Shown: positions 1 through 40,380 of the stretch, piece after piece | Position numbering within the stretch: position 1 is the first letter of the stretch | How the letters are laid out: every line of letters begins with the position of its first letter | IMG/VR virus record: IMGVR_UViG_3300028835_000209 | Span: 1-40,380 of that record | DNA from: a virus | Reading direction: 5' to 3' (one strand) | Length of the DNA stretch: 40,380 bases | Program-made: the position numbers and the translations under genes | The notes under the pieces: model-generated | What the model saw: only the letters and a program-made list of their open reading frames with translations | Database searches by the model: none | Told to the model about the DNA's origin: nothing

Positions 1-144
1 CCATCTTCACCTGTCGCTTTATTAACACGTACAACTGCGTTGCTATCTGCGTCATCTTCTATAGCGTCTTCTACTTCTGACGCTGTTGATGTTTCATCTA
101 CTCCATCATCTTTCAGAGTGACCGTTATAATAAAAGGGTCTCCA
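1..144. repeat. Terminal direct repeat, left copy (circular contig overlap)
   Basis: These 144 bases are identical to 40237-40380. Both copies lie inside the sheath gene and preserve its reading frame when overlapped. This is what a circular assembly, or a circularly permuted headful-packaged genome, leaves at its ends. It is more likely an assembly overlap than a biological terminal repeat, because it interrupts an essential structural gene. Confidence 0.9.
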
Positions 145-545
145 CTTGTTCCTGCACCTGTTCGTACAGCTGTAGTGTTAACTACTGAACTAGCTGTATT
201 TAACAAAACAATCTCAATAAAGTTACCATCTGCACCCTCAACTTTTGAAGTAAAAGTTAAGTTGCTATTACTTGCTACAAAACTTGTAGTAAGTGTTGCA
301 GTTACTGATTGCGTAAAGTCGACACCGAAAGCAGCAACCGTACTCAACCCTTGTGCAAAAATAGCAGTAGCCATATCAAACGCTCTAGTAGTACTAGGAT
401 AATCAACTGCAAATTCTGTTATACTATTGTATTCCTCATAAGCCCTTACAGCTTCTGTGCTCTGGATTAAAGGCAAGCCGAACCCTGCTTGCGTAGTCGC
501 TGGTGCTAATCTATTTACAGTTACATTTACACTCCTTATTGCCAT
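1..545 (-). CDS. Contractile tail sheath protein, N-terminal part (gene crosses contig junction)
   Basis: This is the first 181 codons of a gene that continues, in frame, at 40236 and ends at 39420. Joined, it gives a 453-residue protein. The ATG at 545 follows a near-perfect TAAGGAGGT. The product begins MAIRSVNVTVNRLAP and is rich in Thr, Val and Asp. The call as sheath rests mainly on gene order: it lies directly before a DUF3277-like tube protein and after the neck genes, and its size and beta-rich, Asp/Thr-rich composition suit the simple sheaths of compact myophages. In the virion it would form the contracting outer layer of the tail. The exact family (DUF3383-like or another) cannot be settled by eye. 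Confidence 0.75.
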   Translation of the reverse strand, partial: MAIRSVNVTVNRLAPATTQAGFGLPLIQSTEAVRAYEEYNSITEFAVDYPSTTRAFDMATAIFAQGLSTVAAFGVDFTQSVTATLTTSFVASNSNLTFTSKVEGADGNFIEIVLLNTASSVVNTTAVRTGAGTSGDPFIITVTLKDDGVDETSTASEVEDAIEDDADSNAVVRVNKATGED

Positions 546-562
546 TTTTTTACCTCCTTATT

Positions 563-1054
563 CTATAAAATATTATAATCAATATTCGCTTCATCAATAT
601 TTGTTATATTCTTCTCCAGTACGCTCTCTACTCTGAAAGTTACGTCAAATTGCAAACGACGTTCTTGCTCATCGACTATTAATATAGCTCTATCCGTAAG
701 TTCTTCGGTATCAACTACAACTATATTGCTTTCGTAAAGTTCTTCACTACCGAAAAATTCAAAGTAGCTTATGGCGTCAAGACCTGTTACGTGAGCCTCG
801 TCATAATCTAAAGAGTGAGCATTAAACGATATAACCATTCTCCCATCCTCTTTCCTAGTGAAAGTCCCATTATCATAACTTTCAGATTTAGGGTTTTCAA
901 ACTCTCCAGAAAATGTAGATATTATTACATAGCTCACATAAGGATAATCCTCTTTATTAAAAACAGAATTACCTTCAACAACATCAACATCTGAACCAAG
1001 GTGAGCATTTAATCCGCCTATGATAGCGTTTCTGATGTCTACAAAGCCAATCAT
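563..1054 (-). CDS. Neck / tail terminator-like protein
   Basis: The product has 163 residues and no membrane segment. Its place is the usual one for the tail terminator of a contractile phage: last of the neck genes and directly before the sheath. The stretch with DYPYVSY near residue 40 and the alternating beta strands are typical of small neck proteins of the gp12/LIC_12616 type, which cap the tail tube and join it to the head. The start codon overlaps the previous stop (ATGA), so the two genes are probably translationally coupled. Family membership is inferred mostly from order and size. Confidence 0.55.
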   Translation of the reverse strand: MIGFVDIRNAIIGGLNAHLGSDVDVVEGNSVFNKEDYPYVSYVIISTFSGEFENPKSESYDNGTFTRKEDGRMVISFNAHSLDYDEAHVTGLDAISYFEFFGSEELYESNIVVVDTEELTDRAILIVDEQERRLQFDVTFRVESVLEKNITNIDEANIDYNIL

Positions 1055-1404
1055 CTATTATTGTCCCTCCGCCTTTTAATAAAATAGCGTCTAAATTCCG
1101 TTTGAGTCAATCCAGAATAGTTATCCTCTTTATCAACAGTAAACCTTTCGCCTTGGAACTCGACAATACTGTTTATTTCAATTGTAGTTTCAACATAAAT
1201 CTTTCTATCATCACGCGTGTAAGTGCCTTCGGAGTACATCAAATCACTTTGTGACAGTGGTAATACTGCCCCTTTAATAGTTTCAGGTTCAGATTCTACT
1301 TCTGTGTATAAGCCTGTTTCTGCTCCAAGTGTTTTTGTTGATTTAATCAACTTTATTTCTTCTTGTGGTATCCCTGTTGGTAAAAGCGGTATTGGAAAAG
1401 CCAT
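1051..1404 (-). CDS. Head closure / head-tail joining protein
   Basis: A 117-residue protein preceded by AAGGAGTGATATAA. It starts one base after the stop of the previous gene and overlaps the next by four bases. The run of beta-strand segments with a very basic C-terminus (RRYFIKRRRDNNR) fits the small stopper/closure proteins that plug the connector after DNA packaging. I do not see a diagnostic motif, so the call rests on size, composition and position between the connector and terminator genes. Confidence 0.5.
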   Translation of the reverse strand: MAFPIPLLPTGIPQEEIKLIKSTKTLGAETGLYTEVESEPETIKGAVLPLSQSDLMYSEGTYTRDDRKIYVETTIEINSIVEFQGERFTVDKEDNYSGLTQTEFRRYFIKRRRDNNR

Positions 1405-1962
1405 TTATATCACTCCTTTAGAAAATCGGGAACTAACTGTAGTAATTCGGTAGTTGATTTTAGATACTAAAGTCCCTGTGTCGATTAAAGGGTTACTGCC
1501 TGTCTTATGTTCTAGCGTGTACGGGTGGTTTTTAGGTTTTTTTACTTCTACCATAGTGAGTTTTGTCTCAAGTACACAAAATTCACCTATAGCGTTTAGG
1601 GCTGTATCAGCTGTTGTTTTCCCGTCGAGGACAAGGTCAAGTTGCTTGCCAATAAAAGCCTGTATTTTAACTCGCTTCTTCTCTGCTGTTCTCCGTATAT
1701 ACGAACGTTCTGGTACAGTGATATGCTGTAAACTATTGCTTACAGGGAAACCCGTTGCACGCAAAAACGCTCTCATTTTATCTGTTATTTTAATCTTGAT
1801 ACCAAACTCGTTAACAGTCGCTATCATTAGAATCTTATCAGATTCAGTATCTAAAATACCTACTTCGATTTCTGACCTAAGTAGAATATCTAACTGCTTA
1901 ATTAAGCTATCAAAATCAAAATCAATATCTTCAACTTCTATTGTTATGCCTGATTTACTCAT
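1405..1962 (-). CDS. HK97 gp10-like neck / minor tail protein
   Basis: The 185-residue product has the pattern seen in the HK97 gp10 / virion morphogenesis group: an N-terminal helical part, a central VGI...ATVNEFG segment, then IPERSxxR (here VPERSYIRR, about residue 84) and the C-terminal PLIDTGTL (about residue 158), which in relatives reads PLIDTGQL. These proteins sit at the head-tail junction and help attach the tail. The start overlaps the upstream stop as ATGA and is preceded by AGGAGTTACTTACT. Position between connector and closure genes supports the role. Confidence 0.7.
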   Translation of the reverse strand: MSKSGITIEVEDIDFDFDSLIKQLDILLRSEIEVGILDTESDKILMIATVNEFGIKIKITDKMRAFLRATGFPVSNSLQHITVPERSYIRRTAEKKRVKIQAFIGKQLDLVLDGKTTADTALNAIGEFCVLETKLTMVEVKKPKNHPYTLEHKTGSNPLIDTGTLVSKINYRITTVSSRFSKGVI

Positions 1963-2639
1963 AGTAAGTAACTCCTGTATCTCATGATAGTCGAATAGTT
2001 CGCGGGGCTAATTTCATGCAAGGCTTGCAGGTCTGTTGAACCTGACCCAAACTGCCAACTTAAATCACTGATTTTAAAACTAGAAAGCCCTTTGGACGTC
2101 CCTCTTTGGCTCTCATCAATCGAAATCATGTTAATTACAGCACGTTCTAAGTCAGCTGGTAGAGTTTTCTTTCTTTCAGGTGGATTGGCGTCGTTAGGTA
2201 AAACGTAACCGCCTGTATAAATAATCTCAAGGTTCTTAGATGAAAATCTTGGATAGGGTGTCATTCCTCTAACAAATGAACTTTCAGCCCATTCTGTATT
2301 CCTAAATAGTCTACGTTCACCCTCGATTCTATAAGTATCAGCCTCAATTGTAGTCCTTGTTGAACTTCCATTAGAATTAGAAACTTTAGTCACCGAAACA
2401 ACCTCGGTAACTGGATAATTTCTAATAAGTATAGTTTGTGAATCTGTACCTGCATAAAATTCTGTATAATCTGCTATTCCGAAAGTCCGTCCTGTGAGGC
2501 GTTCAGCCCAGTCCGACCAAGCATTTATCAAGTCACACAGTCGTGCATCTTGGCTGTCGTCATCGTCTTTTATCTTTAGCTCTCTTCTTACGGCATCTAA
2601 AGTAGTCAATGCGTTATCTTGTAAGTTGCATACGCTCAT
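1959..2639 (-). CDS. Head-tail connector protein (HK97 gp6-like adaptor)
   Basis: The 226-residue product begins with a helical gp6-like fold: a segment TLDAVRRELKI followed by an acidic stretch and then LCDLINAWSDWAERLTGRTF, the typical alpha helices of the phage connector family. A beta-rich middle contains NYPVTEVVSVT, also common in the family. These rings bind below the portal and form the adaptor to the tail. The ribosome site is AGAGGTGA. It is longer than the classic 100-residue gp6 because of a C-terminal extension of roughly 100 residues. Confidence 0.75.
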   Translation of the reverse strand: MSVCNLQDNALTTLDAVRRELKIKDDDDSQDARLCDLINAWSDWAERLTGRTFGIADYTEFYAGTDSQTILIRNYPVTEVVSVTKVSNSNGSSTRTTIEADTYRIEGERRLFRNTEWAESSFVRGMTPYPRFSSKNLEIIYTGGYVLPNDANPPERKKTLPADLERAVINMISIDESQRGTSKGLSSFKISDLSWQFGSGSTDLQALHEISPANYSTIMRYRSYLL

Positions 2640-2650
2640 TTAAATCACCT

Positions 2651-3097
2651 CTAACTTACAGAATCTTCCGTTTCTGCCTTCCTAGGATTCTCTTGTACTG
2701 ATAAAACATTGAAAGTTCCACCAGAAGATGTAAGAGTAGATGTGATTTCTACTCTTAACCACCTCTTAACCCCAATATAACCAAGCCTAGTTGTTAAACC
2801 AGTTTCTGCAACTGTCAAAGTAAGGTTTGATAGCGTTGCTAAAATATCTTCTGAATCTGCTGTTGCACCATCTGTTATAACAGTAGGTGTTGCTTCATCA
2901 TCTACCTCGTTACCTTCTTGAATACTAATTACGTACTCACCGTCAAGAATCTCGTTGCCTGTTATTAAAAATTCATGACCATAAAACTTAACGGTATCTA
3001 TAATCGTACTTAAAGTTACAGTGTCACTAATAATGTTTTCATTTACCATTATTGTTTCCTGAAACATCGTATTGTGTATATCTTTAATTCCCGCCAT
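2651..3097 (-). CDS. Putative capsid decoration / stabilising protein
   Basis: The 148-residue product is nearly all beta strand, with many Thr, Val, Ser and Asp. It contains a central DGEYVISIQEG and a later LGYIGVKRWLRVEIT segment. Proteins of this pattern often follow the major capsid gene directly and are thought to sit on the outside of the shell. Here it starts 11 bases after the capsid stop, behind AGGAGAGA. The resemblance is to a recurrent uncharacterised group, so the decoration role is inference. Confidence 0.5.
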   Translation of the reverse strand: MAGIKDIHNTMFQETIMVNENIISDTVTLSTIIDTVKFYGHEFLITGNEILDGEYVISIQEGNEVDDEATPTVITDGATADSEDILATLSNLTLTVAETGLTTRLGYIGVKRWLRVEITSTLTSSGGTFNVLSVQENPRKAETEDSVS

Positions 3098-3108
3098 AAA
3101 AATCTCTC

Positions 3109-4284
3109 CTATTCTAGAATAAACTTAACTAATGCTTGAGTATTTAGTACATCGCCACCTGTACGAGTTGTCGTATAGTGCTTAATAACTCGTTTATCTG
3201 TTATTTCATCTCTGATTACTCTCATTCCGCTTTTATCTACAATCTGATATCCTGAACGAAAGTCTCCGTAGATTATAGGTTCGTTATCTACTATCAAATC
3301 ACCAGAACCATCAACTGCGTTTGGCATACTATCCGAAATTGTATATGGGTCGCCTAATAATCGTGCTGCGTCGCCTACTTGGAGGCTTGGTTGCCATAAA
3401 TATTGCCCTTCGTTGTCTTTCAAAGTTCTCAAATAAGCTAAAGTAAATCTGTTAAACAACCATCTTGCATTTGCACGGAATTTTGCACGTATTTCGGCTT
3501 GTAAAGTAATCAACGAATCAAACCCGTCAGTACCAAGTGTACCAGCGTCAAACTGCATCCTTTCAGACTGTAGCAGACCTCTTGGCTTCTCGTTACCGTC
3601 ACCGTTAATGAAAGCCTCTCCTTCCAATCTTGCAAATTTCTCTGCAATCCTTTCTGAAATCCAACCCTCCGTGTCAAAATCGGCATCAGTAAGCATTCTA
3701 TATGTGAGTGCAGGTTGTGCCGCCATTTCGTGAACTGCGATAGTGATGAACTCTATTTCAGCGTTTCCTGTGACTTCACGCTGTGACCTTTCTCCAACCC
3801 AACCAGCTTCCCAATCTGGGTCTTCTTTTTCAAATGCAAACTCCATTGCATCGCCCACACTGATACTGTTGACTGATGAAATTTGTCTAATAGGGTCGAA
3901 ATCTCTAACCCTATTTATGATTCCGTCTTGCATTATCTGTGGCACAAAAAATCCGCCTTGAGGATTGTTGTCAGTCGCCATCGCTTTATATTGAGCAGTT
4001 ATTGCTCTGTAGTCCTGCTCACGACATCCACGAATAAGAGTATTCATGAATGCGTTCTTATGCTCCATTTGTTCAGGTGTGTACTTAGAATCTTTCGTTT
4101 CTGTTGCAGGAGAAACCTTCCTATTCAGCATCACTTCTATTTCTGATTGACGCTGTAAGAGTTTAGACACTTCTTCATTTGCTTTAGTCGCTGCCTCCTC
4201 TTTCTCCTCAGCCCTTAGAGTTCTGTAGTCAGCTGTTGCCTTTTGAATCGCTTCGTTAATTTCTTTTCGTTCCATCTCAGTCAT
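3109..4284 (-). CDS. Major capsid protein, HK97 fold
   Basis: A 391-residue protein with the two-part layout of HK97-type capsids: a charged coiled-coil N-terminus (about residues 1-65, rich in Lys/Glu/Ala), which acts as scaffold and is removed, then the shell domain. Recognisable landmarks are GGFFVPQ (about 111), NGDGNEKPRGLL (about 228), and the late ARLLGDPYTISDSMP and YGDFRSGYQIVDKSGMRVIRDE stretches. The ATG overlaps the protease stop (TAATG), so protease and shell are coupled. There is no separate scaffold gene, which fits the N-terminal coil serving that purpose. Confidence 0.95.
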   Translation of the reverse strand: MTEMERKEINEAIQKATADYRTLRAEEKEEAATKANEEVSKLLQRQSEIEVMLNRKVSPATETKDSKYTPEQMEHKNAFMNTLIRGCREQDYRAITAQYKAMATDNNPQGGFFVPQIMQDGIINRVRDFDPIRQISSVNSISVGDAMEFAFEKEDPDWEAGWVGERSQREVTGNAEIEFITIAVHEMAAQPALTYRMLTDADFDTEGWISERIAEKFARLEGEAFINGDGNEKPRGLLQSERMQFDAGTLGTDGFDSLITLQAEIRAKFRANARWLFNRFTLAYLRTLKDNEGQYLWQPSLQVGDAARLLGDPYTISDSMPNAVDGSGDLIVDNEPIIYGDFRSGYQIVDKSGMRVIRDEITDKRVIKHYTTTRTGGDVLNTQALVKFILE

Positions 4285-5033
4285 TAGATTACCTCCGTAA
4301 ACATTTCTCTGATATTTTTGAATAACATTTTCTTTTCGTCTTCGTCTTCATCCTGTGCTTTCTCTTCTTCGTCTTCGTCTTCGGCTTTGGACGAACCCAT
4401 GATGTCCGATATCTCTTTCATACCTTCTTTTATTTTGGCAAACGCCGCTTCCATTCGTTCAGGGTTTTTTGTAGCTTTTTCTTCTTCGTCTTCATCGGTT
4501 ACTTTTACCTTTTCTTCTTCTTCTTCTTCTTCCTCCGCTTTACTCACACCCTCACCTCCTTCAAGGTTTTTGTAAGAACTGATAAGTGCTTTATCATTAC
4601 TTGCAAGTGTTACAGGGCTAAATTCAAACACCTCTACTTCAAGAAGTTCCCTTTGTTTCTTTTCATTGAATCTATCTCTTAAAGGGAAATACCCAATTGA
4701 CAGTTCAGTAAAAACACCGTCTTTTATTAGGGCTTTAACATCTCTTCCGTCAGTAGTGTCTGAAATCTTCCCTTCAACGAAAAGTCCTTTTTCGTCTTCA
4801 AACATACGAATTGGCTTGCCAATCGGAAGCTCGTTCATTTTATGCATTTTTAAAATCTTAACTCGGCTTGTATCTTTCAAGCTATTAGTAAAAGCACCTT
4901 TCATCATCACGTCACCGTGAGAATCTTCATTCCCAAAGACCGAAGCGTACCCTTTGAAAATGCCTTCTTCTTCATCAAAAGCTTTCAAATCCATCTCAAA
5001 AGGTACTACCATATGCTTACATTCCATGTCCAC
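4284..5033 (-). CDS. Prohead maturation protease (HK97 gp4 / S78-like serine protease)
   Basis: It cuts the capsid N-terminal scaffold during prohead maturation. The N-terminal half holds the family motifs: FKGYASVFGNEDSHGD (about 27-41), the catalytic-His region LKMHKMNELPIGK (His about 64) and the catalytic-Ser region ELSIGYFP (Ser about 112). The C-terminal third is extremely acidic, with runs of Glu and Asp from GAA/GAC codons, and could serve as a scaffold-like tail. I chose GTG 5033 because it is 8 bases from AAGGAGG; an ATG at 5027 is also possible. The gene is coupled to the capsid gene by TAATG. Confidence 0.88.
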   Translation of the reverse strand: MDMECKHMVVPFEMDLKAFDEEEGIFKGYASVFGNEDSHGDVMMKGAFTNSLKDTSRVKILKMHKMNELPIGKPIRMFEDEKGLFVEGKISDTTDGRDVKALIKDGVFTELSIGYFPLRDRFNEKKQRELLEVEVFEFSPVTLASNDKALISSYKNLEGGEGVSKAEEEEEEEEKVKVTDEDEEEKATKNPERMEAAFAKIKEGMKEISDIMGSSKAEDEDEEEKAQDEDEDEKKMLFKNIREMFTEVI

Positions 5034-5054
5034 TATATACACCTCCTTTCGACT

Positions 5055-5675
5055 TTACTCTAAGTCTTCTTCTGTACAAAATAGCTCAAAATATCCCTTA
5101 AATTGAGAGTCATCAGCGAATGAAGTTTGTATCTCTATACCGAAATTAAAGCTAGATTCTGTATTATTAGTTAGGATTCTCTCTAGGAATCCTATTGGAA
5201 TTGTAGTTGACACTGCTGTTCTAATAGCAGGAATAGCTTCTTCATCGCCTAAGTAACCTATAGATGGATGCGGTTCAATATTACTACCACCGATATCTGT
5301 ACCGATAAACTGAAACGTTGTGTCAGGTTGTACAAATGAAACACCTACCTCCACATGAGCAGAGAAGGCTGTTTCAGGGACTGTTACTGCGTTGCAGTTG
5401 CCCCTCATCTCAATTGAAAGAGTCCCTAAACCAATCCCTTGAATGTATCTCTCTAAAACTATTAATCTTTTCTTCGCAGGCACTGTAATTTTTAAAAAAG
5501 TTGCTTCATCTTCCTCTAAGTTGATTTCTGCACTTCTAATTATGAATGTCTTCTGCTCCCTGTTTAATTTTACTGCTGACGATAGAGTAGGTACACCGTC
5601 GTCGACATGCTTTATGTTATCATATCTGTCCAAATACGTACCTGCCGAAGGTTGGTACTGGTCTTGTTTTGCCAT
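5055..5675 (-). CDS. Uncharacterised virion-region protein
   Basis: The ATG at 5675 follows AAGGAGTGATTACT and gives 206 residues. I do not recognise the family. It is predicted soluble and beta-rich, with no signal or membrane segment, and has an acidic C-terminus (CTEEDLE). It lies between the minor head protein and the protease, so it is presumably a virion or assembly protein expressed with the head genes. A head fibre or second decoration protein is possible but unproven. Confidence 0.6.
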   Translation of the reverse strand: MAKQDQYQPSAGTYLDRYDNIKHVDDGVPTLSSAVKLNREQKTFIIRSAEINLEEDEATFLKITVPAKKRLIVLERYIQGIGLGTLSIEMRGNCNAVTVPETAFSAHVEVGVSFVQPDTTFQFIGTDIGGSNIEPHPSIGYLGDEEAIPAIRTAVSTTIPIGFLERILTNNTESSFNFGIEIQTSFADDSQFKGYFELFCTEEDLE

Positions 5676-5722
5676 AGTAATCACTCCTTCTCAGTATGTG
5701 AAGATTTTGCACTAACTGAATT

Positions 5723-6514
5723 TTATTCATAAGTTAAATAACATCTGCAACGAATAATCTCTTCTGGAGGGCCATTCGCTGCGTCGCCCGGAAAAAGTAG
5801 CCCGTTACTAAATTTATCAGTTATAGGTATCCGCTGTCTATCTAGGACAACGTGGTTAGCTAGATACCGTGGGGGTTCTCTTACACGCTCATCTCTCTGC
5901 GTGTTCCAAATCTTTGTAGCTACACCGCTTCTCGAAAGACCCTCAACTCCGCCTATCAAGACAAGCCCCAGAAGAGCAGTATCAAAACTACCTGCATTAA
6001 TTGCGTTATGGGTTTCAGTTTCAGCAATAGTACGAGCTCTAGAGGTACTAGCGATTGTCATGGTTCTGTTTAATCGCTTTGATATCTCTTCCCTAGACTC
6101 TTCTTCTGCTAAGCCCTTCCGTACATTATCTGCCAACTTCTTTCTAGTTGTCCTAATGATACTCGCTACTGCTCTAGCGATGTTGACAGCTGTATAAGTC
6201 GCTAGACCACCTGCGACTATTTCGCTACTTGTAGTCAGGTCATCGGTAAACCTTGTAGCAAATCGAACACCTGATTTGTAACTATCGTCTGCCATGTCAT
6301 TAAGGACAGCGGTTAGTTCCTCTTCTTCTTCTTCCCAATCAACCAAATCATTTACAATGTCGATAGGTTGTTGCTGTAAGCTTACATTACGAAACTTTTT
6401 CAGTATCCTTCTGCCTTGCCGATTAAAATAAGGCGACAGTCTTTTAGCGTTCGTTCTCATAAGTCGAGAGAGTAGGTTATTGTAAGACCGTTCTATCGTA
6501 TTCCTACTAGCCAT
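5723..6514 (-). CDS. Minor head protein, SPP1 gp7 / Mu gpF family
   Basis: The 263-residue product has the C-terminal head morphogenesis domain. It shows the pattern TQRDERVREPP...HVVLDRQ (about 207-229), then GLLFPGDAANGPPEEIIRCRCYL at the end, matching the family's R-D-x-R, H, PGD and E-x-I-x-C-R-C signature. These proteins bind the portal inside the head and may help DNA exit. The gene overlaps the portal stop by eight bases. The N-terminal half is helical and basic. Confidence 0.88.
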   Translation of the reverse strand: MASRNTIERSYNNLLSRLMRTNAKRLSPYFNRQGRRILKKFRNVSLQQQPIDIVNDLVDWEEEEEELTAVLNDMADDSYKSGVRFATRFTDDLTTSSEIVAGGLATYTAVNIARAVASIIRTTRKKLADNVRKGLAEEESREEISKRLNRTMTIASTSRARTIAETETHNAINAGSFDTALLGLVLIGGVEGLSRSGVATKIWNTQRDERVREPPRYLANHVVLDRQRIPITDKFSNGLLFPGDAANGPPEEIIRCRCYLTYE

Positions 6515-7754
6515 CGTCTCTATCTCCGTCTAAAGGCTCAATGTTTTCACCTAAAGGGACATCTACTAAATTCAGAGGGATTCTGTGTACATCGCCACCC
6601 TCAATATTGTCAAATCCTAAAGCTTCTCGCTTCTCGTTCTCCGTCAAGAAGGTAGCGTCTTTTATCTGGTCGAATAACTGCATACGTTCATCACGAATAG
6701 CTTCAATAGAGTCTAGATTAAGCTTAAACCTGAACTCGTCGCCGTATTCTGGCTTGAGAACTTGTTGATTGACTGCATTTACTATCTTTTGTGCCATTGG
6801 GATAACCGTATCAGTATACAGGGCCTTCTTAGCTTCCTTGTAGTTATTGAAAGTCTTAGCCGACGGGTCGCCTATCAGAATTGACGGGACACCTAACCCC
6901 TCGCAGATTTCCCTCGACGATTGGGTAATCCCATTCTGGAAATCCATTTCTTTTGGTGAAAAAGCTGTAGCCGTATAAGTAGCATTGCTTAAAACCACAG
7001 TCTTACCAGCGTTTTTAACTCCAGAGTTAGCATCATTGAATTGTGCAGTTAGTTCCTTTGCTCTTTCTACGCTCAAATCCTGCCCTCTAGCATCTATAAT
7101 TCCCGAAGGCGTCGCCCCGTTTTGAAGCAACGAAATGTTGTGTTCTCTACCTGCGTTATTCTGGTCAGCTGATTTTGCTACAGCCGAAATAGTCGACTGC
7201 CCTCTTCCTAAGCCACGATTTCGGTCGAGTGGGTCGAAGTTCTTAATGTGGAGTATCTCATCTAGCCTGAACTTTATTAGTGTGCCATTCCTGTATTCAT
7301 ACCCAAGAATTGGGTTTACTGGGTCGATAATATTAAATAGTATTTCAACTAAGTCAGGTCTTAGAAGGATTAATTCTTTAGTCTGCCCATTGTTGTTACT
7401 TCCATCACGCACCAAGTGAGTGAAAACATCACCCTCTAGGATTAAATTAATTACATAGCTCTCTAAGACGTCGTCAAACGTTTGGAACTCATTAGGTTCA
7501 GCAATCAAGTCTAGTATCGGGTGAATCTTTATCTCTACCTCTTCACCACTTGAATCTTTCTGTAGAAGTTGCCATTCTATAGTCTTAAGACTGTTACTAA
7601 TCTTCTGTGTACAAGCGTACACAACTGGATTAAGTTTATAGCCTTCTTTTGCTAAACTATCGTAGTTTTGTGGCGTTAGTCTAGGGGCGATAAGACTTGA
7701 GATAAATGAAAAAGAGTTTTTACCCCTTTGTACCAATTTACTTAAAATGTTCAT
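6507..7754 (-). CDS. Portal protein, HK97 family
   Basis: It forms the dodecameric ring through which DNA enters and leaves the capsid. The ATG at 7754 follows GGGGTGA, giving 415 residues, the usual size. Family landmarks include NPVVYACTQKISNSLKTIEW near residue 40, the stretch ending EILHIKNFDPLDRNRGLGRGQS (about 160-185), LQNGATPSGII, the GLGVPSILIGDP segment and NFNNYKEA-like sequence (here KTFNNYKEAKK) and LTENEKREALGF near the C-terminus. It follows terL by eleven bases and overlaps the minor head gene. Confidence 0.95.
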   Translation of the reverse strand: MNILSKLVQRGKNSFSFISSLIAPRLTPQNYDSLAKEGYKLNPVVYACTQKISNSLKTIEWQLLQKDSSGEEVEIKIHPILDLIAEPNEFQTFDDVLESYVINLILEGDVFTHLVRDGSNNNGQTKELILLRPDLVEILFNIIDPVNPILGYEYRNGTLIKFRLDEILHIKNFDPLDRNRGLGRGQSTISAVAKSADQNNAGREHNISLLQNGATPSGIIDARGQDLSVERAKELTAQFNDANSGVKNAGKTVVLSNATYTATAFSPKEMDFQNGITQSSREICEGLGVPSILIGDPSAKTFNNYKEAKKALYTDTVIPMAQKIVNAVNQQVLKPEYGDEFRFKLNLDSIEAIRDERMQLFDQIKDATFLTENEKREALGFDNIEGGDVHRIPLNLVDVPLGENIEPLDGDRDDG

Positions 7755-7765
7755 ATTCTTCACCC

Positions 7766-9016
7766 CTAAAAAACAAATATATTGGCTTGCTCTTGTTGTA
7801 TTGAATAACGTTCCATAGCGTACCTCATAGCGTCCATAAGGTGGTTGTGGTCATCTACAGGTTTATTGACCTTCTGTCCTGCTCTATCTTCTGCCCAAGT
7901 GTACATCTCTATCTCCGTGATAAAGTTCACACACTTAGGATGGATGATTATCTTGTAATCTTGTATATAGTCAATACCGTTCATGATACTGTCTTTACCT
8001 TTGACTGCGGGCTTAATCCGACGTATCCCTAGCCCTCTGATTCTATCAATGGACTTCGGTTCAGCAGAATCAGCAGTGATAACCTCTTTGCTATAGCCTA
8101 ATTTAGTTATCTCCTCATGGAGTCGCTCGTTTGACATACCTTTTGCGTACATCTCGTTAAACACGTACAACTGCTTATTATCTATATCAGCCAAGCCACA
8201 GAACAGGGCGGATTCATCGTTAGTATAACCAAAATCCAGCCCGAAAACCGATTCAACCTTATACCGTGACTGGATTTCACCTACACTAAATTCTTTCACC
8301 TCAAAGTTCTCATACACTAGTCCGTCAGTAATACCCCATTCACCTAAGCCTGCGACTACATACCGCCTAGGGTTACGTATCTTCATATCCTCGAACTCTT
8401 TACGGTCAGAATCGTCAAGGAACTCATTCATCAGGTAAGTCTTTGTAATCGCCATCAAATCAGAACTCGGCTCAGCATCAAAAAAACGCTTCTTCAACCA
8501 GTGACTCTGATGCCAAGGGTTGAACGTTAAAGTCATCTGCTTAAACAACCCATCGGGAACAGTTCCCCTGATACCTTCGTTGATAGTGTCAAAGTCCGCT
8601 TCATTCCTAATCTGGAATGCTTCTTCTATCCAGCACCAACATAAAACACCATTCTCTACTGTGATAGAAGTTATCTTCATTGAGTCATCTAGACCTCTGA
8701 AATATATCTTCTGTCCTGTACGTTTGAAGGTCATTTCTAACGGAGACTCTGTTATCTTCCACTTGTCGCTTTGCCCAAGCCTATTGATAGCCCATCTAAG
8801 TTCTGTAAAACATGAATCCTTAAGAGACCTGTACGTTTGTCGAACAACTAGAAGGTTAGCCCCCTTGAGCTGTTGCAAGTGTGTTATGTACCATATTGCT
8901 GTTGACTTGGATTTCTTCGACCCTCTACTACCTTTCACGACTCTGTATCGACCCCTAAACCACCAGAATTCATCATAGTTTTCACCGAGTGCTTCATAAG
9001 CCGAAAGATTAGGCAT
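7766..9016 (-). CDS. terL: Terminase large subunit (PBSX/Terminase_3 type)
   Basis: ATPase and nuclease of the packaging motor. From ATG 9016 it has 416 residues. The Walker A-like segment is VVKGSRGSKKSKST (about 26-39), the Walker B-like segment LCWCWIEEA has the Glu pair, and the RNase H-like nuclease domain shows FGLDFGYTNDESAL, ITADSAEPKSI and DDHNHLMDAMRYA, which carry the three acidic metal-binding positions. The start overlaps the terS end; an upstream ATG at 9034 is equally open and neither has a clear ribosome site, so translation is probably coupled. Confidence 0.95.
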   Translation of the reverse strand: MPNLSAYEALGENYDEFWWFRGRYRVVKGSRGSKKSKSTAIWYITHLQQLKGANLLVVRQTYRSLKDSCFTELRWAINRLGQSDKWKITESPLEMTFKRTGQKIYFRGLDDSMKITSITVENGVLCWCWIEEAFQIRNEADFDTINEGIRGTVPDGLFKQMTLTFNPWHQSHWLKKRFFDAEPSSDLMAITKTYLMNEFLDDSDRKEFEDMKIRNPRRYVVAGLGEWGITDGLVYENFEVKEFSVGEIQSRYKVESVFGLDFGYTNDESALFCGLADIDNKQLYVFNEMYAKGMSNERLHEEITKLGYSKEVITADSAEPKSIDRIRGLGIRRIKPAVKGKDSIMNGIDYIQDYKIIIHPKCVNFITEIEMYTWAEDRAGQKVNKPVDDHNHLMDAMRYAMERYSIQQEQANIFVF

Positions 9017-9380
9017 TCGGACGTGGTACATCATTTACGATGACCGTTGGCTCTGTAGATACTTCAATGTGTTGTGTCTCAATCCAACCATGATTAACTT
9101 TCAGGTTGAATATAGCCATGGTCTTGTCGACCTCACCAGTAAGCCCTTTGACATTGATATCATGTTCGCTTATTTCTTTCAACCACTTATGAAGCTTCTT
9201 CCATTCAGCTCCACGTTCGGAATAATCATAAAATGTGTCACGTAATATCCCAACCCTGATACAGACGCCTGAAATCAGAATAGGTTCTTTATCTGCCTTC
9301 ATAGAAACGATAGCATCATTAACCGCTATCTGAAAGTCTTCAAATGTTTCATAGATGTATTGCCCTCCAACATTTGCCAC
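9009..9380 (-). CDS. terS: Terminase small subunit
   Basis: DNA-recognition subunit of the packaging machine, first gene of the late operon. GTG 9380 is five bases after GAGGTGA and gives 123 residues; a GTG at 9389 lies within that ribosome site. The product is mostly helical, and ISGVCIRVGILRDTFYDYSE (about 37-57) looks like the helix-turn-helix used by small terminases of this group. The C-terminus (EVSTEPTVIVNDVPRPNA) is an extended tail likely to contact TerL. Position directly before terL supports the call. Confidence 0.8.
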   Translation of the reverse strand: MANVGGQYIYETFEDFQIAVNDAIVSMKADKEPILISGVCIRVGILRDTFYDYSERGAEWKKLHKWLKEISEHDINVKGLTGEVDKTMAIFNLKVNHGWIETQHIEVSTEPTVIVNDVPRPNA

Positions 9381-9508
9381 TTTAATCACCTCTTTTTTTT
9401 ATAGCGTGGATTGAATATCTACCTTTACTGCCAAATTCGTCCGTCGTCCTCCACTTACCCCTTCATTTTGTCCGAATATAGGGTGTTCCCCTCCACTCTG
9501 TTCTCTAA
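9381..9508 (-). other. Late-operon leader, purine-rich
   Basis: About 128 bases lie between the late promoter and terS without a gene. On the transcribed strand the leader is G/A-rich and has AGTGGAGG twice, plus GGGGAACACCC. The last matches the tRNA-like sequence at 9913-9923. It could hold a packaging (pac) site, an antitermination site or a leader structure; nothing decides between them. Confidence 0.35.
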
Positions 9509-9537
9509 CATATACCACACTTTCCACGTTTTGTCAA
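9509..9537 (-). promoter_or_regulatory. Late promoter (sigma70-type)
   Basis: On the minus strand a perfect TTGACA (9532-9537) is followed by exactly 17 bases and TATATG (9509-9514). It lies directly after the early terminator and upstream of terS, so it is the natural start of the head and tail operon. The -10 box is imperfect, which would suit help from an activator, but no activator gene is obvious. Confidence 0.65.
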
Positions 9538-9548
9538 TAGATTTCCAC

Positions 9549-9580
9549 AAAAAAAAAGAACCTTATCTATAAGATTCTTT
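9549..9580 (-). terminator. Rho-independent terminator ending the early region
   Basis: On the minus strand AAAGAATCTTAT pairs with ATAAGGTTCTTT (12 bp, one G-U) and is followed by a run of U. It separates the early genes and tRNAs from the late promoter about 12 bases further on. Confidence 0.8.
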
Positions 9581-9738
9581 TTATATTTTAGACTCGTTAA
9601 GCCATCTATCAGGAGTCTTACTAGTCTTTGCTTTGTTAACGATACTTGGACGTAAATTAATTTGTAATATGCTTGATAACGGTACTGGCCAGTAGCTTAA
9701 TTATATTATTAGAGAATGTTGAAGCACTCTCTTTTCAA
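9581..9738 (-). other. Spacer with gene remnant and small palindromes
   Basis: No complete gene is visible. A 39-codon open stretch ending at 9581 (C-terminus PDRWLNESKI) has no start codon and may be the tail of a decayed gene. It contains TACTGGCCAGTA, a perfect 12-bp palindrome (9683-9694). A second imperfect hairpin, AGAGAATG/CACTCTCT (9711-9732), sits just downstream of the tRNA-Trp and could be its 3' trailer. Confidence 0.4.
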
Positions 9739-9809
9739 CAGGAGTAGTAGGACTTGAACCCACATTAGTGGCTTTGGAGACCACTGCTCTGCCATTGAAC
9801 TATACTCCT
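9739..9809 (-). tRNA. tRNA-Trp (CCA anticodon)
   Basis: The minus strand folds as a full cloverleaf of 71 bases. The acceptor AGGAGTA pairs with TACTCCT, the discriminator base is G, the D arm reads TAGTTCAATGGCAGAGCA, the anticodon stem GTGGT/GCCAC holds the loop CTCCAAA (anticodon CCA) and the T arm is GTGGG-TTCAAGT-CCTAC. The terminal CCA is not encoded. A phage tRNA-Trp may support translation of Trp-rich virion proteins or escape host tRNA cleavage; that is inference. Confidence 0.93.
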
Positions 9810-9816
9810 ACACAAC

Positions 9817-9870
9817 CAAGGTAGAACTCACATGTGATCCCAAATCTACGAGGCCGACAGTTCTACCTTG
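9817..9870 (-). other. Hairpin RNA element between the tRNAs
   Basis: Perfect 12-bp arms, CAAGGTAGAACT (9817-9828) and AGTTCTACCTTG (9859-9870), enclose 30 bases that contain the palindrome CACATGTG. There is no T-run, so it is not an ordinary terminator. Sitting between tRNA-Trp and a tRNA-like sequence, it could be a processing signal, a truncated tRNA or a small structured RNA. Confidence 0.5.
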
Positions 9871-9880
9871 ATTTAACTTG

Positions 9881-9950
9881 TCTCTTGAGCCGGATTTGAA
9901 CCGTGCAACAATGGGTGTTCCCCACCGCTCTACCGTTGAGCTACCAAGAG
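9881..9950 (-). tRNA. Aberrant tRNA-like sequence (possible pseudo-tRNA)
   Basis: The ends pair as an acceptor (CTCTTGG with TCAAGAG), the D arm TAGCTCAACGGTAGAGC is canonical and a TTCAAAT T-loop is present. The anticodon arm is abnormal: either GGTGG/CCATT with loop GGAACAC, which lacks U33, or GGTG/CACC with a five-base loop. The T stem has only three good pairs. A Val (AAC) or other anticodon cannot be assigned safely. It may be a decayed tRNA or a tRNA mimic. Confidence 0.5.
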
Positions 9951-9957
9951 TTAATAC

Positions 9958-10060
9958 TAGGACTATTAACGTAGTCCCAGTAAGTAAAACTGATGGCACT
10001 ATTTCTAACATTATAGAACTATATTATAACATATATTTTCTATTTTATCCATTAGTTTCT
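9958..10060 (-). promoter_or_regulatory. Intergenic stretch with extended -10 promoter candidate for the tRNAs
   Basis: The minus strand has TGTTATAAT (TATAAT at 10023-10028 with the TG of an extended -10 box) but no good -35. It lies just upstream of the tRNA-like sequence, after the stop of the degenerate HNH gene. A GGACTA/TAGTCC hairpin (9960-9977) follows. It could start a separate tRNA transcript; read-through from the early operon is the alternative. Confidence 0.4.
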
Positions 10061-10594
10061 CTATACTTTTTTGTTTAAATTTGCTAAAGTAACTTTGTAC
10101 CTCTCTTCTCTCGCCACTTTGTTTTTTTCAACTTGTAACCGTATTAACTCATTTTCATATTCTTTCATCAAATCTTCTATTTCTTGATGTATCTCTAAAA
10201 GGGATTTACGCTCACCGTGAATCTCTTTAGTTTTTACTTTAGTACTATCATCGGGTGGGAATGCTCCATCGACCAGTCTATCCACGCCGAAAGGCTTATT
10301 GCAATTATTTCTGTGTAACATAACCATTTTCCTTCTCCTAGAACCAAGGTGTCCTAAAAGTACACAACCTTTCTTAAACTCTCCTGTACCAACTGTTCTA
10401 TTTACGGACTTAACTCTGTCCTTATTTGAAACTTGATAATAATCCTTGTAATAACCATCATCGATTAATACAGGTCTCCATTCCTCTTCTTCTGTGCCAA
10501 TTACCTCTTCATTTAATCTAATATAGCTTTTATTGAGTTTCTTATTAATTTCCCATTCAACTTCTTCTTCGTTTCTATATTGTTTTTTCCTCAT
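10061..10594 (-). CDS. Degenerate NUMOD4/HNH-derived protein with coiled-coil tail
   Basis: The 177-residue protein carries a NUMOD4 segment, WRPVLIDDGYYKDYYQVS, followed by VKSVNRTV (about 39-67), as in the neighbouring HNH gene. The region that should hold the HNH nuclease is altered: VHRLV has become VDRLV (Asp about 105), and the HLNG-D-N block is missing, replaced by a short link and a charged coiled coil (about 125-177). Nuclease activity is therefore unlikely. It may survive as a DNA-binding or regulatory protein. The start has an AGGAGGATTAC ribosome site. Confidence 0.7.
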   Translation of the reverse strand: MRKKQYRNEEEVEWEINKKLNKSYIRLNEEVIGTEEEEWRPVLIDDGYYKDYYQVSNKDRVKSVNRTVGTGEFKKGCVLLGHLGSRRRKMVMLHRNNCNKPFGVDRLVDGAFPPDDSTKVKTKEIHGERKSLLEIHQEIEDLMKEYENELIRLQVEKNKVAREERYKVTLANLNKKV

Positions 10595-10606
10595 GTAATC
10601 CTCCTC

Positions 10607-11092
10607 CTAAATATGCTTCCACGTTTGCCTGCAACTAATCTTGTTTATAGTTGCACATGATACATCAAACTTTATCCCGATTTCTGCATGATTCAATATC
10701 CTTTCCTTTAACATTTCTTTAATTTCCCAAACATCTTCATTTGTTAATTTTGCATTAGGATGTTTTACACCTTTTCTAGAAATCCACTCCAAGTTATCCG
10801 CCCTGTTGTCAGTTTTATCTCCGTTGAGGTGTTTAACAAACGCTGTACTTCCTACCCTGTTATACAAAAAGGCTAAAGCAACTAACCTATGCACCCCCGT
10901 TTGAGCTGTTTTGTTATCTTCTCCTCTTAAAGAAACAACTAAGTAACCGTTGTGTGTCTCGCTAACTTTCGACATTCTACCTTTTTTCCAGTAGCCACTA
11001 TGAGTCGTTCTACCCAAAGACCTAACCCGTCCCAAGTTCGACACCTGATAGTAATCCTCATAATCCAGTACGTCTTCCCAAATCTCTTCCAT
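10607..11092 (-). CDS. HNH homing endonuclease (NUMOD4-HNH)
   Basis: The 161-residue protein has the complete order of phage HNH enzymes: NUMOD4 (EIWEDVLDYEDYYQVSNLG, about 3-21, then RVRSL), the HNH_3 core with VHRLVALAF (His 68) and HLNGDKTDN...NLEW (88-103), and a C-terminal helix-turn-helix-like DNA-binding segment (LTNEDVWEIKEML... to the end). It would nick or cut DNA near its own site and promote its spread. It stands free rather than inside an intron as far as I can see. Its degenerate relative follows immediately. Confidence 0.9.
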   Translation of the reverse strand: MEEIWEDVLDYEDYYQVSNLGRVRSLGRTTHSGYWKKGRMSKVSETHNGYLVVSLRGEDNKTAQTGVHRLVALAFLYNRVGSTAFVKHLNGDKTDNRADNLEWISRKGVKHPNAKLTNEDVWEIKEMLKERILNHAEIGIKFDVSCATINKISCRQTWKHI

Positions 11093-11104
11093 TAGTCCTC
11101 CTCC

Positions 11105-11266
11105 CTAAAACCTAAATAGGTTCGCTAACTCTGACCCTAAAATCTTCAAAGCTTCTTTCAGCTCTGATAATGAGACTTTGAGTTCCTCAAATTTCGCTCT
11201 AACTTCTTCTTTCTTCTCTTGTTTCTCAAATGCTTTTCGCTCTTTACGTTCTGCTCTGGAATCCAT
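11105..11266 (-). CDS. Small coiled-coil protein
   Basis: A 53-residue reading frame from an ATG preceded by GAGGAGGAAAGTA. The product is highly charged (MDSRAERKERKAFEKQE...) and its heptad-like Leu spacing (LKVSLSELKEALKILGSEL) predicts one long coiled coil. I do not recognise it. The strong ribosome site and tight fit between neighbours support it as real. Confidence 0.7.
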   Translation of the reverse strand: MDSRAERKERKAFEKQEKKEEVRAKFEELKVSLSELKEALKILGSELANLFRF

Positions 11267-11278
11267 TACTTTCCTCCT

Positions 11279-11623
11279 CTAATAGTCCCAACTATCCCAC
11301 CTATCCCACCTTATTTCTTTGCACGTCTTCCATACCTCATCCGTCCCATCTCCCTCACTGTACTCTTCATAAATCATTTCATAAACGTCTCTTTTACAGA
11401 TGGAAAGCTCATCTTTAACACCTAACATTATATAGTCCTGATCCCTTACAGTCTCAAGCCCTGCGAGTGTACGTACTTTTAGCTCCTCATTCAAAAATGT
11501 AATTACTCCACTTTCTACTCTTTCTACAAACCAGCAAGGGGCATACTCTCTTATATTTTCATTAGTGTGATAACTCCAATACTGGAACGACTCCATTTCT
11601 ACCCAAATTTTCCTACATCTCAT
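11279..11623 (-). CDS. Phage early protein, paralogue of the upstream gene
   Basis: The 114-residue product aligns with the gene just upstream over most of its length: both start M-x-CRK, share an APxW segment and end with D-Y-I-x-(G/A)-(V/E)-x-(D/G)-x-LSICxxDxY (here DYIMLGVKDELSICKRDVY, about 70-88). This resembles a common phage group with the consensus GDYIIKGVxGExYPCKPDIF, of unknown function. The start overlaps the upstream stop (ATGA). The C-terminus has repeated Trp/Asp residues (WDRWDSWDY). Confidence 0.75.
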   Translation of the reverse strand: MRCRKIWVEMESFQYWSYHTNENIREYAPCWFVERVESGVITFLNEELKVRTLAGLETVRDQDYIMLGVKDELSICKRDVYEMIYEEYSEGDGTDEVWKTCKEIRWDRWDSWDY

Positions 11624-11907
11624 TTACTTTCCTCCTCTTTTAAATCCTCATAAAAATCCCAGTACATATCTTCTGGACAAATGGACAAATAACCATCGTC
11701 CTCCGCTATGATATAATCGTACGCACCCCCAGACAATGTGCCATATTTGCCCGCCACTTTCATGCTATCCTGCAAAAACATAATTTGCCCATCTTCTAAC
11801 GCCCATCTGACCCACTCTGGTGCATTCTCTAAATTTCGTCGCATAATAACACTCCTATATCGATACGACTCTAGAATTATCCCTGTTGCTTTTTTCCTAC
11901 ATTTCAT
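11620..11907 (-). CDS. Phage early protein of the GDYII-type family
   Basis: A 95-residue protein with APEWVRWALEDGQIMFLQ (about 28-46) and AYDYIIAEDDGYLSICPEDMYWDFYE (about 62-87), the two conserved blocks of a widespread phage family of unknown role. The ribosome site is GAGGAGATGG. It is translationally coupled to its paralogue downstream, so the pair probably arose by tandem duplication. Confidence 0.75.
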   Translation of the reverse strand: MKCRKKATGIILESYRYRSVIMRRNLENAPEWVRWALEDGQIMFLQDSMKVAGKYGTLSGGAYDYIIAEDDGYLSICPEDMYWDFYEDLKEEESK

Positions 11908-12330
11908 TTAGAACCATCTCCTCTCAATTAAATAGCGTTCTGCTAGCTCTTCAACCTCTGCATAATGTATCTCATAAGCGACAGATTCTTTTATCTTATA
12001 TGCATCGCAGTAAACCGCATAGAATCCCTTAAGTGCCTCAATACGGTATGCCTTATCAGATTTAAGCAAATTTGTGAACCTTGTTTGCATCTCCCTTTTC
12101 ACTAACAATTTTTTCACGTCAGAGTGGAATCTGTGTGAGAATGGGTTATCATCGCCCTCAAAACCCTTCAAACCTTCGCCACGATTGTACAGCGACCACA
12201 CATAAACGGTATATTCTTGCTCATTCAATGTAAACTTATACGCATTATCCCTATTTCCATTATCCCTATTTCCATTATCCTTACACCTATTTTCCCAGCA
12301 CTCTATATTATCCCTCACATTAAAATCCAT
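11908..12330 (-). CDS. Uncharacterised early protein with N-terminal NGNRDN repeats
   Basis: The 140-residue product has no family I recognise. Near the N-terminus DNGNRDNGNRDN (about 18-29) is encoded by a 15-bp tandem repeat. The rest is charged and helical, with several Tyr and His. It is preceded by GAGGAGGTGTAAT and stands one base from the RusA-like gene, so it may be part of the recombination block, though nothing in the protein itself shows this. Confidence 0.7.
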   Translation of the reverse strand: MDFNVRDNIECWENRCKDNGNRDNGNRDNAYKFTLNEQEYTVYVWSLYNRGEGLKGFEGDDNPFSHRFHSDVKKLLVKREMQTRFTNLLKSDKAYRIEALKGFYAVYCDAYKIKESVAYEIHYAEVEELAERYLIERRWF

Positions 12331-12331
12331 A

Positions 12332-12679
12332 TTACACCTCCTCTATTTTCACTCTCACCGTTTTCTTTAAACTATTATCAAACATCATCGTGACACCTAC
12401 GACGTGCTTCTTCCTGTCATCCACTATCAGTATCCCTTTCATAGCGTCAATCACACACTTAACGAATATCGAATGATTATCAATATCCAATCCATCGTTA
12501 AAGCTAAAAGTTATAAACACTGGGGTTGTGTATAACTCACATTCGTACTTTCGTAGAGTGCTTGTAACTAACATTTTTATTTTTTTGGTGTAAGCACTTC
12601 TTTTTCCGTAATGCATCCCTGCATAAACTCTATTTGTGCTATCTATACTTGTAATTTTATAAGCTATATCAAACTCCAT
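12332..12679 (-). CDS. rusA: RusA-like Holliday junction resolvase
   Basis: A 115-residue protein of the usual RusA size. The catalytic core is visible: DGLDIDNHSIFVKCVIDAM (about 62-80) followed by LIVDDRK (84-90), which matches the family pattern D-x-D-N...K...D...D-D. It would cut four-way junctions in phage DNA, resolving recombination or replication intermediates before packaging. It belongs with the ATPase and ssDNA-binding genes upstream in the same transcript. Confidence 0.88.
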   Translation of the reverse strand: MEFDIAYKITSIDSTNRVYAGMHYGKRSAYTKKIKMLVTSTLRKYECELYTTPVFITFSFNDGLDIDNHSIFVKCVIDAMKGILIVDDRKKHVVGVTMMFDNSLKKTVRVKIEEV

Positions 12680-12697
12680 TTCCTAATTCACCCCTAA

Positions 12698-12855
12698 CTA
12701 TTCCTCATCGCTTAGATACCAATCAGCAACCAGTAAATAAACAAAAAACATTATTCCCCACAAGGACACTGTGACCAGAAGACTTATCACCCCTGCCATT
12801 AGACTAAAAAAAATGAATGATAGTGTAGTAATTCTCTATCAGTTAGCTTTTCCAA
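12698..12855 (-). CDS. Small membrane protein probably made by -1 frameshifting
   Basis: A TTG at 12855 sits 8 bases after GGAGG and opens a short frame that stops at 12799. Just before the stop the frame reads T TTT TTA (12811-12805), the HIV-type -1 slippery heptamer within a run of eight T. Slipping there joins a 35-codon frame ending at 12698, giving 52 residues: a charged N-terminus (LEKLTDRELLHYHS) then one strong membrane helix and a YLSDEE tail. Alternatives are transcript slippage on T8, a one-base sequencing error, or independent start at ATG 12799 (33 residues, no ribosome site). Confidence 0.55.
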
Positions 12856-12867
12856 TTCCTCAACCTC

Positions 12868-13236
12868 CTACTTAGAAAGAATTTCCCGCCTAATACAGTC
12901 ATCCCATACGCCATTAACGAACTTTTGCTCTTCCTCCGTAATTTCTTCCCCGCTCAAATATCTCTTCTTCATCCTCTGCCATTTTTCATATTTTTCACCT
13001 TTAAAGACCCAAGTTTTCTTGTTGTAATCCCATCTCCCTCCAATATGAGCTGGGTGTGGAAGCATACGTCCGTTCGTCAGCTTCTGCTCTCTCAAGAAAT
13101 CAGGATGTTTGTTAGGAGCATGATCTAACTCCCAATTAAAATCCTTCCCTCTTTGAGCTTTTTCATATCTAGCTAAAAACTTAATTACTAAAATGAATCC
13201 GCCAACCATTAATATCAGTACTGCTAATTGTTCCAT
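12868..13236 (-). CDS. Membrane-anchored small early protein
   Basis: 122 residues. The first 20 or so form a membrane helix (LAVLILMVGGFILVIKFLA), followed by a charged, Trp-containing cytoplasmic-type region with HPAHIGGRWDYNKKTW near the middle. I do not recognise a family. The ribosome site is GGAGGGATAAC. It belongs to a run of five adjacent genes, four of them with membrane helices, lying between the DNA metabolism and resolvase genes. Confidence 0.7.
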   Translation of the reverse strand: MEQLAVLILMVGGFILVIKFLARYEKAQRGKDFNWELDHAPNKHPDFLREQKLTNGRMLPHPAHIGGRWDYNKKTWVFKGEKYEKWQRMKKRYLSGEEITEEEQKFVNGVWDDCIRREILSK

Positions 13237-13248
13237 GTTATCCCTCCA

Positions 13249-13614
13249 TCACTTACTTATTTGTCCAATGGGTGAGAAGTCTCTAACTCTTTTTCTAATA
13301 AGACCTTCATCTTCGTCACTTTCCCACTCACAACGTAACACGTAATCTTTAAATGCTTGACTTCCTAGAAATCTAGTTCCTTCACTACGTGACACCCATC
13401 TTGTCCCCAGAATACAATCAACTTTGATATGCCCTCTCCTACAAAATTCTTCAAAATCTTCAAAATCTTTATCAGATGCATGAGGGCCGCCCCACAAGGG
13501 CTGACTTCCTTTACCTTCTATCATTTCTCCTCGAGCAAACACTATAGCCTCAACAATTCCATCTACGTCAATCATTCCAAACCTTCCAGCAAATCTCTTA
13601 ACAACTTCCAGCAT
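13249..13614 (-). CDS. Uncharacterised soluble early protein
   Basis: A 121-residue protein without membrane segments or a motif I can name. It is charged, with a central CRRGHIKVDCILGTRW and an Arg-rich end. An ATAGGAGGAAGAATT ribosome site precedes the ATG. Context alone places it among early accessory proteins. Confidence 0.65.
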   Translation of the reverse strand: MLEVVKRFAGRFGMIDVDGIVEAIVFARGEMIEGKGSQPLWGGPHASDKDFEDFEEFCRRGHIKVDCILGTRWVSRSEGTRFLGSQAFKDYVLRCEWESDEDEGLIRKRVRDFSPIGQISK

Positions 13615-13681
13615 AATTCTTCCTCCTATTTTGAACTATTTCCATTTTGGAAAAGGTTGAGTAACTTATATTTTTTTACAA

Positions 13682-13876
13682 CTACTCAACAAACGCCATA
13701 ATCAAAATGACAAGAAACACCACCGAAACAACAGTTACAGTACCCCAAACCCACATCTCTATTCTCGCCGACTTAAGTCTTTGATTACTATCCTCTAATT
13801 CTTCCTTAGCATCTTCAAGCTCTTTCTCATATATCGCCTTAAGGTCTCCTATAATCCCTGACAACCCTTCATACAT
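13682..13876 (-). CDS. Small tail-anchored coiled-coil membrane protein
   Basis: 64 residues. The first 40 are a charged helix with heptad spacing (LKAIYEKELEDAKEELED), and the C-terminus is one membrane helix (about 43-62). The protein would sit in the inner membrane with its coiled coil in the cytoplasm. A GGAGGGGACTACG ribosome site fixes the start. Its function is unknown. Confidence 0.7.
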   Translation of the reverse strand: MYEGLSGIIGDLKAIYEKELEDAKEELEDSNQRLKSARIEMWVWGTVTVVSVVFLVILIMAFVE

Positions 13877-13893
13877 CGTAGTCCCCTCCCATT

Positions 13894-14082
13894 TTAATAT
13901 TTATGTGTTATACTAAGAACGACTATAACCGCATATAAAATCGCTTGCAGTCCCACCGCACCTAGCATTAGCGTTGTATTCGAGACAAATACTGCGAAAA
14001 AAACTGTTATCATCAAGAGTATCATTAGTACCCCAAGTAATATCATCACTCTTGGTTTGGTTATCTTCAATTTTTTGCTCAT
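13894..14082 (-). CDS. Small two-helix membrane protein
   Basis: From ATG 14082, which follows GAGGAGGAATAAA, the product has 62 residues: a basic start (MSKKLKITKPR) and two membrane helices covering most of the chain. Size and topology resemble small holins, but it lies in the early region, far from the lysin, so a role in membrane takeover or exclusion is as likely. I do not recognise a family. Confidence 0.7.
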   Translation of the reverse strand: MSKKLKITKPRVMILLGVLMILLMITVFFAVFVSNTTLMLGAVGLQAILYAVIVVLSITHKY

Positions 14083-14083
14083 T

Positions 14084-15394
14084 TTATTCCTCCTCGATGT
14101 AATCAAAGTAATCTGCGTGACCGTTAATGGTCACTAGTACGCCTACGGTATACTGTTCTGTATCGCCCATGTAGTCCAAAAACGTATAATTTTTGTAATC
14201 TTTTCTGTATTCTCCCACAGTAGCCAAAAGTACCGTAACATCATGTTCAGAAGGGTATTCAGGCATGTCAATAGATATGCGTGTTGTCGTTTTTTTTAAC
14301 TCTTCATCTATCTTAGTGTCATAAGTTGTTGGGTTATACTTTTCGACTACTGCTACTGCTACTGCTACTGCTTCTACTGCTGTTACTTCCTCTTCCGTGA
14401 TTTCCGTGATTTCCGTGATTTCCGTGTCTTCTAACATTCCCCAAATCCCCGAAAGGGCAAGACCTGTAATAAAAATTATGGAGCATACCGCAGCAAGCAT
14501 AAGCCCCGCCCCTAGCACCCTAATAAACACCTCACTCGCCTTAGCTTCTATTCCATCCCAGTTTACTTTCTTCCTTTCCCGTTTCTCTTTTTTACGTTTA
14601 GCCTTAAATTCTGAACCAAGAGCAATAATCTCGTCTTCCTTAGCGTCAATTCTGTCTCGGAGGTCTTTATTCTTAGCCTCCAACCTTTCTCTCTCACGTT
14701 GTAGTCCTTCGATTACCTCCTGCATTTCAGCCTCCTCCCTAGCTTCTTTCCTAGTTTTCCCCCTAGATTTTATCCAGTCATCAAACTTTTTCTCTCCTAC
14801 GTCTCTTTTCTTAGCCCAATCTTCCCCCCAAAACCCTTTGAACAATATGTTAAAGTTTTTCTCAAGCTCTAGTGCGAATGCTTCGTATACTTCTATAGCG
14901 TCATTTTCCTCTTTTTCCTCTTTTTCCTCTTCTCTCTTCGGTTTCCTTCGATATCCTCTATATTTATTTAAACATGGATATTTATCGAACATAGACTGTG
15001 CTTTCTTCCATTCTTTGTAGCCATATTCCCAATTCGCTCCATCGGGTGGAAGCTCTTTTTGTCGACGTTCCTCTTCTAGTATTTTTTCTCTGTTACTTTT
15101 AGGCGGTTCAGGTTTATCTCTTCTGGCATAATACTTCTCGCCCCGCTCTGTAACTTCATTTTCTCTAGCTATACCTGATATCCACCTATTAACATTATGT
15201 TTGTTGAACCGTTCTAACCCCTTAGAATCAACTGATAAAGCGTGTTCTAACTCGTAGCGAACAACTGCGTTCTCTGCCATATCCCGTGGCTCAATGCTCC
15301 TTATTTCTTCTAAGATTCCTTCTATGTCTTCCTTAGTGAGTATCACCACCCTACAATCGTATCCAAAAAGATATCTACCCGCCATCTCCCACAT
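14084..15394 (-). CDS. Large membrane-anchored coiled-coil protein with repeat stalk
   Basis: The 436-residue product is unlike known replication genes. Residues 1-100 are mixed and charged, 100-290 are very charged and largely helical with a coiled coil (about 220-275), 291-318 form one membrane helix, and 324-351 are low-complexity repeats (TEI x3, then AVAVAVA) leading to a globular domain of about 85 residues. Lys/Arg before the helix predicts an inside N-terminus and outside C-terminus. The repeats come from 9-bp and 6-bp tandem DNA units. AAGGAGGTGGATAGGAG supports the start. A phage-encoded envelope protein, for example for superinfection exclusion, is a guess. Confidence 0.7.
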   Translation of the reverse strand: MWEMAGRYLFGYDCRVVILTKEDIEGILEEIRSIEPRDMAENAVVRYELEHALSVDSKGLERFNKHNVNRWISGIARENEVTERGEKYYARRDKPEPPKSNREKILEEERRQKELPPDGANWEYGYKEWKKAQSMFDKYPCLNKYRGYRRKPKREEEKEEKEENDAIEVYEAFALELEKNFNILFKGFWGEDWAKKRDVGEKKFDDWIKSRGKTRKEAREEAEMQEVIEGLQRERERLEAKNKDLRDRIDAKEDEIIALGSEFKAKRKKEKRERKKVNWDGIEAKASEVFIRVLGAGLMLAAVCSIIFITGLALSGIWGMLEDTEITEITEITEEEVTAVEAVAVAVAVVEKYNPTTYDTKIDEELKKTTTRISIDMPEYPSEHDVTVLLATVGEYRKDYKNYTFLDYMGDTEQYTVGVLVTINGHADYFDYIEEE

Positions 15395-15411
15395 CTCCTA
15401 TCCACCTCCTT

Positions 15412-15972
15412 TTAGTATTCGCCTAGTATGTCAAAGTCAATTCTTATATACGATGTTATCCCGTCCAAACATATACATGTTGGTGCGTTAGCCTCGTATA
15501 CCCCTAATACAGCAGTCTTCTTATCATTGGGAACTCTTCCCCAATGACATGTTTCATAATTCCTTGAATCGGGTGTATAGTAATCCGCTCCCCAGTTACT
15601 GCCCCCTTTCCATGCCACTTCAAATGCTTCGTAGTGGGAACATCTGGTATACTCCCTAACCTCATTATCATGCATTACCGCCTTAGCTTTCAAACCTATG
15701 TACAATGAATGTAGCGTAAGTGGTTCTCCAAAACTGGTCTTAAAAGGATAGTGAAACCAGTCATGAATTTTAATAAATTTGCCGTGTTCTGTTACCTCAA
15801 AATCTGTCTGGCATATCATAAAGCCACCAGAACTACAGGCTAAAATGTAGTAGTCTTTTCCGCCATTCAATATCTTACCTCCCCATTCTCCTTTGCCTAC
15901 CTTTTCCCATTTCGTGTCTTTGCCCCCATAACTTGCTACCATTTTTAACAGTTCATCCTTTTCTTTATCCAT
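15412..15972 (-). CDS. Uncharacterised early protein
   Basis: The ATG at 15972, after GGGAGGAGAGCATA, gives 186 residues. The protein is soluble, Trp- and Tyr-rich, with a Cys/His-containing middle (VREYTRCSHYEAFEV) and a GWGADYY-like GSNWGADYY segment. I do not recognise it. A longer reading frame opens at 16044 but lacks a ribosome site and would overlap the ssDNA-binding gene. Confidence 0.7.
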   Translation of the reverse strand: MDKEKDELLKMVASYGGKDTKWEKVGKGEWGGKILNGGKDYYILACSSGGFMICQTDFEVTEHGKFIKIHDWFHYPFKTSFGEPLTLHSLYIGLKAKAVMHDNEVREYTRCSHYEAFEVAWKGGSNWGADYYTPDSRNYETCHWGRVPNDKKTAVLGVYEANAPTCICLDGITSYIRIDFDILGEY

Positions 15973-15985
15973 TATGCTCTCCTCC

Positions 15986-16594
15986 CTAAAATGGTAAGTC
16001 GTCATCTGTATCATCTGATACTGCTGAAAAATCTTCTGGTGCATTGTAACTTTTATTCTGTGATGTTGTGAAAACTGGCTTCAAAGCGTTTGTAGCTAAC
16101 AGTTTCTTCACTGGTACTGTGAACTTGCCTTCTTCGATAGTTGCAACCGTCCTTACAGACAGTGGTTTCAAACTTGTTTTCGTAGTCCCATCATTAGCCT
16201 CAAACTCTTCTTCACCAAAAATTACACCTATATTTTTACCTACCAAAGTATTTTCATTCCAATCATTCGCTTCCCAATCGTAACCGTGGTTACTTCTTTC
16301 GATAGCTGTTATTAACCCCTTAAAAAACTTCAAACTTGTACCGTCCATTAGTTGATAAAACTTAGCTCCCCAATGCTTGTTTTCATTTTTGTTGCTGTCG
16401 TATTTTTTTTGATAATAGTCTTTATATTCACCTGATACAATATCAAGGTCTAGTACTAACATTGGTCTGCTAGTTGTCTTCGTTACTTTCTCTAAAACGT
16501 CTCTAATTACGCAGACATACCCACCTGCCTGTATTCTGTCAAACCCTTCTGTACTTATTACTTCTACTTTGTCCCAACCTTCAATTTTTTGCAT
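15986..16594 (-). CDS. DUF669-like ssDNA-binding protein
   Basis: The 202-residue product matches the phage DUF669 pattern: an early GFDRIQAGGYVCVI (about 17-30), a Tyr-rich DYYQKKY, and a WGAKFYQLM / LKFFKGLITAIE block (about 71-98). It ends in an acidic tail closing with DDDLPF, the same tip that host SSBs use to recruit partner enzymes. It should coat single-stranded phage DNA during replication and recombination. The position downstream of a Sak4-like ATPase and upstream of RusA fits this. Confidence 0.82.
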   Translation of the reverse strand: MQKIEGWDKVEVISTEGFDRIQAGGYVCVIRDVLEKVTKTTSRPMLVLDLDIVSGEYKDYYQKKYDSNKNENKHWGAKFYQLMDGTSLKFFKGLITAIERSNHGYDWEANDWNENTLVGKNIGVIFGEEEFEANDGTTKTSLKPLSVRTVATIEEGKFTVPVKKLLATNALKPVFTTSQNKSYNAPEDFSAVSDDTDDDLPF

Positions 16595-16595
16595 A

Positions 16596-17003
16596 TTATT
16601 TTTCCTCCCTAATGTCTTTCAATACTTTTTCCAGTTTTTTATTCATTATGCCTTTCGCTGTTTCCTCCCAAACCGCTAGATTATTTAGCGAATCTTTTTC
16701 TTTAATCATTTCTTTTATTTCATCACTTTTCATATATTCTAAGAAATCATGACCTTTCATTGTTAACTGATCTGCGAATAATTTCCTTATGCCATAGATT
16801 TTACCGTCTACCTCGGACACCTCGGAACGGTCGTATATATCACATCCAAAGATGTAATTTGCATTATCCAATAGACATAGGCTATGTTCTAACTCATCAG
16901 ATGTCCTGTCTACTAGCATTTCTTCTAAAGAAATAAATTCGTTAGTATCACTACTTTCTATCACTTTAAGTATTCTGATTATTAATTCAATATCCATTTT
17001 CAT
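16596..17003 (-). CDS. DUF2513-like protein
   Basis: 135 residues. It follows the DUF2513 scheme: the start MKMDIELIIRILKVIES resembles the family's MKRDMDLIRKILLxIE, and the middle LTMKGHDFLEYMKSDEI (about 79-95) matches the conserved LTxxGHDFLD block. The family has a winged-helix-like character and unknown function in phages and mobile elements. A GAGGAGGAATTAAC ribosome site precedes it. Confidence 0.75.
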   Translation of the reverse strand: MKMDIELIIRILKVIESSDTNEFISLEEMLVDRTSDELEHSLCLLDNANYIFGCDIYDRSEVSEVDGKIYGIRKLFADQLTMKGHDFLEYMKSDEIKEMIKEKDSLNNLAVWEETAKGIMNKKLEKVLKDIREEK

Positions 17004-17017
17004 GTTAATTCCTCCTC

Positions 17018-17254
17018 CTAAAAGTCACACAAATACGTTAGTAACTCAATTTCTGCGATACTAAATGATACTGGTTTATCCGCTTTTCTTAAAGCTCCTA
17101 ATTGTTCTTTTTGGAGATCATAATCTTGTTCTTCGGTTGGCGAACATCCATAGCCAGCTCTTTCCTGCAAAGCTTTTCCGAGTAACCACATACCATGTTC
17201 AGTCTCTATACCATCATTACTTTTTTCATATCTTATTGCATCAAAATAATCCAT
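17018..17254 (-). CDS. Small uncharacterised early protein
   Basis: 78 residues, acidic, with no membrane segment. AGGAGGAGAACATA fixes the start. The C-terminus (FSIAEIELLTYLCDF) ends on a short amphipathic helix similar in style to that of the next gene upstream (FTYGEVACLVTLLNT), so the two may be distantly related. No function is recognised. Confidence 0.65.
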   Translation of the reverse strand: MDYFDAIRYEKSNDGIETEHGMWLLGKALQERAGYGCSPTEEQDYDLQKEQLGALRKADKPVSFSIAEIELLTYLCDF

Positions 17255-17272
17255 TATGTTCTCCTCCTATTT

Positions 17273-17626
17273 TTAAGTATTTAACAATGTTACTAAGCAC
17301 GCCACTTCTCCGTACGTAAAGTGGAGCGAATCCCTTCCGTGTCCTCCCTGATTTTTTAACTTACATTCGATCGTTTCTCTGACAGCATTTATTATATATT
17401 TTCTTTTATCTATTTTATTTTTGAATGCCTCTCTACAACTGCAACTGCATATACAATTATCCTTACTATCCAATAGTCTTATCCACTTTTCACCTTCACA
17501 ATGGTAAAATGTAGTTGTTTCTTCCCCCATGCTGATGGCACAGACCATCCCGATAGTTAATTCATCCTTCAATAATTTCATTACTCTTTTTCTTTCTTTG
17601 TGTTGATAATTACAACAATCACTCAC
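17273..17626 (-). CDS. Cys-rich small early protein
   Basis: GTG 17626 follows TTAGGAGGTTTTAAC and gives 117 residues; the longer frame to 17653 lacks a ribosome site. There are several Cys residues, notably CICSCSC (about 59-65), which may bind a metal. The C-terminal HFTYGEVACLVTLL echoes the gene that follows. Unknown function. Confidence 0.65.
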   Translation of the reverse strand: MSDCCNYQHKERKRVMKLLKDELTIGMVCAISMGEETTTFYHCEGEKWIRLLDSKDNCICSCSCREAFKNKIDKRKYIINAVRETIECKLKNQGGHGRDSLHFTYGEVACLVTLLNT

Positions 17627-17760
17627 GTTAAAACCTCCTAATTCTCTATACACCTAATTACCCTCTAATTTAAATTCTAAGCCACGTTCACTGCTCAAGG
17701 TACAATTTTGCCAATAACTATATAAACGACCCGTGTACCCCCAAAAAGCCTGGACTAAAA
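17627..17760 (-). other. Intergenic gap after the Sak4-like gene
   Basis: 134 bases without a gene. No convincing promoter or terminator is visible. On the minus strand it starts with a G-rich GGGGGTACACGGG segment and becomes AT-rich near the next ribosome site. Confidence 0.4.
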
Positions 17761-18411
17761 TCAATACTCTGACAGAACTTCTATAACTGGCACTATGTCA
17801 TTAGGTATTGTAGCTTCCTCAAATGCTCCTAAAGGGGTTTTACAAGTTGAATCATTCGCTCTAGTCTCATATACATAATTACCATTTTTCCCCTTAGCGT
17901 GTAATACTGTTGTCATTTTTGATTCGATACAAAGTTTTTGTAATTTCTTACCTGACGTTTTAATCCTAGTATTCCTGTAGCCTTCTTCATCTGAATAAGT
18001 TTCTGTGTGAGCTAATACTATAAAGGTCAAGTCGTCCCTATATTTGTAGAACTTGCTTATCATCAGCCAAATTGATTCAGCTAAATCAATCCATTTATCA
18101 TATTTTGGTTCTTTTATGCGTTCCATTTCTTCATCAATCATGATTGCATTTATTGTATCAATCACAACGTACTTGATTTTGGTATAGTCTTCATGTTCGT
18201 TTACCCTGTCAATCATCGATTGAACGCTGGCAGGTTTAGAAGTTATCGTATAGTTTTTGTGTTCTTCTTTGTTGTAATCATTCCTCCACCCTTTCCAACT
18301 AAGTCCCTTTTGGTCACAGTCAATGTAAACAGTTTCTTTAGGGTCTAAGTTCCGTAAGCTGGTAGTCTTACCACTCCCACTATCTCCCATGATACAAATT
18401 ACTTTACTCAT
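17761..18411 (-). CDS. Sak4-like RecA-fold ATPase (single-strand annealing partner)
   Basis: 216 residues. Walker A is GDSGSGKT (9-16) and Walker B is KYVVIDTIN (Asp 85). TFIVLAHTETY (about 128-138) and IKTSGKKL (about 149) are typical of the AAA_24/Sak4 group of phage ATPases. These work with a phage ssDNA-binding protein to pair DNA strands. The DUF669-like protein nearby is the likely partner. The start overlaps the upstream stop by eight bases. Confidence 0.85.
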   Translation of the reverse strand: MSKVICIMGDSGSGKTTSLRNLDPKETVYIDCDQKGLSWKGWRNDYNKEEHKNYTITSKPASVQSMIDRVNEHEDYTKIKYVVIDTINAIMIDEEMERIKEPKYDKWIDLAESIWLMISKFYKYRDDLTFIVLAHTETYSDEEGYRNTRIKTSGKKLQKLCIESKMTTVLHAKGKNGNYVYETRANDSTCKTPLGAFEEATIPNDIVPVIEVLSEY

Positions 18412-18754
18412 CTTTTACCCTCCTGCAAAAACTGTTAGTTACTATAAGTTCAGAATTATCGAACTCTTTTTTTATGTAGTCACAAATGTCTTGAATCTGC
18501 CCCTTTTCACCTTCAAGAACAAAGCCGTATTCTACTTTTATAGGTTCTAAACCTGCTAATATGCTATATTTTCCCCCGTTTTCTTCTTTCCTCTTCGCTT
18601 CTTCCTTACTAGGTGTATACATTTCATTGCTCAATATATTCATCATTTCCATCATTTCTTCTGGTGAAAATGAAGTTAAATTAGTTTTTGGTATCTCAAG
18701 ATATTTCGAGTTTAGCATTCTATGAACTTTTTTTATTGCTTTACGTTTGCCCAT
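18404..18754 (-). CDS. Uncharacterised early protein
   Basis: 116 residues with a basic N-terminus (MGKRKAIKKVHRM), a charged middle rich in Glu/Lys and a beta-alpha C-terminal part. No motif is recognised. It is coupled to the Sak4-like gene, which suggests a supporting role in recombination, but only by position. The ribosome site is GGGGAGGTAGAATA. Confidence 0.65.
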   Translation of the reverse strand: MGKRKAIKKVHRMLNSKYLEIPKTNLTSFSPEEMMEMMNILSNEMYTPSKEEAKRKEENGGKYSILAGLEPIKVEYGFVLEGEKGQIQDICDYIKKEFDNSELIVTNSFCRRVKDE

Positions 18755-18773
18755 TATTCTACCTCCCCTTCAA

Positions 18774-19067
18774 TCAAAGATCGTATTCTTTTTCCAAACA
18801 TCGTATACTCAACTCACAATCGTCAACCACTGTGGGATGTGTGTTCCGACGGTTAATTAAAGACTCGTATTCGGCTATAGCCTGCTCCGCACAGTTATCC
18901 ATTTTTGTGGAACTCCTTTCAAAATCATAGTGAAAGTCTTTGTCCTCTTTTTCCTTCTTCCACCCTGCAAATCTCTGTTTCTCTTCATAATTTCGTGCTT
19001 CATTGTAGCGTTTTTCTATTACTTGGTACTCATCAGCCCCAACAAAAATATACTCATCACCATACAT
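18774..19067 (-). CDS. Small charged helical early protein
   Basis: ATG 19067 follows TGGAGGTGTAAGA and gives 97 residues. The product is strongly charged and helical, with the central KRYNEARNYEEKQRFAGWKK. It overlaps the end of the upstream gene by eleven bases. I do not recognise a function. Confidence 0.65.
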   Translation of the reverse strand: MYGDEYIFVGADEYQVIEKRYNEARNYEEKQRFAGWKKEKEDKDFHYDFERSSTKMDNCAEQAIAEYESLINRRNTHPTVVDDCELSIRCLEKEYDL

Positions 19068-19362
19068 TCTTACACCTCCATATTTTATATTTGTTATAAA
19101 TCTCACAAGCTATCATACGTACTTCTTTCTTTAAATCACTATCTCCCTTGAAGTCCTCTTCAAGTTTTTCAGTTTCATTCAACATCTCTATCATCTTCTC
19201 ATCAGACAACACTTCATATATCCACTTGTTACGAAATTCATCAATTTCAGGTGGCTTACATTTAGGTTTAAATTCTTCTGGTAGTTCTAAGTTGCAAGGT
19301 TCAGATGCAGGTATTGAGCTTTTTCGTGGGATTAATCTATCTGGATTTACTTTTATCCCCAT
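19057..19362 (-). CDS. Uncharacterised protein following the helicase
   Basis: 101 residues, starting two bases after the helicase stop behind AGAGGTTTAAT. The N-terminal third is Pro-rich (IPRKSSIPASEPCNLELPEEF), and the rest is helical with a Cys near the end. Its position directly after the DnaB-like gene hints at a helicase-associated or loader role, but no loader motif is visible. Confidence 0.6.
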   Translation of the reverse strand: MGIKVNPDRLIPRKSSIPASEPCNLELPEEFKPKCKPPEIDEFRNKWIYEVLSDEKMIEMLNETEKLEEDFKGDSDLKKEVRMIACEIYNKYKIWRCKNVW

Positions 19363-19363
19363 A

Positions 19364-20686
19364 TTAAACCTCTATGATTTTTTCAAAAGTTAAGTGTTTC
19401 TCATTAAAAAATAGTACTATCGTACCCTTTCCCCCATCTCTATTTTTTGTGATTTCTATTCCTGCTGTCGCTCTTAGTCCTGCCTCCGTTGATTTATGGT
19501 CACGTTTCATAAACCAAATCTGGTCAGCGTCAAAATCAAGCTGATGACTACCACGCAAGTCACCTTGTCGGTTTAGACTTGATATCGCTATAACAGGACA
19601 GTTCTGGTCACATGCCAAACTCTTTAATGCTTGACATACCATTTCAACCTTTTCAATTTTATCAGCCCCATAACCCTCAACGAGCTGTAGGTAGTCAATA
19701 ACAATCAAATCTAATGTGCCTGCAAATAACTTACATTTTGTAACGATATCGCTAATATTTCTTTTTACGTTAGTGTAGATAAATAAATTTTCATTTACAG
19801 CGGTTGTATTAAATTCGTCTAGTTGAGCAAAGTCTTTGGCACTTAGGTTGTCAGGTTTGTTTAACTTAGCAATATCCATTTTGATTAACATCGCTATATT
19901 TCTGTAACCCAAACTTTTTTCATTCATTTCAAAATTAAAGTAAGCAACCTTCTTTTTATGCATAGCTGTATTTATCGCAATTTGCTGTGCTAGTAAGCTT
20001 TTACCTATGTTAGGTTCTGCTGTTAACATAATAAGTTCTTTATCCTTTATACCCCCAATTAGAGTATCTAGAGGTGGTATATACGTTTCGTTCCCAAGCA
20101 ATTGGTCTCCGTTCTTAAGTCTCACCTCTATGTCATCATATGCTAATTGCATTAATTCTTCTGTAGTCAAATCCTTATTACGGTTATTCAGATTAGGTAT
20201 GTTCAAGACTGCATTATTCATTTCATTTAGGCTTCCACCCGACTTAAAAATTTGAGTAATGTTATCAGCATATTTGTATAACTCTTTCTTTTTGAAGCTA
20301 TCAACTAAGTAGTCAACACTGCTTTCAAACCCTACAGTAGTTGTAAAAGCTGAATTGATATGATTCATCAGGTCAATTGTAGTCATAGGAATGTATGTCT
20401 TCCGCAACTCTTTATCAATTTCAAACAAATTTATCTGGTTATTATTAATACTTATATGAGTAATGCTTTCATAACATTTTCTGTACACAGAACTTTCAAA
20501 ATGTTCAGGGCTTAAAATACTAAAAATGTAATTCTGCTGTTTGAGTTTTCCATCATAGCTGTCATGCTCAAAAATTAGAGTGTATAGAACATGCATTTCA
20601 GCTCTTTCTCTAACTTGGCTTTCATTCTTCCCGTTATTATTCAAAATTTTCTCCCAATCAACTTCAATCGGTGCTACCTCACTCAT
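19364..20686 (-). CDS. dnaB: Replicative DNA helicase, DnaB-like
   Basis: The 440-residue product unwinds DNA at the phage fork. It has a DnaB-type N-terminal helical domain (about 20-140, HVLYTLIFEHD...LSPEHFES), a linker, and a RecA-like motor with Walker A AEPNIGKS (223-230), YFNFEMNEKS (motif 1a region), Walker B LDLIVIDYLQL (Asp 331) and AISSLNRQGDLRGS. Walker A has Glu-Pro-Asn in place of the usual Arg-Pro-x. AAGGAGGTAAGCA precedes the ATG. The initiator lies just upstream. Confidence 0.93.
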   Translation of the reverse strand: MSEVAPIEVDWEKILNNNGKNESQVRERAEMHVLYTLIFEHDSYDGKLKQQNYIFSILSPEHFESSVYRKCYESITHISINNNQINLFEIDKELRKTYIPMTTIDLMNHINSAFTTTVGFESSVDYLVDSFKKKELYKYADNITQIFKSGGSLNEMNNAVLNIPNLNNRNKDLTTEELMQLAYDDIEVRLKNGDQLLGNETYIPPLDTLIGGIKDKELIMLTAEPNIGKSLLAQQIAINTAMHKKKVAYFNFEMNEKSLGYRNIAMLIKMDIAKLNKPDNLSAKDFAQLDEFNTTAVNENLFIYTNVKRNISDIVTKCKLFAGTLDLIVIDYLQLVEGYGADKIEKVEMVCQALKSLACDQNCPVIAISSLNRQGDLRGSHQLDFDADQIWFMKRDHKSTEAGLRATAGIEITKNRDGGKGTIVLFFNEKHLTFEKIIEV

Positions 20687-20703
20687 TGCTTACCTCCTTA
20701 AGC

Positions 20704-21540
20704 TTAGTCATTGTTTGCCATCATCCTTGCTAGAGCCTCCTCTTTCTCTCCACCTACCTTGACTACCTTTGTGGACTCATTACCTTCATCAGTTTTTAAT
20801 GCAAAGAACCCTTTCCAACAGTTTTCTAATGTCTGGTCAACTATTTTAATTTTGATTGTATCGTCGTCAGACGCTAACTTTGATAGTGTAGTTAAAACTG
20901 ATTTGAATCCTCTTTCAGTTTGCCAAACTTTTTTCATGTTCTTACGAGAAATAACAAAGTCATTTAACACTGCCCGAAGTTCATCAGTGCTTGTGTAATC
21001 GTTAATCATTTTTTCAAAGTCTACTCCAACATTTTTTTTCTTTGTAGTTGAGGAATTGGAAGAAGTAGGGACAGGTGTAGCGTCAGCTACGAACTTAGGT
21101 TTTTCTTTTATTTCTTTTATTTCTTTATAGTTCTTAGTACTTATTACATTGCTGTCGTTTGTCTGCCGTTTGTCTGTCGTTTGTCTGCCGTTTGTCTGTC
21201 GTTTGTCTGCCGTTTGTCTGCTAGCACTAACATATCTATCATAGTCAATCACACTGATATAGCGGAACTTGTTAGTACTTTTGTCTGTCAAATAGTTGCT
21301 ATCTACTAATTTTTTTAATGCGGTTCTAACTTGTCGATTTGTTAACCCTGTTTTAACCACTAACTGCGGTAAACTTGTAATTATTGACCCTTTTTTTACA
21401 GTTATCCCTTGCCATTCTTTGTCTTCGTAGTTAACGCTTAGTAATAACTCAAGGTATAAAACTTTCACATTTATGTTAGAGTACCATTCCCAGTTAACTA
21501 AATCTCTTTGTAGTGCAATGTATCCAAATTCTAATGACAT
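20704..21540 (-). CDS. Replication initiator / replisome organiser with internal origin
   Basis: 278 residues. The N-terminal 100 form a winged-helix domain of the phage replisome organiser type (FGYIALQRDLVNWEWY, GSIITSLPQLVVKTGLTNRQVRTALKKL about 51-78). A low-complexity linker (about 105-130) is built of RQTxDKRQTN units and is encoded by the iterons. The C-terminal part (about 175-270) has a DnaD-like helical layout. It should bind the iterons within its own gene and load the DnaB-like helicase encoded next. It starts right after the DUF6291 stop. Confidence 0.82.
   Translation of the reverse strand: MSLEFGYIALQRDLVNWEWYSNINVKVLYLELLLSVNYEDKEWQGITVKKGSIITSLPQLVVKTGLTNRQVRTALKKLVDSNYLTDKSTNKFRYISVIDYDRYVSASRQTADKRQTNGRQTTDKRQTNDSNVISTKNYKEIKEIKEKPKFVADATPVPTSSNSSTTKKKNVGVDFEKMINDYTSTDELRAVLNDFVISRKNMKKVWQTERGFKSVLTTLSKLASDDDTIKIKIVDQTLENCWKGFFALKTDEGNESTKVVKVGGEKEEALARMMANND
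21156..21221 (-). repeat. Iterons: six 11-bp direct repeats, candidate replication origin
   Basis: Six tandem copies of CGTTTGTCTGY run without interruption, the last base being C, T, C, T, C, C. The period is close to one helical turn, so bound proteins would line up on one face of the DNA. They lie in the middle of the initiator gene, where many phages of Gram-positive hosts keep their origin. Confidence 0.85.
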
Positions 21541-21753
21541 TTAGTCACCTGTTCCCTCATGCTCTAGACGGTCTCTGTCTAAGTCTCCTTTGATAGCAAT
21601 AAAAGCCATCATCAATATACCATCGAAATCAGGGGTTTCCGCTCTTTGTATATATGCAAATATTGTTCTGACAAGTTGCCCTACTTCCCTATCTGACAAC
21701 AGTCCTACAATCTTTCCGTGCCTATAATATAAAACAGAACTATTTTCGTTCAT
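21541..21753 (-). CDS. DUF6291-like protein beside the initiator
   Basis: 70 residues with the short conserved layout of DUF6291: SVLYYRHGKIVGLLSDREVGQLVRTIF..., where the family shows LLSDEEAGQLFKAIF, then a D-G-x-x-x-MAF-x-x-IK-x-x-LDRD block (about 43-61), complete here. Such proteins commonly precede phage initiators and are often fused to them. The ribosome site is GGGGAGGTAATTATTT. The exact task in replication is unknown. Confidence 0.82.
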   Translation of the reverse strand: MNENSSVLYYRHGKIVGLLSDREVGQLVRTIFAYIQRAETPDFDGILMMAFIAIKGDLDRDRLEHEGTGD

Positions 21754-21759
21754 AAATAA

Positions 21760-21924
21760 TTACCTCCCCTTCTCTGCTACTTCCTCTTTACTCTCAATAT
21801 AAAGCTTATGAATTTTGTTTAAGTAGTTACCTACAGTTATATTTTCCTTTGTAGCTTCAATCGTTATATTTCGATACATTTCTTGTTCCCTAAACATAAT
21901 TGAAACAGTATAAACTTCTGCCAT
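21760..21924 (-). CDS. Small early protein
   Basis: ATG 21924 follows GGAGGTGAGAAA and gives 54 residues. The product (MAEVYTVSIMFREQEMY...) has a beta strand then helices, and no named motif. It is the first gene after an internal early promoter. Unknown function. Confidence 0.65.
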   Translation of the reverse strand: MAEVYTVSIMFREQEMYRNITIEATKENITVGNYLNKIHKLYIESKEEVAEKGR

Positions 21925-21959
21925 TTTCTCACCTCCTACCGTATCTAACTTATAAAATA

Positions 21960-21988
21960 AGTATAACATGTATAATGTAGTATGTCAA
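21960..21988 (-). promoter_or_regulatory. Second early promoter, upstream of the replication block
   Basis: Minus strand TTGACA (21983-21988), exactly 17 bases, then TATACT (21960-21965). The -35 box is embedded in AGTGTTGAC, which also occurs at the palindrome promoter at 28819-28847. It lies between the Gp157-like gene and the replication genes. Confidence 0.8.
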
Positions 21989-21990
21989 CA

Positions 21991-22479
21991 CTATTTAATC
22001 TGTAAGTTTTGATTAGTTACAAGCCTAGCACCGTCTATTATTTGCCCCCTCTGGATAGCCTCTCTTATCTGTGCTTTGTCTGGCTTAGACGTCCAGCTTA
22101 AAAATTCTTGGTCGATTAAGTCCTCATCATAAACGTCAGTCGATGTACTTGTTCCAATTGATATAGTATTTGTACCGACTTGACGCTTAGACCTACCTGA
22201 CATGAGTAGCCCACTAAGGAGGTAACGTTTTGAATTCTCAATTTTCTTCTTTTCACGACTCATACCTGCTACAAGCCTCTCTTTGTCTTTCTTGTACATT
22301 TCATATTTTGATTCACTTAGCTTGATGTAGTCTAGTACATCTTCTGTTAGAGTGTCGAATCTCATTTCAAGGTCTAGAATCTCTTCTATTATTCTTTCTT
22401 CTTCTTCTTTACTTTTCACAATACTAAGTGCATCTAACAACTGTTCTAAATCCACATTTACTTTAAATATGTTATCCAT
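21991..22479 (-). CDS. Gp157-like protein (Siphovirus Gp157 family)
   Basis: ATG 22479 follows AAAGGAGAGAATT; 162 residues. The long charged coiled-coil first half (about 10-90) and the conserved second half with NTISIGTSTSTDVYD then SKPDKAQIREAIQRGQIIDGARLV (about 131-154) match the Gp157 family, in which the end usually reads P-D-K-x-x-I-K-x-x-x-x-x-G-x-x-V-x-G-A. In a Streptococcus thermophilus phage the family was linked to phage resistance; the molecular role is unclear. Confidence 0.82.
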   Translation of the reverse strand: MDNIFKVNVDLEQLLDALSIVKSKEEEERIIEEILDLEMRFDTLTEDVLDYIKLSESKYEMYKKDKERLVAGMSREKKKIENSKRYLLSGLLMSGRSKRQVGTNTISIGTSTSTDVYDEDLIDQEFLSWTSKPDKAQIREAIQRGQIIDGARLVTNQNLQIK

Positions 22480-22493
22480 AATTCTCTCCTTTT

Positions 22494-22922
22494 TTATTCC
22501 CAAGGCTTTGTCCCTAGAATGCTTCTTGTCATACTTTCCAATACACGACCATGTAGCGTTTCTTGTGCTAAAATGTATTGGTCGGTTTCGTCCCGCCTTG
22601 CACTTTTTTCGTCACGCATTTTATCCATAAATTTCTTATGAAAGCTTTCCATCATGTTGATGTGACGCCTTGTGTTCATTATTTTATCACTGAGAGGAAT
22701 GTCTAATTCGTCAATCTCTTTTACAATGTGTTCAATCTCTGCACGTCCTCTGCTAGTGTACGAAAAATGGTTTCGGTTTCCTTCGCTACTGTACTGTATT
22801 AGGTCATAATAATTCAACAGCTTGCTACGGTACTGTGTTGATACGTTAGTTATCTTATCTAACAATAATTTCATCTCTGGATTCGTTTCAAAATCTTTAT
22901 CTATCTCAAATTCCCTTTTCAT
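22494..22922 (-). CDS. Uncharacterised helical early protein
   Basis: 142 residues, almost entirely helical and charged, with repeated Arg and Met in the C-terminal half (MNTRRHINMMESFHKKFM). No family is recognised. AAAGGAGGAACATT precedes the ATG and is shared, base for base, with the gene upstream. Confidence 0.65.
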   Translation of the reverse strand: MKREFEIDKDFETNPEMKLLLDKITNVSTQYRSKLLNYYDLIQYSSEGNRNHFSYTSRGRAEIEHIVKEIDELDIPLSDKIMNTRRHINMMESFHKKFMDKMRDEKSARRDETDQYILAQETLHGRVLESMTRSILGTKPWE

Positions 22923-22937
22923 AATGTTCCTCCTTTT

Positions 22938-23189
22938 TTAAGATGTCCAAACAGACATCCCTTCCCTATACTCCTCCAACCCTTTCACTTCCTGCAACAA
23001 TTCCATCAATTCATTAGTGTTAAGAGAGCCTGCTTCTAGGTATAGCCCATAATCTCTATCACCGATACCAAGCCAAGCCGATGAATGCGAGTAGCCCGCA
23101 AAGTATACTCTGTAAGTAATGTCATACCTTGTGAAAAAGTATTCACCAGCTTCACCTTCTGCAACCTTTACAAATGTAAATTTATTCAT
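22938..23189 (-). CDS. Small uncharacterised early protein
   Basis: 83 residues, beta-rich in its first half (EGEYFFTRYDITYRVYFAG-like composition) with a short C-terminal helix. It uses the same AAAGGAGGAACATT leader as the next gene. No function recognised. Confidence 0.65.
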   Translation of the reverse strand: MNKFTFVKVAEGEAGEYFFTRYDITYRVYFAGYSHSSAWLGIGDRDYGLYLEAGSLNTNELMELLQEVKGLEEYREGMSVWTS

Positions 23190-23251
23190 AATGTTCCTCC
23201 TTTTAGTCTAACCCGTAATAAGGGTTTATATTCTTTCGTTAACGTGAGCTG

Positions 23252-23734
23252 TCATTCTTCATTAATGTAAATTTCATTATCGCCTCTCCACCTGTGATGC
23301 ATTACTCTAGTAATTTCTTCATCGAACCACTCAAGTTTTAAATACCTTGCATAGTAACAATCTAGTTTGTTTGTGATGTCCTCAAAAACGGCTATAGCAG
23401 TATAATTCAGTCGCAGATTAGGGAATTCACTTCTTTTTTCAAAAAATGTTACGGTTACTTGCTCTACATCACAATCTAACGTACCCACCAATTTTCCTGT
23501 AACTCTTGAATATACGCTGTAATCATAATGAGTTATACCCTTTTCATATTCAGGTGTATTCAATCTAGATGTTCCGCATTTTTCTTCTCTAAAAATGATA
23601 TATCTTTCTGTAAATACAAAAAAATGTTTAATCCATAAATCATTATCCCCCTTAGGAGTAACGCTTGGTGCATACCACAAAATACCCCGTGAAACATTCC
23701 ATAAATAATGGCTTTCATACTTAAATGCTCCCAT
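23252..23734 (-). CDS. Uncharacterised early protein
   Basis: 160 residues, soluble, rich in aromatic residues and beta strand (KHFFVFTERYIIFREE, about 36-51). I do not recognise it. The start overlaps the previous stop by one base (TAATG), and its ribosome site GAGGAGGAGG is supplied by the Glu codons at the end of that gene. A short AACCC/GGGTT hairpin follows the gene in the leader of the next. Confidence 0.65.
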   Translation of the reverse strand: MGAFKYESHYLWNVSRGILWYAPSVTPKGDNDLWIKHFFVFTERYIIFREEKCGTSRLNTPEYEKGITHYDYSVYSRVTGKLVGTLDCDVEQVTVTFFEKRSEFPNLRLNYTAIAVFEDITNKLDCYYARYLKLEWFDEEITRVMHHRWRGDNEIYINEE

Positions 23735-23844
23735 TATATTTCCTCCTCCTCTTCATATTCTTCCCGTTCTAAATACCCGTAATCGTTATATTCTGTTATA
23801 TCTGGATGCTCTAGCATCTTATTTTCTAAATTAATATTTAACAT
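23734..23844 (-). CDS. Tiny acidic early protein
   Basis: 36 residues ending EREEYEEEEEI. The ATG follows AGGAGGTATAAA. Its acidic, DNA-mimic-like tail is notable, but the same codons also form the ribosome site of the next gene, so the composition may serve that purpose. Function unknown. Confidence 0.6.
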   Translation of the reverse strand: MLNINLENKMLEHPDITEYNDYGYLEREEYEEEEEI

Positions 23845-23854
23845 TTTATACCTC

Positions 23855-24022
23855 CTATAATTTAACTAATAATGTACCTTCTTTGTCTACAAAACCTATC
23901 ACTTTACCGCTACCACAAAGTGGTATCGCACCTCTTTTTTTCAGTATCCGCACGCCTTCAAATGTTAATTTTTCGACATTGATTTTCTCCAAATCTTCTA
24001 TCAATACACCTTTGTCACTCAT
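23855..24022 (-). CDS. Small uncharacterised early protein
   Basis: 55 residues, MSDKGVLIEDLEKINVEKLT to start and ending GFVDKEGTLLVKL. It has an alternating strand-helix pattern and no motif I recognise. A GGAAGGTGAGAACT site precedes the ATG. It fits tightly between its neighbours. Confidence 0.6.
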   Translation of the reverse strand: MSDKGVLIEDLEKINVEKLTFEGVRILKKRGAIPLCGSGKVIGFVDKEGTLLVKL

Positions 24023-24027
24023 AGTTC

Positions 24028-24213
24028 TCACCTTCCCTTTTTGTGATAATATTTTTTAATTTTGAAAGTTCTATTTTGACATTGCATTAAATGAATAAAC
24101 TTTTTGCAATTCGGACAATGACCACAATCCCAGAATAGAGGGTCTTCTATTAGTTCATCTCTCATCATTGTCCACTCATAGTTACAGTAATGACATTTAA
24201 ATTTATGATTCAT
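24028..24213 (-). CDS. Zinc-ribbon protein 3
   Basis: 61 residues with two Cys pairs, CHYC (about 7-10) and CGHCPNC (about 31-37), a plausible zinc ribbon, and a very basic C-terminus (FKIKKYYHKKGR). The start lies inside the end of the previous gene, so the three zinc-ribbon genes are coupled. Such immediate-early zinc proteins often bind nucleic acid or host RNA polymerase; that is inference. Confidence 0.7.
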   Translation of the reverse strand: MNHKFKCHYCNYEWTMMRDELIEDPLFWDCGHCPNCKKFIHLMQCQNRTFKIKKYYHKKGR

Positions 24214-24394
24214 CTATCACTTCTCTAACTTCGATGTAGAGCTTTCCTCCAATAGGTACCATTTCTAATTCTTCTTTACATATATCACACTTGTAATACT
24301 GATTAATAAGTAGTTTTTCCATATCATTATAAAATACCCCATTGCATAACGGACATGTGACCTTTGTTACTTTTTCTGTTGTAGTTTTTCTCAT
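24203..24394 (-). CDS. Zinc-ribbon protein 2
   Basis: 63 residues with CPLC (about 14-17) and CDIC (about 36-39) forming a four-Cys zinc site. The first residues MRKTTTEKVTKVTCP match the upstream gene's MRKTTTKIVRVMETTCP, so the two are tandem duplicates. The ribosome site is GGGAGGTAAAATA. Confidence 0.75.
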   Translation of the reverse strand: MRKTTTEKVTKVTCPLCNGVFYNDMEKLLINQYYKCDICKEELEMVPIGGKLYIEVREVIDES

Positions 24395-24615
24395 TATTTT
24401 ACCTCCCTCCCTATTAGTTCAAAGTTTTCACTGTCTGGAATAGGGACTATTATGCTATCTTTTTCACATATAGTGCATGTCGAATAATTCCAGCGGATTA
24501 CTTCTATATCTTCTTTTATTCTACATGCTCGTGTTAGCGAAAAGTAACCGATTTGATTGCAAAATGGACAAGTTGTTTCCATTACCCTTACTATTTTAGT
24601 TGTTGTTTTTCTCAT
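24394..24615 (-). CDS. Zinc-ribbon protein 1, first gene of the early transcript
   Basis: From ATG 24615, after AAGGAGGCAACTT, 73 residues with CPFC (16-19) and CTIC (47-50) and a C-terminal VPIPDSENFELIGREV part shared with the next gene. It is the first gene after the main leftward promoter, so it is made immediately after infection. A longer frame to 24756 runs through the promoter and is rejected. Confidence 0.75.
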   Translation of the reverse strand: MRKTTTKIVRVMETTCPFCNQIGYFSLTRACRIKEDIEVIRWNYSTCTICEKDSIIVPIPDSENFELIGREVK

Positions 24616-24657
24616 AAGTTGCCTCCTTTTATTTGATTTATTTACTAACCTAATATA

Positions 24658-24686
24658 ACTATACTTGTAAAAATGAACTTTGTCAA
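24658..24686 (-). promoter_or_regulatory. Main leftward early promoter
   Basis: Minus strand TTGACA (24681-24686), 17 bases, TATAGT (24658-24663). Its -35 box forms one arm of an inverted repeat with the -35 of the rightward repressor promoter, so the two promoters are back to back. Confidence 0.85.
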
Positions 24687-24703
24687 CTGTTTTTATTGAC
24701 AAA
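24679..24703. promoter_or_regulatory. Inverted repeat / candidate operator between divergent promoters
   Basis: TTTGTCAA (24679-24686) and TTGACAAA (24696-24703) are perfect 8-bp arms 9 bases apart, covering both -35 boxes. A protein bound here would switch both promoters. The symmetry follows partly from having two TTGACA boxes, so the operator role is not proven. Confidence 0.5.
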
Positions 24704-24724
24704 TTGAATAACTTATAGTAGAGT
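24696..24724 (+). promoter_or_regulatory. Repressor promoter
   Basis: TTGACA (24696-24701), 17 bases, then TAGAGT (24719-24724) just before the ribosome site AAGGAGGT of the repressor. The weak -10 compared with the opposing leftward promoter would favour early lytic transcription in the absence of repressor. Confidence 0.65.
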
Positions 24725-24746
24725 ATGCTTGAAAGGAGGTAAGCAT

Positions 24747-25088
24747 ATGACAACAAATGAAAGAATAAAGTACTTACGTGTTGATTTGCTAGATATGAGT
24801 CAACGAGCTTTTGCGATTGACCTGAACATAAGAGATACTACAATCTGTGCTATTGAAAGAGGTCGGAAACAAGTAAATAACAGAGTGATTTCAGATATTT
24901 GTCGAGCATATTTTGTAAATGAGAGTTGGTTAAAAACTGGTGAAGGTGAAATATTTAAAAAAGAACTATCACTTGATGACCTCGCTAAAAAGCAAGGGTT
25001 AACCGAAGTCCACATTAATCTAGTTAAAGACATTATTAAACTAGATCACAAACTATTAGATGCATTTATTGATATGTTTAGTAAATAA
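24747..25088 (+). CDS. XRE-family repressor, the only plus-strand gene
   Basis: ATG 24747 follows AAAGGAGGTAAGCAT; 113 residues. The N-terminal 65 form an XRE helix-turn-helix (NERIKYLRVDLLDMSQRAFA, then IRDTTICAIERGRKQV) followed by FVNESWLKTGEGEIF, the common extension of phage and ICE repressors. The C-terminal 40 residues form a helical dimerisation-type segment. There is no S24 autocleavage domain, so RecA-type induction is not expected. It probably controls the divergent promoters. It ends inside a bidirectional terminator. Confidence 0.88.
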   Translation: MTTNERIKYLRVDLLDMSQRAFAIDLNIRDTTICAIERGRKQVNNRVISDICRAYFVNESWLKTGEGEIFKKELSLDDLAKKQGLTEVHINLVKDIIKLDHKLLDAFIDMFSK

Positions 25089-25115
25089 AAAAGGAGGCTA
25101 TAAGCCTCCTTTTTT
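25087..25115. terminator. Bidirectional rho-independent terminator
   Basis: AAAAAAGGAGGC, loop TATAA, GCCTCCTTTTTT: a perfect 12-bp arm pair with A/T runs on both sides. It ends the repressor transcript from the left and the lysin/membrane-protein transcript from the right, and overlaps the repressor stop codon. Confidence 0.92.
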
Positions 25116-25117
25116 AT

Positions 25118-25231
25118 TTAAAACTTGGTGTCGATTAAATATATTATAAAGATTAGTAATACTGGAACTATTTTTTCGTATGGCGTAATTGCAAGTAGGG
25201 TGCATAATATTATAGGGTGTAGTATCCTCAT
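25118..25231 (-). CDS. Tiny membrane protein, partial copy of the upstream gene
   Basis: 37 residues from an ATG after GGGAGATTAAA: a short polar start and two short hydrophobic segments (ILHPIILCTLLAIT and VPVLLIFIIYLI), ending IDTKF. The ending matches the previous gene (YVIYTKF) in protein and, over about 20 bases, in DNA, which suggests tandem duplication. A holin, antiholin or lysis regulator role is possible given its place after the lysin. Confidence 0.6.
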   Translation of the reverse strand: MRILHPIILCTLLAITPYEKIVPVLLIFIIYLIDTKF

Positions 25232-25241
25232 TTTAATCTCC

Positions 25242-25442
25242 CTAAAACTTGGTGTAGATTACGTATGTTAGTAAAGCTAAAATTGGCACTGGGTTAGTTA
25301 TTAAATAATCTATTATCAAAATTAAAGCTATTAATATTGTTACTAAAAAATAAAAGGTTAGTATCCCAAATACTCCAAACCATTTCCAACGCTCTATTAT
25401 CCAATCTGTTATTTTCCCGCACGATTCTTCGGCATTTTTCAT
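25242..25442 (-). CDS. Small membrane protein next to the endolysin (possible second holin)
   Basis: 66 residues with a polar, Trp-containing start (KNAEESCGKITDWIIERW) and two membrane helices (about 21-45 and 50-64). It follows the endolysin by a few bases with an AGGAGGAGATTG-type ribosome site. Size, topology and context fit a holin, but a phi LC3-like holin exists at 29362, so a second holin or antiholin is the reading. Confidence 0.6.
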   Translation of the reverse strand: MKNAEESCGKITDWIIERWKWFGVFGILTFYFLVTILIALILIIDYLITNPVPILALLTYVIYTKF

Positions 25443-25453
25443 TCAATCTCCTC

Positions 25454-26197
25454 CTAAAGTTGATTAGCTATTTTAATAAATAAGGGTTCTAAAAATCTAA
25501 CGTATTGACATGCTTTTCTCCAGTATTCGTAATCAAATGCTATACCCTTATCTTCAAATTTTTCAAATGCTTCTGCCAAAGTGGTTACGTTGTTGGTTGT
25601 ATCCCAGTTACCGAACCGATTCAGTTGATTAGCTATTGTTATAAATAAATCTTCTAGATAGTTAACATATTTACAAGCTGATTTCCAGTACTCGTAATCA
25701 AACTTTACAGCCCACTGGTTAAACTCTGTAAATGCATCATTCAACGTATCTATCTCTTCTCTCTCTTCCCAACTCATTCTCATTTTTTTATCTAATGTTA
25801 CCCCCGTTTGCAAGTAGGATAGACTTCTGCCACCTGTAAATTGAAAGTGTGGTTTGTCAGGAAAGTGTGACCAGCTTCCTCCCCATTCTCCCCCCATCTC
25901 TTCCCAAATCTCACCTGCTAAACCTAGAAATCTTACTGGGTATAATTGACTACTTACGTTGTTAAAAATATCAAATGCTAACCTATAATTATGGATACTT
26001 TCTCCGCCTTTAGCGTTCGTAACGATTTGCCCTGGTAGGTCTCTTCCTAGAGAGTACAAGTAATTTTGGTACGTGTTGTCTCTGTAGGTGGAGCTTACCC
26101 CCATAGTCCACATTTTTTCTTTTAGCCTTCTTCTTAGTTCCTCCACCCCCCTTTGTAAACAAGGGTGTAACTCTTCTATTTCTCTACTGTCAATCAT
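25454..26197 (-). CDS. Endolysin: M15-type peptidase with C-terminal repeats
   Basis: 247 residues. The N-terminal domain (about 1-130) is a VanY/Ply500-like M15 peptidase that should cut cell-wall peptides: the zinc signature is SIHNYRLAFD (His 69, Asp 76) with PHFQFTGG (His 117). The C-terminus has two copies of a 28-residue unit, FDYEYWKSACKYVNYLEDLF and FDYEYWRKACQYVRFLEPLF, each ending IANQL (about 165-192 and 220-247). Similar SPDYW-type repeats end some clostridial lysins and probably bind the wall. The start overlaps the previous stop (ATGA). No signal peptide, so a holin is needed. Confidence 0.87.
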   Translation of the reverse strand: MIDSREIEELHPCLQRGVEELRRRLKEKMWTMGVSSTYRDNTYQNYLYSLGRDLPGQIVTNAKGGESIHNYRLAFDIFNNVSSQLYPVRFLGLAGEIWEEMGGEWGGSWSHFPDKPHFQFTGGRSLSYLQTGVTLDKKMRMSWEEREEIDTLNDAFTEFNQWAVKFDYEYWKSACKYVNYLEDLFITIANQLNRFGNWDTTNNVTTLAEAFEKFEDKGIAFDYEYWRKACQYVRFLEPLFIKIANQL

Positions 26198-26511
26198 GAT
26201 TTAGTCTCCCTCTTCTGGATAATTATATTATTCATGTAGTTGTAAACGTTATATTCCCCCAGTAACTCTACTCTTACGCCAAGTCTGTCTTTAAAGTAAA
26301 GTGGTTCTATTGCGTTAAAACTTCCCAAACTGTGGTAATCATCAACAATTTTTTTTAGATATTCTTCTTGGTCGCTAAAGTCATTAAAGTCTAAAAATAA
26401 TATACTGACATCCTCTAAAACTTTTTCATCTTTCGTCGTATACTTCAATACTACGTGGTCATTAGATAACGTAACAGTGCAACTAAAAGTACTTATGCGA
26501 TAAACTTTCAT
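26194..26511 (-). CDS. Uncharacterised accessory protein
   Basis: ATG 26511 follows AAGGAGATTGAAAATT; 105 residues. Beta-rich first half (ISTFSCTVTLSNDHVVLKYT) and a mixed second half. No family recognised. It is coupled to the endolysin, which may be chance. Confidence 0.6.
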   Translation of the reverse strand: MKVYRISTFSCTVTLSNDHVVLKYTTKDEKVLEDVSILFLDFNDFSDQEEYLKKIVDDYHSLGSFNAIEPLYFKDRLGVRVELLGEYNVYNYMNNIIIQKRETKS

Positions 26512-26529
26512 AATTTTCAATCTCCTTTT

Positions 26530-26868
26530 TTATAATGTTTCACGTATACATCTTTCAATAATCTTACTACTAAAACTGTCCATCAAAGTTTCGTCTGTTC
26601 TTGGGTTAGCTTCCTTTGAACGTTCAAGTGTCCGTGCTAATGACAATTCTCTATATTTAAGAGTGCTTTCTAGTATTTTCACCTGTCTCAAAGTTTCGTC
26701 GTAGTCTGCCTTTGCCTCAAAACCATCTTCGTACGTTACGCCTTCATGCTCTTTTAGATAAATTTGAGCTAATACTAAATTACTCTTAAGCTCCTCAATC
26801 TTCTTTTCTAAACCTTTTATTGCAGTGGCGAAACTTATTTGACAGTTCTTGTAACTACTTTCGTTCAT
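26530..26868 (-). CDS. Coiled-coil accessory protein
   Basis: 112 residues, mostly helical with heptad spacing (ATAIKGLEKKIEELKSNLVL, about 14-33). The ribosome site is GGGAGATGAACCG. No known function. Confidence 0.6.
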   Translation of the reverse strand: MNESSYKNCQISFATAIKGLEKKIEELKSNLVLAQIYLKEHEGVTYEDGFEAKADYDETLRQVKILESTLKYRELSLARTLERSKEANPRTDETLMDSFSSKIIERCIRETL

Positions 26869-26895
26869 CGGTTCATCTCCCTTTTCTATTTGATG

Positions 26896-27111
26896 TTATA
26901 AAATGCCTTCTAATAAATCAATCATTATGTCGTTTTGATAAATACCTTCCGATGTTGACATCTCTACCAAAGCTTCATGTATCTTCATATGATGAAGATT
27001 CCCTTTGTCCAATTTAATTTTTTTAACAATATACTTTCCGCTATCTCTAGTAGTCTTTTTTTCTTGTCTCAACGTGTCCTTTTCACGAACACTTTTTACA
27101 GTTCTTCTCAT
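26896..27111 (-). CDS. Small basic accessory protein, possibly DNA-binding
   Basis: 71 residues. The basic N-terminus (MRRTVKSVREKDTLRQEKKT) leads to a KYIVKKIKLDKGNLHHMKIHEALVEMS helix pattern that looks like a ribbon-helix-helix or small regulator. AAAGGAGGTGATTTC precedes the ATG. The function is not certain. Confidence 0.55.
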   Translation of the reverse strand: MRRTVKSVREKDTLRQEKKTTRDSGKYIVKKIKLDKGNLHHMKIHEALVEMSTSEGIYQNDIMIDLLEGIL

Positions 27112-27160
27112 GAAATCACCTCCTTTTCTTCTGCTACTGCTACTGCTTCTGCTTCTGCTT
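27112..27160 (-). repeat. GCA/GAA triplet tract between two genes
   Basis: The spacer contains about ten CTG/CTA/CTT-type triplets (27131-27160) between a stop codon and the next ribosome site. A 20-base piece, CTGCTACTGCTACTGCTTCT, is identical to 14356-14375 in the membrane-stalk gene. Such tracts change length by slippage. Confidence 0.6.
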
Positions 27161-27697
27161 CTATTCTATCCGCTTCCTCTTCTTCTTCATATACTCTAGC
27201 TTTTGTTCGGCAGCTTCGATTATGTCGTCCATGTTGTCAGCTATAGCACTTAAAACTAACGTACGGGCATCTATCAGCTCACTCGCTTTTAACTCCGCTA
27301 TAGTCTTTGTCAATATTAAATCCTTAGTATCAATGTAGGTAGCATTATAACCCTCATAATCGTTTTCTCCTTTCATCCAATCCTTAAGCTGGTATTCTCT
27401 CACAGCGGAATCCCATTCAAATTCGATGTCTAAATCTTTCATAGCCTGTATCCACTGTCCTTCTAAAATGTTATCAACTTCTTCAAGGTGTTCAACGATT
27501 TCTTGTTCTAAATCTTCCAGATACTCTAGTTCGCTAGGTTTAATCCAACCAGCAACTTTATTTGTTTTAACGGAGGGGTAGTCGTCTATACAAACTCTGT
27601 TACCAAATTCCGCTGTAAGTTGTCTACTTTGATACCATTTAAAGCCCGATATATTTACCTCTACTTTACTTGTGATAGTACCTTTATATTCGCTCAT
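27161..27697 (-). CDS. Uncharacterised accessory protein
   Basis: 178 residues: a beta-rich first 80, then acidic helices with LEYLEDLEQEIVEHLEEVDN (about 57-76) and a C-terminal coiled coil ending in KKKRKRIE. No family recognised. The ribosome site is AAAAGGAGACTACAAA. It overlaps the previous gene by four bases. Confidence 0.6.
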   Translation of the reverse strand: MSEYKGTITSKVEVNISGFKWYQSRQLTAEFGNRVCIDDYPSVKTNKVAGWIKPSELEYLEDLEQEIVEHLEEVDNILEGQWIQAMKDLDIEFEWDSAVREYQLKDWMKGENDYEGYNATYIDTKDLILTKTIAELKASELIDARTLVLSAIADNMDDIIEAAEQKLEYMKKKRKRIE

Positions 27698-27885
27698 TTT
27701 GTAGTCTCCTTTTTTATTGTTTTCTTCTCTTTTTGTTGAATATAATAGTCCCTACTATCAACAAGATTATTATATTCATTTACATATTCTTCAAGTTGAT
27801 ATATCTCATAGTTAATTTTTTCTATTTCAGCGTCATAATCAAAGTCTTCTGATTCCTCGTAATCAAATTCTTCTTTACTAGTCAT
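27694..27885 (-). CDS. Small acidic accessory protein
   Basis: 63 residues, highly acidic start (TSKEEFDYEESEDFDYDAE), then a helical Tyr-rich part and a Lys-rich end. The acidic half resembles DNA-mimic proteins in composition only. GAGGAGAAAACAAA precedes it, the same leader as the gene at 28186. Confidence 0.6.
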   Translation of the reverse strand: MTSKEEFDYEESEDFDYDAEIEKINYEIYQLEEYVNEYNNLVDSRDYYIQQKEKKTIKKETTK

Positions 27886-27909
27886 TTTGTTTTCTCCTCT
27901 TTTAATATT

Positions 27910-28182
27910 TTAGTCGCAATCTACAAAATCTTCAAAGTATGTGTATTCTTCAAAAAGGTCGTATGCATCTAAATCGTTTTTTTCTTTTTCAGTTAGTGAA
28001 TTGTACTTATCTAAATTTAAAAAATTACATATTTCTTTACGCCCTTTTATATCTTCAACCAATTCTTCAACTGTATCTGCTCTAAAAGAGTGATTATCAG
28101 TACCAGTAGTAGCAACAACTATATACTCCCAATTTCCCCACTGCTTTGATTTCTTTTTCCATAATTTTTCTATACCATTCAT
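27910..28182 (-). CDS. Small acidic accessory protein
   Basis: 90 residues with a basic start (MNGIEKLWKKKSKQWGNWEY) and a very acidic end (DAYDLFEEYTYFEDFVDCD). No family recognised. Charge and size fit the small inhibitors that phages make early, but this is inference. GAGGAGATTTAAATT precedes the ATG. Confidence 0.6.
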   Translation of the reverse strand: MNGIEKLWKKKSKQWGNWEYIVVATTGTDNHSFRADTVEELVEDIKGRKEICNFLNLDKYNSLTEKEKNDLDAYDLFEEYTYFEDFVDCD

Positions 28183-28185
28183 AAT

Positions 28186-28377
28186 TTAAATCTCCTCTTT
28201 TAATATTGACTTTTTCCATCCCATTTTATTATTCTTCTTCACTTTAATGTTGTAAAGTTTTTTTGCTTCTTCAAGTCGTTCCTTTAATACTTCCATGTTT
28301 TCTGTGTTTTCTCTTTTTACATTTAGTTTCTCTATTTTTGCCTCTGTCGCTCTTATTACTGCTCCGTAGTATCCCAT
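28186..28377 (-). CDS. Small basic coiled-coil accessory protein
   Basis: 63 residues, mostly one charged helix (EAKIEKLNVKRENTENMEVL). AGAGGAGAAAACAAA leads to the ATG. No function recognised. Confidence 0.6.
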   Translation of the reverse strand: MGYYGAVIRATEAKIEKLNVKRENTENMEVLKERLEEAKKLYNIKVKKNNKMGWKKSILKEEI

Positions 28378-28394
28378 TTTGTTTTCTCCTCTTT

Positions 28395-28772
28395 TTATTT
28401 AGCGTTCGCAAGCAGTTCAAAATATTCTACTACCTTCTTTGACTTCTCCGCCTTTGCTGAAAGTTGTCTATATGTCTCTAATAACTTTTCGTCTCCTGCA
28501 TTTCTTCCTTTAAACTTGTTATTTCTCTTTACTACTGCTTTAACTAGTTCGTGTTGTTGTTGTTGTTCTTGTTCTATTGCTCTTGCATCAATAAGATTAT
28601 ATTTTTGTGTATTTGCATTGTTTAACTTTTCAACAAGTGCTTTTATTTCATCAGTGCAGTCTATTCTATATTCTTTAGTTGCATCTTGAAGTCTAAGAAT
28701 TTCATCTTGGAATTCGTGTATTACGTCAGTAAGTCTGTTTATTTGATAATCTTGTATTTGGCTAATTCTCAT
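28395..28772 (-). CDS. Coiled-coil accessory protein, first gene of the palindrome-controlled unit
   Basis: 125 residues forming long charged helices with a Gln-rich turn (EQEQQQQHELV, about 71-81). The ATG follows AAAGGGAGAAACTAAA and comes about 40 bases after the -10 box, so it is the first product of the unit. No family recognised. Confidence 0.65.
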   Translation of the reverse strand: MRISQIQDYQINRLTDVIHEFQDEILRLQDATKEYRIDCTDEIKALVEKLNNANTQKYNLIDARAIEQEQQQQHELVKAVVKRNNKFKGRNAGDEKLLETYRQLSAKAEKSKKVVEYFELLANAK

Positions 28773-28818
28773 TTTAGTTTCTCCCTTTTTAATATTGGCT
28801 GTTTTCTTAACTAACTAT

Positions 28819-28847
28819 ATTGTAACGTACTCACGTGAGTACGTCAA
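28819..28847 (-). promoter_or_regulatory. Promoter with a perfect 20-bp palindromic operator
   Basis: Minus strand TTGACG (28842-28847), 17 bases, TACAAT (28819-28824). The whole spacer and half of the -35 box are covered by ACGTACTCACGTGAGTACGT (28825-28844), a perfect palindrome. A dimer bound here would block RNA polymerase. The -35 box shares AGTGTTGAC with the promoter at 21960-21988. Confidence 0.88.
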
Positions 28848-28854
28848 CACTTTT

Positions 28855-29208
28855 CTAAAGTTTTTTTATTTTTAATAACTCTACACACTTTTCAGCAGTA
28901 TGTGTAAATGTAAAAGTCTCTAGCAAAACGTCGTTGTAGAGGACATTAGCACCAAACAACGTTCCTTTATAGAACACTTTTTTAACACTTAAGTAGCTAA
29001 GATTAGTAATGATTACTACTACATTCTCATTTTCACAACACATCTTGTTATCAATAATCTTATCTACAAACTCTAACATCACGCTTACATCTTCTATTAT
29101 CTCTACATAGTTATCATAGTTAACATCTTCAATAATAGTAGTTCCGTACTCTAAACTATAAATATTGTTGCTTATTTCATACACACTTTTAACTGATAAT
29201 TCTTTCAT
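28855..29208 (-). CDS. Uncharacterised protein between late terminator and accessory unit
   Basis: ATG 29208 follows GAGGAGTGTTTTTT; 117 residues (a GTG at 29217 lies in the ribosome site). Alternating beta strands with a CCENENVVVIITN segment (about 54-66). No family recognised. It has its own promoter and stands alone, which marks it as a moron-like gene. Confidence 0.65.
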   Translation of the reverse strand: MKELSVKSVYEISNNIYSLEYGTTIIEDVNYDNYVEIIEDVSVMLEFVDKIIDNKMCCENENVVVIITNLSYLSVKKVFYKGTLFGANVLYNDVLLETFTFTHTAEKCVELLKIKKL

Positions 29209-29236
29209 AAAAAACACTCCTCTAATTTTAGAAATT

Positions 29237-29263
29237 CAACTGTCAAGGAAAACTTGATAGTTG
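29237..29263 (-). promoter_or_regulatory. Leader hairpin before the lone gene
   Basis: CAACTGTCAAG and CTTGATAGTTG pair over 11 bp with one non-canonical pair, loop GAAAA. It lies between the promoter and the gene at 28855 and could be an operator or an RNA structure. The half-site TGTCAA also occurs at the divergent promoters. Confidence 0.5.
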
Positions 29264-29273
29264 CTTAAATTTT

Positions 29274-29302
29274 ATTATATTGTAGTATATGTAGTTTTAG
29301 AA
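29274..29302 (-). promoter_or_regulatory. Promoter candidate for the lone gene
   Basis: Minus strand TATAAT (29274-29279) with TTCTAA 17 bases upstream (29297-29302). The -10 is perfect and the -35 weak. It lies directly after the late terminator. Confidence 0.55.
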
Positions 29303-29325
29303 AAAAGGTGTATACTATTTTTCTA

Positions 29326-29353
29326 CAAAAAAAAAGACACTTTCAAAGTGTCT
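29326..29353 (-). terminator. Rho-independent terminator ending the late operon
   Basis: Minus strand AGACACT-TTGAA-AGTGTCT followed by eight T. It comes nine bases after the holin stop and closes the head-tail-holin transcript. Confidence 0.92.
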
Positions 29354-29361
29354 AGTTCCTT

Positions 29362-29622
29362 CTATCTAATAGAATTTTCTTTAATTGCTGATTCTTCCTT
29401 ATCCCTAAACCCTTTCGAGGTTGGGTCTATTACGTAGCCTACAAGTGCAACTATGCACATGCCTATCGAAAGTGGGTTGTTTATAAAGTTTACTAACTCT
29501 AGATACAATAAGTCCCAACTCGTCAAGGTTTGAACATCTATGCCTAAAACACCTATAGGTAAGGCTATCAACCCCATTATGAAGTAGGGGTTTTTAAATC
29601 GTGTTTTCCAATCTAAATGCAT
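29362..29622 (-). CDS. Holin, phi LC3-like family
   Basis: 86 residues. The layout fits the phi LC3 holins: a start like W-K-x-R-x-K-N (DWKTRFKNPYF), two membrane helices (about 13-30 and 50-66), and between helix 2 and the tail the hallmark VDPTTKG-type motif (here IDPTSKGFRD, about 66-75) with a charged C-terminus. It makes the membrane lesions that release the endolysin. AAGGAGTGATAAC precedes the ATG. It ends the late operon. Confidence 0.88.
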   Translation of the reverse strand: MHLDWKTRFKNPYFIMGLIALPIGVLGIDVQTLTSWDLLYLELVNFINNPLSIGMCIVALVGYVIDPTSKGFRDKEESAIKENSIR

Positions 29623-29633
29623 GTTATCACTCC

Positions 29634-30047
29634 TTAATTCCCGTAAGCTATCTTAGAGTTCTTGGCAAGTCCGTTATAGACTTTTTCCAATTCTGGATAA
29701 ACTACTTCATTGTTTACCCCTGCAGATAAATTTGTTATTCCCGCAGGCTTCTCTAATAAGTATTCTATTATCTCTTCGGGTGTGTATATACCTTCATTGT
29801 ACAGCGTATTCAACACACGTTCAGCTTCTGTATATATCTTTCTTAACTCTGCTTCTGCTTCTGCATCTATATTTTCATAGTACACGTTTTCTAACTCTAC
29901 GAACATAGATTTTACTTCTACTATCTCTTCATGATTTTTTTCACTGCTCGCTTTAATGTCGGACAGAATGTTGAGAGCAAATGTAAAAGCAGTTATGATA
30001 AAAAACGGTAATACTATATCATTAAAGATTTTTTTGAATTTATTCAT
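29634..30047 (-). CDS. Membrane-anchored coiled-coil protein next to the holin
   Basis: 137 residues: a basic start and one membrane helix (about 11-28, VLPFFIITAFTFALNIL), then an acidic coiled coil to about residue 80 and a final globular part. It could be a holin partner or spanin-like protein, though spanins are not expected in Gram-positive hosts. No family recognised. Confidence 0.6.
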   Translation of the reverse strand: MNKFKKIFNDIVLPFFIITAFTFALNILSDIKASSEKNHEEIVEVKSMFVELENVYYENIDAEAEAELRKIYTEAERVLNTLYNEGIYTPEEIIEYLLEKPAGITNLSAGVNNEVVYPELEKVYNGLAKNSKIAYGN

Positions 30048-30060
30048 ACTAGCTCCTAAT

Positions 30061-30840
30061 TTAGGCAGTAAATGTACTAAAGTAATAGTCTAGAACCTCT
30101 TTTGCGTTGATATCTAATTCCCCTTTTGCACTACTTGTACCTTTTGCACCTTGTGGCTTTGGCGTTACATTTTCAGGGTCTGTTAAGTTTTTAACCGCAT
30201 GCATTAGATTACTATACGCCTCATCCCCTAAAGCTCTTATGCCCTCTAAGTTTATCTCATGTATTAAGTCTAGGTGGTCTTGTGTTTTAGGGTCTGAATT
30301 AGCCGTTTCTAAAGTGGAATAGTCGCCATCGATATCAACACTTTCTATAGTTCCCGCATTGATTATAGCGTTAGTATTCCAAATCTGACGGTCTAGTCTA
30401 CCTGTAATCTTTATCCCTTGATTAAAGAGGTTTAGTTCCCATTCGGTTTCCAATTCACTATACCCAGTAACATAAATATCACTATGCTTTTCGCCATTCT
30501 CTTTTACCTTTTCGGTCGCTAGATATTTCGGGAAGTCTATTTTACATTGTTCGAAGTCTGCACCTTTGATAACTGTGTCAGTACCAAAGTCATAATCAAA
30601 CATGTGTAATGTGTTTGTTCCCAAGAAGCCAGTTATGGCGGTTGATGTAGGTTGGTCATAAGAGTAACCTAAGTCACTTATAATACTTTCGTTGATTCTC
30701 CTTTTTACAGACCCCTGTGGTGGACATATATTGGCGTCACCACTCTCGGCAGGATATCCAAAACTAAGGTACTGCAATCTCTGTAGTCCAGAGCAATCAG
30801 ATTTATGGTTCATCTGTAAACCCATTCCTGTATTATCCAT
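30061..30840 (-). CDS. Uncharacterised protein of the tail-fibre region
   Basis: 259 residues, soluble, no coiled coil at the N-terminus. It has three Cys in its first 40 residues, a beta-rich middle and a low-complexity link near the end (KPQGAKGTSSAKGELD, about 227-242). I do not recognise it. Placement between fibre and holin suggests a fibre, fibre chaperone or receptor-binding accessory. AGAGGATAAGAAT precedes the ATG. Confidence 0.55.
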   Translation of the reverse strand: MDNTGMGLQMNHKSDCSGLQRLQYLSFGYPAESGDANICPPQGSVKRRINESIISDLGYSYDQPTSTAITGFLGTNTLHMFDYDFGTDTVIKGADFEQCKIDFPKYLATEKVKENGEKHSDIYVTGYSELETEWELNLFNQGIKITGRLDRQIWNTNAIINAGTIESVDIDGDYSTLETANSDPKTQDHLDLIHEINLEGIRALGDEAYSNLMHAVKNLTDPENVTPKPQGAKGTSSAKGELDINAKEVLDYYFSTFTA

Positions 30841-30865
30841 ATATTCTTATCCTCTTTTCATAAAT

Positions 30866-31669
30866 TTACGTAAGTCTTATACTATCAAAAGTTTCTGTTG
30901 ATGCACTTTTATAATCTATTGTATCTCCAGCCCAATCGGCTACCATTGTCCTTCCTGACACTTCCGAAGCTAGAGTAAGCCCTGACTGTGGTAATATTAA
31001 AGATGGGCGAGTGTCGTCTAACCCTCCAGTAGTGATTAATTGGACTTGCCTAGCAAAATTTAATAAATTATCTTGGTATGAACCCCCCGCAGCAGTAATC
31101 CCAATCCCAGTTATAACTAGTTCTCCAGAACCAATATGCCAATCCTGTAGAAGTAACCCATCAGTAGTTTGAGCGATTAATGTCACAGCCCCGCCACCTC
31201 GTGAAAAATTAAATGTTACTCCGAAAGTGCCACTAACAAGTTCAAAAAGCTTCATACTAATATGCCCAGCACCTATCTCTAGAGCAGTATTCAAAAGCGG
31301 GAACGTGGCGGTATTGATAGTTTGATAACATACTACATCTGTTCCTGCTTCCTCTTCAAGACGAGTCGCCATTAAATTTGTTGCGTCTTCACGATTCAAC
31401 CCATCAAACTCACTATCTGCGATATTATAGCCAGTTAGTGATAGTTGATTAGGTGTTGCTCTTTCATCTATATCATCAGCGTGTGAATTTACTACATCTA
31501 TTGTTTCCTCTGTAGACTGGAAATCTTGGTTCAACGTGTAATTTTTATTTTCCGCTTGTGGCACAATTCCACGTTCATAGCCATCATCACGAAGAGTCGA
31601 CGTAAATGAAGTCCCAACGTCATCCCAACGTTTACCTGCTATATCATATGCTATTCTATCTGCTGCCAT
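30866..31669 (-). CDS. Putative tail fibre / receptor-binding protein
   Basis: 267 residues. The N-terminal 100 are polar and probably attach to the baseplate; residues 110-267 are beta-rich with Gly-rich turns (FNFSRGGGAVTLIAQTTDGL, GIGITAAGGSYQ), as in receptor-binding tips. It follows the tail protein I-like gene directly, the usual place of the fibre gene. No match by eye to a named fibre family. TGGAGGTGTAGTTTAAA precedes it. Confidence 0.55.
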   Translation of the reverse strand: MAADRIAYDIAGKRWDDVGTSFTSTLRDDGYERGIVPQAENKNYTLNQDFQSTEETIDVVNSHADDIDERATPNQLSLTGYNIADSEFDGLNREDATNLMATRLEEEAGTDVVCYQTINTATFPLLNTALEIGAGHISMKLFELVSGTFGVTFNFSRGGGAVTLIAQTTDGLLLQDWHIGSGELVITGIGITAAGGSYQDNLLNFARQVQLITTGGLDDTRPSLILPQSGLTLASEVSGRTMVADWAGDTIDYKSASTETFDSIRLT

Positions 31670-31670
31670 T

Positions 31671-32360
31671 TTAAACTACACCTCCATATGTGCCTCCACC
31701 ATAACCAGTGGCTAAATCAAACTCGTCTTCGCCTTCGCCTCCGTACACGAAAGTACCAGTAACAGCTACTTCGGTACCGACGCCCGCCGCCACAATACTT
31801 TCTACTAATTTTTTATAAGCTTCTAAACTTTCTTCATCAACTAAATTGCTTCCATAAGTTCCGCCGAAATCACTGTCAAATCCACCGTAGCCTGTAGCGA
31901 CGTCAAACTCGTCTTCGCCTGCATCTCCGTACACGAAAGTTCCTTCAAATCCACCACCACCGACATCGTCAATAGGGACTTCAACTCTTAAATTAGCGTT
32001 CCCAAGTTCCTCAATTATTATTAAACTTGGGTCGTCAATACCTAACTGACTTTGCAGAATACTTATTATACTAGAAAAAGTACCATCCGCCAAATTTTGA
32101 GCTTGTCGAAGTTTCAACCTCGCTCTGTACTCTTCATCTTCTAAACCACCACGAGCTGTGTCAAGGTTAGTACCAATCTGGTCAAGCCCATCTAAGGTCG
32201 CTCTATCAATGTCATAATTTGTTTCTATCTCATCAAGCGTACCCATAAAATTGTTTAATTCTTCAAACAATACAACGACTAGTTTATTGATATTACTATC
32301 ATCTCTTGTGTCAAGGTAATCAGGAAACTTCTCAATTGCATCTAAGATTATATTAGACAC
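31671..32360 (-). CDS. Baseplate tail protein I-like, with two GEDEFD repeats
   Basis: GTG 32360, after AAGGTGG, gives 229 residues; a longer frame is a shadow of the J gene. The N-terminal 110 follow the tail protein I / DUF2612 scheme (DNIxxLGxxLDTxRGG-like LDQIGTNLDTARGGLEDEEYR, RLKLRQAQNLADGTF). The C-terminal part has two copies of GTFVYGxxGEDEFDxATGYGG separated by a linker. It connects the J-like wedge to the fibre. The start overlaps the J stop. Confidence 0.75.
   Translation of the reverse strand: MSNIILDAIEKFPDYLDTRDDSNINKLVVVLFEELNNFMGTLDEIETNYDIDRATLDGLDQIGTNLDTARGGLEDEEYRARLKLRQAQNLADGTFSSIISILQSQLGIDDPSLIIIEELGNANLRVEVPIDDVGGGGFEGTFVYGDAGEDEFDVATGYGGFDSDFGGTYGSNLVDEESLEAYKKLVESIVAAGVGTEVAVTGTFVYGGEGEDEFDLATGYGGGTYGGVV
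31718..31943 (-). repeat. Near-identical 40-bp direct repeats in the tail protein I-like gene
   Basis: Bases 31718-31757 and 31904-31943 share CAAACTCGTCTTCGCCT and TCCGTACACGAAAGT with only a few differences. They encode the two GTFVYG...GEDEFD units. Recombination between them would change the length of the protein by about 62 residues. Confidence 0.7.
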
Positions 32361-33504
32361 TAGTAACCACCACCTTACCCGAATCAGTTTGGGCTTTTTC
32401 TTCATCATCAATAATAATATTTGTAGTAGCAAATGTAATGTTATCATCACTTATTTCAACGAATGAGTCTACTACTCCTGCAACTGTAAAAGATTCCGCT
32501 ATTAGCTGTGTAACAACAACGTCATCTCCGATAAGCAATTCATTTATAAAATCTACTAAAGCTTCATTGATCTGGTCGTCACCATCGACAGAATAGTTTT
32601 CATTAGTTGTAACAGTGATGTTAACCCAAATGGAACCCTCCGTCGGCCGACTAAAATTGATAGTTCTATTTGTACCAGAATCATCTTGAACAACTTCTGT
32701 TACAGAGCCGAAGGTATCAATTCCCGCTGCCTTTGAATCTAGTATAGCTTGTGCAACTGCTGTATCGTCTCCACCATCGACAATAGACTCGAATGAATGG
32801 GGAGGACGTCCATCACCATCAGTTACGTTGGTAACATTTTCGATTATTGTTGCAGTCCTTACACCTGTAACTTGGAGGATATCAGACCTTATAGCATCTA
32901 GTGTTGCCTTACCTCCAGTTTGAAGTGTTAGAAAGTATCTAGAACGTAACTCTGAATCAGTTTCTTCATCTTGACCACCAGTCGTAGCATCGTCGTTAAT
33001 GATACTATCTATCCCCGAAATGGGGTTAATTAAAGTGTCTATCGTTGTTGCTGGAACATTGCTATCTGTCCCCAATTCGACGGCTGTGACAGCTACATCT
33101 ACATCTGTTGTAATAAGAAAACCTTCAAAGTCGGTACTAAATTGTATATCACCTGATGCTACTAAAGTACCTTCTGGAATTAGTGTACTATCTGCACCTG
33201 TAAAGGTGACAGTGCCTGTTGAGGCGACTGATTGGTTACGACTTACATCAGCATACTTTACGACTGCATCTAATTGTACACCTTCAGCAGTATCAATGTA
33301 AGCTCCATTGTAAGTTTGGTCTTGCAGTTGCCATATTTCGTCTTGAAAAAATGCATAATTACGAATCAATAAGCCGAAAAATGAGTTTTCATCTAATTGG
33401 ATTTCAGGCCCGAATAACGCTCTTGCTCTGTCTTCCATCTCTTGCACCAAATCGTTAAAAGTCTTTCTATTATATCCAGTTTCAGTGATTCCGAAATCAG
33501 CCAT
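32353..33504 (-). CDS. Baseplate J-like wedge protein (gp47/XkdT type)
   Basis: 383 residues. Family marks: N-terminal DLVQEMEDRARALFGPEIQLDENS (about 18-41), an ILD-like YIDTAEGVQLDAVVKYADVSR (about 68-88), the GTVTFTGADSTLIPEGTLVA segment (about 96-115) and a Gly-Gly/Asp-rich TGGQDEETDSELRSRYF (about 176-192). It builds the baseplate wedge that couples receptor binding to sheath contraction. It overlaps the gp25-like gene by a base. Confidence 0.93.
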   Translation of the reverse strand: MADFGITETGYNRKTFNDLVQEMEDRARALFGPEIQLDENSFFGLLIRNYAFFQDEIWQLQDQTYNGAYIDTAEGVQLDAVVKYADVSRNQSVASTGTVTFTGADSTLIPEGTLVASGDIQFSTDFEGFLITTDVDVAVTAVELGTDSNVPATTIDTLINPISGIDSIINDDATTGGQDEETDSELRSRYFLTLQTGGKATLDAIRSDILQVTGVRTATIIENVTNVTDGDGRPPHSFESIVDGGDDTAVAQAILDSKAAGIDTFGSVTEVVQDDSGTNRTINFSRPTEGSIWVNITVTTNENYSVDGDDQINEALVDFINELLIGDDVVVTQLIAESFTVAGVVDSFVEISDDNITFATTNIIIDDEEKAQTDSGKVVVTSV

Positions 33505-33887
33505 TATACAGTCACCTCCAATCCGATTACGATAACTTCATTACCTTGGTTGTTCTGCTCTGCAATTACATCTGCTGTTACTGTTGCGATTCTTGAAGGA
33601 CTATCATAATCAATTATTATATTATCAACTTGAATAACTCTTGAATCTTGAAAAAGAGCTTCTATAATAACTAATCGCATAGCGTCATCGTCTCGTACCT
33701 CACCCACAACTGCAAACCAGTCAGTACCAAAACGTGTATCTAAGAACCACTCACCAAGTCCTGTCCGTAATATATTTCCTAAGGACTGCTCTATCTCTTC
33801 TTCATCAACCACAAGACTCCAACCCAGCTGTTCATTGAAGTTAATAGCTCCAAATTCATCAAGTGCAAAATCTCTTAACCCCATCAT
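33504..33887 (-). CDS. Baseplate wedge protein gp25 / DUF2634-like (XkdS)
   Basis: 127 residues with the gp25-like pattern: an N-terminal FALDEFGAINF stretch, then a central SLGNILRTGLGEWFLDTRFGTDW (about 35-57), and DSRVIQVDNIIIDYDS (about 80-95). Gp25-like proteins initiate sheath assembly on the baseplate. It overlaps the spike gene by four bases and J by one. Confidence 0.88.
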   Translation of the reverse strand: MMGLRDFALDEFGAINFNEQLGWSLVVDEEEIEQSLGNILRTGLGEWFLDTRFGTDWFAVVGEVRDDDAMRLVIIEALFQDSRVIQVDNIIIDYDSPSRIATVTADVIAEQNNQGNEVIVIGLEVTV

Positions 33888-34558
33888 ATCACCTTCACTT
33901 TCGTGCTAGGTGAAGGGCTTGATGACGTTGGTGCCCCTGAACCTCCCCCACTATGGGTATGACCGTCTAGATAACTTTTCAGTGATGTCCCTAATGCTAC
34001 CCCTTCGGTTGCACTCGCACCAAGTTCTATAGTGCTTGCTTCAAGTTCTATAGTGCTTCCGCTAATCTCTACAGTACCTCCATTAATTTCTATAGCTCCA
34101 GCTTCAATAATGATAGACCCTGCAGGAGTCATTGTAATACTCGTAGCACCGTCACGAGTGCCGATGTGAAGGTCAGTATCGTTTAATGTTTGCACGTCTG
34201 TAAAGGGCGTTATTTTGCCTACAATGATAGAGTCATCGAGCTCATGAGACCTCTCGGTCTGCACATTAGTATTTGAATTGCCTAAAAGTATATTATCTAT
34301 GTCGTGTTCAGCTGTCAGCACAGCAACTATATCGCCTTTTTCTAATGGTACATGTATAACAAAAGTACTATTTCCTGTGTGAGCTACAGGTAAGTTTACT
34401 ATCGTTGGATAAGCTAACTCATTTTGCGAGGCGAGTGGTTGTACGTCAGCTTGCATTTTAGTCGCATCATAACGTGTTACTTCACCTAAAAAGCTAGTGT
34501 GTAAATCTTTTGAATATTTTCTGCCTAAAGCATCAAGTAATCGTGTTGCTTCACTCAT
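33884..34558 (-). CDS. Baseplate spike protein (Gp138 N-domain, beta-helix, HxH tip)
   Basis: 224 residues. The N-terminal OB-like domain (about 20-95) with VTRYDATKMQADVQPL and PLEKGDIVAVLTAEHDID fits the Gp138/gpV spike group. A short beta-helix of repeats follows (IEINGGTVEISGSTIELEAS, about 157-176), then the metal-binding tip HTH (200-202) and SGGGSGAPTSS. It forms the membrane-piercing tip. It overlaps gp25 by four bases. Confidence 0.88.
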   Translation of the reverse strand: MSEATRLLDALGRKYSKDLHTSFLGEVTRYDATKMQADVQPLASQNELAYPTIVNLPVAHTGNSTFVIHVPLEKGDIVAVLTAEHDIDNILLGNSNTNVQTERSHELDDSIIVGKITPFTDVQTLNDTDLHIGTRDGATSITMTPAGSIIIEAGAIEINGGTVEISGSTIELEASTIELGASATEGVALGTSLKSYLDGHTHSGGGSGAPTSSSPSPSTKVKVI

Positions 34559-34568
34559 TCCACACCTC

Positions 34569-35375
34569 CTATACTTTTGAAACTATTACTTCAATCTCAC
34601 TCGTAAAATCATCTTGAAGGTCACCAGAGTGGCGTACACGGACTATTCTGTAATCACCATTAAGTGAAAGTGAATCCACTTGAACAATACTGTCAACATC
34701 CAGATTATGATTTAATAATGATTGAATGTCATATAAAACTACTGCATCTTCCTCGTCTCCAACCTCTTTCCGAGTAGGAGTAGTCAACAATCCAGTATCA
34801 GAAGTTATAACATGAGCAACAACTAGTCCGTCCTGCTCAAGATTAATGGTTATTATGTTATCTTTTATATAAAACTTACTTTCTGTATCGTTTACAACTT
34901 TTTTCAAGTTATCTATTAAGTTACCATACACAGTTTTCCCATTAGAATAAACAATTTCTTGGTTAATTCGTACAATATTAGCTTCTAAGCCTGATAATGA
35001 TATCAAATCATTAATCACTTGAGTCGATGTACTGCCTTCTGCGTAAGTTTTATTAACTTCTACTTTGCTAGCAACAGTACCATCTACACAGGTTAATGTA
35101 GTTGCATAATCGACTGGCTCTTTCATAGTTGAAACGGAGTCTATTCCGCCTATAAAGATAGCTCCTACGTCACCATCGTAACCTGCATTGATAATGACAG
35201 TCTGCCCTTTTGTGATTAATTCTCTTGTTTCTTCCTTCATATTAAATATTATAATTTCAGCAGTATTCAAATCGTCTTTTTCAGACTTCTCCACAGTAAA
35301 CTCAATGTAAAATCTTGTAGATTTAAACTTTGCTTCACCTACAATAACTTCAATTTCCCTTAGAAAATTAGCCAT
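34569..35375 (-). CDS. Baseplate hub protein (gpD / Mu gp44-like, XkdQ type)
   Basis: 268 residues. Two beta-barrel style domains: FYIEFTVEKSEKDDLNTAEI and INAGYDGDVGAIFIGGI (about 60-78), the typical hub signature, followed by ASKVEVNKTYAEGSTSTQVINDL (about 101-123), the family's late-control D-like segment. It forms the trimeric hub at the end of the tube and carries the spike encoded next. Confidence 0.85.
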   Translation of the reverse strand: MANFLREIEVIVGEAKFKSTRFYIEFTVEKSEKDDLNTAEIIIFNMKEETRELITKGQTVIINAGYDGDVGAIFIGGIDSVSTMKEPVDYATTLTCVDGTVASKVEVNKTYAEGSTSTQVINDLISLSGLEANIVRINQEIVYSNGKTVYGNLIDNLKKVVNDTESKFYIKDNIITINLEQDGLVVAHVITSDTGLLTTPTRKEVGDEEDAVVLYDIQSLLNHNLDVDSIVQVDSLSLNGDYRIVRVRHSGDLQDDFTSEIEVIVSKV

Positions 35376-35714
35376 TTATATGAACTCCTCTGCATCCAAA
35401 GAATACAAGAATACACTTTGATTAAAGTTTTCAAAGGTTATCTCTGTCTCTATATTTCCTGCATCTGATGGGAACAATACTTCATCTGGCAATCTCGTAT
35501 TTCTTATCTTGCTAAAAACAGAATTATCATACACTAGTTTAATCCCGTTAACAATATCCCCGTCATCATCAGCAATCGACAATGTGAAAAAATCAAACTC
35601 ATCATTATATAAAAATTTTATAGTGTATGTTCGTGGTCTAGTAAAGTTTGTTAGCTCAATATTAAAGGAGTAAGGGACTGCGTCAATGTCTACATCAATA
35701 ATTGTAATCGCCAC
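35376..35714 (-). CDS. Baseplate plug protein (Pam3 gp18-like)
   Basis: 112 residues. The pattern of short beta strands with FFTLSIADDDGDIVNGIKLV (about 42-61) and LFPSDAGNIETEITFENFNQ (about 81-100) matches the plug proteins of compact myophages such as cyanophage Pam3, which usually show LDI-x-D-x-D-G-x-x-L-V-x-G-I-x-L. It would sit between tube and hub. It overlaps its upstream neighbour by one base. Confidence 0.72.
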   Translation of the reverse strand: MAITIIDVDIDAVPYSFNIELTNFTRPRTYTIKFLYNDEFDFFTLSIADDDGDIVNGIKLVYDNSVFSKIRNTRLPDEVLFPSDAGNIETEITFENFNQSVFLYSLDAEEFI

Positions 35715-36301
35715 TACTTATATCCCCTTTCACGCAAATAATCTATAAATGAGCCTTCTACAGGGCCTTGAACATTTTTAGTTACCTTGTCGTTTAAATT
35801 GCTTCCACTCAAAGGATCTAAATTTGAAGGTAGCTTCTGTTGAGTTCCTTTTGTTGAAGTTGCTTTAGTCTTTTTCTTGTCCTTTTCTTCTGGTAATGCT
35901 ACAAATTCAGGTGGAGCTACTTCAACTTGTTGTGATTCTGTGGTTTTGATAATCTTTAACGTCATCGTAAAGTTGAATCCAGTAAGATTTTCTTTTGGAT
36001 GAACAGTGTCAAGCGTTTCTATAGCCACTTTGTTTACTTCATTACGACCTATATATGTCAAAAGCTCTTTTCTCTCAATAAACTTTCGTAAAGTTTTCAA
36101 GTTAGCAGGAGCGTTTTTCACCATGACAGCTTCAACGGTAACGATAAGTGGATTCTCTTGAATGTGGTCACTTATAATTGAGCCTTTTTCAACAAATTTA
36201 TCTGTAATAAGTGAGCTTCTACTCACTGTTTCACTCAATAAAGCGTCAAACTCGACTTCGTCAATTTCACTTTTCAATTTTGCTCTTCTAACTTCTGCCA
36301 T
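35714..36301 (-). CDS. Dit-like tail/baseplate protein with linker
   Basis: From ATG 36301, after GGAGGTGTAGCAGA, 195 residues. The first 120 have the fold-like pattern of the Dit-like phage tail proteins: ITDKFVEKGSIISDHIQENPLIVTVEAVM (about 32-60) and GFNFTMTLKIIKTTE (about 106-120). A Lys/Thr-rich linker and a C-terminal IDYLRERGYK segment follow. It likely joins tape measure and hub. A longer frame to 36346 overlaps the tape measure and is rejected. Confidence 0.7.
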   Translation of the reverse strand: MAEVRRAKLKSEIDEVEFDALLSETVSRSSLITDKFVEKGSIISDHIQENPLIVTVEAVMVKNAPANLKTLRKFIERKELLTYIGRNEVNKVAIETLDTVHPKENLTGFNFTMTLKIIKTTESQQVEVAPPEFVALPEEKDKKKTKATSTKGTQQKLPSNLDPLSGSNLNDKVTKNVQGPVEGSFIDYLRERGYK

Positions 36302-36305
36302 TCTG

Positions 36306-38534
36306 CTACACCTCCAGCCCAAATTCAGAAAATGTGCGTCTGTCACGATCGTCTATGATGCGATTGACAGTCTTGACAAGCTTTCTAGTGCTTGATTCAT
36401 CAGCGTTCTCAACGGTAATATTGAATACAGTCGTTGGACTAAATCCCCCACCTTGAAGTGCTTTTTGACTTTTGTTATTCGGTATTACTTCTGACCCTTT
36501 CGGGAGATTGACTAGTTCTGGACCTCTTTCTCCGACTAAGGCTGTTCCACCAGCGAACGACCTTATCCCATCTGCGAAGGCTGGGACTTCTATATCTGGC
36601 AGTTGTTGTTGTTGAAATTCCTTGAATAATTCGCCTATTTGGGGACGTTCTCCTGCCACTTGAAGTTCCCCTGTTAGCGTAGCGGGCTTCACTTCACCAG
36701 CGAATAATCCTCTACGTGCTGCTGTTCTTTGCTCTTCCAAAAGATTCTTAAATTCTTGAGGGTCATCCAGTAGTGCAGCTGCAGCGAAGTCTGCTGATTT
36801 TATTGGAGGGGCAATGAATGGAAGTTCTGGGAAAGCAAAAAACTCGCCAGATAGAAAATTAATAGCTTTGAGAACTCCGTTAATCAGCTCAATCATATCA
36901 TTCGCAATTCCTACAAATAATATATTTAGAGCATCAGATGCCGCATCAACAATGCCAACGATTCCCTTCCACGTAAGCTCCCAATCTAGTAAAAACACTC
37001 CAGTCAGAAAGTCTATAATACCATTCATTCCATCCTTAACAGGTTCTGCAAACCCTTCCCAAAAATTCATCCAACCCTCGCCGAAATCAGCTAAGAAAGG
37101 TGTTACAAAATTATCAATGAAATCAAAGAAGGCGTCAAAAGCTCCTACTAGTCCATCAATTATACCTTCTCCCTCATCACCAACGTCCCCAAAAACTTCA
37201 CCCCAAAATTCAAAGACAGGCACAAGTGTCGATTTAAAAAAGGTGACAATACTTTGTGCTCCACGAACGATAACTCTTGTAGTTCCTGCGAATAAAGGTG
37301 CTAGTTTAACAATTACACCAGAAACTACTTCAATAGCAGTTGCGAGTCCCTCTATGAGGAATATTATAAATTCACTCGCAGTAATAGTTTCACCACCAAA
37401 AGCTTCTGATATCGCTGTGCCAACTGTTTTTATAGAATCCACAAAGACGCCAAAACTGTCAGCTACCTTGCCAATTGCTGGTAGAAACACCTCATCGAAA
37501 AAGCCTCCTGAGGCAGATATTGATTCATTGAAAGAGGTCAGACTTTCTAATGCGTCTGGTATTAAAACCAAACCTATTTTTTTAAAGGCGTCTGTTCCAA
37601 CATTTTTTAACCTTTTCAGTTGGTTAGTAAATGAGCCTACAGTATTTTCAGCATCGCCGATTGCATTTGCGGACTGTTCCATTGCTGCACTGAACCGCAC
37701 CTGCACTTTCTCCAACTGCTCCAAATCTTTGAAACTTTCTTCGTACCCTAAATTTAAAGCCGTTTGTTCTAAGCTAGCCTCATTCATAAATATGCCCATA
37801 GACTGCAAGACATCGTGCTGTCCAAGTAACCCTTTAGTCAGCTTTTCGACAGCGTCTACATCCTGCAAGTTGTTGAAAGAGGCTAAGTCAATACCAAGTT
37901 GTTGTATGGACTTAGCCGTATCAAAGGCTTCTTCTTTCGTAGCACCAAGCCCAGATATTAAATCTGCGTTATTAGACAGCAATTCTTTTGTCTCAAATAC
38001 GCTTTTACCTAATAAGTCAGCATATGACGTAGCCCAATCTTCGACCTCATCAGTCATGCCGTCAAAAACAACATCAAACTTACTCTGCATTTCTTGAGCA
38101 GAGGCGGCCATCAGAATAGACCCACCAGCGGCGGCGGTCGCACCTACACCGAATCCGATAGCGACCTTTTTACCAAAGGCAGCGGCACTTTTACCCATAC
38201 TGACAAAGGACACTTTCCAAGATTTTTCAGTCTTTTTGGATTCTTTGCTAGCACTTTTTGACATACCCTGAAAGGAATCTTTTGTATCCTTTTCTAGTTT
38301 GTCACCACTTTTTTCCATACCTTTGAAAGAGTCTTTCGTTCCACTTTCTAGCTTGTCTGTAGATTTTTCAAAGCTTTTTGATGTTTCTCCCATCTTAGCA
38401 AAAGACTTGTCGAAAGTCTCAGTAAGACCTTCGACATTCTTTTGCATTTTATCAAAGATAGCTTCAAACTTCTCAAATCCACTAAGGTCAATTTTTCCGG
38501 GAACGATGGAATATGTTATTTGCTTACCTGCCAT
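36306..38534 (-). CDS. Tail tape measure protein
   Basis: ATG 38534 is 8 bases after GGGAGG; 742 residues. N-terminal 110 are charged repeats (DSFKGMEKSGDKLEKDTKDS), then a TMP domain with a hydrophobic, Gly/Ala-rich helix (AIGFGVGATAAAGGSILMAA, about 133-152), several hydrophobic segments in the middle, and the C-terminal motif GGTALVGERGPELVNLPKGS (near 680), common to tape measures. At about 1.5 A per residue, a tail near 110 nm is expected; this is a general rule, not a measurement. Confidence 0.95.
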   Translation of the reverse strand: MAGKQITYSIVPGKIDLSGFEKFEAIFDKMQKNVEGLTETFDKSFAKMGETSKSFEKSTDKLESGTKDSFKGMEKSGDKLEKDTKDSFQGMSKSASKESKKTEKSWKVSFVSMGKSAAAFGKKVAIGFGVGATAAAGGSILMAASAQEMQSKFDVVFDGMTDEVEDWATSYADLLGKSVFETKELLSNNADLISGLGATKEEAFDTAKSIQQLGIDLASFNNLQDVDAVEKLTKGLLGQHDVLQSMGIFMNEASLEQTALNLGYEESFKDLEQLEKVQVRFSAAMEQSANAIGDAENTVGSFTNQLKRLKNVGTDAFKKIGLVLIPDALESLTSFNESISASGGFFDEVFLPAIGKVADSFGVFVDSIKTVGTAISEAFGGETITASEFIIFLIEGLATAIEVVSGVIVKLAPLFAGTTRVIVRGAQSIVTFFKSTLVPVFEFWGEVFGDVGDEGEGIIDGLVGAFDAFFDFIDNFVTPFLADFGEGWMNFWEGFAEPVKDGMNGIIDFLTGVFLLDWELTWKGIVGIVDAASDALNILFVGIANDMIELINGVLKAINFLSGEFFAFPELPFIAPPIKSADFAAAALLDDPQEFKNLLEEQRTAARRGLFAGEVKPATLTGELQVAGERPQIGELFKEFQQQQLPDIEVPAFADGIRSFAGGTALVGERGPELVNLPKGSEVIPNNKSQKALQGGGFSPTTVFNITVENADESSTRKLVKTVNRIIDDRDRRTFSEFGLEV

Positions 38535-38954
38535 TTTTCTTCGCCTCCCATTGAATAATCGCTTCATTTAAATCTAAAAAATCGTCTTGGCTCATTTCTT
38601 GATAATCCTTATAATCAATTTTTACTATTCCTGTAAGCATAGGCAGGTAGTAAGCGAACTCTCTTTTTACTCGATTACGTCGATCGTAACTGGAATCACT
38701 TCCAGCACTGTCGCATCTTTCGTATAGCCCAAAAAATCAGGTATATACTCTATTAGAACGTTTAGTTCAGAGATTTCAAAATTTTCAAGAGTAAGTCCTT
38801 GAGGCTTAACTATAATATTTTTTAGGATATAATCAAACACTTTTTCTATACCTTTTCTTTCCTTATAAAGCTCTTGAAACCTCATTTTTTCTCTGTTTGA
38901 AATATCTTGCAAAAGTAACTCATGCTCGCCAATTGTAATAGCTTGTCTTCTCAT
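38524..38954 (-). CDS. Tail assembly chaperone frameshift product (gpGT-like)
   Basis: The first 75 codons are those of the short chaperone; at T TTT TTG (38736-38730) the ribosome can slip back one base and continue for 68 codons (GLYERCDSAGSDSSYD... to QWEAKKNGR), ending just inside the tape measure gene. The added part has no start of its own with a ribosome site, is open through the overlap, and a CTGGAA/TTCCAG hairpin lies 24 bases after the heptamer. This is the usual G/GT arrangement, in which both forms bind the tape measure during tail assembly. Confidence 0.82.
38667..38954 (-). CDS. Tail assembly chaperone, short form (gpG-like)
   Basis: ATG 38954 follows AGGAGG; 95 residues, ending in VTIDVIE. 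Mixed helical protein with an early EHELLLQDISNREKMRF. It lies between tube and tape measure, the invariant place for the chaperone, and carries the slippery site near its end. The longer frame to 38987 overlaps the tube gene and lacks a ribosome site. Confidence 0.85.
   Translation of the reverse strand: MRRQAITIGEHELLLQDISNREKMRFQELYKERKGIEKVFDYILKNIIVKPQGLTLENFEISELNVLIEYIPDFLGYTKDATVLEVIPVTIDVIE
38730..38736 (-). promoter_or_regulatory. -1 slippery heptamer TTTTTTG in the chaperone gene
   Basis: In the zero frame the codons read GAT TTT TTG, so T TTT TTG allows both tRNAs to re-pair one base back. The hairpin CTGGAAGTGATTCCAG at 38690-38705 follows. The -1 frame is open for 68 codons. 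Confidence 0.82.
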
Positions 38955-38964
38955 AATAAACCTC

Positions 38965-39402
38965 CTACTGACCACTAGTGTTTTCATTAATATTTATCTG
39001 TGCTACTTTAATAACCCAAGCTCGTTCTCCTGAAACTTTACCTAACTCATTGTCAGGTATCTTTTCGATATAACAATCGTTGCCGACAGTGTTAATGGCT
39101 TGGTCGTTATTGCTAACAATCGACATTGTAAACTTTTCATTCCTCTTTGCTAATTGGGTAAGTATTGTATTAGTAGGTGACCCAGTTAATAACGTAAGGC
39201 TTATAGTACCCATAGAATTAGCCTGAATGGAAGTTACAACATCACTCAAAGCACCTTCCTGTTGAATGATATTCACGTTTTCAGATGCGGTATTTAGGAC
39301 ATTATCTCCGTCACCGAAGCCAGTGACGATAATAGAGCCAACTGTGTCAGTATTAAGTGTAACTGTGTTTTGTTTAAAATCATATGCTGTTGATGTTGCC
39401 AT
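38965..39402 (-). CDS. Tail tube protein (DUF3277-like)
   Basis: 145 residues. The N-terminal YDFKQNTVTLNTDTVGSIIV and GFGDGDNVLNTASEN (about 28-42) correspond to the tube family of compact myophages, which has a conserved G-F/Y-x-x-G-D/E segment. Many beta strands, no Cys except one. It stacks as hexamers to form the inner tube. It lies just after the sheath gene with a TAGGAGGTGTAATAA leader. Confidence 0.85.
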   Translation of the reverse strand: MATSTAYDFKQNTVTLNTDTVGSIIVTGFGDGDNVLNTASENVNIIQQEGALSDVVTSIQANSMGTISLTLLTGSPTNTILTQLAKRNEKFTMSIVSNNDQAINTVGNDCYIEKIPDNELGKVSGERAWVIKVAQININENTSGQ

Positions 39403-39419
39403 TTATTACACCTCCTAAT

Positions 39420-40380
39420 TTATAATTCTAGATTAACAGTTATGTTTACAATGTGAATCGCACCTGCTAGTTTAGCTGTTACTGTAACGTCATTTAAAAC
39501 TCTGTTCGCTTTATCATTTGCTGAAACATCGTTGATGTTCGGTGCATCTACTGTAAATTCGGGATTTCCACTATTATCTGTAGAAAGTACCCCCGTATCT
39601 CCTAAAGGCTGTAAAACATCATTAATTACTGAAACAACCTGATTGATACCAGCTTGTGTATATGGAACTTTCTTTGAAGTCAATAAAAGTGTAGTTACGT
39701 TTTCCTCAATACGTGCTTCAAGGAAATCAGCAGTTCTAACAACGTCAATGAACTCACTGTTAGTAACTAGTCCGTTCGTTGTATTCGGTACGCCAAGACT
39801 GGAAGTATAAGCATTTCCACCATCGTCGTCTAAGTTATTAGTTTGAGAACTTGTTATTGAGTTATCAACAGCAATCCCGTCAAGGTTTTTCCATGCCCAC
39901 GTGATAGTTCCTGCGTCAAATTTACCACCAAAACCGACCCACGCAGAAGCTGGGTAATCCGTAATTACATCTTTAGTAAGTATGCTAGTCCTCGAACTAT
40001 TAAATTCTCCAGTAAGTTCTAAATCTGTTGTATCCGTGAAATATATCTTTTTCTGACCTGCAATATAACCAGATAATTCAACTTGAACTATTGGCGTTTG
40101 TAAGTCGTTTAACAAAAAGTACCAGTCGTCTTCTGTTTGTTGCAAAGTTGTTAACGATGCTGATAAGTCTGATACTGGGTCATTATCTACGCCCCCTGCT
40201 AAAGGAGTGCTTGACAACTCTTCAACTACGCCTGTACCATCTTCACCTGTCGCTTTATTAACACGTACAACTGCGTTGCTATCTGCGTCATCTTCTATAG
40301 CGTCTTCTACTTCTGACGCTGTTGATGTTTCATCTACTCCATCATCTTTCAGAGTGACCGTTATAATAAAAGGGTCTCCA
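39420..40380 (-). CDS. Contractile tail sheath protein, C-terminal part
   Basis: The 3' part of the gene that starts at 545 and crosses the junction; positions 40237-40380 repeat 1-144, so only 39420-40236 is new sequence (272 codons with the stop). The frame agrees exactly with the N-terminal part. It contains KDVITDYPASAWVGFGGKFDAGTITWAWKN-type segments and ends NITVNLEL. The segment ADFLEARIEENVTTLLLTSKKVPYTQAGI near the end resembles the C-terminal domain by which sheath subunits bind the tube. Function as in the N-terminal entry. Confidence 0.78.
   Translation of the reverse strand, partial: GDPFIITVTLKDDGVDETSTASEVEDAIEDDADSNAVVRVNKATGEDGTGVVEELSSTPLAGGVDNDPVSDLSASLTTLQQTEDDWYFLLNDLQTPIVQVELSGYIAGQKKIYFTDTTDLELTGEFNSSRTSILTKDVITDYPASAWVGFGGKFDAGTITWAWKNLDGIAVDNSITSSQTNNLDDDGGNAYTSSLGVPNTTNGLVTNSEFIDVVRTADFLEARIEENVTTLLLTSKKVPYTQAGINQVVSVINDVLQPLGDTGVLSTDNSGNPEFTVDAPNINDVSANDKANRVLNDVTVTAKLAGAIHIVNITVNLEL
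40237..40380. repeat. Terminal direct repeat, right copy
   Basis: Identical to 1-144. It closes the contig into a circle of about 40,236 bp. Confidence 0.9.

Follow-up and report, generated by a model that had tools for sequence, protein, structure and literature searches.

A perfect 20-bp palindrome, ACGTACTCACGTGAGTACGT (28825..28844), covers the whole spacer and the ACG of the -35 box of a predicted sigma-A type promoter in a virus record of 40,380 bases (33-40% G+C), which was analysed over its full length and is referred to here as the window. The presence of this palindrome in the promoter is a real and significant observation. We consider it reasonably probable (about 0.6) that it is the operator of a homodimeric repressor in a self-limiting, acr-aca-like circuit, with the repressor perhaps coming from the controlled unit itself. 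Arrangements of this kind are already known and are ordinary for phages. The palindrome would mark the switch of a ten-gene block adjoining the lysis module, in which eight of the ten genes have no known family; at such positions, a promoter that incorporates a repressor site is often that of counter-defence genes, and the candidate operator could help to identify the regulator and to find out what the accessory-unit genes do.

The palindrome and its promoter

The minus strand reads GTGTTGACGTACTCACGTGAGTACGTTACAATATAG at the promoter (28819..28847), with the -35 box TTGACG at 28847-28842 and the -10 box TACAAT at 28824-28819, separated by a 17-bp spacer. Assignment of the promoter and of its -10 box is by consensus match, 10 of the 12 positions of the two boxes agreeing with the sigma-A consensus, and transcription is predicted to start near 28812. 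Directly upstream of the -35 box, on the same strand, an A/T-rich stretch (AATAAAAAAACTTTAGAAAAGTG, 28848..28870) resembles an UP element by eye.

The predicted promoter would drive, leftward, a unit of small accessory genes. The first of these (28395..28772, minus strand) follows a leader of about 40 nt with the Shine-Dalgarno sequence GGGAG, and encodes a coiled-coil-like protein of 125 aa that matches no family above the cut-off. Seven more small genes on the minus strand (26194..28377), none with a known family, encode products of 63, 90, 63, 178, 71, 112 and 108 aa. With the method used, no relatives of the proteins encoded at 28395-28772 and 27161-27697 were found in IMG/VR. Downstream of the unit, and in the same direction on the minus strand, are genes for an M15-type endolysin (25454-26197) and a small membrane protein (25242-25442). 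On the other side, a gene of 120 aa with no known function (28855..29217, minus strand) ends 8 bp before the promoter; beyond it lies the gene for a phiLC3-type holin (29362-29622). The holin and the second small membrane protein thus flank the accessory unit on opposite sides, with the endolysin on the far side. The main genes of the window are all leftward, the single exception being an XRE (HTH_3) repressor gene. Elsewhere, two tRNA genes (Trp-CCA and Val-AAC, 9738-9950) lie between the terminase small subunit region and NUMOD4/HNH-type genes (10061-11092).

The halves of the palindrome are 10 bp each (GTACTCAC / GTGAGTAC), and its inner 6 bp, CACGTG, are perfectly symmetric. No other gapless palindrome in the window exceeds 12 bp. 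From base composition, palindromes of 20 bp or longer are expected 0.05 times anywhere in the window by analytic calculation, and of 200 Markov simulations, 6 produced one. In 300 simulated genomes, with about 122 promoter-like sites each, no such site held a palindrome exceeding 18 bp. A first-pass annotation of this DNA had given the sequence and position of palindrome and promoter, had described the former as covering the full 17-bp spacer and half of the -35 box, and had judged its chance occurrence there to be very improbable; the sequences and coordinates proved exact, and the other two statements are borne out by the register and the simulations above. That annotation had also proposed searching the genome and the host for further copies. 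The site is unique in the window, where no second copy was found within 3 mismatches. A search of open-paper text for ACTCACGTGAGT produced no match.

Proposed circuit and candidate regulators

The further claim, that the palindrome serves as the binding site of a specific dimeric regulator, is well supported by its perfect symmetry, its exact promoter register and the occurrence of the same design, with other centres, in low-GC phages and yefM promoters (see below). From the sequence, we infer that a repressor probably binds the palindrome and represses there, and that it is encoded by a phage and is not a host global regulator. As a homodimer with one subunit per 10-bp half, it would occupy the spacer together with half of the -35 box, so that RNA polymerase would be excluded from the strong accessory-unit promoter by steric block. 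An incoming naked genome would fire this promoter at once, the accessory unit would then make its small proteins together with the repressor, and the repressor would afterwards shut the promoter, making the circuit self-limiting.

This scheme is modelled on anti-CRISPR loci. In every tested Aca family, an inverted repeat lies inside a strong consensus core promoter, which is repressed by Aca (PMC9410906), and in the case of AcrIIA15 one repeat is placed between -35 and -10 (PMC10901769). Like the acr-aca promoters (Aca1-10, AcrIIA1, AcrIIA15), the promoter described here is a strong consensus promoter that precedes small accessory genes, contains an inverted repeat within its -35/-10 core, and is proposed to be self-limiting. 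It differs from them in that no known anti-CRISPR was identified, and in that none of the unit proteins belongs to an HTH family, as an Aca repressor from the same operon would; a divergent DNA-binding protein is possible. This lack of a recognised HTH protein counts against self-limitation, as do the co-directional lysis genes further downstream, which an immediate-early promoter would not be expected to drive, unless these genes have promoters of their own. A single repressor site fits, as expected, a local autoregulator and not a global lysogeny repressor, and the single local site, the block of small genes and the position beside the lysis genes would fit a self-limiting accessory unit. 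Promoters of the MerR type hold a dyad in a spacer of 19-20 bp, unlike the 17-bp spacer found here.

The repressor may come from the accessory unit, and its best candidate would be the basic 71-aa protein (26896..27111, minus strand). Among the small basic proteins of the unit, this candidate DNA-binding protein alone shows a plausible strand-helix-helix order, as judged by eye, and no other plausible candidate regulator is encoded in the operon. We found no homologues of the 71-aa protein in phages, plasmids, Pfam, NCBIfam or PDB, and its AlphaFold2 single-sequence model, with a pLDDT of 52, was not usable.

Alternative regulators

The XRE protein, product of the only rightward gene (24747..25088, plus strand), is the only recognised HTH regulator of the window and might bind the palindrome as well as its own promoters. 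However, its divergent promoters bear a different inverted repeat, TTTGTCAA-N9-TTGACAAA (24679..24703), which spans their back-to-back -35 boxes and is unrelated to the palindrome, and nothing like the palindrome was found there, making XRE control of the accessory promoter unlikely. The first-pass annotation had correctly noted this absence; its suggestion that the regulator may not be XRE gains indirect support from the different repeat, itself a candidate XRE operator. Just left of the XRE gene (24028-24616), three adjacent small proteins contain CxxC pairs, are zinc-ribbon-like, and in two cases start with MRKTTT. A host transcription factor, for example of the LacI or TetR family, could instead couple the unit to host physiology, and host regulators do get borrowed by phages; palindromes centred on CG are, moreover, typical of LacI-type operators. 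Nevertheless, the exact 14-bp core was present in only one of 398 Bacillota genomes, in a terminator-like copy, and no regulon of this core was found among them. The related promoter pattern had five matches in these genomes, one exact and none promoter-like. Most exact 18-mer matches in 84,980 species genomes proved to be terminators or isolated copies, and a plasmid search gave no match. The Bacillota results answer the proposed host search for that group in general, and make the suggested host factor doubtful and host global control of the palindrome disfavoured. In two Bacillaceae genomes (L004, 5986-6003; L008, 5145-5162), the same 18-bp palindrome is followed by a T-run and looks like an intrinsic terminator, apparently a chance match. 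For the palindrome itself, a role as an RNA hairpin that ends or processes transcripts of the upstream gene (28855-29217) is hardly credible: the transcript does fold into a 9-bp stem (z = -2.4) about 8 bp past the stop codon, but the stem is followed by the -10 box and not by a U-run, the site is not listed by a terminator scan, and a hairpin would leave the perfect promoter register unexplained. The lack of a U-run led us to reject a terminator or RNA hairpin.

The palindrome might also be a YefM/Phd antitoxin box, placing the unit under a host or plasmid YefM-YoeB complex. YefM boxes have GTAC centres 12 bp apart (PMC7730913), and the palindrome, overlapping the promoter, shows the same spacing of GTAC centres as paired YefM hexamers. 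The likeness extends to the operator-promoters of yefM-yoeB and axe-txe, which share GTAC-N8-GTAC with 12 bp from centre to centre and which, in staphylococcal examples, overlap TTGACG; GTAC-N8-GTAC also precedes several further yefM-like genes of Bacilli. Immediately ahead of yefM, staphylococcal yefM-yoeB promoters have the sequence TTGACGTACTCAAGTGCGTACGCTATAAT or a variant of it, and two of them, together with the L018 promoter, conform to TTGACGTACT(C/T)AAGTGCGTACGCTA(T/C)AAT. The promoters in L018 and L084 are identical to that of the window at 25 of 29 positions. Against this, the hexamers of YefM are usually TGTACA or CGTACG, with a non-palindromic centre between them, whereas CACGTG is here perfectly symmetric. 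Furthermore, tblastn detected no YefM-like gene in the window, the phage has no antitoxin or second toxin-antitoxin feature, and the exact 18-mer was found at no yefM promoter among the 84,980 species genomes. Control by a YefM-YoeB complex is thus improbable, on a par with control by XRE. The L018 sequence (OR845003.1, 33960-43988) is named 'Staphylococcus phage SA 1306 Kay', although it looks like a staphylococcal chromosome contig and seems mislabelled; it contains glutamate synthase-like and transporter genes as well as yefM-yoeB, and part of it is shared by OR849888.

Matches in phiC31-like and low-GC phages

The 14-bp core of the palindrome, TACTCACGTGAGTA, is repeated in the genomes of phiC31 (15 copies), BT1 (16), Lilbooboo (14), Shawty (14) and Vash (15), and the copy upstream of the phiC31 repressor gene c is annotated in X12865 as inverted repeat B/B'. 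We take these repeated sites to be repressor sites. Blast comparisons against named phages returned phiC31, TG1, Shawty, Vash, Euratis and Lilbooboo, with E-values of at least 2. The 16-bp core had two matches in viral contigs, L002 and L003. L003, a contig of 63% G+C that is phiC31-like by gene content, shares with the window promoter 28 consecutive identical bases, GTGTTGACGTACTCACGTGAGTACGTTA, in the same -35/-10 register, which is also that of the sites in L011 and L012. The matches in L002 and L015 lie inside coding genes and were rejected as sites.

These matches raise the prospect of a phiC31 c-type operator, to which a protein related to the Streptomyces phage repressor would bind, encoded by this phage or by a co-resident prophage. 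However, phiC31-like phages contain many sites, about 15, as opposed to one in this low-GC phage. The window contains no member of the c-repressor family PF25746 and gave no match to a profile made from nine c proteins, and none of the 398 Bacillota genomes reached the family cut-off. The look-elsewhere effect is also large: terminators often contain palindromes, identical ones occur there by chance, as in L004 and L008, and a core match by itself does not argue strongly for kinship. We therefore regard an operator of this type as unlikely. Since the c family was found neither in the window nor in Bacillota, the identity of the core would reflect either convergence or an unrecognised relation. 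Under the latter, phiC31-like Streptomyces phages and this low-GC phage would use a near-identical 28-bp promoter-operator module, by way of a highly diverged c relative or a transferred module, which we deem very unlikely. If this were true, accessory genes in one of the two kinds of phage could be shut off by a prophage of the other kind.

To return to a local, phage-encoded repressor as the preferred reading, similar promoters with other palindromes occur in further phages. A relaxed search of viral sequences with TTGACGTAC-N8-GTACG-N-TA-NNN-T yielded 12 stretches, of which a handful would arise by chance alone and several lie in coding sequence; those in L108, L110, L111 and L114 were in coding or non-promoter places and were discarded. 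No core was found within 2 mismatches in 22 terminase-related viral records. The design TTGACGTAC-N8-GTACG is nevertheless shared, with other centres, by two low-GC phage contigs and the two staphylococcal yefM-yoeB promoters. It takes the form TTGACGTAC-N8-GTACG-N-TATAAT or close variants, and the phage centres (L107/L109 and L112) are symmetric or nearly so but different. Its occurrence in phages and yefM promoters, and in no promoter of the 398 Bacillota genomes, suggests that the layout recurs on mobile elements, apparently with different regulators, and does not define a host regulon. A layout common to several phages, together with a core that matches the repeats of the phiC31 family exactly, makes the identity of the regulator directly testable.

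One of these promoters, TTGACGTACTTCTAAAAGTACGTTATTAT in L112, belongs to a unit that includes a MazE/AbrB-like protein. The other contig, IMGVR_UViG_3300027653_000036, has two such promoters, TTGACGTACTTTAAAAAGTACGATATAAT and TTGACGTACTTTTAAAAGTACGATATAAT (L107, 2079-2107; L109, 969-997), each before a small gene and with an 18-bp palindromic or near-palindromic spacer, CGTACTTT(A/T)AAAAGTACG. Between them lies an HTH-like gene (L109:490-951) identified by a weak match below family cut-offs; the best PDB matches of its product include Aca11 (E 0.24) and the AcrIIA15 DNA-binding domain (E 0.36), values that prove nothing. This low-GC temperate phage contig also has an integrase-like gene, with lysis genes nearby, and may contain an acr-aca-like locus.
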